From assembly GCA_900315455.1 (NCBI GenBank), contig OMZE01000048.1, forward strand, positions 1 through 41,452: DNA of 41,452 nucleotides, in the 5' to 3' direction. Source of the stretch: an uncultured Prevotellaceae bacterium (GTDB lineage: Bacteria; Bacteroidota; Bacteroidia; Bacteroidales; Bacteroidaceae). Positions 1 to 41,452 of this stretch are shown in pieces. The translations under genes and the position numbers were made by a program. Under the pieces are notes generated by a model. It made no database searches and was not told where the DNA came from. It saw nothing but the letters and a program-made list of their open reading frames with translations. How positions within the stretch are numbered: position 1 is the stretch's first letter; every line of letters begins with the position of its first letter.

Positions 1-729
1 GTGAGTAATGCCGTTGGCTATGGAGTACCCGCCACTGACAACGGCCTTTTGGATAAGTAGATAAAGATACTGACGCATATTGATGCCTTGAGAGAGAACG
101 GCTGCATCGGCCTCATACTCATGGATGGCACGCAGGTCTTGGCGAAGCATCCATATAGCGGGATTGAACCATTGCAGTGCAGTGAGCGTATCAACGAGGA
201 GTACGTCGAGCGAGTGCCGCCGACGTATGTGGGCTCGTTCGTGGGCCATGATGGCCGGGTCTTGATGTTCGAAATCTGAAGTGTTGAGCACAATATAGCG
301 CATCCAACTGAAGGGTGCCACCTCTTTGTGGGTAACGGCGATGACGACGCCATCGTCTTGTGGGTGGCGCTCGCTATGCATGATGAGGCAAACCACTTGC
401 ACGAGCGACCATACGACATGGCCCACGACAATGCACACCCCCAGGAAGAAGACAACGACAAGTGCCATCTGCCACCAAGTCATGGAAGGTTCGGCGATTG
501 CCGCCAACGGTCTCCCAATGGCGATGTTGGAATGAGCGGATTCCAAGACGACAGTATGATGGAAGGTAAAGACACAGAACGGCAACACGAATGATGCCAC
601 CGCTGTAGAGAGCAGCACCACGCGGTTGAGGCGGTGAAACGTGTCGCGGCTGAGCAACAAGCGATAAAACAGGTAGAATACCGCTATCAGCACCGCTACT
701 TTCAAGTCGTATAGTAGAAATTCCAACAT
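1..729 (-). CDS. BlaR1-like M56 family membrane metallopeptidase (3' end outside window)
   Basis: I translated this by hand because the gene has no stop inside the window. It starts at an ATG at 729 and stays open for 243 codons to base 1. Hydrophobic segments lie near residues 8-25, 36-57 and 86-113. The zinc motif HERAH (HExxH) is at residues 163-167, followed by HEYEADAAV near 203-211, which supplies the third-ligand region of M56 peptidases. In this family the membrane sensor responds to a signal, often cell-wall or beta-lactam stress, and cleaves or triggers cleavage of the BlaI-type repressor. The repressor gene is 17 bp upstream, so the two form one transcript. The C-terminal sensor or TonB-like region lies outside the window, so the signal cannot be inferred. 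Confidence 0.9.
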   Translation of the reverse strand, partial: MLEFLLYDLKVAVLIAVFYLFYRLLLSRDTFHRLNRVVLLSTAVASFVLPFCVFTFHHTVVLESAHSNIAIGRPLAAIAEPSMTWWQMALVVVFFLGVCIVVGHVVWSLVQVVCLIMHSERHPQDDGVVIAVTHKEVAPFSWMRYIVLNTSDFEHQDPAIMAHERAHIRRRHSLDVLLVDTLTALQWFNPAIWMLRQDLRAIHEYEADAAVLSQGINMRQYLYLLIQKAVVSGGYSIANGITH

Positions 730-746
730 ACTGAATCCTTATTGTA

Positions 747-1103
747 TTATGATTGCTCTATTTGCTCGATCAATTCTTTCAGTTCTTCTAAAGAAATCTT
801 CTCGTCTTTCACGAAACTGCTGACGGCATCCAGATAAGAGTCGTCGAAATAGTTCTTGATGACTCCTGCCAGGCTCGAACGTCCATATTCCTTCTCCGAC
901 ACCGTCGGGAAATACTGGTATGACGTGCCAAACTGCTTGTGGCCAAGCATGCCCTTTTTCTCCAGAATACGCACCGTAGTGGATAGCGTATTGAAATGTG
1001 GGCGAGGCTCGTCGTAGTACTCCAACAGTTCCTTGACGAACATGGGGCCATGCTGCCAATACAGTTCCATGATTTCCTTTTCCTTACGAGTCAGTTTTTT
1101 CAT
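747..1103 (-). CDS. BlaI/MecI/CopY family transcriptional repressor
   Basis: This 118-residue protein starts MKKLTRKEKEIMELYW, the usual start of the Penicillinase_R winged-helix family. The recognition-helix region reads HFNTLSTTVRILEKKG, followed by a wing (FGTSYQYFPTVSEKEY) and a C-terminal dimerisation helix rich in E, K and L. The ATG at 1103 is chosen because upstream in-frame codons give a non-family extension. The product should bind as a dimer to the inverted repeats just upstream (1166-1206), repressing itself and the M56 gene until the sensor inactivates it. It lies 17 bp upstream of the M56 gene. The family is clear; the inducing signal and regulon are unknown. Confidence 0.95.
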   Translation of the reverse strand: MKKLTRKEKEIMELYWQHGPMFVKELLEYYDEPRPHFNTLSTTVRILEKKGMLGHKQFGTSYQYFPTVSEKEYGRSSLAGVIKNYFDDSYLDAVSSFVKDEKISLEELKELIEQIEQS

Positions 1104-1160
1104 TGTTCGTTTTCTTTTTGTTTCACATCCATCAAAATGCGTCTGTATCTTATCCATCCG

Positions 1161-1206
1161 CAAAGTAACTAAAAAAATTAGTTAGTTAGAACTAAAACCT
1201 TTAGTT
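1161..1206 (-). promoter_or_regulatory. Probable BlaI-type operator overlapping the repressor promoter
   Basis: Two copies of AACTAA-N5-TTAGTT lie at 1167-1183 and 1190-1206, 23 bp apart centre to centre (about two helical turns). The first extends to 7-bp arms (1166-1184). Another TTAGTT sits between them at 1182-1187, and one more at 1241-1246. A near-consensus Bacteroidetes -7 box on the minus strand (TTACTTTG) occupies 1161-1168, so a repressor bound here would block the promoter of the repressor/M56 pair. Dyad operators are known for BlaI/MecI; this particular sequence as the site is inference. Confidence 0.65.
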
Positions 1207-1271
1207 TTTAAGAATTGTTAAGAAAAAAACGGTGTATTTTTTAGTTGTTCACACAAGAGGGGGAAAACAAG

Positions 1272-1334
1272 AGGTTGGATGGGCTGGATGGGCTTAATGG
1301 GCTGGATGGGCATATTGGGCATAATGGGCTTAAT
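1272..1334. repeat. Degenerate 9-bp tandem repeat (about 7 units)
   Basis: Units read AGGTTGGAT, GGGCTGGAT, GGGCTTAAT, GGGCTGGAT, GGGCATATT, GGGCATAAT, GGGCTTAAT in strict 9-bp register. The repeat lies in the 412-bp gap between the divergent BlaI-type repressor and the first GH43 gene. A minus-strand frame through it reads as a (P-I-x)n peptide but has no support as a gene. The rest of the gap (about 1335-1515) is AT-rich and shows no convincing gene. Confidence 0.85.
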
Positions 1335-1515
1335 GTACCACAGTCTTCTGGCCGTTTGGAAACCGATAATGATTTTTGGGGAAAGTAGCAAATATTTTAC
1401 GAATTGCAACATGGAGAGCAAAACGAAATAAGTTGAGAGAAAAACCCTTCCAAAGTTGCATTTTTTTTGCCATATTTGCATATTCTTAGCGAAACTACAT
1501 CAACAATTCATTAAA

Positions 1516-3648
1516 ATGAGAAAGACAACCGTAGCGATGTTGCTGCTGACGCCCATGATGTTGGCAGCCCAAAATCCCATCATCAGCGGCCAGTTCTGTG
1601 CCGACCCCACGGCCCGAGTTTTCAATAACCGGATCTATGTCTATCCCTCGCACGACATTCCCGCACCCGAGGGACAGCGACAAGACTGGTTCTGCATGGC
1701 CGACTACCATGTATTCTCGTCGGACAACCTCACCGACTGGACCGACCATGGAATGATCATCTCACAAGAGAACGTGCCCTGGGGCAACCCACAGGGCTAC
1801 TCGATGTGGGCTCCCGACTGTGTGACTAAGAACGGCAAATACTACTTCTACTTCCCCAACGGCTCGAAAGCCGGACGTGGCTTCAGCATCGGAGTGGCTA
1901 CCGCCGACAGACCCGAAGGTCCCTTCACCCTGGAGGCAGAACCCATCAAGGGCGTGTCGGGCATCGACCCCTGCGTGCTCATCGACACCGACGGCCAGGC
2001 CTACATCTACTGGTCGGGCATGGGTATCCGTGGTGCCAAACTGAAGGACAACATGAAGGAACTCGACGGCGAACTCACCCCTATGGAGTTTCCGCGCCGT
2101 GAGGGACAGCAACCTCCTGCCGACGCTGCCCAGAGACCACGGATGATGGTTGGCGGCCAGCAGATGGAAGGACTGCCCGAAGGGTTCAAGGAAGGACCAT
2201 TCGCCTTCAAGCGCGGCGACTGGTACTATCTTTCCTTCCCCTGGGTGCGTGGCGACACTAGCGACGGCAAGAACCCCACCGAGACCCTTGCCTATGCCAT
2301 GTCGAAATCGCCCCTCGGTCCCTGGACCTTCAAGGGTATCATCATGGCAGAGCACGACAACGGTTGCTGGACCAACCACCACAGTCTGGTAGAATACCGC
2401 GGCCAGTGGTATCTCTTCTACCACCGCAACGACTACTCACCCAACATGGACAAGCGCCGTTCGACACGCATCGAGAAGGTGACGTTCAATGCCGACGGCA
2501 CCATCCAGGAGGTGAAGCCCACCATGCGTGGCGTGGGCATCAAACCCGCCACGAGCCGTATCGACATCGACCGTTTCAGTGATGCCGCCAATGGTGTCAC
2601 CGCAGAATACATCGACACCACCAACTACTTCCGCGGCTGGTCGGTGAACCTGCCGAAGAAAGGCGACTGGGCACGCTTCGCCGACGTAGACTTCAACACC
2701 ATCACCGACGGTTATCTGGTGGTCTGCGCCAGGGCCAATGCCAACACCAGTTTCTGCCTGCGTGAGAAGAGTGCCACCGGCAAGGTCATCGCCAAGATAG
2801 AGATGACGGTGAAGAGCGAGCAAGGCCCGTTCCGCCGCGACATGAGCGGACAGTGGCTTACCCTCACCGCACCACTCGAGTATACCCCGAAGGGCGTCAC
2901 CGACCTCGTGGTGACCTGCGAAGGCGAGGGTGTAGACGTAGACTGGGTGCTGTTCAAGAACCGCCCGAAGTATTTCTCACCAGCCAGCAGCCAACCCGCC
3001 AGTCCCGACAACGACGGCTTCATCCGCCGCTGGATGCTCCTCGACCCCATCGACAAACCCAATAGCGGCAACACCGTCTTCACCGACAGTTACCTGCGTG
3101 AGCATTTCAACAGGGAATATTTCAAGGGCCAGCAGACCATCCTGCCGAAAGACGGTCAGAAAGTACAGGCGGTGTTCCAACAGGAACAAGCCCCAGCCGG
3201 TTTCGGACGTGGCGCCCGACAGGCTGAGCCCGCCCAGCCACAGGTGAAGACCGTGAAGCAGACCCTCACATGGCATGCCCTCGACAGCGAGAACTACAAC
3301 GTGAAACTGTTCCGCTTCGCCGAGAAATGGGGAGAGAAGGTATATGGTGTGCTCTTCTGGGCAGTCACCGTCATCGACTGTCCCGAGGAAATCAAGGACG
3401 TGCGTCTCGCCGTCGGTTCCAACTCCGCATCGATGTGGTGGCTCAACGGCGAGGAGGCCCTGTTGCTCTCCGGCGACCGCCGTATGGTTAAAGACGATGC
3501 CATGTCGCCACGCCTGACACTGAAGAAAGGCCGCAACATTCTCCGCGGTGCCATCATCAACGGTCCCGGCATGAGCGACTTCTGCGTGCGCTTCCTCGAC
3601 GAGAAGGGCAATCCCGTCACCAACTTCACCATCAATCTCCAAAAATGA
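1516..3648 (+). CDS. Secreted GH43 glycosidase with CBM6-like and C-terminal beta-sandwich regions
   Basis: This 710-residue protein is probably an exo-acting beta-xylosidase or alpha-L-arabinofuranosidase on xylan or arabinan side chains. Residues 1-19 form a signal peptide ending MMLAAQ. The five-bladed GH43 propeller covers about 20-345, with the expected acidic residues: general base D30 (CADPTARVF), D151 (GIDPCVLI) and acid E226 (KEGPFAFKRG). A CBM6-like module spans about 350-483. A further 200-residue region (about 500-710) resembles the C-terminal module seen in other Bacteroidetes xylan-degrading proteins. The ATG at 1516 is chosen because it begins the signal peptide; the in-frame upstream extension has no such structure. 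Its stop overlaps the next gene's start by 4 bp (ATGA), so the two are translationally coupled. Exact substrate cannot be fixed from sequence. Confidence 0.9.
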   Translation: MRKTTVAMLLLTPMMLAAQNPIISGQFCADPTARVFNNRIYVYPSHDIPAPEGQRQDWFCMADYHVFSSDNLTDWTDHGMIISQENVPWGNPQGYSMWAPDCVTKNGKYYFYFPNGSKAGRGFSIGVATADRPEGPFTLEAEPIKGVSGIDPCVLIDTDGQAYIYWSGMGIRGAKLKDNMKELDGELTPMEFPRREGQQPPADAAQRPRMMVGGQQMEGLPEGFKEGPFAFKRGDWYYLSFPWVRGDTSDGKNPTETLAYAMSKSPLGPWTFKGIIMAEHDNGCWTNHHSLVEYRGQWYLFYHRNDYSPNMDKRRSTRIEKVTFNADGTIQEVKPTMRGVGIKPATSRIDIDRFSDAANGVTAEYIDTTNYFRGWSVNLPKKGDWARFADVDFNTITDGYLVVCARANANTSFCLREKSATGKVIAKIEMTVKSEQGPFRRDMSGQWLTLTAPLEYTPKGVTDLVVTCEGEGVDVDWVLFKNRPKYFSPASSQPASPDNDGFIRRWMLLDPIDKPNSGNTVFTDSYLREHFNREYFKGQQTILPKDGQKVQAVFQQEQAPAGFGRGARQAEPAQPQVKTVKQTLTWHALDSENYNVKLFRFAEKWGEKVYGVLFWAVTVIDCPEEIKDVRLAVGSNSASMWWLNGEEALLLSGDRRMVKDDAMSPRLTLKKGRNILRGAIINGPGMSDFCVRFLDEKGNPVTNFTINLQK

Positions 3649-5126
3649 CTACAACGATGAAAAAGATACGCTATACTCTTGCCGGCGCAGCCACCGTGCT
3701 CGCCCTGGCCATGGCACAGACCACCTCAGCCCAGATCGGCAAACCCTATATCCACGACCCCTCGACCATCGCTGAGTGCGACGGCAAATACTACACCTTC
3801 GGCACTGGCGGCGGCGGACTCATCTCTCCCGATGGATGGACCTGGGAGAGCGGTGCCGAACGCCCGGGTGGCGGTGCTGCCCCCGACGTACTGAAAATCG
3901 GCGACCGCTACCTCGTCATCTACGGTGCCACCGGTGGCGGTCTGGGTGGCGGCCACAACGGCCGCATCCTCACGATGTGGAACAAGACCCTCGACCCGAA
4001 ATCGCCCGACTTCAAATACACCACCGCCATCGAGGTGTGCTCCTCGGATGGTATGGAGGACAACGACGCCATCGACCCCGGCATGCTCCTCGACCCGACG
4101 ACAGGCCGTCTGTGGGTGAGTTACGGTACCTATTTCGGCACCATCCGCCTCATCGAACTCGACCCTGCCACAGGTGAGCGCGTGAAGGGCAACGTAGAAC
4201 AGGATATCGCCATCGACTGCGAGGCGAGCGACCTCATCTACCGCAACGGATGGTACTACCTGCTCGGCACCCACGGCACCTGCTGCGACGGTGTGAACTC
4301 CACCTACAATATCGTGGTGGGCAGGGCAAAGAGCGTCACCGGTCCGTATCTCGACAACGTGGGACGCGACATGTATCACGGCGGTGGCAAGATGGTGATT
4401 GCCGCCGGCGACCGTGTGACGGGTCCCGGACACTTCGGACGTACCGTCATCGACGAGGGTGTGGAAATCATGTCGTGCCACTATGAGGCCGACTTCGACC
4501 AGGGTGGCCGCAGCGTGCTCGGTCTCCGTCCGCTGTTGTGGAAGAACGACTGGCCCGTGGCTGGCGACCGTTTCAAGGGCGGTACCTTCGAGATTGAGTC
4601 GGAGCGCCGTGGCTATGCCCTCGAACTGGCTGTCGACTTCGTGCGCATGAACGTGGCCCGCCAGGGATGGTTCAACCGCGACCAGATGGAACAGCCCGTG
4701 AAGCCTGTGGAGAACCAGAAACTGGAAGACGTCATCGGCACCTGGCCTGCCGGCAACATACCCGCACGTATCGGTGACTATATGTTCCGTCCTCACCAGC
4801 GCTGGACCGTCACTCCCGTCGACGGTGCCGGAGGCTATCTCGGCGGTCCCTACTTCAAGATTGTCATCGAGGGCACCGACCGCGCCCTTGCCGCTACTGC
4901 CGACAAAGAGGTGACCACCGTGCCACAGTTTACCGGTGCCGACGAACAACTCTGGCGCATCGAACAACTCATCGACGGCACCTTCCGCATCATGCCGAAG
5001 GTGGTGCCCGGACAGGAGGGACTCAACAAGCACCTCGTGCTCTACTCCGCCGGCGACAGCACCCCAACGCTCGCCACCTACGACTTCAGCAGCGACAACT
5101 CCAAGTGGAATTTCCGCAACCATTGA
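3645..5126 (+). CDS. Secreted GH43-type glycosidase with C-terminal ricin-like region
   Basis: This 493-residue protein overlaps the preceding GH43 gene by 4 bp. An alternative start is the ATG at 3657 (MKKIRY), which gives a neater signal peptide ending TTSAQ at residue 30. The propeller shows the GH43 acidic triad: D38 (YIHDPSTI), D144 (DAIDPGML) and E193 (DCEASDLIY). The pattern resembles endo-alpha-1,5-L-arabinanase-like members of the family. The last 100 residues contain repeats of the type EQLWRIEQL...GTFRI and SKWNF, as in ricin-type beta-trefoil sugar-binding domains. The protein likely works outside the cell or in the periplasm with the upstream GH43. Its stop codon directly abuts a REP-like hairpin. 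The endo- versus exo-activity is uncertain. Confidence 0.88.
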   Translation: MTTTMKKIRYTLAGAATVLALAMAQTTSAQIGKPYIHDPSTIAECDGKYYTFGTGGGGLISPDGWTWESGAERPGGGAAPDVLKIGDRYLVIYGATGGGLGGGHNGRILTMWNKTLDPKSPDFKYTTAIEVCSSDGMEDNDAIDPGMLLDPTTGRLWVSYGTYFGTIRLIELDPATGERVKGNVEQDIAIDCEASDLIYRNGWYYLLGTHGTCCDGVNSTYNIVVGRAKSVTGPYLDNVGRDMYHGGGKMVIAAGDRVTGPGHFGRTVIDEGVEIMSCHYEADFDQGGRSVLGLRPLLWKNDWPVAGDRFKGGTFEIESERRGYALELAVDFVRMNVARQGWFNRDQMEQPVKPVENQKLEDVIGTWPAGNIPARIGDYMFRPHQRWTVTPVDGAGGYLGGPYFKIVIEGTDRALAATADKEVTTVPQFTGADEQLWRIEQLIDGTFRIMPKVVPGQEGLNKHLVLYSAGDSTPTLATYDFSSDNSKWNFRNH

Positions 5127-5128
5127 TT

Positions 5129-5171
5129 TCAGCCTACGGCTGATTGAAAATTGAAAATTGAAAATTAATAT
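5129..5171 (+). repeat. REP-like hairpin with ATTGAAAATTG tail (copy 1)
   Basis: A perfect palindrome TCAGCC-TAC-GGCTGA (5129-5143) is followed by three units of ATTGAAA/TTGAAAA. It starts 3 bp after the stop codon of the upstream GH43 gene. The same hairpin-plus-tail sequence occurs twice in opposite orientation at 5248-5308. Confidence 0.75.
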
Positions 5172-5174
5172 GCG

Positions 5175-5201
5175 AGAAGCCCGGGATTGACCCGGGCTTC
5201 T
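5175..5201. terminator. Hairpin between convergent glycosidase genes
   Basis: AGAAGCCCGGG (5175-5185), loop ATTGA, then CCCGGGCTTCT (5191-5201) make a perfect 11-bp GC-rich stem. The U-tract is poor on both strands, so it is a probable but not ideal bidirectional terminator. It sits between the two inverted sets of REP-like repeats. Confidence 0.65.
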
Positions 5202-5247
5202 TGCATGATGTATGATTCATTCGGCTTGCACGACATTCGAGCGAATC

Positions 5248-5324
5248 TTAATTTTCAATTTTCAATCAGCCGAAGGCTGGAACCAATTTTCAATCAGCCA
5301 CAGGCTGGGATCAATTTTCAATAG
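5248..5324 (-). repeat. REP-like hairpins with ATTGAAAATTG tails (copies 2 and 3)
   Basis: On the minus strand this reads CAGCC-TGT-GGCTG plus ATTGAAAATTGG, then CAGCC-TTC-GGCTG plus ATTGAAAATTGAAAATTAA. A further ATTGAAAATTGA at 5311-5322 supplies the last codons (I-E-N) and the TGA stop of the GH3 gene. The whole set is an inverted counterpart of the repeat at 5129-5171. Confidence 0.75.
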
Positions 5325-7893
5325 TTACATTGATTTTCTTCAGCGCGCTGTCCTGCGAACTGTTGCCGTAGAACACTTCGTAGGTGCCTGGCTTCGTGCG
5401 CATGGTATTGGTTTCGGTGTCGAAGAGTTCAAACGATTTCGGCGTGAGCACCAGGTGTGCCTCTGCAGTCTGTCCAGCTTTCACCTCCACACGCTGGAAA
5501 GCGCGCAGCGACTTCAGTGGTCCTTCGGTGTCGCGGGGGTCACGCACATACACCTGCACGATTTCCACACCGTCGCGCTTGCCCACGTTGCTCACAGGCA
5601 CGTCGAGCACAAAGTCCTTACCCTGCTTGGCGAGACGGGCATCACCCACCTTGAACTGCGTATAACTCAGACCATAGCCGAAGGCGAACAGCGGGTCGTT
5701 GAAATAGCGATAGGTACGTCCCTTCATCGAGTAGTCCTCGAAGTCGGGCAACTGTGCCGACGACTTATAGAACGTCACCGGCAGTTTGCCGCCGGGGTTG
5801 TAGTCGCCGAAGAGCACGTCGGCGACAGCCTGTCCACCTTCCTGTCCGGCATACCATGCCTGCACGATGGCGTCACAGGTCTTCGTCTCGGGCTCCAGGG
5901 CGATGGCAGAACCCGAACAACAGACGAAAATCACCGTCTTTCCAGCATCCTTGAGTGCCTTGAGGAAGTCGCGCTGCACCTTCGGCAGTTCGATATCGGT
6001 GCGGTCGCCACCCCTGAAGCCCACGGCGCTTACGGGCATCTCCTCTCCCTCGAGGGCTGCCGAGATACCTCCCACGAACACCACTTTGTCGATGCCCTTG
6101 AGTTGGTTGATAGCCTCCTGATAGTCGATGGGGTGTTCCTTGGCGATGTTGATGTTCAGATTGGCATTCCAGGTCTTCACATGATGGAAACGCACCTCGA
6201 TGTTGTACGACTTCCCTGCCTCGGCATTGATGACGGTACGGGTGGGTGTGGTGCGCCAGGTGTGCTGTCTCACCTTCCGCACACCGTCTACATACACCTC
6301 GAAGTGGCCGCAGCCCTCCACGTTGAGCACATACTCTCCGTCCTTGGCGGGTTTAAACACTGTCTCATACTTGGCGGAGAAGTCTTCTATCTGTACGCCG
6401 GGGGCGAAGTTGTGCATGCCCGCCGTAGTCACAGCCATCGGCGTGGTATAGTAGCGTGTGGTGACGCTCTTGCCGCTCATCGTGGTGTCGTTCCAGAAGG
6501 TGCCTTTCATACCCGGTTTGCCGTCGAAGGAACACTGGTTGCCCATCAGGCATTCCATCACCTTGTCGTAGGTAAGGTCGCAACCGGTGAAGTGCAGCAG
6601 TTTGCGCTGTTTCGTCTTGATGCCGTCGAGGATGGTGATGGTGTGGTTGGGCATGCCGTTGTAGTTGCCCCACATCATCGGCGCGTCGTCGGCATTGGGA
6701 CCGATGACGGCTATCTTTCCACCGTTCTTCTTCAGCGGCAACACGTCGTTGTTGTTCTGCAGCAGCACGATTGACTCGCGCGCCATATCGAGCGCCAACT
6801 GGCGGTGGGGCTTGGAGTCCATCACCGAATAGGGAATCTTCGACCATTCCACGAGCGACGGGTCATCCATCTCGCCCAGGTCGAAACGGCCTTCCAACAG
6901 GCGCTTCACATGCTTGTCGACCTCTGCCTCAGAGATGAGTCCCTGACGCACGGCATCGGGGATGCTCTTGTAGGCATATTCGAAGCCGCACTCCACGTCG
7001 GTTCCTGCCAGGGTGGCCTTGGCAGAGGCGTGGGTGGCGTCTGTAGATGACCTATGCGAGGTGTAGAAGTCGCTCACCGCACCGCAGTCGCTCACCACAA
7101 GGTATTTGAAGCCCCATTCGTCGCGCAGGATTTGCTGCAGCAGACGGGAGTTGCCGCAACAGGGGTCGTCGTCGAGACGCTGGTAGGCACACATCACCTC
7201 TCGCACATTGGCATCCTCCACCAGTGTCTTGAAAGCAGGCAGGTAGGTCTCCCACAGGTCGCGGGCAGACACGTCGGTGAGGTTGGCGGTATGGCGGCTC
7301 CACTCAGGTCCGCTGTGCACGGCATAGTGTTTCGCGCAGGCCCATAGTTTGCGGTAGCGGGCGTCTTCTGGTCCTTGCAGGCCACGCACCACGGCCGTTC
7401 CCATCACCGAGGTAAGATACGGGTCTTCGCCGTAGGTCTCCTGTCCGCGTCCCCACCGTGGGTCACGGAAGATGTTCACATTGGGTGTCCACACCGAGAG
7501 ACTGTGAAACTTCTCATTCTCACCGCCGTTGAGCATGCGGTGGTTGTACTGTGCGCGGAACTCTGTGCTGGCAACGTCGAACACCTTGTAGAGCAGGGCA
7601 TCGTCGAACGACGAGGCCATACCCACGGGTTCGGGAAACACCGTCACATTGCCCATGTTGGCGGCACCGTGGAGCGCCTCGCTCCACCAGAAGAATTTCT
7701 TGATTCCCATGCGCGGGATAGCAGGGCTCTCGTCGAGCATCAGCAAGGCTTTCTCCTCGAGGGTGAGCCGTGAGCAGAGGTCGGCAGCGCGTTCTTTCGC
7801 GCTCAGGTTGGGGTTCTGGTAGGGAAAAGTCTGCGCACCCAACTGCAGTGCGCCAAGTCCCACCAGAGCAAGAACTAAAAGCGTTTTTCTCAT
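5311..7893 (-). CDS. Secreted GH3 beta-glycosidase (beta-xylosidase-like) with PA14-like insert
   Basis: This 860-residue protein has a signal peptide at residues 1-20 (GALQLGAQ). The N-terminal GH3 barrel contains KHYAVHSGPEWSRH (188-201) and the nucleophile region VVSDCGAV with D269. The second GH3 domain starts near ARESIVLLQN and is interrupted by a PA14-like segment (VLNVEGCGHFEVYVDGVRK, HHVKTWNANL). A C-terminal fibronectin-III-like domain (VSNVGKRDGVEIVQVYV) completes it. This architecture matches GH3 beta-xylosidases of Prevotella and related genera. It probably releases xylose from oligosaccharides made by the convergent GH43 pair. It lies 37 bp downstream of an ABC exporter gene on the same strand and may share its transcript. 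Its final codons (I-E-N-stop) coincide with a REP-like repeat unit. Xylose versus glucose specificity is inferred. Confidence 0.92.
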   Translation of the reverse strand: MRKTLLVLALVGLGALQLGAQTFPYQNPNLSAKERAADLCSRLTLEEKALLMLDESPAIPRMGIKKFFWWSEALHGAANMGNVTVFPEPVGMASSFDDALLYKVFDVASTEFRAQYNHRMLNGGENEKFHSLSVWTPNVNIFRDPRWGRGQETYGEDPYLTSVMGTAVVRGLQGPEDARYRKLWACAKHYAVHSGPEWSRHTANLTDVSARDLWETYLPAFKTLVEDANVREVMCAYQRLDDDPCCGNSRLLQQILRDEWGFKYLVVSDCGAVSDFYTSHRSSTDATHASAKATLAGTDVECGFEYAYKSIPDAVRQGLISEAEVDKHVKRLLEGRFDLGEMDDPSLVEWSKIPYSVMDSKPHRQLALDMARESIVLLQNNNDVLPLKKNGGKIAVIGPNADDAPMMWGNYNGMPNHTITILDGIKTKQRKLLHFTGCDLTYDKVMECLMGNQCSFDGKPGMKGTFWNDTTMSGKSVTTRYYTTPMAVTTAGMHNFAPGVQIEDFSAKYETVFKPAKDGEYVLNVEGCGHFEVYVDGVRKVRQHTWRTTPTRTVINAEAGKSYNIEVRFHHVKTWNANLNINIAKEHPIDYQEAINQLKGIDKVVFVGGISAALEGEEMPVSAVGFRGGDRTDIELPKVQRDFLKALKDAGKTVIFVCCSGSAIALEPETKTCDAIVQAWYAGQEGGQAVADVLFGDYNPGGKLPVTFYKSSAQLPDFEDYSMKGRTYRYFNDPLFAFGYGLSYTQFKVGDARLAKQGKDFVLDVPVSNVGKRDGVEIVQVYVRDPRDTEGPLKSLRAFQRVEVKAGQTAEAHLVLTPKSFELFDTETNTMRTKPGTYEVFYGNSSQDSALKKINVTIEN

Positions 7894-7930
7894 AATGAAT
7901 ATTGGTTTTATTTGATATAGGTATAGGCTA

Positions 7931-9829
7931 TCAGCCGATGTCGTTGCCGGTATAGAGTTGATAGTATTTTCCCTTCAGCGCAAGCAGTTCATCGTGCGTG
8001 CCCCGCTCGATGATGCGGCCATGCTCCAGCACGATGATGCAATCGGAGTTGCGCACAGTAGACAGGCGGTGAGCGATGACGAAAGTGGTGCGCCCGCGCA
8101 TCAACGAATCCATGCCCTGCTGCACCATCCGTTCGGTGCGTGTGTCGATAGACGAGGTGGCCTCGTCGAGGATGAGCACGGGTGGGTCGGCGATGGCGGT
8201 GCGGGCGATGGAGAGCAACTGCCGCTCACCCTGACTGAGGTTGGATGCCGTGCCGCTGATGACGGTGTGGTAGCCATTCGACAGACGGCGGATGAAGTCG
8301 TCGGCTCCCACGAGTTTGGCAGCCTCAATACACTCCTGGTCGGTGGCATCGAGCCGTCCGTAACGGATGTTGTCCATCACTGTACCGGTAAAGAGTTGTG
8401 TCTCCTGCAGCACCATGCCGAGACTACGCCGCAGATGGGGCTTGGAGATATCGTTGATGTTGATGCCATCGTATTGTATCTTTCCGTCCTGGATGTCGTA
8501 GAAGCGGTTGATGAGGTTGGTGATGGTGGTCTTACCCGCTCCAGTGCCTCCCACAAAGGCAATCTTCTGGTCGGGCATGGCATCGAGCACGATGTCGTAG
8601 AGCACCTGCTTTTCGGGAACGTAACTGAAGTCGACCATGTCGAAACTCACACCGCCCTCCACCTTGGTGAGTTGGCCATCAGGCGCCTTCCACGCCCAAG
8701 TGTCGGTGCGGTGGTCGGCGGGTGTCACCACGCCATTGTCGTCTACGGTGGCATTGATGATTTCCACCTTTCCGTTGTCGGTCTCCGTCTCCTCGTCGAG
8801 CAGGTCGAAGATGCGCTCTGCTCCCGCCGAGGCGTTGAGCACACTGTTCACCTGCTGACTGATCTGTGCGATGGGCTGCGTGAAGTTCTTGTTCAACGTG
8901 AGGAATGCCACGAGGGTACCAATGGAGAGGGCGGCTTCAGAATGCATGGCGATGGCGGCGCCCACCACGGCGATGAGCACATAACCGAGGTTGCCGAGGT
9001 TGCCGTTGACGGGCATCACGATATTCGCTATCTTGTTGGCGTTGCAGGCGCTCGACCGCAACTCCTCGTTGATGGTTTCAAACTGGTTGATGGCCTTGTC
9101 TTCATAGCAGAACACCTTCACCACCTTCTGTCCGGTCATCATCTCCTCGATGAAACCGTTCACCTTGGCGAGGTTCTGCTGCTGCGCCACGAAATGTTTG
9201 CGCGACATCTTGCCCAGATAGGTGGTGGCATAGGCCATCACCACCGCCATGAAGAGCGACACGCCGGTGAGGGGCAGACTGAGCACCACCATGCTCGAGA
9301 ACGTCACGGCGAGGGTGATGAGCGAACTGAAAGCGGAGGGCAGACTCGAACTGATGACCTGCCGCAGGCTGTCGACGTCGTTGGTATAGGTCGACATCAC
9401 GTCGCCGTGGGAGTGGGAGTCGAAATACTTGATGGGCAACCTCTGCATGTGCGAGAACATGTTTTTTCGCAGGCGCAGCATCGTGCCCTGACTCACGTTG
9501 ATCATGATGCGGTTGTAGGCATACGAGCACGCCACGCCCACCAGCAACACCGCCGCCAGTTTGAGCAGTGCCATGGCGAGTGGCGAGAAGTCGGGGTTGG
9601 CGGTGCCCACGAGGGGCAGGATATAGTCATCGATGAGGGTACGGGTGAAGAGGGTCGACATCAGCGTTGCCACCGACGACACGATGATACAGGCAAACAC
9701 CAAGATGAAGGAGAATCTGTAGTGCTGCATCACGAACTTCAGCAACCTCAACAAGGTGGCCTTGCGGTCTCTCGCCTTCTCGTTGTTGGCATAGACCTGT
9801 CCTGGGGGAGTGCGCATACCCATTCTCAT
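7931..9829 (-). CDS. ABC exporter half-transporter (membrane and ATPase domains fused)
   Basis: This 632-residue protein has a type-1 exporter membrane domain (helices from about residue 38 to 320, with MSTYTNDVDSLRQ in the coupling region) followed by an ATPase domain. The ATPase shows Walker A GGTGAGKTT, Q-loop LQETQLF, signature LSQGERQ, Walker B VLILDEATSSID and H-loop IAHRLS, so it is intact. An acidic insertion precedes the ATPase domain. The ATG at 9829 overlaps the ancestral stop codon of the upstream half-transporter (ATGA, 9826-9829), so the pair was built to be co-translated, as in heterodimeric multidrug or lipid exporters such as MdlA/MdlB. The substrate is unknown. Because the partner is frameshifted, whether a working dimer forms is open. 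Confidence 0.92.
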   Translation of the reverse strand: MRMGMRTPPGQVYANNEKARDRKATLLRLLKFVMQHYRFSFILVFACIIVSSVATLMSTLFTRTLIDDYILPLVGTANPDFSPLAMALLKLAAVLLVGVACSYAYNRIMINVSQGTMLRLRKNMFSHMQRLPIKYFDSHSHGDVMSTYTNDVDSLRQVISSSLPSAFSSLITLAVTFSSMVVLSLPLTGVSLFMAVVMAYATTYLGKMSRKHFVAQQQNLAKVNGFIEEMMTGQKVVKVFCYEDKAINQFETINEELRSSACNANKIANIVMPVNGNLGNLGYVLIAVVGAAIAMHSEAALSIGTLVAFLTLNKNFTQPIAQISQQVNSVLNASAGAERIFDLLDEETETDNGKVEIINATVDDNGVVTPADHRTDTWAWKAPDGQLTKVEGGVSFDMVDFSYVPEKQVLYDIVLDAMPDQKIAFVGGTGAGKTTITNLINRFYDIQDGKIQYDGININDISKPHLRRSLGMVLQETQLFTGTVMDNIRYGRLDATDQECIEAAKLVGADDFIRRLSNGYHTVISGTASNLSQGERQLLSIARTAIADPPVLILDEATSSIDTRTERMVQQGMDSLMRGRTTFVIAHRLSTVRNSDCIIVLEHGRIIERGTHDELLALKGKYYQLYTGNDIG

Positions 9830-10020
9830 GACTTCTTCGTTTTAGGTTTCTGACTCTGTTTCTTATGCCTGCGGTTTTTCTGCGGCTCGTCGAAGTCGCC
9901 GCCATCCTCGTTCTGCAAGGTGTAGATCTCGTGGTAGATGGCATTCTGGCGCAAGAGGTTGTCGTGGGTGTCGAAGCCGCTCACCCGTCCCTTGTCGAGC
10001 ACGAGGATGCGGTCGCAGTC
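9826..10020 (-). pseudogene. Out-of-frame C-terminal remnant of the upstream ABC exporter gene
   Basis: In the frame ending at 9826 the sequence reads DCDRILVLDKGRVSGFDTHDN and continues to a lysine-rich tail. This is the standard end of a type-1 exporter ATPase, but it is out of frame with the coding sequence at 9981-11552. The join lies at about 10018-10024, straight after DAAIRK. The stop at 9826 overlaps the ATG of the next gene by 4 bp, the usual arrangement for such a pair, so this was the original gene end. The missing piece is estimated at 20-25 residues and includes the switch (H-loop) segment. Confidence 0.85.
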
Positions 10021-11552
10021 TTTCGTATGGCGGCATCGGTGGCGGTGTCGCAGGCACTGGTGCTGTCGTCGAGCACGAGCACCTTGGGGTGCTTGAGCAG
10101 GGCACGGGCGATGCACAGACGCTGTTTCTGTCCGCCGGAGACGTTCACGCCACCTTGTTCGATGCGGGTGTCATAGCCGTCGGGCATCTGGTCGATGAAC
10201 TCGTCGGCGCACGCCATCCTACAGGCCTCCTTGCATTCCTCGAGGGTCGCCTCGCTGTTGCCCCACCGCAGGTTGTCGAGGATGGTGCCCGAGAAGAGCA
10301 CGTTCTTCTGCAGCACCACCGCCACGGCATCGCGGAGGGTCTCGAGGTCGTACTGCCTCACGTCCTTGCCGCCCACCATCACGCTGCCTTTCGACACGTC
10401 GTAGAGGCGGCTGATGAGGTTGACGACCGACGATTTTCCGCTACCCGTGCCGCCGATGACGCCGATGGTCTCGCCGCTCTTCACATGGAACGAGATATTC
10501 TGCACGGCATACTCGCCGCTGCCGCCCTTATAGGCGAAGTAGACATGGTTGAAATCCACCTTGCCGTTGGCGACCTCCATCACGGGCTTCTTGGGGTTGA
10601 CGATGTCGGCATCCTCATCAATGACCTCTGCCACACGCTGTCCGCTGGCGGCGCTCTGCGTGAGCATCACGAAAATCATACTGAGCATCATCAGCGACAT
10701 GAGGATGCTCATCACATAGGTGAAGAGCGAGGTAATCTCTCCCGTGGTGAGCGTGCCGCCCACTACGAACTGTGCGCCAAACCACGAGATGGCGATGATG
10801 CAGCCATAGACCACGAGGTTCATCACGGGATGGTTGAGCGCCATCAGTCCCTCGGTACGCACATAGAGTTTGTAGAGTGCTTCTGCTGCCCAGGTGAACT
10901 TTGAGTTCTCGTGGTCCTCCCGCACGAAGGCTTTCACCACGCGGATGGCGGAGATATTCTCCTGCACGTTGCGGTTGAGTTCGTCGTAATGCTCGAAGAC
11001 CTGCTTGAAGAGTCCTGCCACACGGCTGATGAGGAAGTAAAGGAACACCGAGAGAATCACCATCGCCACAACGAAGATGATGCTCATCCGCACATCGATG
11101 ATAAAGCACATGAAGATGCTCGAAATCATGCGGAAGGGTGCCCGCACCGAGATGCGCAGCAACTGCTGGAAGGCAATCTGCAGGTTGTTCACATCGGTGG
11201 TCATGCGGGTGACGAGTCCGGAGGTGCTGAACTTGTCGATGTCGGCGAACGAAAACGTCTGGATGTTGCGGTACATGGCATCACGCAGGTTGCTGGCGAA
11301 GCCCGTGGAGGCATAGGCCGAATAGCGTCCGGCGGTGATGCCGAAGAAGAGACTCAGGGCAGCCATGCCGAGCATGATGCCACCGTAGAGATACACATTG
11401 TGCATGTCCTTGGCAGTGATGCCGAGGTCGATGAGTTTGGCGGTGACGTAAGGGATAAGCACGTCCATCACCACCTCGAGCGAGGTGAAGATAGGCGTGA
11501 GAATTGCTGCCCGCTTGTATTGCTTGACTTGTGCGGCGAGTGTCTTTAGCAT
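9981..11552 (-). CDS. ABC exporter half-transporter, frameshifted near the end of its ATPase domain
   Basis: As read this is 523 residues. The membrane domain (starting MLKTLAAQVKQYKRA, helices to about residue 300) is complete. The ATPase domain has Walker A GGTGSGKSS, Q-loop LQKNVLF, signature VSGGQKQR and Walker B VLVLDDSTS. After DTATDAAIRK the frame continues as KTATASSCSTRDG and stops, where family members continue into the H-loop and the C-terminal helices. Those helices are present out of frame at 9826-10020. A short deletion has therefore removed the switch region and shifted frame. The protein may be inactive or the sequence may carry an assembly error. It is the first gene of a probable operon with 7931-9829 and perhaps the GH3 gene. 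A strong promoter motif lies about 230 bp upstream. Confidence 0.88.
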   Translation of the reverse strand: MLKTLAAQVKQYKRAAILTPIFTSLEVVMDVLIPYVTAKLIDLGITAKDMHNVYLYGGIMLGMAALSLFFGITAGRYSAYASTGFASNLRDAMYRNIQTFSFADIDKFSTSGLVTRMTTDVNNLQIAFQQLLRISVRAPFRMISSIFMCFIIDVRMSIIFVVAMVILSVFLYFLISRVAGLFKQVFEHYDELNRNVQENISAIRVVKAFVREDHENSKFTWAAEALYKLYVRTEGLMALNHPVMNLVVYGCIIAISWFGAQFVVGGTLTTGEITSLFTYVMSILMSLMMLSMIFVMLTQSAASGQRVAEVIDEDADIVNPKKPVMEVANGKVDFNHVYFAYKGGSGEYAVQNISFHVKSGETIGVIGGTGSGKSSVVNLISRLYDVSKGSVMVGGKDVRQYDLETLRDAVAVVLQKNVLFSGTILDNLRWGNSEATLEECKEACRMACADEFIDQMPDGYDTRIEQGGVNVSGGQKQRLCIARALLKHPKVLVLDDSTSACDTATDAAIRKTATASSCSTRDG

Positions 11553-11823
11553 TCTTCTTGGTGGTTATAGGATAGTTTTTGGATTCTAAGGACGTGAATG
11601 GCTCTAATGATTATCAAAACCTGCCACGCTTGCCGTGAGATGAAGGGCATTCCCCACCCTTCACAGGGGCGGTGCGGCGTGATGGTCATCCCGTTGCCGT
11701 GCACGCTTTGGTTGTACCTGCATCAGCAATATCAGGATTTTCCTCATGATGACAGTATTGTTTGTTTCGTTTGATATTCGACAAAAATACGACATTATTC
11801 CTTTTTATGCAAATAACCATGAA
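11553..11823 (-). other. Long untranslated leader and intergenic region upstream of the ABC exporter pair
   Basis: This stretch holds no convincing gene. Transcription from the promoter at 11782-11813 would give a leader of about 220 nt before the ATG at 11552. Within the leader a 28-codon minus-strand reading frame starts at 11747 (MRKILILLMQVQ...), and a hairpin GAAGGG...CCCTTC lies near 11640-11660. No known riboswitch was recognised. Confidence 0.4.
11782..11813 (-). promoter_or_regulatory. Bacteroidetes-type promoter for the ABC exporter operon
   Basis: On the minus strand TTTG (11810-11813), a 20-bp spacer and TATTTTTG (11782-11789) match the Bacteroidetes -33/-7 consensus TTTG-N19-21-TAnnTTTG exactly. 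The predicted start is near 11778, leaving a long leader. Confidence 0.65.
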
Positions 11824-11860
11824 AAAATCATTGCGAAAAATTTCGCAACGAAATGATTTT
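11824..11860 (-). terminator. Nested hairpin terminator of the RAYT-like gene
   Basis: Inner arms TTGCGAAA/TTTCGCAA (11831-11838, 11841-11848) are nested in outer arms AAAATCATT/AATGATTTT (11824-11832, 11852-11860). On the minus strand a T-rich run follows. It begins 8 bp past the stop of the gene at 11868. Confidence 0.7.
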
Positions 11861-11867
11861 GGGCATC

Positions 11868-13031
11868 TCATTTACAGATTTCCAAAGCCATGAGATTCAT
11901 CTGTTTGCATTGTTCGGCAGTGACTTTCCTCTTTTCATTATGATGCTCAAAAGGAGAAAGCATCAATAGTACGCCTTTGCCACAGGCATAGAATTGTTCG
12001 CCATGGGGTTTCGAAAAAGGAGTGAACCCATTCTCCATGATGACGATGGTGGGCAGGCCTTCATCGAAAGCGGCCCGCATCACCTGTTTCTCACCGGGCG
12101 AAATGGCGGGAGATACCAGCACGGCCCCTCTTCTGGCTGCTTCAAGATAGTAGACGACCGCTTTCTTTATTTCGGCATCGCTCATCCGACGTGACACGCG
12201 CACGGCGAGGCGCCAAGGCGCGGAAAGTAAGTCAAGGTTGCCTATGGCACTGAATTGATAAGAACCGATGTGCAGGCCGAAAGTAGGGAGCAGCCATTTT
12301 GGTCGGGCGCGCTTCATCAATAAGCGGCGAGGGTTGTCGCGCAGATAGTTCTCCCAAATGGCCAGTTCATCATAGGAGCGGAGAATGAGGTCATTATAGC
12401 CTTTTGCAAAGAGCGAGCGTGAGAGGCTGCCAATGCTTAGCGACGGCACAACCGTCGCCTGCAGAGAACCAGCCTGCTCCTGGGCCTGCTGATCACCCGC
12501 CTGCTCTTTGGCCTGCTGGGCATCCGCCTGTTCTTTGGTCATCAAAGAAGGGGCGAGGGGCGGCTCTTCCTTGCGTTGGCTTTTCTCCGTAGGTTGCGAC
12601 TGTGTCGCAACATCCGTTTTCCAGCCACCCATCTCCCTCAGTGCTTTTCGGCATCCTGTCTTAAACCCCGAGATGACATGCCCTAAATGCACCGGCAATG
12701 ACGTTTTCACAAAAAGAATGCCATGCAAATGGTCGGGCATCATTTGCAAGGCACGTATCTCTATCTGTGGAAAGAAATGGGGAATGGCTAACCATTCGTT
12801 CTTAACGGCTTTTCCGAGTTCCGATAGCACTATGCGGGGCTCGTCCTTGCTGCCTTTCTCAGCAAAGGCATCACCCTCTAAATGCCCGAAGACGGGCAGT
12901 CGCCCTTCCACCTCAAGCGTAATCATATACATCCGTCGTTCTTTATAGTCGTGATAGTCATCACGGCGTTTCATCGAGACAACCTTCTCGCCGGCGTTCT
13001 TTTTCTTCGCTTCAAGTTGTTCTTCGGTCAT
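11868..13031 (-). CDS. RAYT-like HUH (Y1) transposase with a DprA/SLOG-like C-terminal domain
   Basis: This 387-residue protein has an N-terminal Y1-transposase fold: YMITLEVEGRLPVFG, then the HUH motif in MMPDHLHGILFV (H101, H103). A charged, low-complexity linker (about 140-200) contains 9-residue repeats of the type AGDQQAQEQ. The fold resumes at FAKGYNDLILRSYDELAIWENYLRDNP, where Y229 in the Y-L-R-x-NP helix is the candidate catalytic tyrosine, as in REP-associated transposases. The last 120 residues (RRGAVLVSPAISPGEK, GLPTIVIMENGFTPFSKP, GKGVLLML) resemble the nucleotide-binding half of DprA/SLOG Rossmann domains. ATG 13031 is chosen over a TTG at 13049, which lies in the trmD terminator. 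No IS ends were seen around it, so it looks domesticated or single-copy, as RAYTs usually are. The RAYT call is firm; the SLOG call is by pattern only. Confidence 0.8.
   Translation of the reverse strand: MTEEQLEAKKKNAGEKVVSMKRRDDYHDYKERRMYMITLEVEGRLPVFGHLEGDAFAEKGSKDEPRIVLSELGKAVKNEWLAIPHFFPQIEIRALQMMPDHLHGILFVKTSLPVHLGHVISGFKTGCRKALREMGGWKTDVATQSQPTEKSQRKEEPPLAPSLMTKEQADAQQAKEQAGDQQAQEQAGSLQATVVPSLSIGSLSRSLFAKGYNDLILRSYDELAIWENYLRDNPRRLLMKRARPKWLLPTFGLHIGSYQFSAIGNLDLLSAPWRLAVRVSRRMSDAEIKKAVVYYLEAARRGAVLVSPAISPGEKQVMRAAFDEGLPTIVIMENGFTPFSKPHGEQFYACGKGVLLMLSPFEHHNEKRKVTAEQCKQMNLMALEICK
12473..12540. repeat. 27-bp tandem repeat inside the RAYT-like gene
   Basis: Two full units (12473-12499, 12500-12526) and a partial third share the core CCTGCTCTTTGGCCTGCTG with a few changes. 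They encode the Q/E/A-rich 9-residue repeats of the linker between the two halves of the HUH domain. In-frame copy-number change would only alter linker length. Confidence 0.8.
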
Positions 13032-13046
13032 CGGTACAGCAATATC

Positions 13047-13080
13047 CAAAAAGGGAACCTTTGTGCACCACAGAGGTTCC
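13047..13080 (-). terminator. Intrinsic terminator of trmD
   Basis: Arms at 13054-13065 and 13069-13080 (minus strand GGAACCTCTGTG, loop GTG, CACAAAGGTTCC) form a 12-bp stem with one wobble pair, followed by CCTTTTTGG on the minus strand. The stem begins in the trmD stop codon, and the T-run is 16 bp before the ATG of the RAYT-like gene. Confidence 0.8.
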
Positions 13081-13760
13081 TATGAGTGTTCCAACAGGTC
13101 GGGCCTTAGGCGACGGGTGCGCTCCAGGCTCTGCTCTATCTCCCAGTCCTTGATTTTTGCTTCGTTGCCGCTGAGCAGGATGTCGGGCACCTTCCATCCC
13201 TTGTAGTCTGCCGGTCGGGTATAGATGGGAGCCGAGAGCAGGTTGTCTTGGAAACAGTCGGAGAGGGCGCTCTGGTCGTCGCTGATGACGCCAGGCACCA
13301 GGCGCACGATGGCATCCGCCATCACCGCCGCCGCCAGTTCTCCCCCCGTGAGCACGTAGTCGCCGATGGAGATTTCGCGGGTAATGAGGTGGTCGCGTAT
13401 GCGCTGGTCGATGCCCTTGTAGTGTCCGCAGAGGATGATGATGTTGTGCAGCATCGACATGTCGTTGGCGATGCCTTGCGAGAACTGTTCCCCGTCGGGC
13501 GAGGTGAAAATCACCTCGTCGTAGTCGCGCTCTGCCTTCAGTGCCGAGATGGCCCTGTCGATGGGCTCGCACTGCATCACCATGCCGGCGAATCCCCCAT
13601 AGGGGTAGTCGTCCACACGGCGCCATTTGTCGGTGGTGTAGTCACGCAGGTTGTGCAGGTGTATCTCTGCCAGTCCTTTCTTCTGTGCCCGTGCGAGGAT
13701 TGACTCGTGAACGAATCCCTCGAGCATCTCGGGCAATACGGTGATGATGTCTATTCTCAT
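13080..13760 (-). CDS. trmD: tRNA (guanine-N1)-methyltransferase TrmD
   Basis: This 226-residue SPOUT methyltransferase adds the m1G37 methyl group next to the anticodon, preventing +1 frameshifting. It starts [16 protein letters not shown], continues with [12 protein letters not shown], and has the knot and SAM-binding loop [11 protein letters not shown] and [16 protein letters not shown], then the C-terminal [16 protein letters not shown] and [12 protein letters not shown]. Length and motif order are standard. It stands alone here, between its own promoter (13769-13799) and terminator, not in the rpsP-rimM-rplS operon of many bacteria. The -7 box ends only 8 bp before the ATG, so the mRNA may have almost no leader. 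Confidence 0.97.
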
Positions 13761-13768
13761 TTCGATGC

Positions 13769-13799
13769 CAAAGGTAGTGAAAGGTGAGTGAAAAGCAAA
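13769..13799 (-). promoter_or_regulatory. Promoter of trmD
   Basis: Minus-strand TTTG (13796-13799), 19-bp spacer, TACCTTTG (13769-13776): an exact match to the Bacteroidetes consensus. The start codon follows 8 bp later. Confidence 0.65.
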
Positions 13800-13816
13800 A
13801 CAAATCGTTCCTTTTG

Positions 13817-13847
13817 TTTGAAGGTTAGTGTTTTTTTGTTAATTTAG
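13817..13847 (+). promoter_or_regulatory. Promoter of the secreted hypothetical gene
   Basis: TTTG (13817-13820), 19-bp spacer, TAATTTAG (13840-13847), one mismatch in the -7 box. It is divergent from the trmD promoter, with the -33 boxes about 17 bp apart. A start near 13852 favours the ATG at 13883 over that at 13862. Confidence 0.5.
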
Positions 13848-13882
13848 CGGCTGTAAAAACCATGGATTTAAAATTTGATGAT

Positions 13883-14551
13883 ATGAAAACGAAGAAAATA
13901 CTGAGATTTCGGCTGATGCCTGTGCTGGTGATGCTGGCGGCTTTTCTCATGGTGTCATTGCCGGCCGATGCGCAGAGCCGCACCGGTAGGCGGCGTGCGC
14001 AGACCATGAGGACCACAACCTCTGCGAGACTGAAGGCCCCCGCTACCCCCACTCCTATCAGCGTGCGCGAGCGCACCATTCAAGACCTCCTCTTCTTCCC
14101 CTTCGCCAGTCTGCCCGACAACCTCAACACCTTGGAGAAGACGCAGGAGCAACTCACCGCCACCTTCGGCCAGTGTGAATCTGTCTCTATGTTACCCGGA
14201 CTCCATGCCCACGACACCTTCGACTTCACCTATCGCAACGTGCCCTTAGGACTCGCATTTTACGACTGGTCGGACAATCGGATGTGGTATGATTTCTATT
14301 TCGAGGCGAAGGCCGATGCCGAGCGGTTCTACCGCAACCTGTGCAACGACATTAAGAATGTCGGCATCCCCCTCACTTACGACAAGATCTATGGTGGCCT
14401 GTCCAACCGCACCCGTCCTGTCTCCATCTTCAAGTGGGTGTATGTCAACACGCCCGAAAAGGTGAAGATTATCGAAGGCGCCAACACCGACAGTCCGCAT
14501 CTCGAGGGATGGTATAAGGTGGAATTAGGGGTCTACAAGCGGGCACGCTGA
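13883..14551 (+). CDS. Secreted protein of unknown function
   Basis: I do not recognise a family. The ATG at 13883 (MKTKKILRFRLMPVLVML) gives a 222-residue protein with a clear signal peptide ending LPADAQ; an ATG at 13862 would add seven residues and leave a very short mRNA leader. After a basic, S/T/P-rich segment, the mature part (about residues 60-220) has mixed alpha/beta character, including LLFFPFASLPDNLNTLEKTQEQL, FDFTYRNVPLGLAFYDW and YDFYFEAKADAERFYRNLC. It ends GWYKVELGVYKRAR. There are no cysteine-pair or catalytic motifs. It has its own promoter and terminator, so it is a single-gene unit. A periplasmic or secreted accessory role is all that can be said. Confidence 0.75.
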   Translation: MKTKKILRFRLMPVLVMLAAFLMVSLPADAQSRTGRRRAQTMRTTTSARLKAPATPTPISVRERTIQDLLFFPFASLPDNLNTLEKTQEQLTATFGQCESVSMLPGLHAHDTFDFTYRNVPLGLAFYDWSDNRMWYDFYFEAKADAERFYRNLCNDIKNVGIPLTYDKIYGGLSNRTRPVSIFKWVYVNTPEKVKIIEGANTDSPHLEGWYKVELGVYKRAR

Positions 14552-14571
14552 CCTTATTTTCCATTCATTTT

Positions 14572-14616
14572 TGCCCATATCTCCAAATTTTTAAGAGATA
14601 TGGGCAGTTTGTTTTT
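14572..14616 (+). terminator. Intrinsic terminator after the secreted hypothetical gene
   Basis: TGCCCATATCTC (14572-14583) pairs perfectly with GAGATATGGGCA (14595-14606), followed by GTTTGTTTTTC. It lies 20 bp after the stop codon. Confidence 0.9.
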
Positions 14617-14745
14617 CTAAAACTCCATATTCCCCTCTTCAAATAAATCTTTCCAATGACTTTTCAACGATTTTTCAAATAACGGCTTTTCAAATAAAAG
14701 AATAGTTTTTGCATAATAATTATGATGTGTTTTAGAAAAAAGCAT

Positions 14746-14753
14746 TATCTTTG
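14746..14753 (+). promoter_or_regulatory. -7 promoter box of the M24B aminopeptidase gene
   Basis: TATCTTTG is a perfect TAnnTTTG box; no good TTTG lies at the usual distance upstream. A start near 14758 leaves about 25 nt before the ATG at 14783, which begins MFTKET, the normal N terminus of this aminopeptidase family. Confidence 0.55.
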
Positions 14754-14804
14754 CATGTCAAGAACCATTAACATCCAATATTATGTTCACCAAAGAAACA
14801 CATC

Positions 14805-16139
14805 GTGCTCTTCGGCAACAACGAGTCGCCCTGTAACTACCCTGCCAACGCCTATTACCCCTTCAGGCAAGACTCCACCTTCCTCTACTACTTCGGACAG
14901 AAACGTGACGGACTGGTGGGCATCATCGACGCCGACAGCGGTGAGGAAACCCTCATCGGCGACGACATCGACATCGAAGACATCGTGTGGTATGGCAGCG
15001 TGGACAGCGTGGCCGACCTTGCCGCCCAGGTGGGCGTGAGCCACTCCGCGCCAATGAGCGCGCTGAAGACACTCTGCGACGAAGCCACCCGCCAAAACCG
15101 CAAGATACATTTCCTGCCACCCTATCGCCACGACATCAAAATCCAACTGATGGACCTCCTCGGCATCCATCCCAGCCAACAGAAGGCTGCCGCCTCGATG
15201 CCACTCATCATGGCCGTGGTGAAGATGCGCAGCAAGAAAGAGCCACAGGAAATCAAGGCTCTGGAGCGCGCCGCCGAGATAGGCTACAAGATGCACACCA
15301 CTGCCATGCAACTCATCCGACCGGGCGTGAGCGAGAAATTCATCGGCGGACAACTCGACGGTATCGCAGAGTCGTATGGTGCCATGCCCAGTTTCGCCAC
15401 CATCTTCTCACAACACGGCGAAATCATGCACGGCAACCCCTCGACCAGCCTGCTCGAGGACGGACGGCTCGTGCTCTGCGACTGCGGGGCGGAGACCATC
15501 GACCACTACTGCTCTGACAATACCCGCACCATGCCCGTGAACGGGAAGTACTCGCAGCGTCAACTCGAAATCTACTCCATCGTGGAGGCCTGCCACGACC
15601 ATGTGCTCGACGTGGCACGACCGGGCGTGAAATACATGGATGTGCACTTCGCCGTCTGCCGGCTGATGACCGACAAACTGAAAGAACTCGGACTGATGCG
15701 CGGCGACACCGAAGAAGCGGTAAGAGCCGGTGCACACGCGATGTTCCTGCCCCACGGACTGGGACACATGATGGGCATGGATGTGCACGACATGGAGAAC
15801 CTCGACCAAATCAACGTGGGCTTCGATGAAGAGACTCGACCCAACCTAGAACAGTTCGGCACCAACTGCCTGCGCATGGGCAGACGCCTGGAAGAAGGTT
15901 TCGTGGTGACCGACGAACCGGGCATCTACTTCATCCCCGCTCTCATCGACGACTGGAGGAAGTCGGGACACTGCGCGGAATTCCTCAACTTCGACCTGCT
16001 GGAGACCTACAAGGACTTCGGCGGCATCCGCATTGAGGACGACGTGCTCATCACCGCCGACGGTTGCCGGTTCATCGGCAAAGACCGTATCCCCTACCAC
16101 CCCAAAGACGTGGAGGAATACATGGCATCCTACAGATAA
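14805..16139 (+). CDS. pepP: Xaa-Pro aminopeptidase (M24B) with frameshifted N terminus
   Basis: The open frame gives 444 residues and contains a complete M24 pita-bread domain. The five metal ligands are visible: D in LCDCGAE, D in SDNTRT, H in LPHGLGHMMGMD, E in VTDEPGIYF and E in GIRIEDDVL. The enzyme removes N-terminal residues next to proline. The N terminus is abnormal. The natural ATG at 14783 encodes MFTKET as in relatives, but the frame then shifts, ending MFTKETHRALRQQRVAL-stop. The family sequence resumes in another frame at IVLFGNNES. About 16 residues (roughly 46-50 bp) seem deleted at about 14800. Translation could only restart at a GTG at 14805 with no clear RBS. It may be inactive or the lesion may be a sequence error. 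It is 28 bp upstream of a C1B peptidase gene. Confidence 0.88.
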   Translation: MLFGNNESPCNYPANAYYPFRQDSTFLYYFGQKRDGLVGIIDADSGEETLIGDDIDIEDIVWYGSVDSVADLAAQVGVSHSAPMSALKTLCDEATRQNRKIHFLPPYRHDIKIQLMDLLGIHPSQQKAAASMPLIMAVVKMRSKKEPQEIKALERAAEIGYKMHTTAMQLIRPGVSEKFIGGQLDGIAESYGAMPSFATIFSQHGEIMHGNPSTSLLEDGRLVLCDCGAETIDHYCSDNTRTMPVNGKYSQRQLEIYSIVEACHDHVLDVARPGVKYMDVHFAVCRLMTDKLKELGLMRGDTEEAVRAGAHAMFLPHGLGHMMGMDVHDMENLDQINVGFDEETRPNLEQFGTNCLRMGRRLEEGFVVTDEPGIYFIPALIDDWRKSGHCAEFLNFDLLETYKDFGGIRIEDDVLITADGCRFIGKDRIPYHPKDVEEYMASYR

Positions 16140-16167
16140 ACAACAACCAATTACCATTATAGCAAAA

Positions 16168-17403
16168 ATGAAAAAAACCATCTTAATGGCACTCGTGGCG
16201 CTCTTCGCCATCGGTGCATCCGCCCAGGAACAGGCCAAAGACAAGAAAAAGAATGAGAACAAGCCTGTTTTCACCACAGTGAAAGAAATCCCCATCACCA
16301 GTATCAAAGACCAGAACCGCTCGGGTACGTGCTGGGACTACTCCACCCTCAGTTACTTCGAGGCAGAGATACTGAAAGCCACAGGGAAGACCTATGACCT
16401 CTGCGAGAGTTTCGTGGCCAACAAGACCTATATGGACCGTGCCATACAGGTGACGCGCCTGCACGGCGACTGCCAGTTCTCACAGGGCGGCAGCGCCTAC
16501 GACGTGCTCTACTGCCTGAAAAACTACGGCATCTGTCCGGAAGACGCCATGCCATTCCCCGGCAGCCTCTACGGCGACTCGCTCAACAACTTCAACGAGT
16601 TCTTCAGCATCATGAGCCCGTATGTGGATGCTGTGGCAAAGAACAAGGCCAGCAAAATCTCCAACCAGTGGAAGAAGGGTCTGCAGGGCATCCTCGACGC
16701 TTACCTCGGCGAGTGCCCGGAGACTTTCACCTATGAGGGAAAGACCTATACCCCGATGCAGTTCGTTCAGTCGCTGGGCATCAACCTCGACGACTATGTG
16801 TCTATCACCAGTTTCTCGCACAAGAAATACTACACACAGTTCCCCGTAGAGGTGCAGGACAACTGGCGCAACCCGCTGTCGTGGAATCTCCCCATGGACG
16901 ACATGATGCGTATCATCGACAATGCCATCGCCAAGGGATATACCGTGGCATGGGGCGGTGACGTGTCGGAAGACGGCTTCACCCGTCAGGGTCTGGGCTA
17001 TGCCATCGACTCGAAGAAAGCACAGAGCCTCACCGGCAGCGACATGGCCCGCTGGCTCAAACTCACCCGCACCGAGAAGACCAGCCTGCTCGACTCGCTG
17101 GGCTGCACCGTGCCTGAAATCACTCCTACCCCAGAGCGCCGTCAGGAGCGCTACGACAACTGGGAGTTGACCGACGACCACGGCATGCTCATCTTCGGTA
17201 TCGCCAAAGACCAGAACGGCAAGGAGTACTACATGGTGAAGAACTCATGGGGCGAGGCCGGTGAGTACAAGGGCATCTGGTACATGACCAAGGCCTTCGT
17301 CTGCGACAACACCATGGACTACCTCGTCAACATCAATGCCATTCCCAAAGACATCCTCGACAAGATGAAGAAAGCCCGCAAAGACCAGCCGCTGGGCGAC
17401 TGA
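16168..17403 (+). CDS. Secreted C1B (bleomycin hydrolase/PepC-like) cysteine peptidase
   Basis: This 411-residue protein starts at the ATG at 16168 with a signal peptide ending AIGASAQ (residue 20). The papain-fold catalytic residues are present: C55 in NRSGTCWDYST, His in TDDHGMLIFG and Asn in MVKNSWGEAG. Length and order match C1B aminopeptidases, although cytosolic relatives lack a signal peptide. Here the enzyme should work in the periplasm or outside the cell, trimming peptides. It follows the damaged Xaa-Pro aminopeptidase gene by 28 bp, so the pair may form a peptide-degradation operon closed by the terminator at 17426-17463. The in-frame upstream extension is dismissed because it overlaps the aminopeptidase coding region. 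Confidence 0.93.
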   Translation: MKKTILMALVALFAIGASAQEQAKDKKKNENKPVFTTVKEIPITSIKDQNRSGTCWDYSTLSYFEAEILKATGKTYDLCESFVANKTYMDRAIQVTRLHGDCQFSQGGSAYDVLYCLKNYGICPEDAMPFPGSLYGDSLNNFNEFFSIMSPYVDAVAKNKASKISNQWKKGLQGILDAYLGECPETFTYEGKTYTPMQFVQSLGINLDDYVSITSFSHKKYYTQFPVEVQDNWRNPLSWNLPMDDMMRIIDNAIAKGYTVAWGGDVSEDGFTRQGLGYAIDSKKAQSLTGSDMARWLKLTRTEKTSLLDSLGCTVPEITPTPERRQERYDNWELTDDHGMLIFGIAKDQNGKEYYMVKNSWGEAGEYKGIWYMTKAFVCDNTMDYLVNINAIPKDILDKMKKARKDQPLGD

Positions 17404-17425
17404 TGCCTTTTTAAGGATACACACA

Positions 17426-17463
17426 AAAATGCTCCCGCTCACCAAGGACGGGAGCATTTTTTA
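17426..17463 (+). terminator. Intrinsic terminator after the C1B peptidase gene
   Basis: AAAATGCTCCCG (17426-17437) pairs with CGGGAGCATTTT (17449-17460) to make a 12-bp stem followed by TTTAT. Confidence 0.9.
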
Positions 17464-17517
17464 TAGCCATGGCACATGACGCAAAAAAAGTGAGCCCCAA
17501 AGATAACAAAACACCAC

Positions 17518-17545
17518 CCTTATTCGTTACAATAATAGAATAAGG
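17518..17545. repeat. Inverted repeat upstream of the TPR-like gene
   Basis: CCTTATTC (17518-17525) and GAATAAGG (17538-17545) form a perfect 8-bp dyad with a 12-bp centre, 21 bp before the ATG at 17567. It could be an operator or a leader hairpin; no TAnnTTTG box is obvious beside it. Confidence 0.5.
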
Positions 17546-17566
17546 TCACTCTCTCACCACCAAAAC

Positions 17567-18286
17567 ATGACACGCACCGTGCTCATACTCCTCTTCGCCT
17601 GCCTCCTGGGCGGCAGTCAGACATTGGCGCAGACCAGCGCCAGTGCTATCACGCATGCCATCGCCCCGAAGAAAAAGGCAGGAAGGGCACCCACGGCAGA
17701 GGAATACCAGGCCAAGGGCGATGACCTGACACGAAGAGCCACCGACCTGTCGAAGGAAGCACGGCGCGACGAGGCCATCCAACTGCTCGACGAAGCCTGC
17801 GACCTCTACCAACGGGCAGCAGGGATGTTCTACCAGAACGGCCAGAAAGGAAAGGAAGTGGGGGCACTCGACGGACTCGCCAAAGCCCTGCGCCAAAAAA
17901 TCTTCAACCTCTACGAACTCTCCTTCGACGACAACAGTTATAAAAACACCTGCGAGAGCCAGACCAGCATCTACCGACGGTCGTTCGCTGCCTTCCCCAT
18001 CTTCATACAGAAACTCAACTACGGACTCGCCACGCTCGCCATCGCACACGAAGCCTACGACAAGGCACTGCCACTGCTCGAGAGCGTCAGGACAAAAGGC
18101 AGCCAGAACCCTGAGTCGGAAGCGCTGAAAACCAAGTCGATGGGAGAGATGGCCCTATGCCATCTGCACCTCGGACAAGACGACAAGGCACGCCGCATCA
18201 TCAGGGAAGCCATACAGCGCGCACCCAGCGACCAACGACTGCGACAAATACAAAGAGAAATCACACAAAAAGAGAATTTGCAATAA
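17567..18286 (+). CDS. Secreted TPR-like helical-repeat protein
   Basis: This 239-residue protein has a signal peptide (residues 1-21, ending QTLAQ), then a basic linker, then amphipathic helix pairs typical of tetratricopeptide repeats. Examples are RRDEAIQLLDEACDLYQRAAG, AYDKALPLLESV and ALCHLHLGQDDKARRIIREAIQRAPSDQRL, the last being the best TPR match. No enzymatic motif is present. Such periplasmic TPR proteins act as scaffolds, but the partner is unknown. It is a single-gene unit between terminators. Confidence 0.8.
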   Translation: MTRTVLILLFACLLGGSQTLAQTSASAITHAIAPKKKAGRAPTAEEYQAKGDDLTRRATDLSKEARRDEAIQLLDEACDLYQRAAGMFYQNGQKGKEVGALDGLAKALRQKIFNLYELSFDDNSYKNTCESQTSIYRRSFAAFPIFIQKLNYGLATLAIAHEAYDKALPLLESVRTKGSQNPESEALKTKSMGEMALCHLHLGQDDKARRIIREAIQRAPSDQRLRQIQREITQKENLQ

Positions 18287-18334
18287 ATAATCCAAAAAAC
18301 ACGCTTAAAGTGCGCTGATTTGGATTATTTTTTG
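18285..18334 (+). terminator. Intrinsic terminator after the TPR-like gene
   Basis: AAATAATCCAAA (18285-18296) pairs with TTTGGATTATTT (18319-18330), a perfect 12-bp AT-rich stem with a 22-nt loop, followed by TTTTG. The stem begins within the stop codon of the gene. Confidence 0.75.
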
Positions 18335-18342
18335 TACCTTTA
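18335..18342 (+). promoter_or_regulatory. Possible -7 box of recJ
   Basis: TACCTTTA matches TAnnTTTG at all but the last base. It directly follows the upstream terminator and lies about 95 bp before the recJ start. No consensus TTTG is found 19-21 bp upstream. Confidence 0.35.
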
Positions 18343-18437
18343 CCCCCAAATAGCCTTACGAGGCCTATTTTACCCCTCGTCTTCCTTGCCAACAGAGGAG
18401 ACCATGGCAGCAGATAATAAGAATAAAAACAACATAA

Positions 18438-20186
18438 ATGCACTTTAAATGGAATTACGAACCACCTACACCAGACCAGAAGAAAGCAGCTGAGGAACTT
18501 GGCGAGAAGTTGGGAATGAGCCCCATACTCGCACAGTTGCTGATCAAACGTGGCATTACCACGGAGTCTGCTGCCAAGCGGTTCTTCCGGCCACAATTAG
18601 CCGACCTTATCAACCCGTTCCTCATGAAGGACATGGACGTAGCCGTAGACAGGCTCAACGACGCCATGGGAAGAAAGGAAAGGATTTTGGTATATGGCGA
18701 CTACGATGTAGACGGATGCACGGCGGTAGCGCTGGTGTACAAGTTTCTGCAGCAATTCTACTCCAACATCGACTACTATATCCCCGACAGATACGACGAG
18801 GGATATGGTATCAGCAAAAAAGGACTGGAATATGCGAAAGAGACAGGTGTGAAACTGATTATCATCCTCGACTGCGGCATCAAGGCCATCGAGGAGATTG
18901 CCTACGCCAAGAGCATAGGTATTGACTTTATTATCTGCGACCATCACGTGCCCGACGACGTGATGCCTGATGCTGTGGCTGTTCTCAACCCCAAGCGTGA
19001 AGACGACTCTTACCCCTTCAAGCACCTCTGCGGGTGCGGCGTAGGATTCAAACTCATGCAGGCCTTCGCCAAGAACAACAGCATACCCTTCTCACGACTC
19101 ATTCCACTGCTCGACTTCTGCGCGGTGAGCATCGCCGCCGACATCGTGCCAGTGACTGAGGAAAACCGTATCCTCGCCTTCCACGGACTGAAACAACTCA
19201 ACCAGAACCCCAACATCGGACTGAAGGCCATCATCGATATCTGCGGACTCAACGGACGCGACATATCGATGAGCGACATCGTGTTCAAAATCGGACCGCG
19301 CATCAACGCCTCAGGACGCATGGAGAACGGCAAGGAGAGCGTAGACCTGCTCATCGAGCGCGACTTCGCCACCGCACTGCGCAAGGCGCGCCATATCAAT
19401 GAGTACAACGACAAGCGCAAGGACATCGACAAACAGATGACCGAGGAGGCCAACCAGATCGTGGCGAAACTCGAGAGCCAGAAACACCACTCGAGCATCG
19501 TGCTCTACGACGAGAACTGGAAGAAAGGCGTCATCGGCATCGTGGCCTCACGACTCACCGAAATCTACTTCCGCCCCACCGTGGTGCTCACCCGCGACGA
19601 AAACTTCGCCACGGGGTCGGCACGCAGCGTGGCGGGCTTCGATGTCTACTCTGCCATCAAGCATTGCCGTGACCTGCTGCTCAACTTCGGCGGACATACC
19701 TATGCCGCCGGACTCACCCTCAGATGGGACGACATCAAGTTGTTCCAGCAGAAGTTCCAAAAATATGTCGAGGAGCATATCCAGCCCGAGCAAACGGAGC
19801 CCATCCTCAACATCGACGCCCAAATCGACTTCAAGGACATCTCTTCGAAACGACTGCACAACGACCTGAAGCGCTTCTCTCCCTTCGGACCCGGCAACGA
19901 GAAACCTATCTTCTGCACCGTGGGAGTGTATGACTTCGGCACGAGCAAGGTGGTGGGACGCGACCAGGAACACATCAAACTCGAACTGGTGGATTCGAAG
20001 TCGAACAACGTGATGAACGGCATCGCCTTCGGACAGAGTGCCTCGGCACGCTACATCAAGTCGAAACGCAGTTTCGACATCGCCTACACCATCGAAGACA
20101 ACATCTACAAGCACGGCAGCGTGCAGTTGCAAATCGAGGACATCCGTGCCGCAGAAGAGGAAGAGGCAGCAGAAAAACAAGACTAA
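18438..20186 (+). CDS. recJ: Single-stranded-DNA-specific 5'-3' exonuclease RecJ
   Basis: This 582-residue protein belongs to the DHH phosphoesterases. Metal-binding motifs are in order: VYGDYDVDG, then IILDCGIKA, then CDHHVPDD (the DHH motif), then the DFCAVSIAADIVP region. The DHHA1 domain has NASGRMENG, KGVIGIVASRL, SARSVAGFDV and the glycine-rich LNFGGHTYAAGLTL. A C-terminal OB-like domain follows. RecJ degrades single strands from the 5' end in RecFOR recombination and mismatch repair. It is 29 bp upstream of recQ on the same strand, and RecQ unwinds DNA to feed RecJ, so co-transcription makes functional sense. The glutamate-rich tail (AAEEEEAAEKQD) is unstructured. Confidence 0.97.
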   Translation: MHFKWNYEPPTPDQKKAAEELGEKLGMSPILAQLLIKRGITTESAAKRFFRPQLADLINPFLMKDMDVAVDRLNDAMGRKERILVYGDYDVDGCTAVALVYKFLQQFYSNIDYYIPDRYDEGYGISKKGLEYAKETGVKLIIILDCGIKAIEEIAYAKSIGIDFIICDHHVPDDVMPDAVAVLNPKREDDSYPFKHLCGCGVGFKLMQAFAKNNSIPFSRLIPLLDFCAVSIAADIVPVTEENRILAFHGLKQLNQNPNIGLKAIIDICGLNGRDISMSDIVFKIGPRINASGRMENGKESVDLLIERDFATALRKARHINEYNDKRKDIDKQMTEEANQIVAKLESQKHHSSIVLYDENWKKGVIGIVASRLTEIYFRPTVVLTRDENFATGSARSVAGFDVYSAIKHCRDLLLNFGGHTYAAGLTLRWDDIKLFQQKFQKYVEEHIQPEQTEPILNIDAQIDFKDISSKRLHNDLKRFSPFGPGNEKPIFCTVGVYDFGTSKVVGRDQEHIKLELVDSKSNNVMNGIAFGQSASARYIKSKRSFDIAYTIEDNIYKHGSVQLQIEDIRAAEEEEAAEKQD

Positions 20187-20215
20187 TTTCCAGACCACCT
20201 GAAAGGCACGTCTCA

Positions 20216-22117
20216 GTGGACAAATATCAGGAAATACTTCGCCAATACTGGGGTTACGACGACTTCAGGGGCATTCAGCGTGAAATCATCGAAAGCATCG
20301 GCAGCGGGAAAGACACCCTCGGACTGATGCCTACGGGCGGCGGCAAGAGCATCACTTTCCAGGTGCCGGCGCTGCTCAAGGGCGGCGTGTGCCTGGTAGT
20401 GACCCCGCTCATCGCCCTGATGAAAGACCAGGTGGCCCACCTGCGCAGAAGGGGCATCCTCGCTTCTGCCATCTATACCGGCATGACGCACGAGGAAATC
20501 GTGACCACCCTCAACAATGCTGTCTTCGGTGGGGTAAACATCCTCTACGTCTCGCCCGAACGCCTCGCCTCTCCCCTCTTCCTCGCAAAACTCAACTACA
20601 TGAATGTGAGTTTCATCACCGTGGATGAAGCCCACTGCATCAGTCAATGGGGCTACGACTTCCGGCCTTCCTACCTGCGCATTGCCGACATCCGCAAGGT
20701 GCTGCCGGGCATCCCCGTGCTCGCGCTCACTGCCACCGCCACGCCACAGGTGGTAGACGACATTCAAGACAAACTGGGCTTCGCAGAGAAGAATGTATTC
20801 AGCATGAGTTTCGAGCGCAAGAACCTCGCTTACATCGTGAGAAACGCGCCCGACAAGTTCACCGAACTCACCAACATCCTCCAGACGGTGCAGGGGAGCG
20901 CCATCGTATATGTGAGGAGCAGGAAAAGGGCAAAGGAGACCGCCGAACTGCTTAGCGCCAGCGGCATCGCCGCCACCTTTTACCATGCGGGACTCGACCC
21001 CACCGTGAAAGACGCCCGCCAGAAAGCATGGCACGACGACAAGACGAGGGTGATGGTAGCGACCAACGCCTTCGGCATGGGCATCGACAAGGCCGACGTG
21101 CGACTCGTCATACACATCGACTGTCCCGACTCTCCCGAGGCCTACTTCCAAGAAGCAGGGCGCGCGGGGCGCGACGGAAAGAAGGCGTATGCCGTGCTGC
21201 TCTACAACTCGTCGGACAAGCGCAAACTGGCAAAACGCGTGAGCGACACCTTTCCCGAGAAGGAATATGTGCGCGAGGTATACGACCACCTGGCCGACTT
21301 CTTCCAGATGGGTGTGGGATATGGCGAAGGGACTACCCTGGAGTTCGACATCGACAAGTTCTGCCGTGCTTTCAAACATTTCCCCATACAAGTAGACGCT
21401 GCCCTGAAAATACTGCAGCGCGCAGGATACCTCATCTACGACACCGACCCCGACAACAGTCCGCGCCTGCGGTTTCTCCTGGAGCGCGACCAACTCTACA
21501 TGCTCCACAACAACTCGCCCGTGGAGAACGATGTCATCACCGCTTTGCTGCGCCTCTATGGCGGACTGTTCGCCGACTACTGCTTCATCAACGAGAACAT
21601 GGTGGCGATGAAGGCTGGCATCGACCCACAGACCACCTACATGGTGCTGAAGGAACTGAGCAAGCGCCATATCCTGCATTTCATCCCCCGACGCAAAATG
21701 CCCGCCATCTGCTACACCCAGCGGCGCGAAGAGGGTCGTAGGCTCGCCATCACACGAGAGGTGTACGAAGACCGCAAGGAAAGTTACATCCGGCGTATCG
21801 ACAGCATGATAGCGTATGCCACCAACGACACCATCTGCCGCAGCCGACAACTGCTGAGGTATTTCGGCGAGGAGAGTACACATGACTGCCGCCAGTGCGA
21901 CGTCTGCCTCGCCCACAAGGGCACTACCAGCCATGACGCTGAAGCCTCTCTCTCTGCCACCCAACGCATCCTCACGCTGCTCGCCGACCGCCAGCCCCAC
22001 CACATGACAGAACTCCATTCGCTCAACATCCCCAAAGACCGTCTCGACACCGCCCTCACCCAACTGCTCCACGAAGAGCAGATAAGAATAGACGGTGCCT
22101 TCCTCTGCCTATCCTGA
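20216..22117 (+). CDS. recQ: ATP-dependent DNA helicase RecQ
   Basis: This 633-residue helicase starts at a GTG at 20216 (V/M-DKYQEILRQYWGYDDFRGIQ); the alignment with RecQ leaves no better start, and no ATG is near. Helicase motifs are complete: MPTGGGKSITFQ (Walker A), TVDEAHCISQWG (DEAH), ALTATATP, and QEAGRAGRDGK (motif VI). The zinc-binding region has cysteines in ICRSRQ and DCRQCDVC, followed by a winged-helix (RQC-like) region. There is no obvious HRDC domain. RecQ unwinds 3'-5' and works with RecJ, encoded just upstream. The gene is convergent with ilvC, separated by a terminator hairpin. Confidence 0.96.
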   Translation: MDKYQEILRQYWGYDDFRGIQREIIESIGSGKDTLGLMPTGGGKSITFQVPALLKGGVCLVVTPLIALMKDQVAHLRRRGILASAIYTGMTHEEIVTTLNNAVFGGVNILYVSPERLASPLFLAKLNYMNVSFITVDEAHCISQWGYDFRPSYLRIADIRKVLPGIPVLALTATATPQVVDDIQDKLGFAEKNVFSMSFERKNLAYIVRNAPDKFTELTNILQTVQGSAIVYVRSRKRAKETAELLSASGIAATFYHAGLDPTVKDARQKAWHDDKTRVMVATNAFGMGIDKADVRLVIHIDCPDSPEAYFQEAGRAGRDGKKAYAVLLYNSSDKRKLAKRVSDTFPEKEYVREVYDHLADFFQMGVGYGEGTTLEFDIDKFCRAFKHFPIQVDAALKILQRAGYLIYDTDPDNSPRLRFLLERDQLYMLHNNSPVENDVITALLRLYGGLFADYCFINENMVAMKAGIDPQTTYMVLKELSKRHILHFIPRRKMPAICYTQRREEGRRLAITREVYEDRKESYIRRIDSMIAYATNDTICRSRQLLRYFGEESTHDCRQCDVCLAHKGTTSHDAEASLSATQRILTLLADRQPHHMTELHSLNIPKDRLDTALTQLLHEEQIRIDGAFLCLS

Positions 22118-22144
22118 TATACCCCAGCCAGTATCTGTCTGATT

Positions 22145-22185
22145 ATTAAAAAAATAGGAGCCTCTCCATTGAGAAACTCCTATTT
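22145..22185 (-). terminator. Terminator between recQ and ilvC, strongest for ilvC
   Basis: AAATAGGAG (22152-22160) and CTCCTATTT (22177-22185) form a 9-bp stem with further inner pairing (CTCTC/GAG). On the minus strand the hairpin is followed by TTTTTTTAAT, a good U-tract. It may also stop recQ transcripts. Confidence 0.85.
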
Positions 22186-22208
22186 CGAAACCTGATACAC
22201 GATTATCA

Positions 22209-23252
22209 TCAGTTGTTTTCGGGGCGCAGTTTACGCACCGTCTCACCGGCACGCCACATTTCCTTGTTGCGCATCGCCTCCAGTTCCTTCTCCAGACCGT
22301 CGCGATAGTCGGGCTTGGAGTTGGCATCAATGGAAATCTGTGCCTCCTTGCCGGTCTGCACCGACAGGTAGAGCCACTCCATCACTGGTTTGATAGCCTC
22401 GCGGAAACGCGGAGCCCAGTCGAGGGCGCCACGCTGGGCGGTGGTAGAGCAGTTGGCATACATCCAGTCCATACCCTTCGCACCGAAAAGCGGGCCAAGG
22501 CTCTGGGTGAGTTCCTCTACCGTCTCGTTGAAAGCCTCGGAAGGAGAATGTCCGTGCTCGCGGAGCACCTCGTACTGAGCCTCGAGCAAGCCTTCGATAG
22601 CACCCATGAGCGAACCACGCTCACCAGTGAGGTCGGAGGTAGCCTCGCGCTCAAAGGTGGTCTTGAAAAGATAGCCGGCACCTATACCAATGCCGAAAGC
22701 GATGGTGCGCTCCTCAGCCTTGCCGGTAGCATCCTGATAGACCGCATACGAGCAGTTGAGTCCGCGACCCTCGAGGAACATCGTGCGGAGCGAGGTGCCA
22801 GAACCCTTCGGCGCCACCAGGATGACATCCACATCCTCTGGAGGCACCACACCGGTGCGGTCGTTCCAGTTGATGGCGAAGCCATGTGAGTAATACAATG
22901 CCTTGCCTTTGGTGAGGAAGGGCTTGATGCGCGGCCACACCTGTATCTGTCCGGCGTCGGAGAGCAGCATGCAGACGATGGTGCCCTTCTCGGCAGCCTC
23001 CTCGATGGAGAACAGCGTCTTTCCCGGCACCCAACCATCGGCCACTGCTTTCTCATAGGTCTTTCCCTCACGCTGACCAACGATGACGTTGAAACCGTTG
23101 TCGCGCAGGTTGCAGGCCTGTCCAGGACCCTGGATTCCATAGCCGATGACGGCAATGGTCTCATTTTTCAATACCTCACGTGCTTTCTCCAAAGAAAACT
23201 CCTTGCTGGTGACCACGGTCTCTATCACGCCACCAAAATTCATTTCAGCCAT
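22209..23252 (-). CDS. ilvC: Ketol-acid reductoisomerase IlvC
   Basis: This 347-residue enzyme converts acetolactate or acetohydroxybutyrate to dihydroxy acids with NADPH and Mg2+. The N-terminal Rossmann domain has VIGYGIQGPGQACNLRDNG. The catalytic C-terminal knot domain has TSDLTGERGSLMGAIEGLLEAQYE with the metal-binding acidic residues, and CSTTAQRGALDW. The ATG at 23252 (MAEMNFGG) is chosen because relatives start there; a GTG at 23282 would add ten residues with no family support. It is the last gene of the ilv cluster, 123 bp downstream of the thioesterase gene, followed by a terminator. Confidence 0.97.
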   Translation of the reverse strand: MAEMNFGGVIETVVTSKEFSLEKAREVLKNETIAVIGYGIQGPGQACNLRDNGFNVIVGQREGKTYEKAVADGWVPGKTLFSIEEAAEKGTIVCMLLSDAGQIQVWPRIKPFLTKGKALYYSHGFAINWNDRTGVVPPEDVDVILVAPKGSGTSLRTMFLEGRGLNCSYAVYQDATGKAEERTIAFGIGIGAGYLFKTTFEREATSDLTGERGSLMGAIEGLLEAQYEVLREHGHSPSEAFNETVEELTQSLGPLFGAKGMDWMYANCSTTAQRGALDWAPRFREAIKPVMEWLYLSVQTGKEAQISIDANSKPDYRDGLEKELEAMRNKEMWRAGETVRKLRPENN

Positions 23253-23375
23253 ATTCAAATTGGTTTGTGCGGCAGGCTTCACGCCTCCGCGGGTTGTTTT
23301 ATATTGCTTTTGTATTCAGAATCTCGAAAAGTGCGCCAAAGTTACAAATTATCAGCGAAATGGCAAAATTAACTA

Positions 23376-24140
23376 TCAATCTTTTACAAATTTCACCAAA
23401 CTTCTGCAGATTTCCACCTCTTCTTGACGGTCATCGCCCTTTCTCACTATCCTCACGACGAAGGTAAGGCCGTCGGCTGTCTCACGGTAGAAACGCAGCG
23501 TGTCGCCGGCGTGTGCCTCTGCCACATAGGCTATCTCGAAACGATGAAGCCGATGCGAAGCATACCATTCGAGCGGGAAGAGGTCGAGCACATGCTCGAT
23601 ATACTTCACGCTGTTCACATGACCATTGATGTCGATATCATTATAGTGCGTCTGCAACTCTGCCACGAGTTCGCCCGCTTCGCTGCAACTCACCCTTGAA
23701 CTGTTGGCTATAGGGCATTCCTTCTCTTTCTCCACATATCCGAGCAATGCCCCGTTGTTGACATCGAGGAGATTGGCGGGCTGACGGGTCTGCGTGTCGA
23801 TCATCGCCCATATCGAACGGCCATAGCCATACACCTTTCCCGTCTGCTGGTCGATGACCTTGAAATTGCGCTTGGTGAAGAAGCGCATGGCACTCTCCAC
23901 CCATGTCTCCACATCAAAATGGGCATACATGCGCGGCATCTCCTCCATCTCCACTGCCAAGCGCGAGAGCACCCAGGTCTTGTTGATGGTGTTGAGGTAT
24001 GACATACCAAACCCACGGTCGTGGGAATGGTAGTCGGCGGCATTGAGCAGATGGTTGCCCAGGTGCCCCATGAAAAGCCTTCCAGAGAAATCGCAATGGA
24101 AGGGTTCGGCAAGAAAGCCATAACGTCCTACTTTATCCAT
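23376..24140 (-). CDS. Acyl-ACP thioesterase (FatA/FatB-like)
   Basis: This 254-residue protein is a tandem hot-dog thioesterase that releases fatty acids from acyl carrier protein. N-terminal features are YGFLAEPFHCDFSGRL and an acyl-binding region WVLSRLAVEMEEMPRM. The second hot dog has NDIDINGHVNSVKYIEHVLDLFP, where the N and H of the D-x-N-x-HVN pattern are the expected catalytic residues. The ATG at 24140 overlaps the end of ilvN by 8 bp, so it is translationally coupled to it. Its place inside the branched-chain amino acid operon suggests a link to branched-chain fatty acid turnover; that is inference. Confidence 0.93.
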   Translation of the reverse strand: MDKVGRYGFLAEPFHCDFSGRLFMGHLGNHLLNAADYHSHDRGFGMSYLNTINKTWVLSRLAVEMEEMPRMYAHFDVETWVESAMRFFTKRNFKVIDQQTGKVYGYGRSIWAMIDTQTRQPANLLDVNNGALLGYVEKEKECPIANSSRVSCSEAGELVAELQTHYNDIDINGHVNSVKYIEHVLDLFPLEWYASHRLHRFEIAYVAEAHAGDTLRFYRETADGLTFVVRIVRKGDDRQEEVEICRSLVKFVKD

Positions 24141-24678
24141 TGTCGTGTTCCGTCTGTCGTTGGTCAAGGAATGCACTCACCTCCTCCTCCGTGCTGCGGG
24201 TGATGGCGATGCGGCCGCTACGCGTGTATTGCAACACACAGTCGAACTCGTTGAGCGCCTTATACAATGCCACGATGTCTTCTGTCACGCCACTCTTCAT
24301 CACTGCCACATAAGTGGGGTTTACCTCGATAATCTGCGCGTCGTAATGCCTGACGATGCGCGACACATTGGGATTGTCGAGCACAGTCTGCGTAGAGAGT
24401 TTATAGAGACCTGTCTCACGTATGAAGAGTTGGTCGTCGGTATAGAACTTGGCCTTCACCACGTCGATTTTCTTCTCTATCTGCCGGGTGATTTTCTCTA
24501 TCTGGTCGGGGTCGCTCCATGCGGTGATGGTGTATTTGTGCAGCCCCTCGATGCTCGATGCCGACACATTGAGACTCTCGATGTTCACCTGCCTGCGTGT
24601 GAAGACCGCCGTAATCTGGTTGAGGATACCCGCGATATTCTCTGAGTAGACCAGCAATGTATAGAATTTCTTTTCCAT
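24133..24678 (-). CDS. ilvN: Acetolactate synthase small (regulatory) subunit
   Basis: This 181-residue protein has an N-terminal ACT domain (YTLLVYSENIAGILNQITAVFTRRQVNIESL) that binds the feedback inhibitor valine, and a C-terminal activation domain (ETGLYKLS, QIIEVNPTYVAVMKSG). It activates the catalytic subunit IlvB, encoded 33 bp upstream. The stop overlaps the thioesterase start by 8 bp. Length fits the IlvN/IlvH family. Confidence 0.95.
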   Translation of the reverse strand: MEKKFYTLLVYSENIAGILNQITAVFTRRQVNIESLNVSASSIEGLHKYTITAWSDPDQIEKITRQIEKKIDVVKAKFYTDDQLFIRETGLYKLSTQTVLDNPNVSRIVRHYDAQIIEVNPTYVAVMKSGVTEDIVALYKALNEFDCVLQYTRSGRIAITRSTEEEVSAFLDQRQTEHDNG

Positions 24679-24711
24679 TTTTCCGTATTTTATTCAACCT
24701 CCTCTTCCTCA

Positions 24712-26424
24712 TCATACAGTGATATCGAGCATCATCTCGTCGACACTCATGCCCGGAGGGGTGATGGGCAGCACGTTGTCGTCTTCCAAGATGGCACACT
24801 CGAGCAGAAAAGGTCCGGGTGTAGCCAACATATTGTCGATGGCTTCCTGCAGGTCGTCTCTGATAATGGCCACCTGATAAGGGATGTCATAGGCTGCCGC
24901 CACCTTGCCATAGTCGGGGTTCATCATGCGTGTGAACGACTGCCGGCGGTTGAAGAACATGTCTTGCCACTGACGCACATTGCCGAGGTAGTTGTTATTG
25001 AGGATAATCATCTTCACCGGAGCATGGGTCTCCATGATGGTGCCCATCTCCTGAATACTCATCTGGAAGCCGCCATCGCCCATAAACACACAGACCGTGC
25101 GCTGGGGAGCGCCAAACGTGGCGCCTATGGCTGCCGGCATGCCGAAGCCCATGGTGCCCAGTCCGCCACTGGTGACGATGGAGCGCTGTTGGAGGTACTT
25201 GAAATAGCGGCAACTGAAGAGTTGGTTCTGCCCCACATCGGTGACGAGGATGGCTTCGCCTTTCGTCGACTCCGCCACGAGGTTCACCACCTCGCCCATG
25301 AGCAGCGGTCCGTCCTTGGGATGGATGGCCGGCTCCACCACACGGCGCCATTCCTTCTCTGCCAAGGGGACAAAACTCTTGCGCCACTCCTGATGGTCGG
25401 CAGGGCGCAGCAGTTGGGTGATGGCAGGTAGGGTGACCTTACAGTCGCCGATGACCGGCACATGGCATTTCACGTTCTTGTTGATTTCTGCCCTGTCGAT
25501 ATCAAGGTGTATCACCTTCGCCTGACGAGCGTAGGTGTCGGTACGGCCTGTCACACGGTCGCTGAAACGCATGCCAATGGCGATGAGGACATCACACTCC
25601 TGCTCCTTCACGTTGGGTGCATAGTTGCCGTGCATGCCGAGCATGCCCACATTGAGCGGGTGGTTGCTGGGGAGGGCAGAGAGGCCGAGCATGGTGCGCC
25701 CGGCGGGGATATCCGCTTTCTCAAGGAAAGCGACCAGTTCGGCCTGTGCATTACCGAGTTCCACCCCCTGTCCCACCAGGGCCAACGGACGCTTGGCTTT
25801 GTTGATGAGTTCGGCGGCTTGCTGCACACAATTTTCGTCGATCTTGGGATATGGAACATAACTGCGAATGAAATCCACTTTCTGGGGCTGCCACTCCGTG
25901 GTCTGTGTCTGCGCGTTCTTGGCGAAGTCGAGCACCACCGGACCTGGCCGGCCACTGCGGGCGATGAAAAACGCTCTGCTCACCGCCCACGCCACGTCTT
26001 CGGCCCGGCGAATCTGGTAACTCCATTTCGAGATGGGCTGGGCAACACCCACGAGGTCTACCTCCTGGAAGGCATCGGAGCCAAGGGCTGCCACGCCCAC
26101 CTGTCCGGCAATGACCACAATGGGGGTAGAGTCCATCATCGCGTCGGCCACACCAGTGAGGGTGTTGGTGGCGCCAGGACCGCTGGTCACCAGACAGACG
26201 CCCACTTTTCCGCTTACCCTCGCATAGCCCTCGGCGGCATGTGCCGCCGACTGCTCATGACGCACAAGGATATGCTCGAATGTTTTCTCCTCGCCTTGCG
26301 TATAGTCGTAGAGCGCGTCGAAAACGGGCATAATGGCTCCTCCCGGATAGCCGAAGATAGTGGTCACGCCTTCAGCCTTCAGCGACCGCATGAGTGCCTC
26401 AGCACCTGTAATGATATCTTTCAT
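24712..26424 (-). CDS. ilvB: Acetolactate synthase large (catalytic) subunit
   Basis: This 570-residue thiamine-diphosphate enzyme condenses pyruvate with pyruvate or 2-oxobutyrate, the first step to valine, leucine and isoleucine. The ThDP glutamate region is GYPGGAIMPVFDALY with HEQSAAHAAEGYAR. The FAD-binding middle domain follows (GMLGMHGNYAPNVKEQ). The C-terminal ThDP motif is FMGDGGFQMSIQEMGT...NNNYLGNVRQWQ. It starts with ATG at 26424, 12 bp after the ilvD stop, and is followed by ilvN. Operon organisation is clear from the spacing. Confidence 0.97.
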   Translation of the reverse strand: MKDIITGAEALMRSLKAEGVTTIFGYPGGAIMPVFDALYDYTQGEEKTFEHILVRHEQSAAHAAEGYARVSGKVGVCLVTSGPGATNTLTGVADAMMDSTPIVVIAGQVGVAALGSDAFQEVDLVGVAQPISKWSYQIRRAEDVAWAVSRAFFIARSGRPGPVVLDFAKNAQTQTTEWQPQKVDFIRSYVPYPKIDENCVQQAAELINKAKRPLALVGQGVELGNAQAELVAFLEKADIPAGRTMLGLSALPSNHPLNVGMLGMHGNYAPNVKEQECDVLIAIGMRFSDRVTGRTDTYARQAKVIHLDIDRAEINKNVKCHVPVIGDCKVTLPAITQLLRPADHQEWRKSFVPLAEKEWRRVVEPAIHPKDGPLLMGEVVNLVAESTKGEAILVTDVGQNQLFSCRYFKYLQQRSIVTSGGLGTMGFGMPAAIGATFGAPQRTVCVFMGDGGFQMSIQEMGTIMETHAPVKMIILNNNYLGNVRQWQDMFFNRRQSFTRMMNPDYGKVAAAYDIPYQVAIIRDDLQEAIDNMLATPGPFLLECAILEDDNVLPITPPGMSVDEMMLDITV

Positions 26425-26436
26425 CTGCTTGTCGTA

Positions 26437-28248
26437 TTAGTCTTCTATGATTCGCACACCACCCTTGTCGGCAGAACTCACGCTTTGGGCATAGGCCTTG
26501 AGGGCTTTGCTCACCACCCTGTTGCGGGTGAGGGGGCGCTGTGGGCGACGCGACAGTTCGTCGTCGCTCAGCCGCACGTTGATGCTGCGGTGGGGGATAT
26601 CGATTTCGATGATGTCGCCATCGACGATTTTCCCGACATTACCACCCGAAGCCGCCTCGGGGGAGATATGCCCGATGCTCAGGCCCGACGTGCCTCCTGA
26701 GAAGCGTCCGTCGGTGATGAGGGCACATTCCTTGCCCAGGTGCATGCTCTTGATATACGAGGTGGGATAGAGCATCTCCTGCATGCCCGGACCGCCTTTA
26801 GGCCCTTCGTGGGTGATGACCACGCAGTCGCCGCTCTTCACCTGTCCACCGAGGATGCCTTCGCAGGCCTCTTCCTGAGAGTCGAACACCTTGGCGGGTC
26901 CCTCGAAAGTCCACAGGGCGGGGTCGACGCCTGCCGTCTTCACCACACAACCGTCTTGCGCGATGTTGCCAAAGAGCACAGCGAGTCCACCATCCTTGGT
27001 ATAAGCATGGGGGATATCGCGCACACAACCGTTGGCACGGTCGGTGTCGAGGGTTTCCCACTGGGCGTCTTGCGACCCCATCTTCGTGGAGAACCTGCCA
27101 CCCGGTGCGCTGAGGTAGATACGGCTGGCCTCGGCATCGATATCCTTGCCGGTGATGTCATACTTGCACAGAGCCTCGGCAAGTGTCATGCCATCCACCC
27201 GGAGCACGTTGCCATTGATGAGTCCGCCTCGATTGAGTTCGTTGATGATGCCGAGGATGCCTCCTGCCCTGCCACACTCCTGCACGCTGTAGCGCTGGGT
27301 GTTGGGGGCGAGTTTGCACAGACATGGCACCTTGCGGCTCAGCATGTCGATATCGCGCATCTGGAAGTCGGCACCAGCCTCCTGTGCCACGGCAAGCAGG
27401 TGCAGCACCGTGTTGGTGGAACCGCCCATGGCGATGTCGAGGGTCATGGCGTTGAGGAAGGCGTCGCGTGTGGCAATAGACCGTGGCAGCACGCGCTCGT
27501 CGCCGTCGCGGTAGTATTTATAGGCATTGTCAACTATCAGACGGGCAGCGTCCTTGAACAACCTGACGCGGTTGACATGGGTGGCGAGGATGGTGCCGTT
27601 GCCGGGGAGGGAGAGGCCGATGGCCTCGGTGAGGGAGTTCATCGAGTTGGCGGTGAACATGCCCGAGCAACTGCCGCATCCCGGACAGGCACAGCCCTCC
27701 AGTTCTGCCATGTCGGCATCGCTCACCGTCGGGTCGGCGCCCTTAATCATAGCAGTGACGAGGTCGGCATTCTCACCTTTCCACCGTCCTGCCTCCATCG
27801 GACCACCGCTGACGAAGACGGCGGGGATATTCAGTCGCATGGCTGCCATAAGCATGCCGGGAGTCACTTTGTCGCAGTTGGAGATACACACCATGGCATC
27901 GGCCTTGTGGGCATTGACCATATACTCCACCGAGTCGGCGATGATGTCGCGTGAGGGCAGCGAATAGAGCATGCCATCGTGCCCCATGGCAATGCCATCG
28001 TCGATGGCGATGGTGTTGAACTCTGCGGCATAGCAGCCCAGAGATTCTATCTCTTGTTTCACTATCTGACCTATCTCATGCAGATGGGTATGACCCGGAA
28101 CAAACTGAGTGAATGAATTGACTACGGCGATGATGGGTTTTCCAAACTGTTCCCTCTTCATGCCTGCGGCCACCCACAGTGCCCTGGCACCGGCCATCTT
28201 ACGTCCCTCAGTGCACACAGCACTTCTCAACTGATGTTTCCACTCCAT
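26437..28248 (-). CDS. ilvD: Dihydroxy-acid dehydratase IlvD
   Basis: This 603-residue iron-sulfur dehydratase converts dihydroxy acids to 2-oxo acids. It starts [25 protein letters not shown]. The cluster cysteines are seen in [12 protein letters not shown] and [19 protein letters not shown], and the C-terminal domain has [25 protein letters not shown]. Length is normal. It is the first gene of the ilvD-ilvB-ilvN-thioesterase-ilvC operon and is read from the promoter at 28338-28369, giving a leader of about 85 nt. No clear leader peptide or attenuator was found in that leader. Confidence 0.97.
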
Positions 28249-28337
28249 TTTTATATCGTTTTTAATTATTTCTCAAACTTCGCATCCGCTCAACTTGCAG
28301 AACTTGAAGTAAATGAGTTATTATACAATTGAAGTGG

Positions 28338-28369
28338 CAAAGGTACGAATAAGCGAGCGAAAAGCCAAA
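28338..28369 (-). promoter_or_regulatory. Promoter of the ilv operon, partly within the 77-bp repeat
   Basis: Minus-strand TTTG (28366-28369), 20-bp spacer, TACCTTTG (28338-28345): an exact consensus. The TTTG and spacer lie within repeat copy 1; the last bases of the -7 box come from outside it. In copies 2 and 3 the same positions read TACCTCTG, one mismatch. Confidence 0.75.
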
Positions 28370-28552
28370 TATTTATTTGGACTTTTCTGAGCGAGAGTAC
28401 CTTCGACCGAAGGTCAGAGGTACGAATAAGCGAGCGAAAAGCCAAATATTTATTTGGACTTTTCTGAGCGAGAGTACCTTCGACCGAAGGTCAGAGGTAC
28501 GAATAAGCAAGCGAAAAGCCAAATATTTATTTGGACTTTTCTGAGCGAGAGA
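28341..28552. repeat. 77-bp tandem repeat (2.75 copies) with two hairpins per unit
   Basis: Units begin AGGTACGAATAAG at 28341, 28418 and 28495, exactly 77 bp apart; copy 3 differs by one base early on and is lost after about 28552. Each unit carries GAAAAG-CCAAATA-TT-TATTTGG-A-CTTTTC, a 13-bp stem with one bulge. Copies 1 and 2 also carry ACCTTCG-AC-CGAAGGT. On the minus strand each unit carries a promoter-like TTTG-N20-TACCTnTG. The repeat fills most of the 334-bp gap between ilvD and the zeta-like kinase gene. Confidence 0.93.
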
Positions 28553-28582
28553 GGGAACAATAAGGGAACTACACTTGTTGGA

Positions 28583-29179
28583 CTAAAAATTTACAAGAAC
28601 CTTGGCCCATTCAGGAATGTCGTCAGTGTATTTCTTAACAAGATTGCCATCAACGGTTCTGTAAAGCAGACGAGGCAATTGATTGTCAACCGAGTTGTCA
28701 TAGACATAAGCACGGTCTACTATGGAAATCGCCTCTTCGGCATTGATGAGCGACTTATAATAGCGTGAAACAACTTTGGAGATAGGCACTTCATGACCAC
28801 CATTCATGAACCGCTGGGTGATACGGACAACATTGATGGCTGGGTCAGAGGTACAAACAAAAAAGAACCTTATGAAAAAACCTGCAGTCTTGGCTTTTCG
28901 GATGAATTCCAACTTCTCCTGAGAAGAAAAGACTGTCTCAAAAACAAAATCTTGTCTCGTTTCCAGGCACTCATAACGTAATTGTGTCGCGTGCTCTGCT
29001 GCTTTCAACACAGCATCGTGGGAATTCCAGTCTCCATATACTTTCTGCGCGATGTTATCAGGGTTGATATATATACTATCTGCTGCCCATTCGTTGTTTA
29101 GCAGTTGAACAGTTGTCGTGGTCTTGCCCGAACCATTTGGACCAGCAACCACACAAAGGGTAGGACGACGTTCAGCCAT
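28583..29179 (-). CDS. Zeta-toxin-like P-loop kinase
   Basis: This 198-residue protein has Walker A GPNGSGKT at residues 13-20, then YINPDNIAQKVYGDW and the ETRQDFVFETVFSSQEKLEFIRKAKTAGF segment characteristic of zeta-toxin/AAA_33 kinases. RITQRFMNGGHEVPISKVVSRYYKSL supplies the lid arginines, and YVYDNSVDNQLPRLLYR follows. Zeta toxins phosphorylate UDP-sugar peptidoglycan precursors; many chromosomal relatives have unknown substrates. A 67-residue gene directly upstream overlaps its start by 8 bp, suggesting a two-gene module. The gene ends about 30 bp before the 77-bp repeat array. The family is clear; the toxin role is inferred. Confidence 0.88.
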   Translation of the reverse strand: MAERRPTLCVVAGPNGSGKTTTTVQLLNNEWAADSIYINPDNIAQKVYGDWNSHDAVLKAAEHATQLRYECLETRQDFVFETVFSSQEKLEFIRKAKTAGFFIRFFFVCTSDPAINVVRITQRFMNGGHEVPISKVVSRYYKSLINAEEAISIVDRAYVYDNSVDNQLPRLLYRTVDGNLVKKYTDDIPEWAKVLVNF

Positions 29180-29375
29180 TGAGCATATTGTTTCTTTGGG
29201 AACGTCTTAAATTGATAGCACACAAAACTTCAGAAAAACGCCGTTGTTTTTCAGCCTCTGCTCTGGCACTCGACTCGCGAGCAGCCTTCGCCACGTCCTC
29301 CATTAAAGCCTGAAGCATCTCGTCTGTCGGCTCTTCCATAGATGTCAGCCGATATTTCTTATAGGTTTCTGGCAT
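29172..29375 (-). CDS. Small helical protein, possible partner or antitoxin of the zeta-like kinase
   Basis: This 67-residue protein reads MPETYKKYRLTSMEEPTDE and continues as a charged, alanine- and glutamate-rich helix (LMEDVAKAARESSARAEAEKQRR) with a basic tail. I recognise no named family. Its last codons overlap the kinase start by 8 bp (ATGGCTGA), so the two should be translationally coupled in the order small protein then kinase, as in many toxin-antitoxin pairs. It differs from the classical epsilon antitoxin in sequence and length, so antitoxin function is only a hypothesis. Confidence 0.7.
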   Translation of the reverse strand: MPETYKKYRLTSMEEPTDEMLQALMEDVAKAARESSARAEAEKQRRFSEVLCAINLRRSQRNNMLNG

Positions 29376-29397
29376 AATTAACGCTACTTTAATACTA

Positions 29398-29405
29398 CAA
29401 ACATA
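29398..29405 (-). promoter_or_regulatory. Candidate -7 box of the small-protein/zeta-kinase operon
   Basis: Minus-strand TATGTTTG is a perfect TAnnTTTG, 22 bp before the ATG at 29375. A second perfect box, TAATTTTG, lies at 29490-29497 and has an ATTG about 19 bp upstream; either or both could be used. The remaining bases between 29376 and 29641 hold no gene that I can support. Confidence 0.45.
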
Positions 29406-29641
29406 TTAAAAGCCGAATATCAAGCATTACAAAAGACTAAGTTTCTCGCTTTCTTTGTTGAGGTGCTTACCATATTCGCCACACAGCGACAAAATTACAA
29501 ATTCTTTTTGATACAACAATCTATCATCCCTATCTTTTATGGATTATTATCTATGCACCCCATGAATAGCCACTCATGACATCCTTGGCATAGTGAAACA
29601 GACAAGATGTGGCAACGATTCTACTAAAAAGTGGGATTTTA

Positions 29642-29673
29642 TTTGGCATATCGCTCTTTTTGCACTATTTTTG
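29642..29673 (+). promoter_or_regulatory. Promoter of the YiiX-like lipoprotein gene
   Basis: TTTG (29642-29645), 20-bp spacer, TATTTTTG (29666-29673), an exact consensus. The ATG at 29680 follows only 6 bp later, so the transcript may be leaderless. Confidence 0.6.
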
Positions 29674-29679
29674 CATGGA

Positions 29680-30315
29680 ATGAGATATTTCACCCTTTTC
29701 ACCCCACTCCGAAGGCTGGCACTCATGGCCTCTTGCCTGACATTGTGGGGATGTACCGATACGCAGCCACCCCACTGCATCATGCCCGACGACTGCACGC
29801 TGCATACAGGCGATGTCGTGTTCAGAAGAGGCAGCGGACTGACCAGTCGCACCGTGATAGCACTCGACGAGAAAGGCGAGTATTCACACGTGGGTATCGT
29901 GGTCGACTCTGCCGGAGTGAAGATGGTGGTGCATGCCGTGCCCGACGAGCCCGACTTCGAGGGTGACCCCGACAGGGTGAAGATGGACACACCCGAGCAG
30001 TTCTTCTCCTCGGTATATGCACAGATGGGCGAAGTGTGCCGACCCACCGACTCGCTGGCGGCACAAAAGGCGGCAGAGGCAGCACTCGAGGTTTACCACC
30101 GTCACGTCCTCTTCGACCATAGTTACGACGACATCGACACCACCCGCATGTACTGCACCGAACTGGTAGTATATGCCTATCACAAGGCCGGTGTGGAACT
30201 GGTGGGTGCCGGGAAGCACTATGTGGACATCCCCATGTTGAAGGTGGAATGCCGGTTCCCCTCCGACATATTGACATCGGATTTTTTACACTCAATCTAT
30301 AAGTTTAACAATTAA
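29680..30315 (+). CDS. YiiX/YebB-like (permuted NlpC/P60 fold) lipoprotein
   Basis: With the ATG at 29680 the product has 211 residues. The signal region is MRYFTLFTPLRRLALMASCLTLWGC, with a lipobox cysteine at 25. The longer in-frame start at 29593 puts about 30 non-conserved residues before it and is upstream of the promoter. The papain-like fold is permuted: the histidine is in EYSHVGIVVDS and the cysteine in RMYCTELVVYAYHKAG. GDVVFRRGSGLTSR starts the core. Relatives are amidases or peptidases of unknown substrate. It is 4 bp upstream of a second lipoprotein gene, so they form an operon that may run on to mlaEF. An ATG at 29725 is an alternative but lacks basic residues before the hydrophobic core. 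Confidence 0.85.
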   Translation: MRYFTLFTPLRRLALMASCLTLWGCTDTQPPHCIMPDDCTLHTGDVVFRRGSGLTSRTVIALDEKGEYSHVGIVVDSAGVKMVVHAVPDEPDFEGDPDRVKMDTPEQFFSSVYAQMGEVCRPTDSLAAQKAAEAALEVYHRHVLFDHSYDDIDTTRMYCTELVVYAYHKAGVELVGAGKHYVDIPMLKVECRFPSDILTSDFLHSIYKFNN

Positions 30316-30319
30316 GACA

Positions 30320-30715
30320 ATGACTACTATGAGAAAAATGATGTGGATGGCATGCCTCTGCATGCTGACAATGTTGGTCGTGGGCTGCAACAGCGGCAGC
30401 GAGACCCAGAAAGTGGCCGAGAAGTTCATGGAAGCCCAGAAAAACGAGGACGTGGATGCCATGTTCGACCTGATGTACTTCAAGAACGAGAACCAGAAGG
30501 AAGGCATGAAAGCCTTGCTGAATGAGAAGATTTCAAAGAAATCGGAAGGCTACAAGAAAGTGAAGAGTTATAAGTTCCTTGAAGAGACTGTGGACAAGGA
30601 CAAAGGCACAGCAGTAGTGAAATTCGACATCGTCTACGACAACGACAGCACGAAGCAGGATGACGTGAAACTGACGAAGGTCGACGGCAAGTGGATGGTC
30701 GACAGCGGAAAATAG
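30320..30715 (+). CDS. Small lipoprotein, DUF4878-like (NTF2-type fold)
   Basis: This 131-residue protein has a lipoprotein signal ending MLVVGC. The rest (VAEKFMEAQKNEDVDAMFDLMYF ... VVKFDIVYDNDSTKQDDVKLTKVDGKWMVD) has the helix-then-curved-sheet pattern of DUF4878/NTF2-like lipoproteins common in Bacteroidetes. ATG 30320 and ATG 30329 (MRKMMW) are both possible starts. It sits 4 bp after the YiiX-like gene and 71 bp before mlaE. Function unknown; no catalytic residues are expected. Confidence 0.85.
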   Translation: MTTMRKMMWMACLCMLTMLVVGCNSGSETQKVAEKFMEAQKNEDVDAMFDLMYFKNENQKEGMKALLNEKISKKSEGYKKVKSYKFLEETVDKDKGTAVVKFDIVYDNDSTKQDDVKLTKVDGKWMVDSGK

Positions 30716-30786
30716 CCCCTACCCTCTCCCACCTCTTCCCCGCCAGCAAGGCAAGCGAGGACCGCAATCAATAGCAATTAGAAAAG

Positions 30787-31533
30787 ATGATAATACTCAA
30801 GTTGCTCCAATCTTTCGGCGAATATCTCCTGCTCATGGCCCGGACATTCTCCAGACCTGAGCGGATGAGGATGTTTATGAAGAAATACGTGAAGGAGATG
30901 TCGGCATTGGGTGTCGACTCCATCGGCATCGTGCTGCTCATCTCGTTCTTCATAGGCGCAGTGATTTGTATCCAGATGAAACTGAACATCCAGAGTCCCT
31001 GGATGCCGCGCTTCGTCACGGGCTACACCACACGCGAGATCATGCTGCTGGAATTCTCTTCTTCCATCATGTGTCTCATCCTCGCAGGAAAGGTGGGGTC
31101 GAACATCGCTTCCGAACTGGGAACGATGAGGGTGACGCAACAGATTGACGCCCTCGAGATTATGGGCGTCAACTCTGCCAGTTACCTCATACTGCCCAAA
31201 ATTCTCGGCATGATCACCATCATGCCATTTCTCGTCATCTTCAGTGCTGCCACCGGCATCCTCGGTGCCTATGCCACGGCGTATATCGGACATGTGCTGC
31301 CCCCCGATGACCTCACGGTGGGCTTGCAGCACGATTTCAAGGCCTGGTTTATGTGGATGAGCATCATCAAGAGCCTTTTCTTCGCTTTCATCATTTCAAG
31401 CGTGGCTTCCTACTACGGCTATTCCGTGAAAGGCGGCTCGGTGGAGGTGGGCGAGGCGAGCACCTCGGCAGTGGTGTCGAGCAGCGTGCTCATCCTGTTC
31501 TCCGACGTATTTCTCACCCAACTCCTCTCGTAA
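30787..31533 (+). CDS. mlaE: MlaE-like ABC permease for phospholipid transport
   Basis: This 248-residue integral membrane protein has about five transmembrane segments. Family signature stretches are GVDSIGIVLLISFFIGAVICIQ and REIMLLEFSSSIMCLILAGKVGSNIASELGTMRVTQQIDALEIMG, followed by YLILPKILGMITIMPFLVIF. MlaE moves lipids between the inner membrane and an MCE-domain partner to keep outer-membrane asymmetry. Its ATPase MlaF is encoded 2 bp downstream. No MCE (MlaD) gene follows here; the next gene is on the other strand. Confidence 0.95.
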   Translation: MIILKLLQSFGEYLLLMARTFSRPERMRMFMKKYVKEMSALGVDSIGIVLLISFFIGAVICIQMKLNIQSPWMPRFVTGYTTREIMLLEFSSSIMCLILAGKVGSNIASELGTMRVTQQIDALEIMGVNSASYLILPKILGMITIMPFLVIFSAATGILGAYATAYIGHVLPPDDLTVGLQHDFKAWFMWMSIIKSLFFAFIISSVASYYGYSVKGGSVEVGEASTSAVVSSSVLILFSDVFLTQLLS

Positions 31534-31535
31534 CC

Positions 31536-32312
31536 ATGATAGAAGTAAAGCATCTCTACAAATCGTTCGAAGACAAGGATGTGCTGAAAGACATCAATGC
31601 TGTCTTCGAGAATGGCAAGACCAACCTGATTATCGGGCAGAGCGGGTCGGGAAAGACCGTGTTGATGAAGAACCTCGTAGGACTGCTTGACCCAACCAGC
31701 GGACAGGTGCTCTACGACGGACGCGACCTGGTGGCAATGAACAAGCGCGAGCGCATCGCGCTGCGTCGTGAGATGGGAATGATTTTCCAGAGCGCGGCAC
31801 TCTTCGACTCACTGTCGGTATTGGAAAACGTGATGTTCCCCCTCGACATGTTCTCCGACATGACCTACCGCGACCGCAAGAAGCGTGCGCGTGAGTGCCT
31901 CGACAGGGTGAACCTCGTAGATGCTGAGAAGAAATTCCCCGGTGAGATTTCGGGAGGTATGCAGAAACGCGTGGCCATAGCGAGGGCCATCTCGCTCAAC
32001 CCCCAATACCTGTTCTGCGACGAGCCCAACTCGGGCCTCGACCCGAAGACGTCCCTGGTCATCGACGACCTGCTGAGCAGCATCACGAAGGAATACAATA
32101 CCACCACCATCATCAACACCCACGACATGAACTCGGTGATGGGTATCGGCGAGAACATCATCTTCATCTACGAGGGGTGCAAGGACTGGCAAGGGAAGAG
32201 CGACCAGATTATGGGGTCGACCAACAAGCGCCTCACCGACTTCATCTTCGCCAGCGACCTGCTCAAAGACCTCCGCAAAATGGTGAACGAGCAGCACAAA
32301 AGCCAGAAGTGA
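31536..32312 (+). CDS. mlaF: MlaF-like ABC ATPase for phospholipid transport
   Basis: This 258-residue ATPase starts at ATG 31536 (MIEVKHLYKSFEDKDVL), 2 bp after the mlaE stop. Motifs: Walker A GQSGSGKT, Q-loop IFQSAALFDSLSV, signature ISGGMQKR, Walker B LFCDEPNSGLD and switch NTHDM. It powers MlaE. The gene ends before a strong terminator. The upstream in-frame extension from 31353 lies inside mlaE and is rejected. Confidence 0.96.
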   Translation: MIEVKHLYKSFEDKDVLKDINAVFENGKTNLIIGQSGSGKTVLMKNLVGLLDPTSGQVLYDGRDLVAMNKRERIALRREMGMIFQSAALFDSLSVLENVMFPLDMFSDMTYRDRKKRARECLDRVNLVDAEKKFPGEISGGMQKRVAIARAISLNPQYLFCDEPNSGLDPKTSLVIDDLLSSITKEYNTTTIINTHDMNSVMGIGENIIFIYEGCKDWQGKSDQIMGSTNKRLTDFIFASDLLKDLRKMVNEQHKSQK

Positions 32313-32328
32313 AAGAGCATCATCCATA

Positions 32329-32370
32329 CGAAAGAATCCCCGCCAAAAGGTGGGGATTCTTTCGTTTATC
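32329..32370. terminator. Strong bidirectional terminator between mlaF and the convergent lipoprotein gene
   Basis: CGAAAGAATCCCCGCC (32329-32344) pairs with GGTGGGGATTCTTTCG (32349-32364), a 16-bp stem with one G-T wobble and loop AAAA. A short T-run (TTTATC) follows on the plus strand. Confidence 0.9.
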
Positions 32371-32764
32371 GCATGAGCCATAAGTCGTCGCGCTCTACCA
32401 TGGGCACGACTATTTGCTCCTTGGTGCTGTCGGCGAAGTGCACGTCGAGGAATACGTTGGCGGCATGGCCCTTACCATCATACTCCACCCTTGCCACCTC
32501 GAAAGACGCTATGCCCTGATGGGATTCCCGCTGCCGGTCGACATACATCCTGGCATTGGCAACCAACAGGGAGTCGTAGTCGCCTATATCGCCCAGATGA
32601 CGGTCGAGGCCTGCCACGAAAACATCGTAATTCCCTTCGAGCAAGGCATCATAATACAGTTTGGCCGTACGCGATGCTACCTCGGCGGGGTCGCTGGCCT
32701 TGGGCGCACATGCCGCGAGCGCCAGGACCATGGCAAGGGGCCTCATCACACGCGTCCACATCAT
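32366..32764 (-). CDS. Small lipoprotein of unknown function
   Basis: The ATG at 32764 overlaps the stop of der by 4 bp (ATGA), so it is coupled to it. The 132-residue product has a lipoprotein signal ending ALAAC (cysteine about 19). The mature part ([71 protein letters not shown]) follows the same helix-plus-sheet pattern as the DUF4878-like protein at 30320-30715. An upstream in-frame extension overlapping der is rejected. Function unknown. Confidence 0.85.
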
Positions 32765-34071
32765 TTCTGACGGATGAACACATTGATGGGACATCCCGTC
32801 ATCTGCCAGTTCTCCCTAATCTTGTTCTCAAGGAAACGACGGTAGGGTTCCTTCACGTATTGTGGCAGGTTGGCATAGAAGACGAAAGTGGGAATCTGCG
32901 TCTCGGGCACCTGCATGCAGAACTTGATCTTGATGTACTTGCCCTTTACCGATGGTGGCGGATAAGCCTCGATGAGAGGCAGCATCACCTCGTTGAGTTT
33001 TGCCGTGCTCACCTTGTTGGTACGGTTCAGATACACCTGCTTGGCGGTCTCGAGCACCTTGAAGATGCGCTGTTTGGTGAGTGCCGAAGCAAAGATGATG
33101 GGGAAGTCGGTGAAAGGAGCCATTCGCTCGCGGATGGCATTCTCGAAAGTCTTCACCACAATCTGGTCTTTGTTCTCCACAAGGTCCCATTTGTTGACCA
33201 CCACCACCAGCGACTTGCTGTTTCTCTGTATCAACTGGAAGATGTTCATATCCTGTGCCTCGATACCACGGGTGGCGTCAATCATCAGGATACAAACATC
33301 GCTGTTCTCGATGGCACGGATGCTGCGCATGACGGAATAGAACTCCAGGTCCTCGGTCACCTTGTTCTTGCGGCGTATGCCCGCCGTGTCGACAAGATAG
33401 AAGTCGAAGCCAAATTTGTCGTAGCGCGTATAGATGCTGTCGCGTGTGGTGCCTGCGATGTCGGTAACGATATGGCGGTCTTCACCAATGAAGGCATTGA
33501 TGAGACTGCTCTTCCCGGCATTGGGACGTCCCACGACGGCAAAGCGGGGGATGCCCTCTTCAAGGTCTTCCGAAGTGTCGGACTTGAGTTTCTCGAGCAC
33601 CTTGTCGAGCAAGTCGCCCGTGCCGCTGCCTGTGGCAGAACTGACGCAAATAGGGTCGCCCAGACCCAACTTATAGAACTCTGCCGCCTCATAGTACTGG
33701 TCGAAGTTGTCGGCCTTGTTGGCCACCACGATGACGGGGAGTTTTGAACGGCGCAGAATCAGTGCCACGTCCTCGTCCCAGTCGGTGAGCCCGGTGGTGA
33801 TGTCGACGAGGAAGAGCACGAGTTCGGCTTCCTCAGTGGCGATGACCACCTGCTTGCGGATTTCCTCCTCGAAGATGTCGTCGGAATTGACTACCCATCC
33901 TCCGGTGTCGACCACGGAGAACTCCCTGCCGTTCCACTCGCACTTGCCATATTGGCGATCACGGGTAGTGCCAGCCTCGTCGCTCACTATGGCGCGGCGT
34001 GATTTGGTGAGTCTGTTGAAAAGTGTGGACTTGCCCACATTGGGGCGTCCTACTATTGCTACTAATGCCAT
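32761..34071 (-). CDS. der: Ribosome-assembly GTPase Der (EngA)
   Basis: This 436-residue protein has two GTPase domains in tandem plus a C-terminal KH-like domain. Domain 1: [28 protein letters not shown]. Domain 2: [31 protein letters not shown]. The KH-like part includes [25 protein letters not shown]. Der is essential for 50S subunit maturation. The gene follows a small secreted-protein gene by 3 bp and is in the yceD-rpmF-fabH-era-der block. Confidence 0.98.
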
Positions 34072-34074
34072 ATT

Positions 34075-34515
34075 CTAATACGATTCGGTGAGATGGAACC
34101 TATATTTTGTTCCCTTACTGTTGGTAAACATCCCTGCGAAGCCGTCGCCCCGACCTTCCAACTGTCCGTTGAATGTACCGGAGTGGTTTCCTTTCGCTGT
34201 GTATTCGTAGAGCACCACCTTCATGGAGCCATGGAGGTTGATGGTTTCCAGTTTCTTGATGATGAGCGTGAACTTGGAATTGGGTCTGCTATTGTAGTAA
34301 TAATAGCCACAATACTCGTTGACCGAGGCCGACAAGTCGATGTAGAGGGTGATGGGGTACGGTCCTATCTGTCCCGTATACACCGTGTAGTTGTACTGCT
34401 CTGCTGCCGACAGGTCGTCGACGTTTCCCGGAGAGTTGGCCGCCACGGTCATGGATGCCATGAACATCACGACGACGGCGGCAATTGTTGCGTAGATGTA
34501 CTTTCTCATATTCAT
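34075..34515 (-). CDS. Small secreted protein of unknown function between era and der
   Basis: This 146-residue protein has a signal peptide ending MTVAA/N (start MNMRKYIYATIAAVVVMF; ATG 34509 is an alternative). The mature region is rich in tyrosine, glycine and serine, with alternating strands: YNYTVYTGQIGPYPITLYIDLS, YCGYYYYNSRPNSKFTLIIKKL, HGSMKVVLYEYTAKGNHSGTFNGQLEGRGDGFAGMFTNSKGTKYRFHL. This suggests a small beta-barrel or sandwich. No family recognised. It lies 16 bp after era and 3 bp before der. Confidence 0.8.
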   Translation of the reverse strand: MNMRKYIYATIAAVVVMFMASMTVAANSPGNVDDLSAAEQYNYTVYTGQIGPYPITLYIDLSASVNEYCGYYYYNSRPNSKFTLIIKKLETINLHGSMKVVLYEYTAKGNHSGTFNGQLEGRGDGFAGMFTNSKGTKYRFHLTESY

Positions 34516-34531
34516 AAGGATAACAGGGTTA

Positions 34532-35422
34532 TTATTCGGGATTATAGCCGAAGTTGTCGAGTTCCTTCTTCGAGGAGCGCCAGTCCTTATCCACCTTGAC
34601 GAAGGTTTCCAGGAAGATGCTCTTTCCGAAGAACCTCTCCAGTGCCTTTCTCGACTCCGTGCTCACCTTCTTCAATGCCACACCCTGGTGACCGATGATG
34701 ATACCTTTCTGAGAGTCGCGCTCCACATAGATGACGGCACTGATGCGGATGATTTTCTCCTCTTCCTTGAACTGCTCCACGCTCACCTCCACTGAGTAGG
34801 GAATCTCCTTGTCGTAGTAGAGCAATATCTTCTCACGGATAATCTCGCTCACGAAGAACCGGGCGGGCTTATCGGTAAGTTGGTCTTTGTCGAAATAAGG
34901 CGGACTGTCGGGCAGCAACTCCCCGATGCGCTTGAGGATGAGGTCGGTGCCAAACTTGTTGAGGGCAGAGATGGGCAGAATCTCGGCATCGGGAAGCAGC
35001 GAGTGCCACTTCTCCACCACCGCTACCAACCCTTTCTGGTCGGTAAGGTCAATCTTGTTGATGAGCAGCAGCACGGGGATGGTGAGTTTGCGCACCTTCT
35101 CGAGGAAGTCGAGGTTCTTCTCGGGGTTCTCCACCACATCGGTGACATAGAGCAGCACGTCGGCATCGGCGAGCGCCGATACGGAGAACGCCAGCATCGA
35201 CTCCTGCAACTTGTAGTTGGGCTTGAGCACACCCGGTGTGTCGGAGAACACGATTTGCATGTCGTCGGTATTGACGATGCCCATGATGCGGTGCCGGGTA
35301 GTCTGTGCCTTGAAGGTGGCAATGGAGATACGCTCACCCACGAGTTGGTTCATGAGGGTGCTCTTCCCCACGTTGGGGTTTCCTACGATATTTACGAATC
35401 CTGCCTTGTGTTTCATTTTCAT
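34532..35422 (-). CDS. era: GTPase Era (16S rRNA maturation)
   Basis: This 296-residue GTPase has [10 protein letters not shown], the switch region TTRHRIMG, DTPGV and NKIDL. The KH domain follows (EVSVEQFKEEEKIIRISAVIYVERDSQKGIIIGHQGVALKKVSTESRKALE). It binds the 3' end of 16S rRNA in 30S assembly. Start ATG 35422 or 35416; the ORF can be extended to 35440, but that enters the fabH terminator hairpin. A terminator sits immediately upstream. Confidence 0.97.
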   Translation of the reverse strand: MKMKHKAGFVNIVGNPNVGKSTLMNQLVGERISIATFKAQTTRHRIMGIVNTDDMQIVFSDTPGVLKPNYKLQESMLAFSVSALADADVLLYVTDVVENPEKNLDFLEKVRKLTIPVLLLINKIDLTDQKGLVAVVEKWHSLLPDAEILPISALNKFGTDLILKRIGELLPDSPPYFDKDQLTDKPARFFVSEIIREKILLYYDKEIPYSVEVSVEQFKEEEKIIRISAVIYVERDSQKGIIIGHQGVALKKVSTESRKALERFFGKSIFLETFVKVDKDWRSSKKELDNFGYNPE

Positions 35423-35425
35423 TCC

Positions 35426-35464
35426 GAAAAAAAAACGCATCTTTTCATTGAGGAAGGATGCGTT
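35426..35464 (-). terminator. Terminator/attenuator between fabH and era
   Basis: AACGCATC (35434-35441) pairs with GATGCGTT (35457-35464), with further inner pairs, followed on the minus strand by a run of nine T (from 35434 downward). It lies 18 bp past the fabH stop and within 12 bp of the era start. Confidence 0.8.
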
Positions 35465-35481
35465 ATTGAGAGTTCTTTTTT

Positions 35482-36504
35482 CTATTTCTTAGGTGCCGCG
35501 GCCTGCGAACCGTCGTAGGCCCATCTCAGGTAAGACGCGCCGTGAACGAAGCCTGCGCCGAAAGCCGTCATGATGAGGTTGTCGCCTTTCCTCAGCCTGC
35601 TTTCATAATCCCAAAGAGCCAAGGGAATGGTGCCGGCACTGGTATTGCCGTAGTGCTCGATATTCACCATCACTTGTTCGAGAGGCAACTCCAACCGCTT
35701 AGCCACAGCCTCGATGATGCGCATATTGGCCTGATGGGGAATCACCCAGGTGATGTTGTCCTTATTGAGACCATTGCGTTCGGCGATGAGCGCGCAGTCG
35801 TCGCTCATGTTCGTTACAGCATAACGGAACACCGTCCGCCCCTCCTGGTAGAGGTAGTGCAACCGGTGGTCAACGGTGAAGTGAGAGGCGGGACAAACCG
35901 AGCCTCCTGCCTTCATGTGGAGGAAGGGCAGCCCCTTGCCGTCGGTGCGGAAGTAGGAGTCCATATAGCCTACGTTCTCCTCTTCGGTGGCCTCTACAAG
36001 CACGGCGCCAGCACCATCACCGAAGAGCGGGCAGGTGGCGCGGTCGGTATAGTCGACCATCGATGACATCTTGTCGGCTCCGACGACGATGATTTTCTTG
36101 TAGCGTCCGCTCTCTATCAAGCAGGCAGCATTGTCGAGCGCATAGAGGAACCCGCAGCAAGCGCCCCAGAAATCGAAGGCGAAAGCATTCTTCAGTCCCA
36201 CTTTGCCCAACACGATGGAAGCAGTGGAGGGGAATTTGTAGTCGGCTGACGAGGTAGACAAGATGAGGGCATCGATAGTATCGGGGTCGACGCCGGTCTT
36301 GTTGATGACCATCTTCACAGCCTTGCGGGCCATATACGACGTGCCGAGTCCCTCTTCAGTGAGGATACGGCGCTCCTTAATGCCCACGCGCGTCATAATC
36401 CACTCGTCGTTGGTATCGACCATGCGCGACAATTCCTCATTGTTGAGCACATAGTCGGGCACATAGCCTCCAACACCGGTGATTATCGCTCTGACTTTAC
36501 CCAT
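35482..36504 (-). CDS. fabH: Beta-ketoacyl-ACP synthase III (FabH)
   Basis: This 340-residue enzyme starts fatty acid synthesis by condensing an acyl-CoA with malonyl-ACP. The catalytic triad is visible: C116 in FWGACCGFLYAL, His in WVIPHQANMR and Asn in HYGNTSAGT. The C-terminal NLIMTAFGAGFVHGASYLRW is typical. In branched-fatty-acid makers FabH prefers branched primers derived from valine, leucine and isoleucine; that specificity cannot be read here. The start overlaps the rpmF stop by one base (TAATG). Confidence 0.97.
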   Translation of the reverse strand: MGKVRAIITGVGGYVPDYVLNNEELSRMVDTNDEWIMTRVGIKERRILTEEGLGTSYMARKAVKMVINKTGVDPDTIDALILSTSSADYKFPSTASIVLGKVGLKNAFAFDFWGACCGFLYALDNAACLIESGRYKKIIVVGADKMSSMVDYTDRATCPLFGDGAGAVLVEATEEENVGYMDSYFRTDGKGLPFLHMKAGGSVCPASHFTVDHRLHYLYQEGRTVFRYAVTNMSDDCALIAERNGLNKDNITWVIPHQANMRIIEAVAKRLELPLEQVMVNIEHYGNTSAGTIPLALWDYESRLRKGDNLIMTAFGAGFVHGASYLRWAYDGSQAAAPKK

Positions 36505-36689
36505 TATTCCACGGTTTCCTTCTCAATGGCGACCTTGCCTCTGTAGTAGCCACAAGCCGAGCAAACGGTGTGGTATACATAGTAAGCGCCGCAGTTAGGG
36601 CAGAGTGCCAATGTGGGTGCCACTGCCTTATCATGAGTTCTTCTCTTCAGTTTACGAGTCTTTGACTGTCTTCTTTTAGGATGTGCCAT
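36504..36689 (-). CDS. rpmF: 50S ribosomal protein L32
   Basis: This 61-residue protein reads MAHPKRRQSKTRKLKRRTHDK, then a zinc-type ribbon with CPNC and CSAC. It is the zinc-binding (C+) form. It sits 7 bp after yceD, the conserved pairing of these genes. Confidence 0.98.
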   Translation of the reverse strand: MAHPKRRQSKTRKLKRRTHDKAVAPTLALCPNCGAYYVYHTVCSACGYYRGKVAIEKETVE

Positions 36690-36696
36690 TTTCTTA

Positions 36697-37224
36697 TTAT
36701 TCTTTAATTGTTGATTTTAGTTTCTTCAATTCACTCCATCTGGGGTCCATCGTCGACTCATCGTCATCGTCCACATTGGTGCTGAGTTGACCAACGCGAC
36801 TCACCATATCGGGGTTGCACTCACCCTCCTCATGCACATGCCGCATGGGCACGGCCAATGCTATGAACTCATAGATTAGCCAGGCCACGTCGAGGATCCC
36901 CTGGTCGGAAGGGATGGTGAGCCATTCGTCGTCCTCTTCGAAGGTATCGCCCAAACGTGCCACCATCTTGTTGTCGGTGGATATGGGCAACGACATATCG
37001 TCGAGGCATCGGTCGCAAGCCACGACCACCTTGCCCTCGGTATGGAAATCCAGTTCGAAGTGTTGGGCCACTTTCCTTATCTGGAGTGTCGCGACCAAAT
37101 CGCCTCCCTTCACCTCTTCGCTGTCGATGGCATCAAAATAGTCGTTGTCGAGTCTGAACTCAAAATTTGAAATTTCTTGTTTCAAACCCTTCAAGTCCAC
37201 CTTGAATGTATCTAATTTTCCCAT
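36697..37224 (-). CDS. YceD/DUF177 family protein
   Basis: This 175-residue protein has the DUF177 core with the cysteine pair in VVACDRCLDDMSLPI and the later acidic stretch EEDDEWLTIPSDQGILDVAWLIYEFIALAVPMRHVHEEGEC. YceD-family proteins are linked to 23S rRNA processing and are nearly always next to rpmF, as here. It is the first gene of the cluster. A perfect -7 box ends only 7 bp before its ATG. Confidence 0.93.
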   Translation of the reverse strand: MGKLDTFKVDLKGLKQEISNFEFRLDNDYFDAIDSEEVKGGDLVATLQIRKVAQHFELDFHTEGKVVVACDRCLDDMSLPISTDNKMVARLGDTFEEDDEWLTIPSDQGILDVAWLIYEFIALAVPMRHVHEEGECNPDMVSRVGQLSTNVDDDDESTMDPRWSELKKLKSTIKE

Positions 37225-37231
37225 TGGGCTG

Positions 37232-37239
37232 CAAAGTTA
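37232..37239 (-). promoter_or_regulatory. -7 box of the yceD-rpmF-fabH operon
   Basis: Minus-strand TAACTTTG, a perfect TAnnTTTG, 7 bp before the ATG at 37224. No TTTG is found at the usual distance upstream. Confidence 0.5.
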
Positions 37240-37280
37240 CTAATTTTATTTTGAATAGAATAAATAATTGACGAAAAAAA

Positions 37281-38444
37281 CTAAGCATGTAGTTCAATTC
37301 TGAATGTTGTGCCCTTACCCAACTCGGAATTTTTCACAAAAATCCTGCCTTTGTGATACTCCTCGACGATGCGTTTGGCGAGTGAGAGGCCAAGTCCCCA
37401 TCCCCGTTTCTTGGTGGTGAAGCCGGGGGTGAAGACGTTTCTCAGGTCTTTTTTCTTAATGCCTTTCCCCGTGTCGGCCACTTCGATGATGGCCTTATCG
37501 TCGGCTTTCTCCACATGCAGGGTGATGGTGCCCTCGCCCTCCATGGCATCCACGGCATTCTTGCAGAGGTTCTCGATGACCCATTCAAACAACGATGCAT
37601 TGACATCGACAATGACATCTTCTTCGGGGAAGTCGGAAATCATGTTGACCTTGGCCGACGTGCGCCGGTTCATATACTCCACCACATGGGTCATCACCAG
37701 GGTGAGACTGGTGGGCACGAGTTCGGGCAGCGACCCGATCTTGGAGAAGCGGTCGGCGATGAGTTGCAGGCGTTTCACGTCTTTGTCCATCTCCGGCAAC
37801 AGGCTGTCGTCGGGATAGGTCTCGCGCAGGATTTCGGTCCATGCCATCAGACTGGAGATAGGGGTGCCCAACTGGTGTGCCGTCTCTTTCGACAGTCCCA
37901 CCCACACCTTGTTTTGCTCAGCACGTTTCGAGGTGAGCAGGGCGAAGATGGCCACCACCACAAACACCATGACGATGCCGAGTTGCACGAAGGGCCACGA
38001 GGAGAGTCGCTTGATCATCACTGACTCGTCGTAGCACACGTTGTTGTATTCGCTGTTGCCCTCATCACCGAGGTATATCTTGATGGTCTGTCCGGCTTCG
38101 AGCCATTTCTTTCCCAGCGTGGCGGCATGACGCAGACTGTCGTCGTAGTTGTCTCCCGAGAGGTCTACGTTCCTGAAGGTGATAGCCTCGCCGCTACTGT
38201 TGAGCACGATGACAGGTATGGTATTGTTCTCGTCGATGACCTTGAGCACGAGGTTGAGGTCGGTATTCTCATCGGCATTGTTGAGGGTGCGCATGGCCTC
38301 TGCCCACACTTCCATTTTCTGGCGTTCCTGTACGGACAAGTCGCGCACGAGATAGTGTGAGATGAATAGTGAGGCCACAGCGATGAGCACCGCTGCCACC
38401 ACGAGGATGATTTTCACTTGCCTTATTCTGTCAGTCCACTGCAT
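37281..38444 (-). CDS. Membrane sensor histidine kinase
   Basis: This 387-residue kinase starts at ATG 38444 (MQWTDRIRQVKIILVV); a TTG at 38450 is less likely. Transmembrane segments are at about 11-30 and 152-171, enclosing a periplasmic sensor domain of 120 residues. The H-box is KETAHQLGTPISSL with H190. The ATPase domain has NLCKNAVDAM (N-box), DTGKGI (G1) and GWGLGLSLAKRI (G2). No response regulator gene is adjacent, so it is an orphan kinase here. It lies 33 bp after the SpmA/SpmB fusion gene. Its signal is unknown. Confidence 0.95.
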   Translation of the reverse strand: MQWTDRIRQVKIILVVAAVLIAVASLFISHYLVRDLSVQERQKMEVWAEAMRTLNNADENTDLNLVLKVIDENNTIPVIVLNSSGEAITFRNVDLSGDNYDDSLRHAATLGKKWLEAGQTIKIYLGDEGNSEYNNVCYDESVMIKRLSSWPFVQLGIVMVFVVVAIFALLTSKRAEQNKVWVGLSKETAHQLGTPISSLMAWTEILRETYPDDSLLPEMDKDVKRLQLIADRFSKIGSLPELVPTSLTLVMTHVVEYMNRRTSAKVNMISDFPEEDVIVDVNASLFEWVIENLCKNAVDAMEGEGTITLHVEKADDKAIIEVADTGKGIKKKDLRNVFTPGFTTKKRGWGLGLSLAKRIVEEYHKGRIFVKNSELGKGTTFRIELHA

Positions 38445-38477
38445 AGCCAATAGAATAACGCATGAAACGATAATTTA

Positions 38478-39707
38478 TTATCCGAAGAAGAAGTAACTGA
38501 TCAGCACGGCGGCTATCATACCGGCAATGTCGGCAGAGAGTCCGCAGGTGACGGAATAACGGTATTTCTTGATTCCCACACTCCCGAAATACACGGCAAG
38601 GATATAGAACGTGGTGTCGGTGCACCCTTGCAGCACACTCGAGAGGTGTCCGATGAACGAGTCGGGACCGAAATGGGAGAAGTTTTCGAGCATCATGCCG
38701 CGCGCACCAGGCCCGCTGAGCGGTTTCATCAGTGCCACGGGCAGCGCGCCCACGAAGTCGGAGTTCAGTCCGATGGCTTCCACACCCGCCTCCACGGCTT
38801 GCTGCAGCATCTGCAGTCCGCCGGACGCCCTGAACACGCCTACTGCCACGAGGATGGCGACGACATAGGGTATGAGTGTCACCGCCACGTTGAATCCACC
38901 CTTGGCTCCCTCGATGAAGGAGTTGTATACATTGAGTTTCTTTCTCCACCCCGAGTAGATGAAAATCATGATGGCACCAAGAATCATGATGCTGGTGAGC
39001 ACACGGCAGAAGTTCTGCATCTGCTGGTTGTCCATCCCCCAGATGAAGGTGAACAGCCCTGCCACGAACACCGCGATGACGGCAAACAATGCCATGATGT
39101 AGCGGTTGAACAGATTGATGCGCTGATAGATAGAGCACACGATGAGTCCCACGATAGTGGAACAGAGTGAGGTGAGGAGCAAAGGGATGAACACGTCGGT
39201 AGGGTCGGCAGCCCCCGCCTTGGCACGATAGGCCATGATGGAGATGGGGATGATGGTGATACCCGACGTGTTGAGCGTGAGAAACATGATCATGGAGTTG
39301 CTGGCGGTGTCCTTGGCCTTGTTGATACTCTGCAACTCCTGCATGGCTTTCAGTCCCATGGGGGTGGCGGCATTGTCGAGCCCCAGCATATTGGCTGAAA
39401 TGTTCATGAAGATAGCCCCCAGGGCGGGATGGCCTTTGGGAATCTCCGGGAAGAGCCGTGTAAGTACCGGACTGAGGAAATTGGCCAGTTTGTTGATGAG
39501 CCCACTGTCTTCTCCTATCTTCAACAGCCCCATCCACAGGGTGAGCGTGCCCGTCAGTCCGAGGCACATCTCAAAACCATCTTTCGACATCTCGAAAGTG
39601 GAGTCCATCATGGCAGGCAGTGCCTCCATGTCGCCGAGGCACAGTTTGATGACGCCCACGAGGAACCCGAGAGCGAAAAGGGCTATCCAGATATAATTAA
39701 GGGCCAT
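38478..39707 (-). CDS. Fused SpmA/SpmB-like nucleoside-recognition (Gate) membrane protein
   Basis: This 409-residue protein has about ten transmembrane segments in two halves. The first (SANMLGLDNAATPMGLKAM ... SNSMIMFLTLNTSGITIIP) matches SpmA; the second (YVVAILVAVGVFRASGGL ... GVEAIGLNSDFVGALPVALMKPLSGPGARGMM and CTDTTFYILAVYFGSVG) matches SpmB. In spore-formers SpmA and SpmB are separate and help spore-core dehydration, but this organism type does not sporulate, so its role is different and unknown, probably transport. It lies 3 bp after the L,D-transpeptidase gene, implying co-expression. Confidence 0.92.
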   Translation of the reverse strand: MALNYIWIALFALGFLVGVIKLCLGDMEALPAMMDSTFEMSKDGFEMCLGLTGTLTLWMGLLKIGEDSGLINKLANFLSPVLTRLFPEIPKGHPALGAIFMNISANMLGLDNAATPMGLKAMQELQSINKAKDTASNSMIMFLTLNTSGITIIPISIMAYRAKAGAADPTDVFIPLLLTSLCSTIVGLIVCSIYQRINLFNRYIMALFAVIAVFVAGLFTFIWGMDNQQMQNFCRVLTSIMILGAIMIFIYSGWRKKLNVYNSFIEGAKGGFNVAVTLIPYVVAILVAVGVFRASGGLQMLQQAVEAGVEAIGLNSDFVGALPVALMKPLSGPGARGMMLENFSHFGPDSFIGHLSSVLQGCTDTTFYILAVYFGSVGIKKYRYSVTCGLSADIAGMIAAVLISYFFFG

Positions 39708-39710
39708 GGT

Positions 39711-40529
39711 TTAATTCTTCACCGTCTTGGAGGGGTCGAAATGGCGCTTGCGCTTAATATCCTGCTTGCGCATGGCCTTGATTTCAAAGGGGAGGTCGTC
39801 GATGGATTCATCCTTGATGATGACCTTCATTCCCTCAAAGGCGTAATGGTTTCTGAGGTTGATGATGTCGGAATCCTTCAGTCGGATACATCCCTCACTG
39901 GCACGGCCTGGCACACTCTTCTCGTTATTGGTGCTGCCATGGATGCCGATACCGCTGTGACCAGGGGTTACCAGGCGCAGGAACCAGTCGCCATACGACT
40001 TGATGTTGCCGCGGCCGTCCTTGAAGTCGTGCTTCCATGTTGAGGCATTCTGTATCTGCGAGATGGTGAAGGGTTTGGCGAAGGGGTTCCCATTGGCATC
40101 GTTGAAACTGCTGGGGGTCTTCTTGTCGCCACGCATCTGCTTGTTGCCCACATGCTGTCCGAAGCAGCAGTCGTAGCGGGCGAGCATCACCGTGTCGTCG
40201 CCTTGTATCTCATAGACATAGAGATAGTAGTCTTTCTTCGACATGATGATGAAGCAGTTGCGGCGGTTCTGCATCTTGGCAGGTTCGTCGATGGTCACGT
40301 CGGGAATGGTACGCACACAACGACTGCCATGGTCGTCGACCACAGTTTCCTTCACATCGGTAAAATCGAAACGCTTATAGGGTTTGTCCTTCCCGTCGAC
40401 GGATTCATAGGCCTCGGTAATGCCGTCAAACAACTCACTGAGGATAACCGACTCCGAGTCTTGCTGTGCCATGACTTGGCCTGCTATAACAATAGCAAAG
40501 GCCATGCCTATCATAAACTTCTTTTTCAA
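39711..40529 (-). CDS. Exported L,D-transpeptidase (YkuD domain)
   Basis: This 272-residue protein has a signal peptide ending GQVMAQ (about residue 22). The YkuD catalytic core is IGIHGSTNNEKSVPGRASEGCIRLKDSDI, where H and C in HGSTN...SEGCIR are catalytic. These enzymes cross-link peptidoglycan or attach proteins to it. The C-terminal tail is basic (KAMRKQDIKRKRHFDPSK). Spacing to the next gene is 3 bp, forming a unit with the SpmA/SpmB fusion and the kinase. Confidence 0.95.
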   Translation of the reverse strand: MKKKFMIGMAFAIVIAGQVMAQQDSESVILSELFDGITEAYESVDGKDKPYKRFDFTDVKETVVDDHGSRCVRTIPDVTIDEPAKMQNRRNCFIIMSKKDYYLYVYEIQGDDTVMLARYDCCFGQHVGNKQMRGDKKTPSSFNDANGNPFAKPFTISQIQNASTWKHDFKDGRGNIKSYGDWFLRLVTPGHSGIGIHGSTNNEKSVPGRASEGCIRLKDSDIINLRNHYAFEGMKVIIKDESIDDLPFEIKAMRKQDIKRKRHFDPSKTVKN

Positions 40530-40592
40530 GGTCTTATTATTTATAAATGATTAATCTTAGATTGACTTTTCCTGATGATGGCTGTAAGCCAC

Positions 40593-41177
40593 CTACTCCA
40601 CGAGATACGTGAACTGTTTCGACATGTAATACCGCTTGTTCATATACACCACCTCGTACCAGTCGCCATTCTCACCCACACACTCCAGTTTGGTGCCTTT
40701 CTTCACCGACTTGGTGGCTCCCTTCTCGTCTTTCAGGTAACCTGCCTTAAGACTCGGACCGAAGCGAAGGCGTACTCCCTCGCCATTCACCACCACCTGC
40801 TGGGGTTTCTTGGGGTTATAGGTTACAGGGGCCTTGGCAGTCTCTGCATCAGGGATGTCCTTGGCCACTGCGGTGTCGGCGGGTTCATCGGCAAGGTCTT
40901 CATCATCGTAGCCTGCCGAAGAATAATGGTATATGGCTCCCGCTATGAGCAGCAATGCCAACACGGCAATGATAAAGAAGAGAAACTTACGGTCGTTCTT
41001 CTGGCGTGGAGCGCCAGGCAATATCACGTCGGGTTTGTCTTCATGCTGATCCTCTGTAGGTTGTTCCATATCGCCGATAGCCGGTTTCTGATGGAATTTC
41101 TTTATCGACCTGCCGCAATAAGGGCAAAGATTCGCGTCATAAGGGATTTGTCTCCCGCAATGTTGACATTGTATCAT
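40593..41177 (-). CDS. Zinc-ribbon, single-pass membrane protein with SH3-like domain
   Basis: The ATG at 41177 gives 194 residues; a TTG at 41204 is less likely. It begins with a zinc ribbon (MIQCQHCGRQIPYDANLCPYCGRSI), then an acidic/proline linker. A transmembrane helix (FLFFIIAVLALLLIAGAIYHY) follows, then an acidic/alanine-rich stretch. The C terminus is a bacterial SH3-like domain (VVVNGEGVRLRFGPSLKAGYL...KKGTKLECVGENGDWYEVVYMNKRYYMSKQFTYLVE). The ribbon should be in the cytoplasm and the SH3 domain in the periplasm, binding cell wall. It precedes the L,D-transpeptidase by 63 bp, consistent with a cell-wall role. Confidence 0.9.
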   Translation of the reverse strand: MIQCQHCGRQIPYDANLCPYCGRSIKKFHQKPAIGDMEQPTEDQHEDKPDVILPGAPRQKNDRKFLFFIIAVLALLLIAGAIYHYSSAGYDDEDLADEPADTAVAKDIPDAETAKAPVTYNPKKPQQVVVNGEGVRLRFGPSLKAGYLKDEKGATKSVKKGTKLECVGENGDWYEVVYMNKRYYMSKQFTYLVE

Positions 41178-41201
41178 CTCATTACTATCATAAAGGAAAA
41201 G

Positions 41202-41209
41202 CAAAGGTA
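41202..41209 (-). promoter_or_regulatory. -7 box of the zinc-ribbon/SH3 gene
   Basis: Minus-strand TACCTTTG, a perfect box, 24 bp before the ATG at 41177. A TTTG lies 29 bp further upstream, too far for the consensus. Confidence 0.5.
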
Positions 41210-41339
41210 AGACTTTTTATCCGATTTGCGCCTTGAAGCAAAGCAAAAAGATGTTAAAGCAACGATGTACATACATCCCTTCCCCTTCCATTCCCATTCT
41301 TCAAAAGAACAGACGGCGCATTAACTCCTCCTTAACGCC

Positions 41340-41384
41340 ATAAAACAAAAAAATCTCCCCGGATGCCCTGAGGCTCCGGGGAGA
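41340..41384 (-). terminator. Terminator of the 5S rRNA gene
   Basis: TCTCCCCGGA (41354-41363) pairs with TCCGGGGAGA (41375-41384), with an extra GCC/GGC inside; on the minus strand it is followed by TTTTTTTGTTTTAT. A textbook rRNA operon terminator. Confidence 0.93.
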
Positions 41385-41393
41385 CAGTAAAGG

Positions 41394-41452
41394 AGGCGGT
41401 GACCTACTCTCCCGCATTGCATTGCAGTACCATCGGCGCGGGCAGGCTTAAC
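41394..41452 (-). rRNA. rrf: 5S ribosomal RNA, 3' part
   Basis: Read on the minus strand the sequence is GTTAAGCCTGCCCGCGCCGATGGTACTGC... ending in GGGAGAGTAGGTCACCGCC, the conserved 3' half of bacterial 5S rRNA. The 5' half lies past the window end; the strand implies that the rest of an rRNA operon lies beyond. The 3' end is placed by comparison with known 5S ends and is accurate to a few bases. Confidence 0.93.

Follow-up and report, generated by a model that had tools for sequence, protein, structure and literature searches.

How REPs are moved, and which host factors help in this, is a question raised by the gene at positions 11868..13031 (- strand) of the window, the whole stretch of 41,452 nucleotides from an uncultured Prevotellaceae bacterium that was analysed here. 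The original prediction, made from the sequence, was that this gene joins a RAYT-like HUH transposase to a DprA-type domain. A natural fusion of this kind suggests what type of partner a REP transposase may need, namely a DprA-like ssDNA binder, and it puts the partner question on one polypeptide, whose DprA-like part might keep hold of the cleaved strand, bring two subunits together or attract RecA. Is the protein such a fusion, and on which DNA might it act?

No paper describing a RAYT-DprA fusion was found in the open-licence papers searched, and within these the fusion appears undescribed. The words DprA, Rossmann and Prevotella are absent from the main text of PMC6006769 (Quentin 2018), as are Prevotella and Porphyromonas from the main text of the work of Di Nocera 2013 (PMC3733652) on tagged REPs.

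Domain layout and HUH domain

The gene encodes 387 aa, from an ATG at 13031 to a stop codon at 11868-11870. An upstream TTG at 13049 would lengthen the protein by 6 aa, but in several homologues the start is an ATG equivalent to that at 13031. The full-length AlphaFold model, built with 84 sequences, has a mean pLDDT of 85.4 and displays two confident domains and a low-confidence linker. The first half of the Y1 HUH domain covers residues 26-134 (beta1 to alphaC; 12630..12956, - strand) and is confident from about residue 31, while the second half, with beta4 and the tyrosine helix, covers residues 207-247 (12291..12413, - strand). Between alphaC and beta4 lies the linker, residues ~140-199 (12435..12614, - strand), which is probably disordered, 10-residue means of pLDDT being 38-53 over residues 141 to 200. 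The DprA-like Rossmann domain follows at residues 249-387 (11871..12287, - strand). When the full-length model was compared with the PDB, both DprA and Y1 transposases were retrieved, the latter including ISDra2, IS608 and the E. coli RAYT (2xm3, 2vjv, 4er8); in 4er8 the RAYT is bound to a REP hairpin.

The HUH motif and Y-L-R-x-NP helix that had been read in the N-terminal part were borne out, as DHLH at residues 100-103 (12723..12734, - strand) and YLRDNP at residues 229-234, both conserved in 84 rows. In this alignment (A6) P99, D100, H101, H103, N233, R236, G264, N265 and E314 are invariant, and Y229, P234 and R281 are conserved in at least 90% of the rows. Y229 (12345..12347, - strand) is the predicted catalytic tyrosine of the Y-x-x-x-N-P motif. 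The tryptophan of the W[QE] motif before the tyrosine helix is replaced by a phenylalanine, F208, in at least 90% of the 84 rows and is retained in L017 and L022.

Family profiles recognise the window protein poorly: Pfam gave no match to it alone, and the NCBIfam RAYT model (NF047646) matched it weakly, at 20.1 bits (E 0.00046) against a cut-off of 80. Among 27 aligned members, Pfam Y1_Tnp matched 14 (E up to 1) and NCBIfam REP_Tyr_transpos 26 (E up to 1, irrespective of the curated cut-off). The protein departs from subclass 2.4 by having DH.H, not NH.H, and an insertion after alphaC, and from the IS200/IS605 TnpA proteins of subclass 1.1, which have Y-x-x-x-Q and are short, by its Y-x-x-x-N-P and its 387 aa. 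It contains a class-2 Y1 HUH domain with the predicted catalytic residues intact, and activity of this domain on ssDNA is very likely. That the window protein combines a RAYT-type HUH domain with a DprA-like domain is virtually certain.

The C-terminal domain

The SPAISPGEK motif, part of the pattern from which a DprA-type Rossmann fold had been proposed, starts at residue 307, and structure prediction agreed with the proposal. For the C-terminal domain alone (24 sequences), AlphaFold gave a mean pLDDT of 95.6 and a pTM of 0.90. The Foldseek search of this model against the PDB placed DprA (H. pylori, S. pneumoniae, R. palustris) or ShosA at ranks 1-14, with a best E of 8.1e-5 and TM by query of 0.63-0.69, whereas rank 15 reached only E 0.04. 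The nearest solved relatives of this Rossmann-like fold are thus DprA proteins. On sequence alone, a profile of 24 fused C domains reached DprA at E 0.24. Once stand-alone and canonical DprAs were added, S. pneumoniae DprA was matched at E 4e-16 and H. pylori DprA at 2.6e-10; since three canonical DprAs are part of the bridged profile, these values show an alignment to be feasible and do not amount to finding DprA independently. Its predicted structure makes the C terminus a shortened Rossmann domain of the DprA type.

As far as the accessible text of PMC4489622 goes, H. pylori DprA contacts ssDNA through R52, K137 and R143. The equivalent of R52, a GSR-type arginine with the role given there, is R281 of the window protein, conserved in at least 90% of the rows. 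At the R143 position, within the RN motif, the eight fused rows of alignment A7 all have M or L, where each of the 12 rows of stand-alone or canonical proteins has R; the mapping to R143 is inferred from chain numbering, and K137 cannot be placed with confidence. Judged by the aligned residues, one of three known ssDNA contacts of DprA thus appears lost in the fused domain. This domain ends at the RN-equivalent helix, where most stand-alone relatives add another strand and helix. A SAM or DML1-like flanking domain is absent from the fusion, which ends at that helix and has the Y1 domain N-terminal to the C domain. The earlier suggestion of a DprA-type fold is supported, and the binding of ssDNA or a nucleotide is a prediction qualified by the one ssDNA contact that appears to be replaced. 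We consider ssDNA binding by the DprA-like part evenly poised, and contact with RecA doubtful.

Selection was compared between the three parts of the gene. Between the window gene and its ortholog L038, dN/dS was 0.080 in the Y1 domain, 0.347 in the linker and 0.069 in the DprA domain. Pairs of 78-98.5% identity (n = 87) were used, and in the 25 listed of these 87 dN/dS ranged from 0.04-0.29 in Y1 and 0.02-0.30 in DprA to 0.18-0.92 in the linker. The linker thus has a higher dN/dS than the two domains, each of which shows a low value.

Distribution, origin and neighbourhood

The window's genome holds six loci of the fusion family, as well as an unfused RAYT (L258) and a stand-alone mini-DprA (L180). 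One of the six is split over two frames (L003; G000:C74:116444-117509) and is possibly a pseudogene or an assembly error. The protein was matched in 27 of 60 relatives, its own genome included; 20 of these are within the genus, and of the seven matching genomes elsewhere in the order six match in the Y1 part only. Within the genus, 168 of 299 genomes, or 58 of the 130 good ones, carry between 1 and 11 matches of the C-terminal domain, at least one of which is a stand-alone protein (G453); the genus matches listed include at least ten frames of less than 300 aa. In the order the domain was found in 15 of 295 genomes, which are the window's own, eleven with a fused form and three with a stand-alone form (G455, G539, G586), and in a sample of the phylum in five of 395, which are the window's own, two with a stand-alone form and two with frames (378 and 675 aa) that have no Y1 match. 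Among named genomes 433 relatives were found. The best 80 of these 433 bear titles that name Prevotella, Prevotellaceae, Bacteroidaceae, Bacteroidales or Xylanibacter brevis ATCC 19188, except L097 ('uncultured bacterium'), and many titles among these 80 name ruminant stomachs. Carriage on plasmids (72,556 records) or phages (50,697 records) found no support, there being no match at E 1e-5, and none of the 22 pattern matches in viral contigs is a relative.

RAYTs in general were found in 99 of 149 genomes of the order, most frames among the matches listed being ~160-230 aa. It could be supposed from this that homologues lack the additional domain as a rule, and most RAYT-family frames listed for other Bacteroidales are indeed too short for it, yet in the Y1 tree all 36 fused rows fall on one side of a branch with an SH-aLRT of 98. 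This tree holds 73 rows, 36 fused (35 different) and 37 not fused, and was made with a quick method without bootstrap. The grouping is consistent with one fusion origin. As a side observation, RAYT-family matches in other Bacteroidales also occur in frames of ~1,020-1,270 aa (G456:C26:25988-26362, 1269 aa; L271, L269, L272), apparently another, much larger Y1-domain fusion.

A survey of the genome neighbourhoods of homologues, which the original prediction had called for, revealed no conserved partner gene among 79 loci (within L038-L117). The commonest neighbours are a two-gene pair upstream, each gene in eight of these 79 loci, which we take to be type I restriction modification and specificity genes. 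Stand-alone mini-DprAs of ~150-160 aa are found in Bacteroidales (L119, L120, L173-L184), with longer frames in L174, L181, L183 and L185. The mini-DprA of L119 sits ~570 bp from a RAYT-like frame. A mini-DprA beside a RAYT was considered as a two-gene forerunner of the fusion and rejected, L119 being the one case and the other stand-alone loci having none within flanks of ~1.5 kb.

Hairpins within the linker

Two REP-like hairpins are located in the linker of the window gene. The first, antisense to the gene (12583..12611, + strand), consists of the tag TTCTCCGTAG (12583-12592) and the hairpin GTTGCGAC-TGT-GTCGCAAC (12593-12611), with a GTAG foot. The second, in sense orientation (12440..12468, - strand), consists of the tag TTCTCTGCAG (12459-12468) and the hairpin GCGACGGT-TGT-GCCGTCGC (12440-12458), with one G-T pair and a GCAG foot.

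Hairpins of this form, with an 8-bp stem, a 3-nt loop and at most one G-T pair, were counted in 91 linkers from 99 distinct gene sequences, eight sequences (L003, L008, L024, L027, L050, L089, L092, L110) being left out as incomplete pieces or for want of a border motif. We observed 92 such hairpins in 65 of the 91 linkers, whereas codon shuffling, over 100 rounds, averaged 1.42 and never gave more than 6; the rest of the same genes (85,539 nt) holds seven. The other 26 linkers lack such a hairpin, and several of them hold a tagged one with 7/8 pairs. The linker of L064 (Xylanibacter brevis ATCC 19188) also has a tagged hairpin with 7/8 pairs. The motif G[TC]A[GT] stands directly at one foot in 75 of the 92 hairpins and at both feet in none, with a background of 4.4% of linker positions; among the 92, the foot is GCAG in 31, GTAG in 24, GTAT in 18 and GCAT in 2. 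The longer tag TT[CT]TCnG[CT]A[GT] precedes 47 of the 92.

The same association was seen when the search was anchored on the tag. Of 109 tag sites in the 99 genes, 64 precede a stem with at least 7/8 pairs at the exact register, and 63 of these 64 are in the linker; at none of ten other registers does any of the 109 do so. The invariant columns of the tag-anchored alignment (A8) are a product of the tag pattern used for picking, while the foot counts are free of that choice. Over 91 distinct tag-anchored linker sites, pairing occurs in 83.9% of cells (73.6% in shuffles) and changes on both sides of the stem in 103 cells, a figure that none of 500 shuffles reached (42.9 in shuffles). The covariation score of these sites is 0.388 against 0.216 in shuffles, none of 500 being as high, and slid registers all scored lower. 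As the stems covary, the hairpins are maintained or renewed. In genes with both orientations, the antisense tagged hairpin comes first in 18 of 18; the sense/antisense tallies of tagged hairpins and of footed hairpins cover different sites.

Further or divergent loci were also inspected, and of 20 parsed only L195, inside the window's subclade, and L024, which is AT-rich, have a hairpin. The linker hairpins thus mark the subclade of the window gene and are nearly absent outside it. In L083 (6954-8423) five tagged hairpins lie inside the linker with 84-nt spacing, as if the in-gene REP had been expanded in tandem. REPs inside a gene as such have a precedent in the accessible part of PMC6006769; new here are REP-like hairpins within the linker of a fusion gene.

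Related hairpins elsewhere in the genomes

In the window's genome GYTGCGRCNNNGYCGCARC is present at 11 sites, GTTGCKNYNNNRNMGCAAC at 23 and the longer tagged form, with 3 mismatches allowed, at 15, while reversed-pattern controls gave 0; the three pattern sets overlap and include hairpins in the window gene and in the C40, C74 and C89 paralogues. The C89 frame has a further one at its 5' end, ahead of the homologous start. Paralogues differ in the tag, which is AAGCCGTYMAGTAT-like at C89, CTGTCCCGTAT at C74 and TTCTCCGTAG in the window gene. Outside the genes of the family, seven tagged hairpins were found in 1.12 Mb of the window and flanks (control 1). The strict tagged pattern occurs in four of 60 genomes, all four of which have the C-terminal domain, itself held by 21 of the 60. 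In the complete genome G801, with nine domain matches, one footed perfect hairpin lies within the copies, and a 400-kb sample contains one hairpin with a GTAG foot and one with a GTAA foot. These small numbers of tagged or footed hairpins do not support a high-copy REP population. Set against the in-gene hairpins, the few dispersed copies indicate that REPs of this form are few and that the gene of the enzyme itself is a favoured site.

Hairpins flanking the gene were also considered as ends of a mobile element and set aside: within 600 bp there are 75, some loci being counted twice, versus 19 in plain shuffles, and no common position or sequence is apparent. A 12-bp hairpin with one G-T pair and a 3-nt loop (13054-13080) lies between the fusion start and the upstream gene, presumably trmD-like; it could be a terminator or regulatory hairpin.

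The original prediction had drawn attention to REP-like hairpins nearby. The CAGCCNNNGGCTG hairpins do exist, at 5130, 5267 and 5295 (window 5130-5307), among ATTTTCAAT repeats between two convergent genes, and three sites compare with 0.02 expected by chance. However, they lie ~6.5 kb from the gene and are probably not cognate, better candidates being found inside the gene. With a 5-bp core stem of other sequence, they have neither stem nor foot in common with the in-gene hairpins and were rejected as substrate. A longer form of the CAGCCNNNGGCTG pattern was found in 0 of 272 loci, few of which are from the window's genome. These hairpins are a different short repeat family.

Proposed function and alternative explanations

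According to the accessible text of PMC8266576, TnpA_REP of E. coli and Stenotrophomonas acts on footed ssDNA hairpins in vitro and cuts at CT, the Stenotrophomonas REP being GTAG followed by an 8-bp palindrome with a 3-nt loop. The in-gene hairpins described here have that same geometry, and CT is present in the long tag, while the C89-type tag has no fixed CT. By analogy, the chemistry of cleavage and strand transfer may be as in TnpA_REP, and the tagged hairpins are moderately probable as its substrate. If they are, each gene would record the specificity of its own enzyme, and dozens of natural enzyme-substrate pairs would be at hand.

We propose that the protein is a RAYT-like ssDNA strand transferase whose DprA-like domain holds ssDNA or dimerises the enzyme and whose linker hairpins were seeded by its own activity, a proposal with about an even prospect of being right. 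The HUH domain would recognise a footed hairpin in single-stranded form, for instance where the lagging strand exposes it, and would cut next to it via Tyr229, after which the strands would be rejoined as by TnpA_REP of E. coli and Stenotrophomonas in vitro. The DprA-like domain would dimerise the enzyme and keep hold of ssDNA, either released or target, thereby preventing loss of the cut strand; the held ssDNA might also be a landing site for RecA. The enzyme may have seeded hairpins into its own flexible linker, a tolerant region where in-frame copies could persist.

A bolder version, which we consider unlikely, is that the strand transferase is addressed to itself, cutting and rejoining its own single-stranded gene at the linker hairpins and so changing the linker length or copying the gene. 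The inverted pair of tagged hairpins, which encodes part of the flexible linker, and the own ORF as favoured REP site would then be part of the system. The gene would be exposed as single strand during replication, transformation or conjugation, and copying would proceed via an ssDNA intermediate held by the DprA-like domain and passed to RecA.

Other explanations give the C-terminal domain or the hairpins a different meaning. The domain might be of the ligand-sensing SLOG type, recognising a nucleotide or nucleotide signal and acting as an on/off switch of the HUH enzyme. A shortened domain that has lost the RN-motif arginine would suit such a sensor, and there are weak fold matches (E ~0.5) to 1t35 (rank 41) and 1weh (rank 45), presumably LOG-like proteins; but DprA or ShosA fill Foldseek ranks 1-14 with a fall to E 0.04 at rank 15, and the GSR-type arginine R281 is kept in at least 90% of the rows, so that we regard a sensor as improbable. 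The protein might also be a domesticated host factor that handles ssDNA during transformation, conjugation or the repair of replication forks; the REP hairpins would then be relics unconnected with its current function. Low dN/dS in both domains, few dispersed REPs, wide presence in the genus (168/299) and the lack of a match in plasmid and phage records at E 1e-5 are all compatible with this. Yet the presence is patchy, at 1-11 matches per genome, unlike that of a housekeeping gene, and the covarying stems speak of hairpins that are maintained or renewed, which leaves a domesticated factor with a low probability.

Finally, an ordinary RAYT with an incidental C-terminal extension could carry linker hairpins by REP insertion, as in subclass 2.4. 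RAYT-like frames too short for the domain do prevail among the order matches listed, and the accessible text of PMC6006769 gives the precedent of in-frame REPs between HuH and Y. The extension is however a whole conserved domain with dN/dS like that of the catalytic domain, its carriers make up a single deep group in the Y1 tree, and the linker lies between alphaC and beta4, not between beta3 and alphaC as in subclass 2.4 in that text. We judge this explanation very improbable and retain the strand transferase with an ssDNA-holding or dimerising domain as the preferred reading.

Comparison with known systems

The C-terminal domain shares with DprA/Smf the Rossmann fold and the GSR-type arginine, and differs in having no SAM/DML1-like domain, in the loss of the RN arginine, in a missing last strand and in being joined to an HUH enzyme. 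Its likeness to the DprA-like antitoxin ShosA is known here from the fold match alone (8zva). The nearest non-fused relatives found are the stand-alone mini-DprAs of Bacteroidales (L119, L120, L173, L180), which have the GN..LL start, a similar length and, in several, the SR motif; they retain the RN motif and most of them also the C-terminal strand, but have no HUH domain.

On the Y1 side, the accessible part of PMC6006769 offers two near cases. Subclass 2.4 of TnpA_Y1 likewise has in-frame REPs within its gene, in the stretch from HuH to Y, with NH.H, an insertion between beta3 and alphaC, 194 in the length column and no C-terminal domain named. Subclass 2.6, from the same phylum (Bacteroidetes), likewise has its insertion between alphaC and beta4, but of 21 residues; it has NH.H and a length entry of 179, and its flanking structures are atypical in that they lack GT[AG]G. 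The C-terminal domains given there for subclass 2.1 are of DnaA_C or HTH type.

With the class 2 Y1 enzymes TnpA_REP/RAYT (4er8, Stenotrophomonas TnpA_Sm), the fusion has the HUH and Y-x3-NP core in common, 4er8 being matched by the full-length model. The in-gene hairpins may also correspond to the REPs of these enzymes, which have a GT[AG]G foot: GTAG stands at the foot of 24 of the 92 and GCAG, GTAT or GCAT at that of others, and few copies are dispersed. The 8-bp stem and 3-nt loop are the same as in the Stenotrophomonas REP, as given in the accessible text of PMC8266576. Compared with these enzymes, the fusion scores below the NCBIfam cut-off and has F for the conserved W, a linker of ~60 residues, a C-terminal DprA-like domain and REPs that are scarce across the genome and frequent within the gene.
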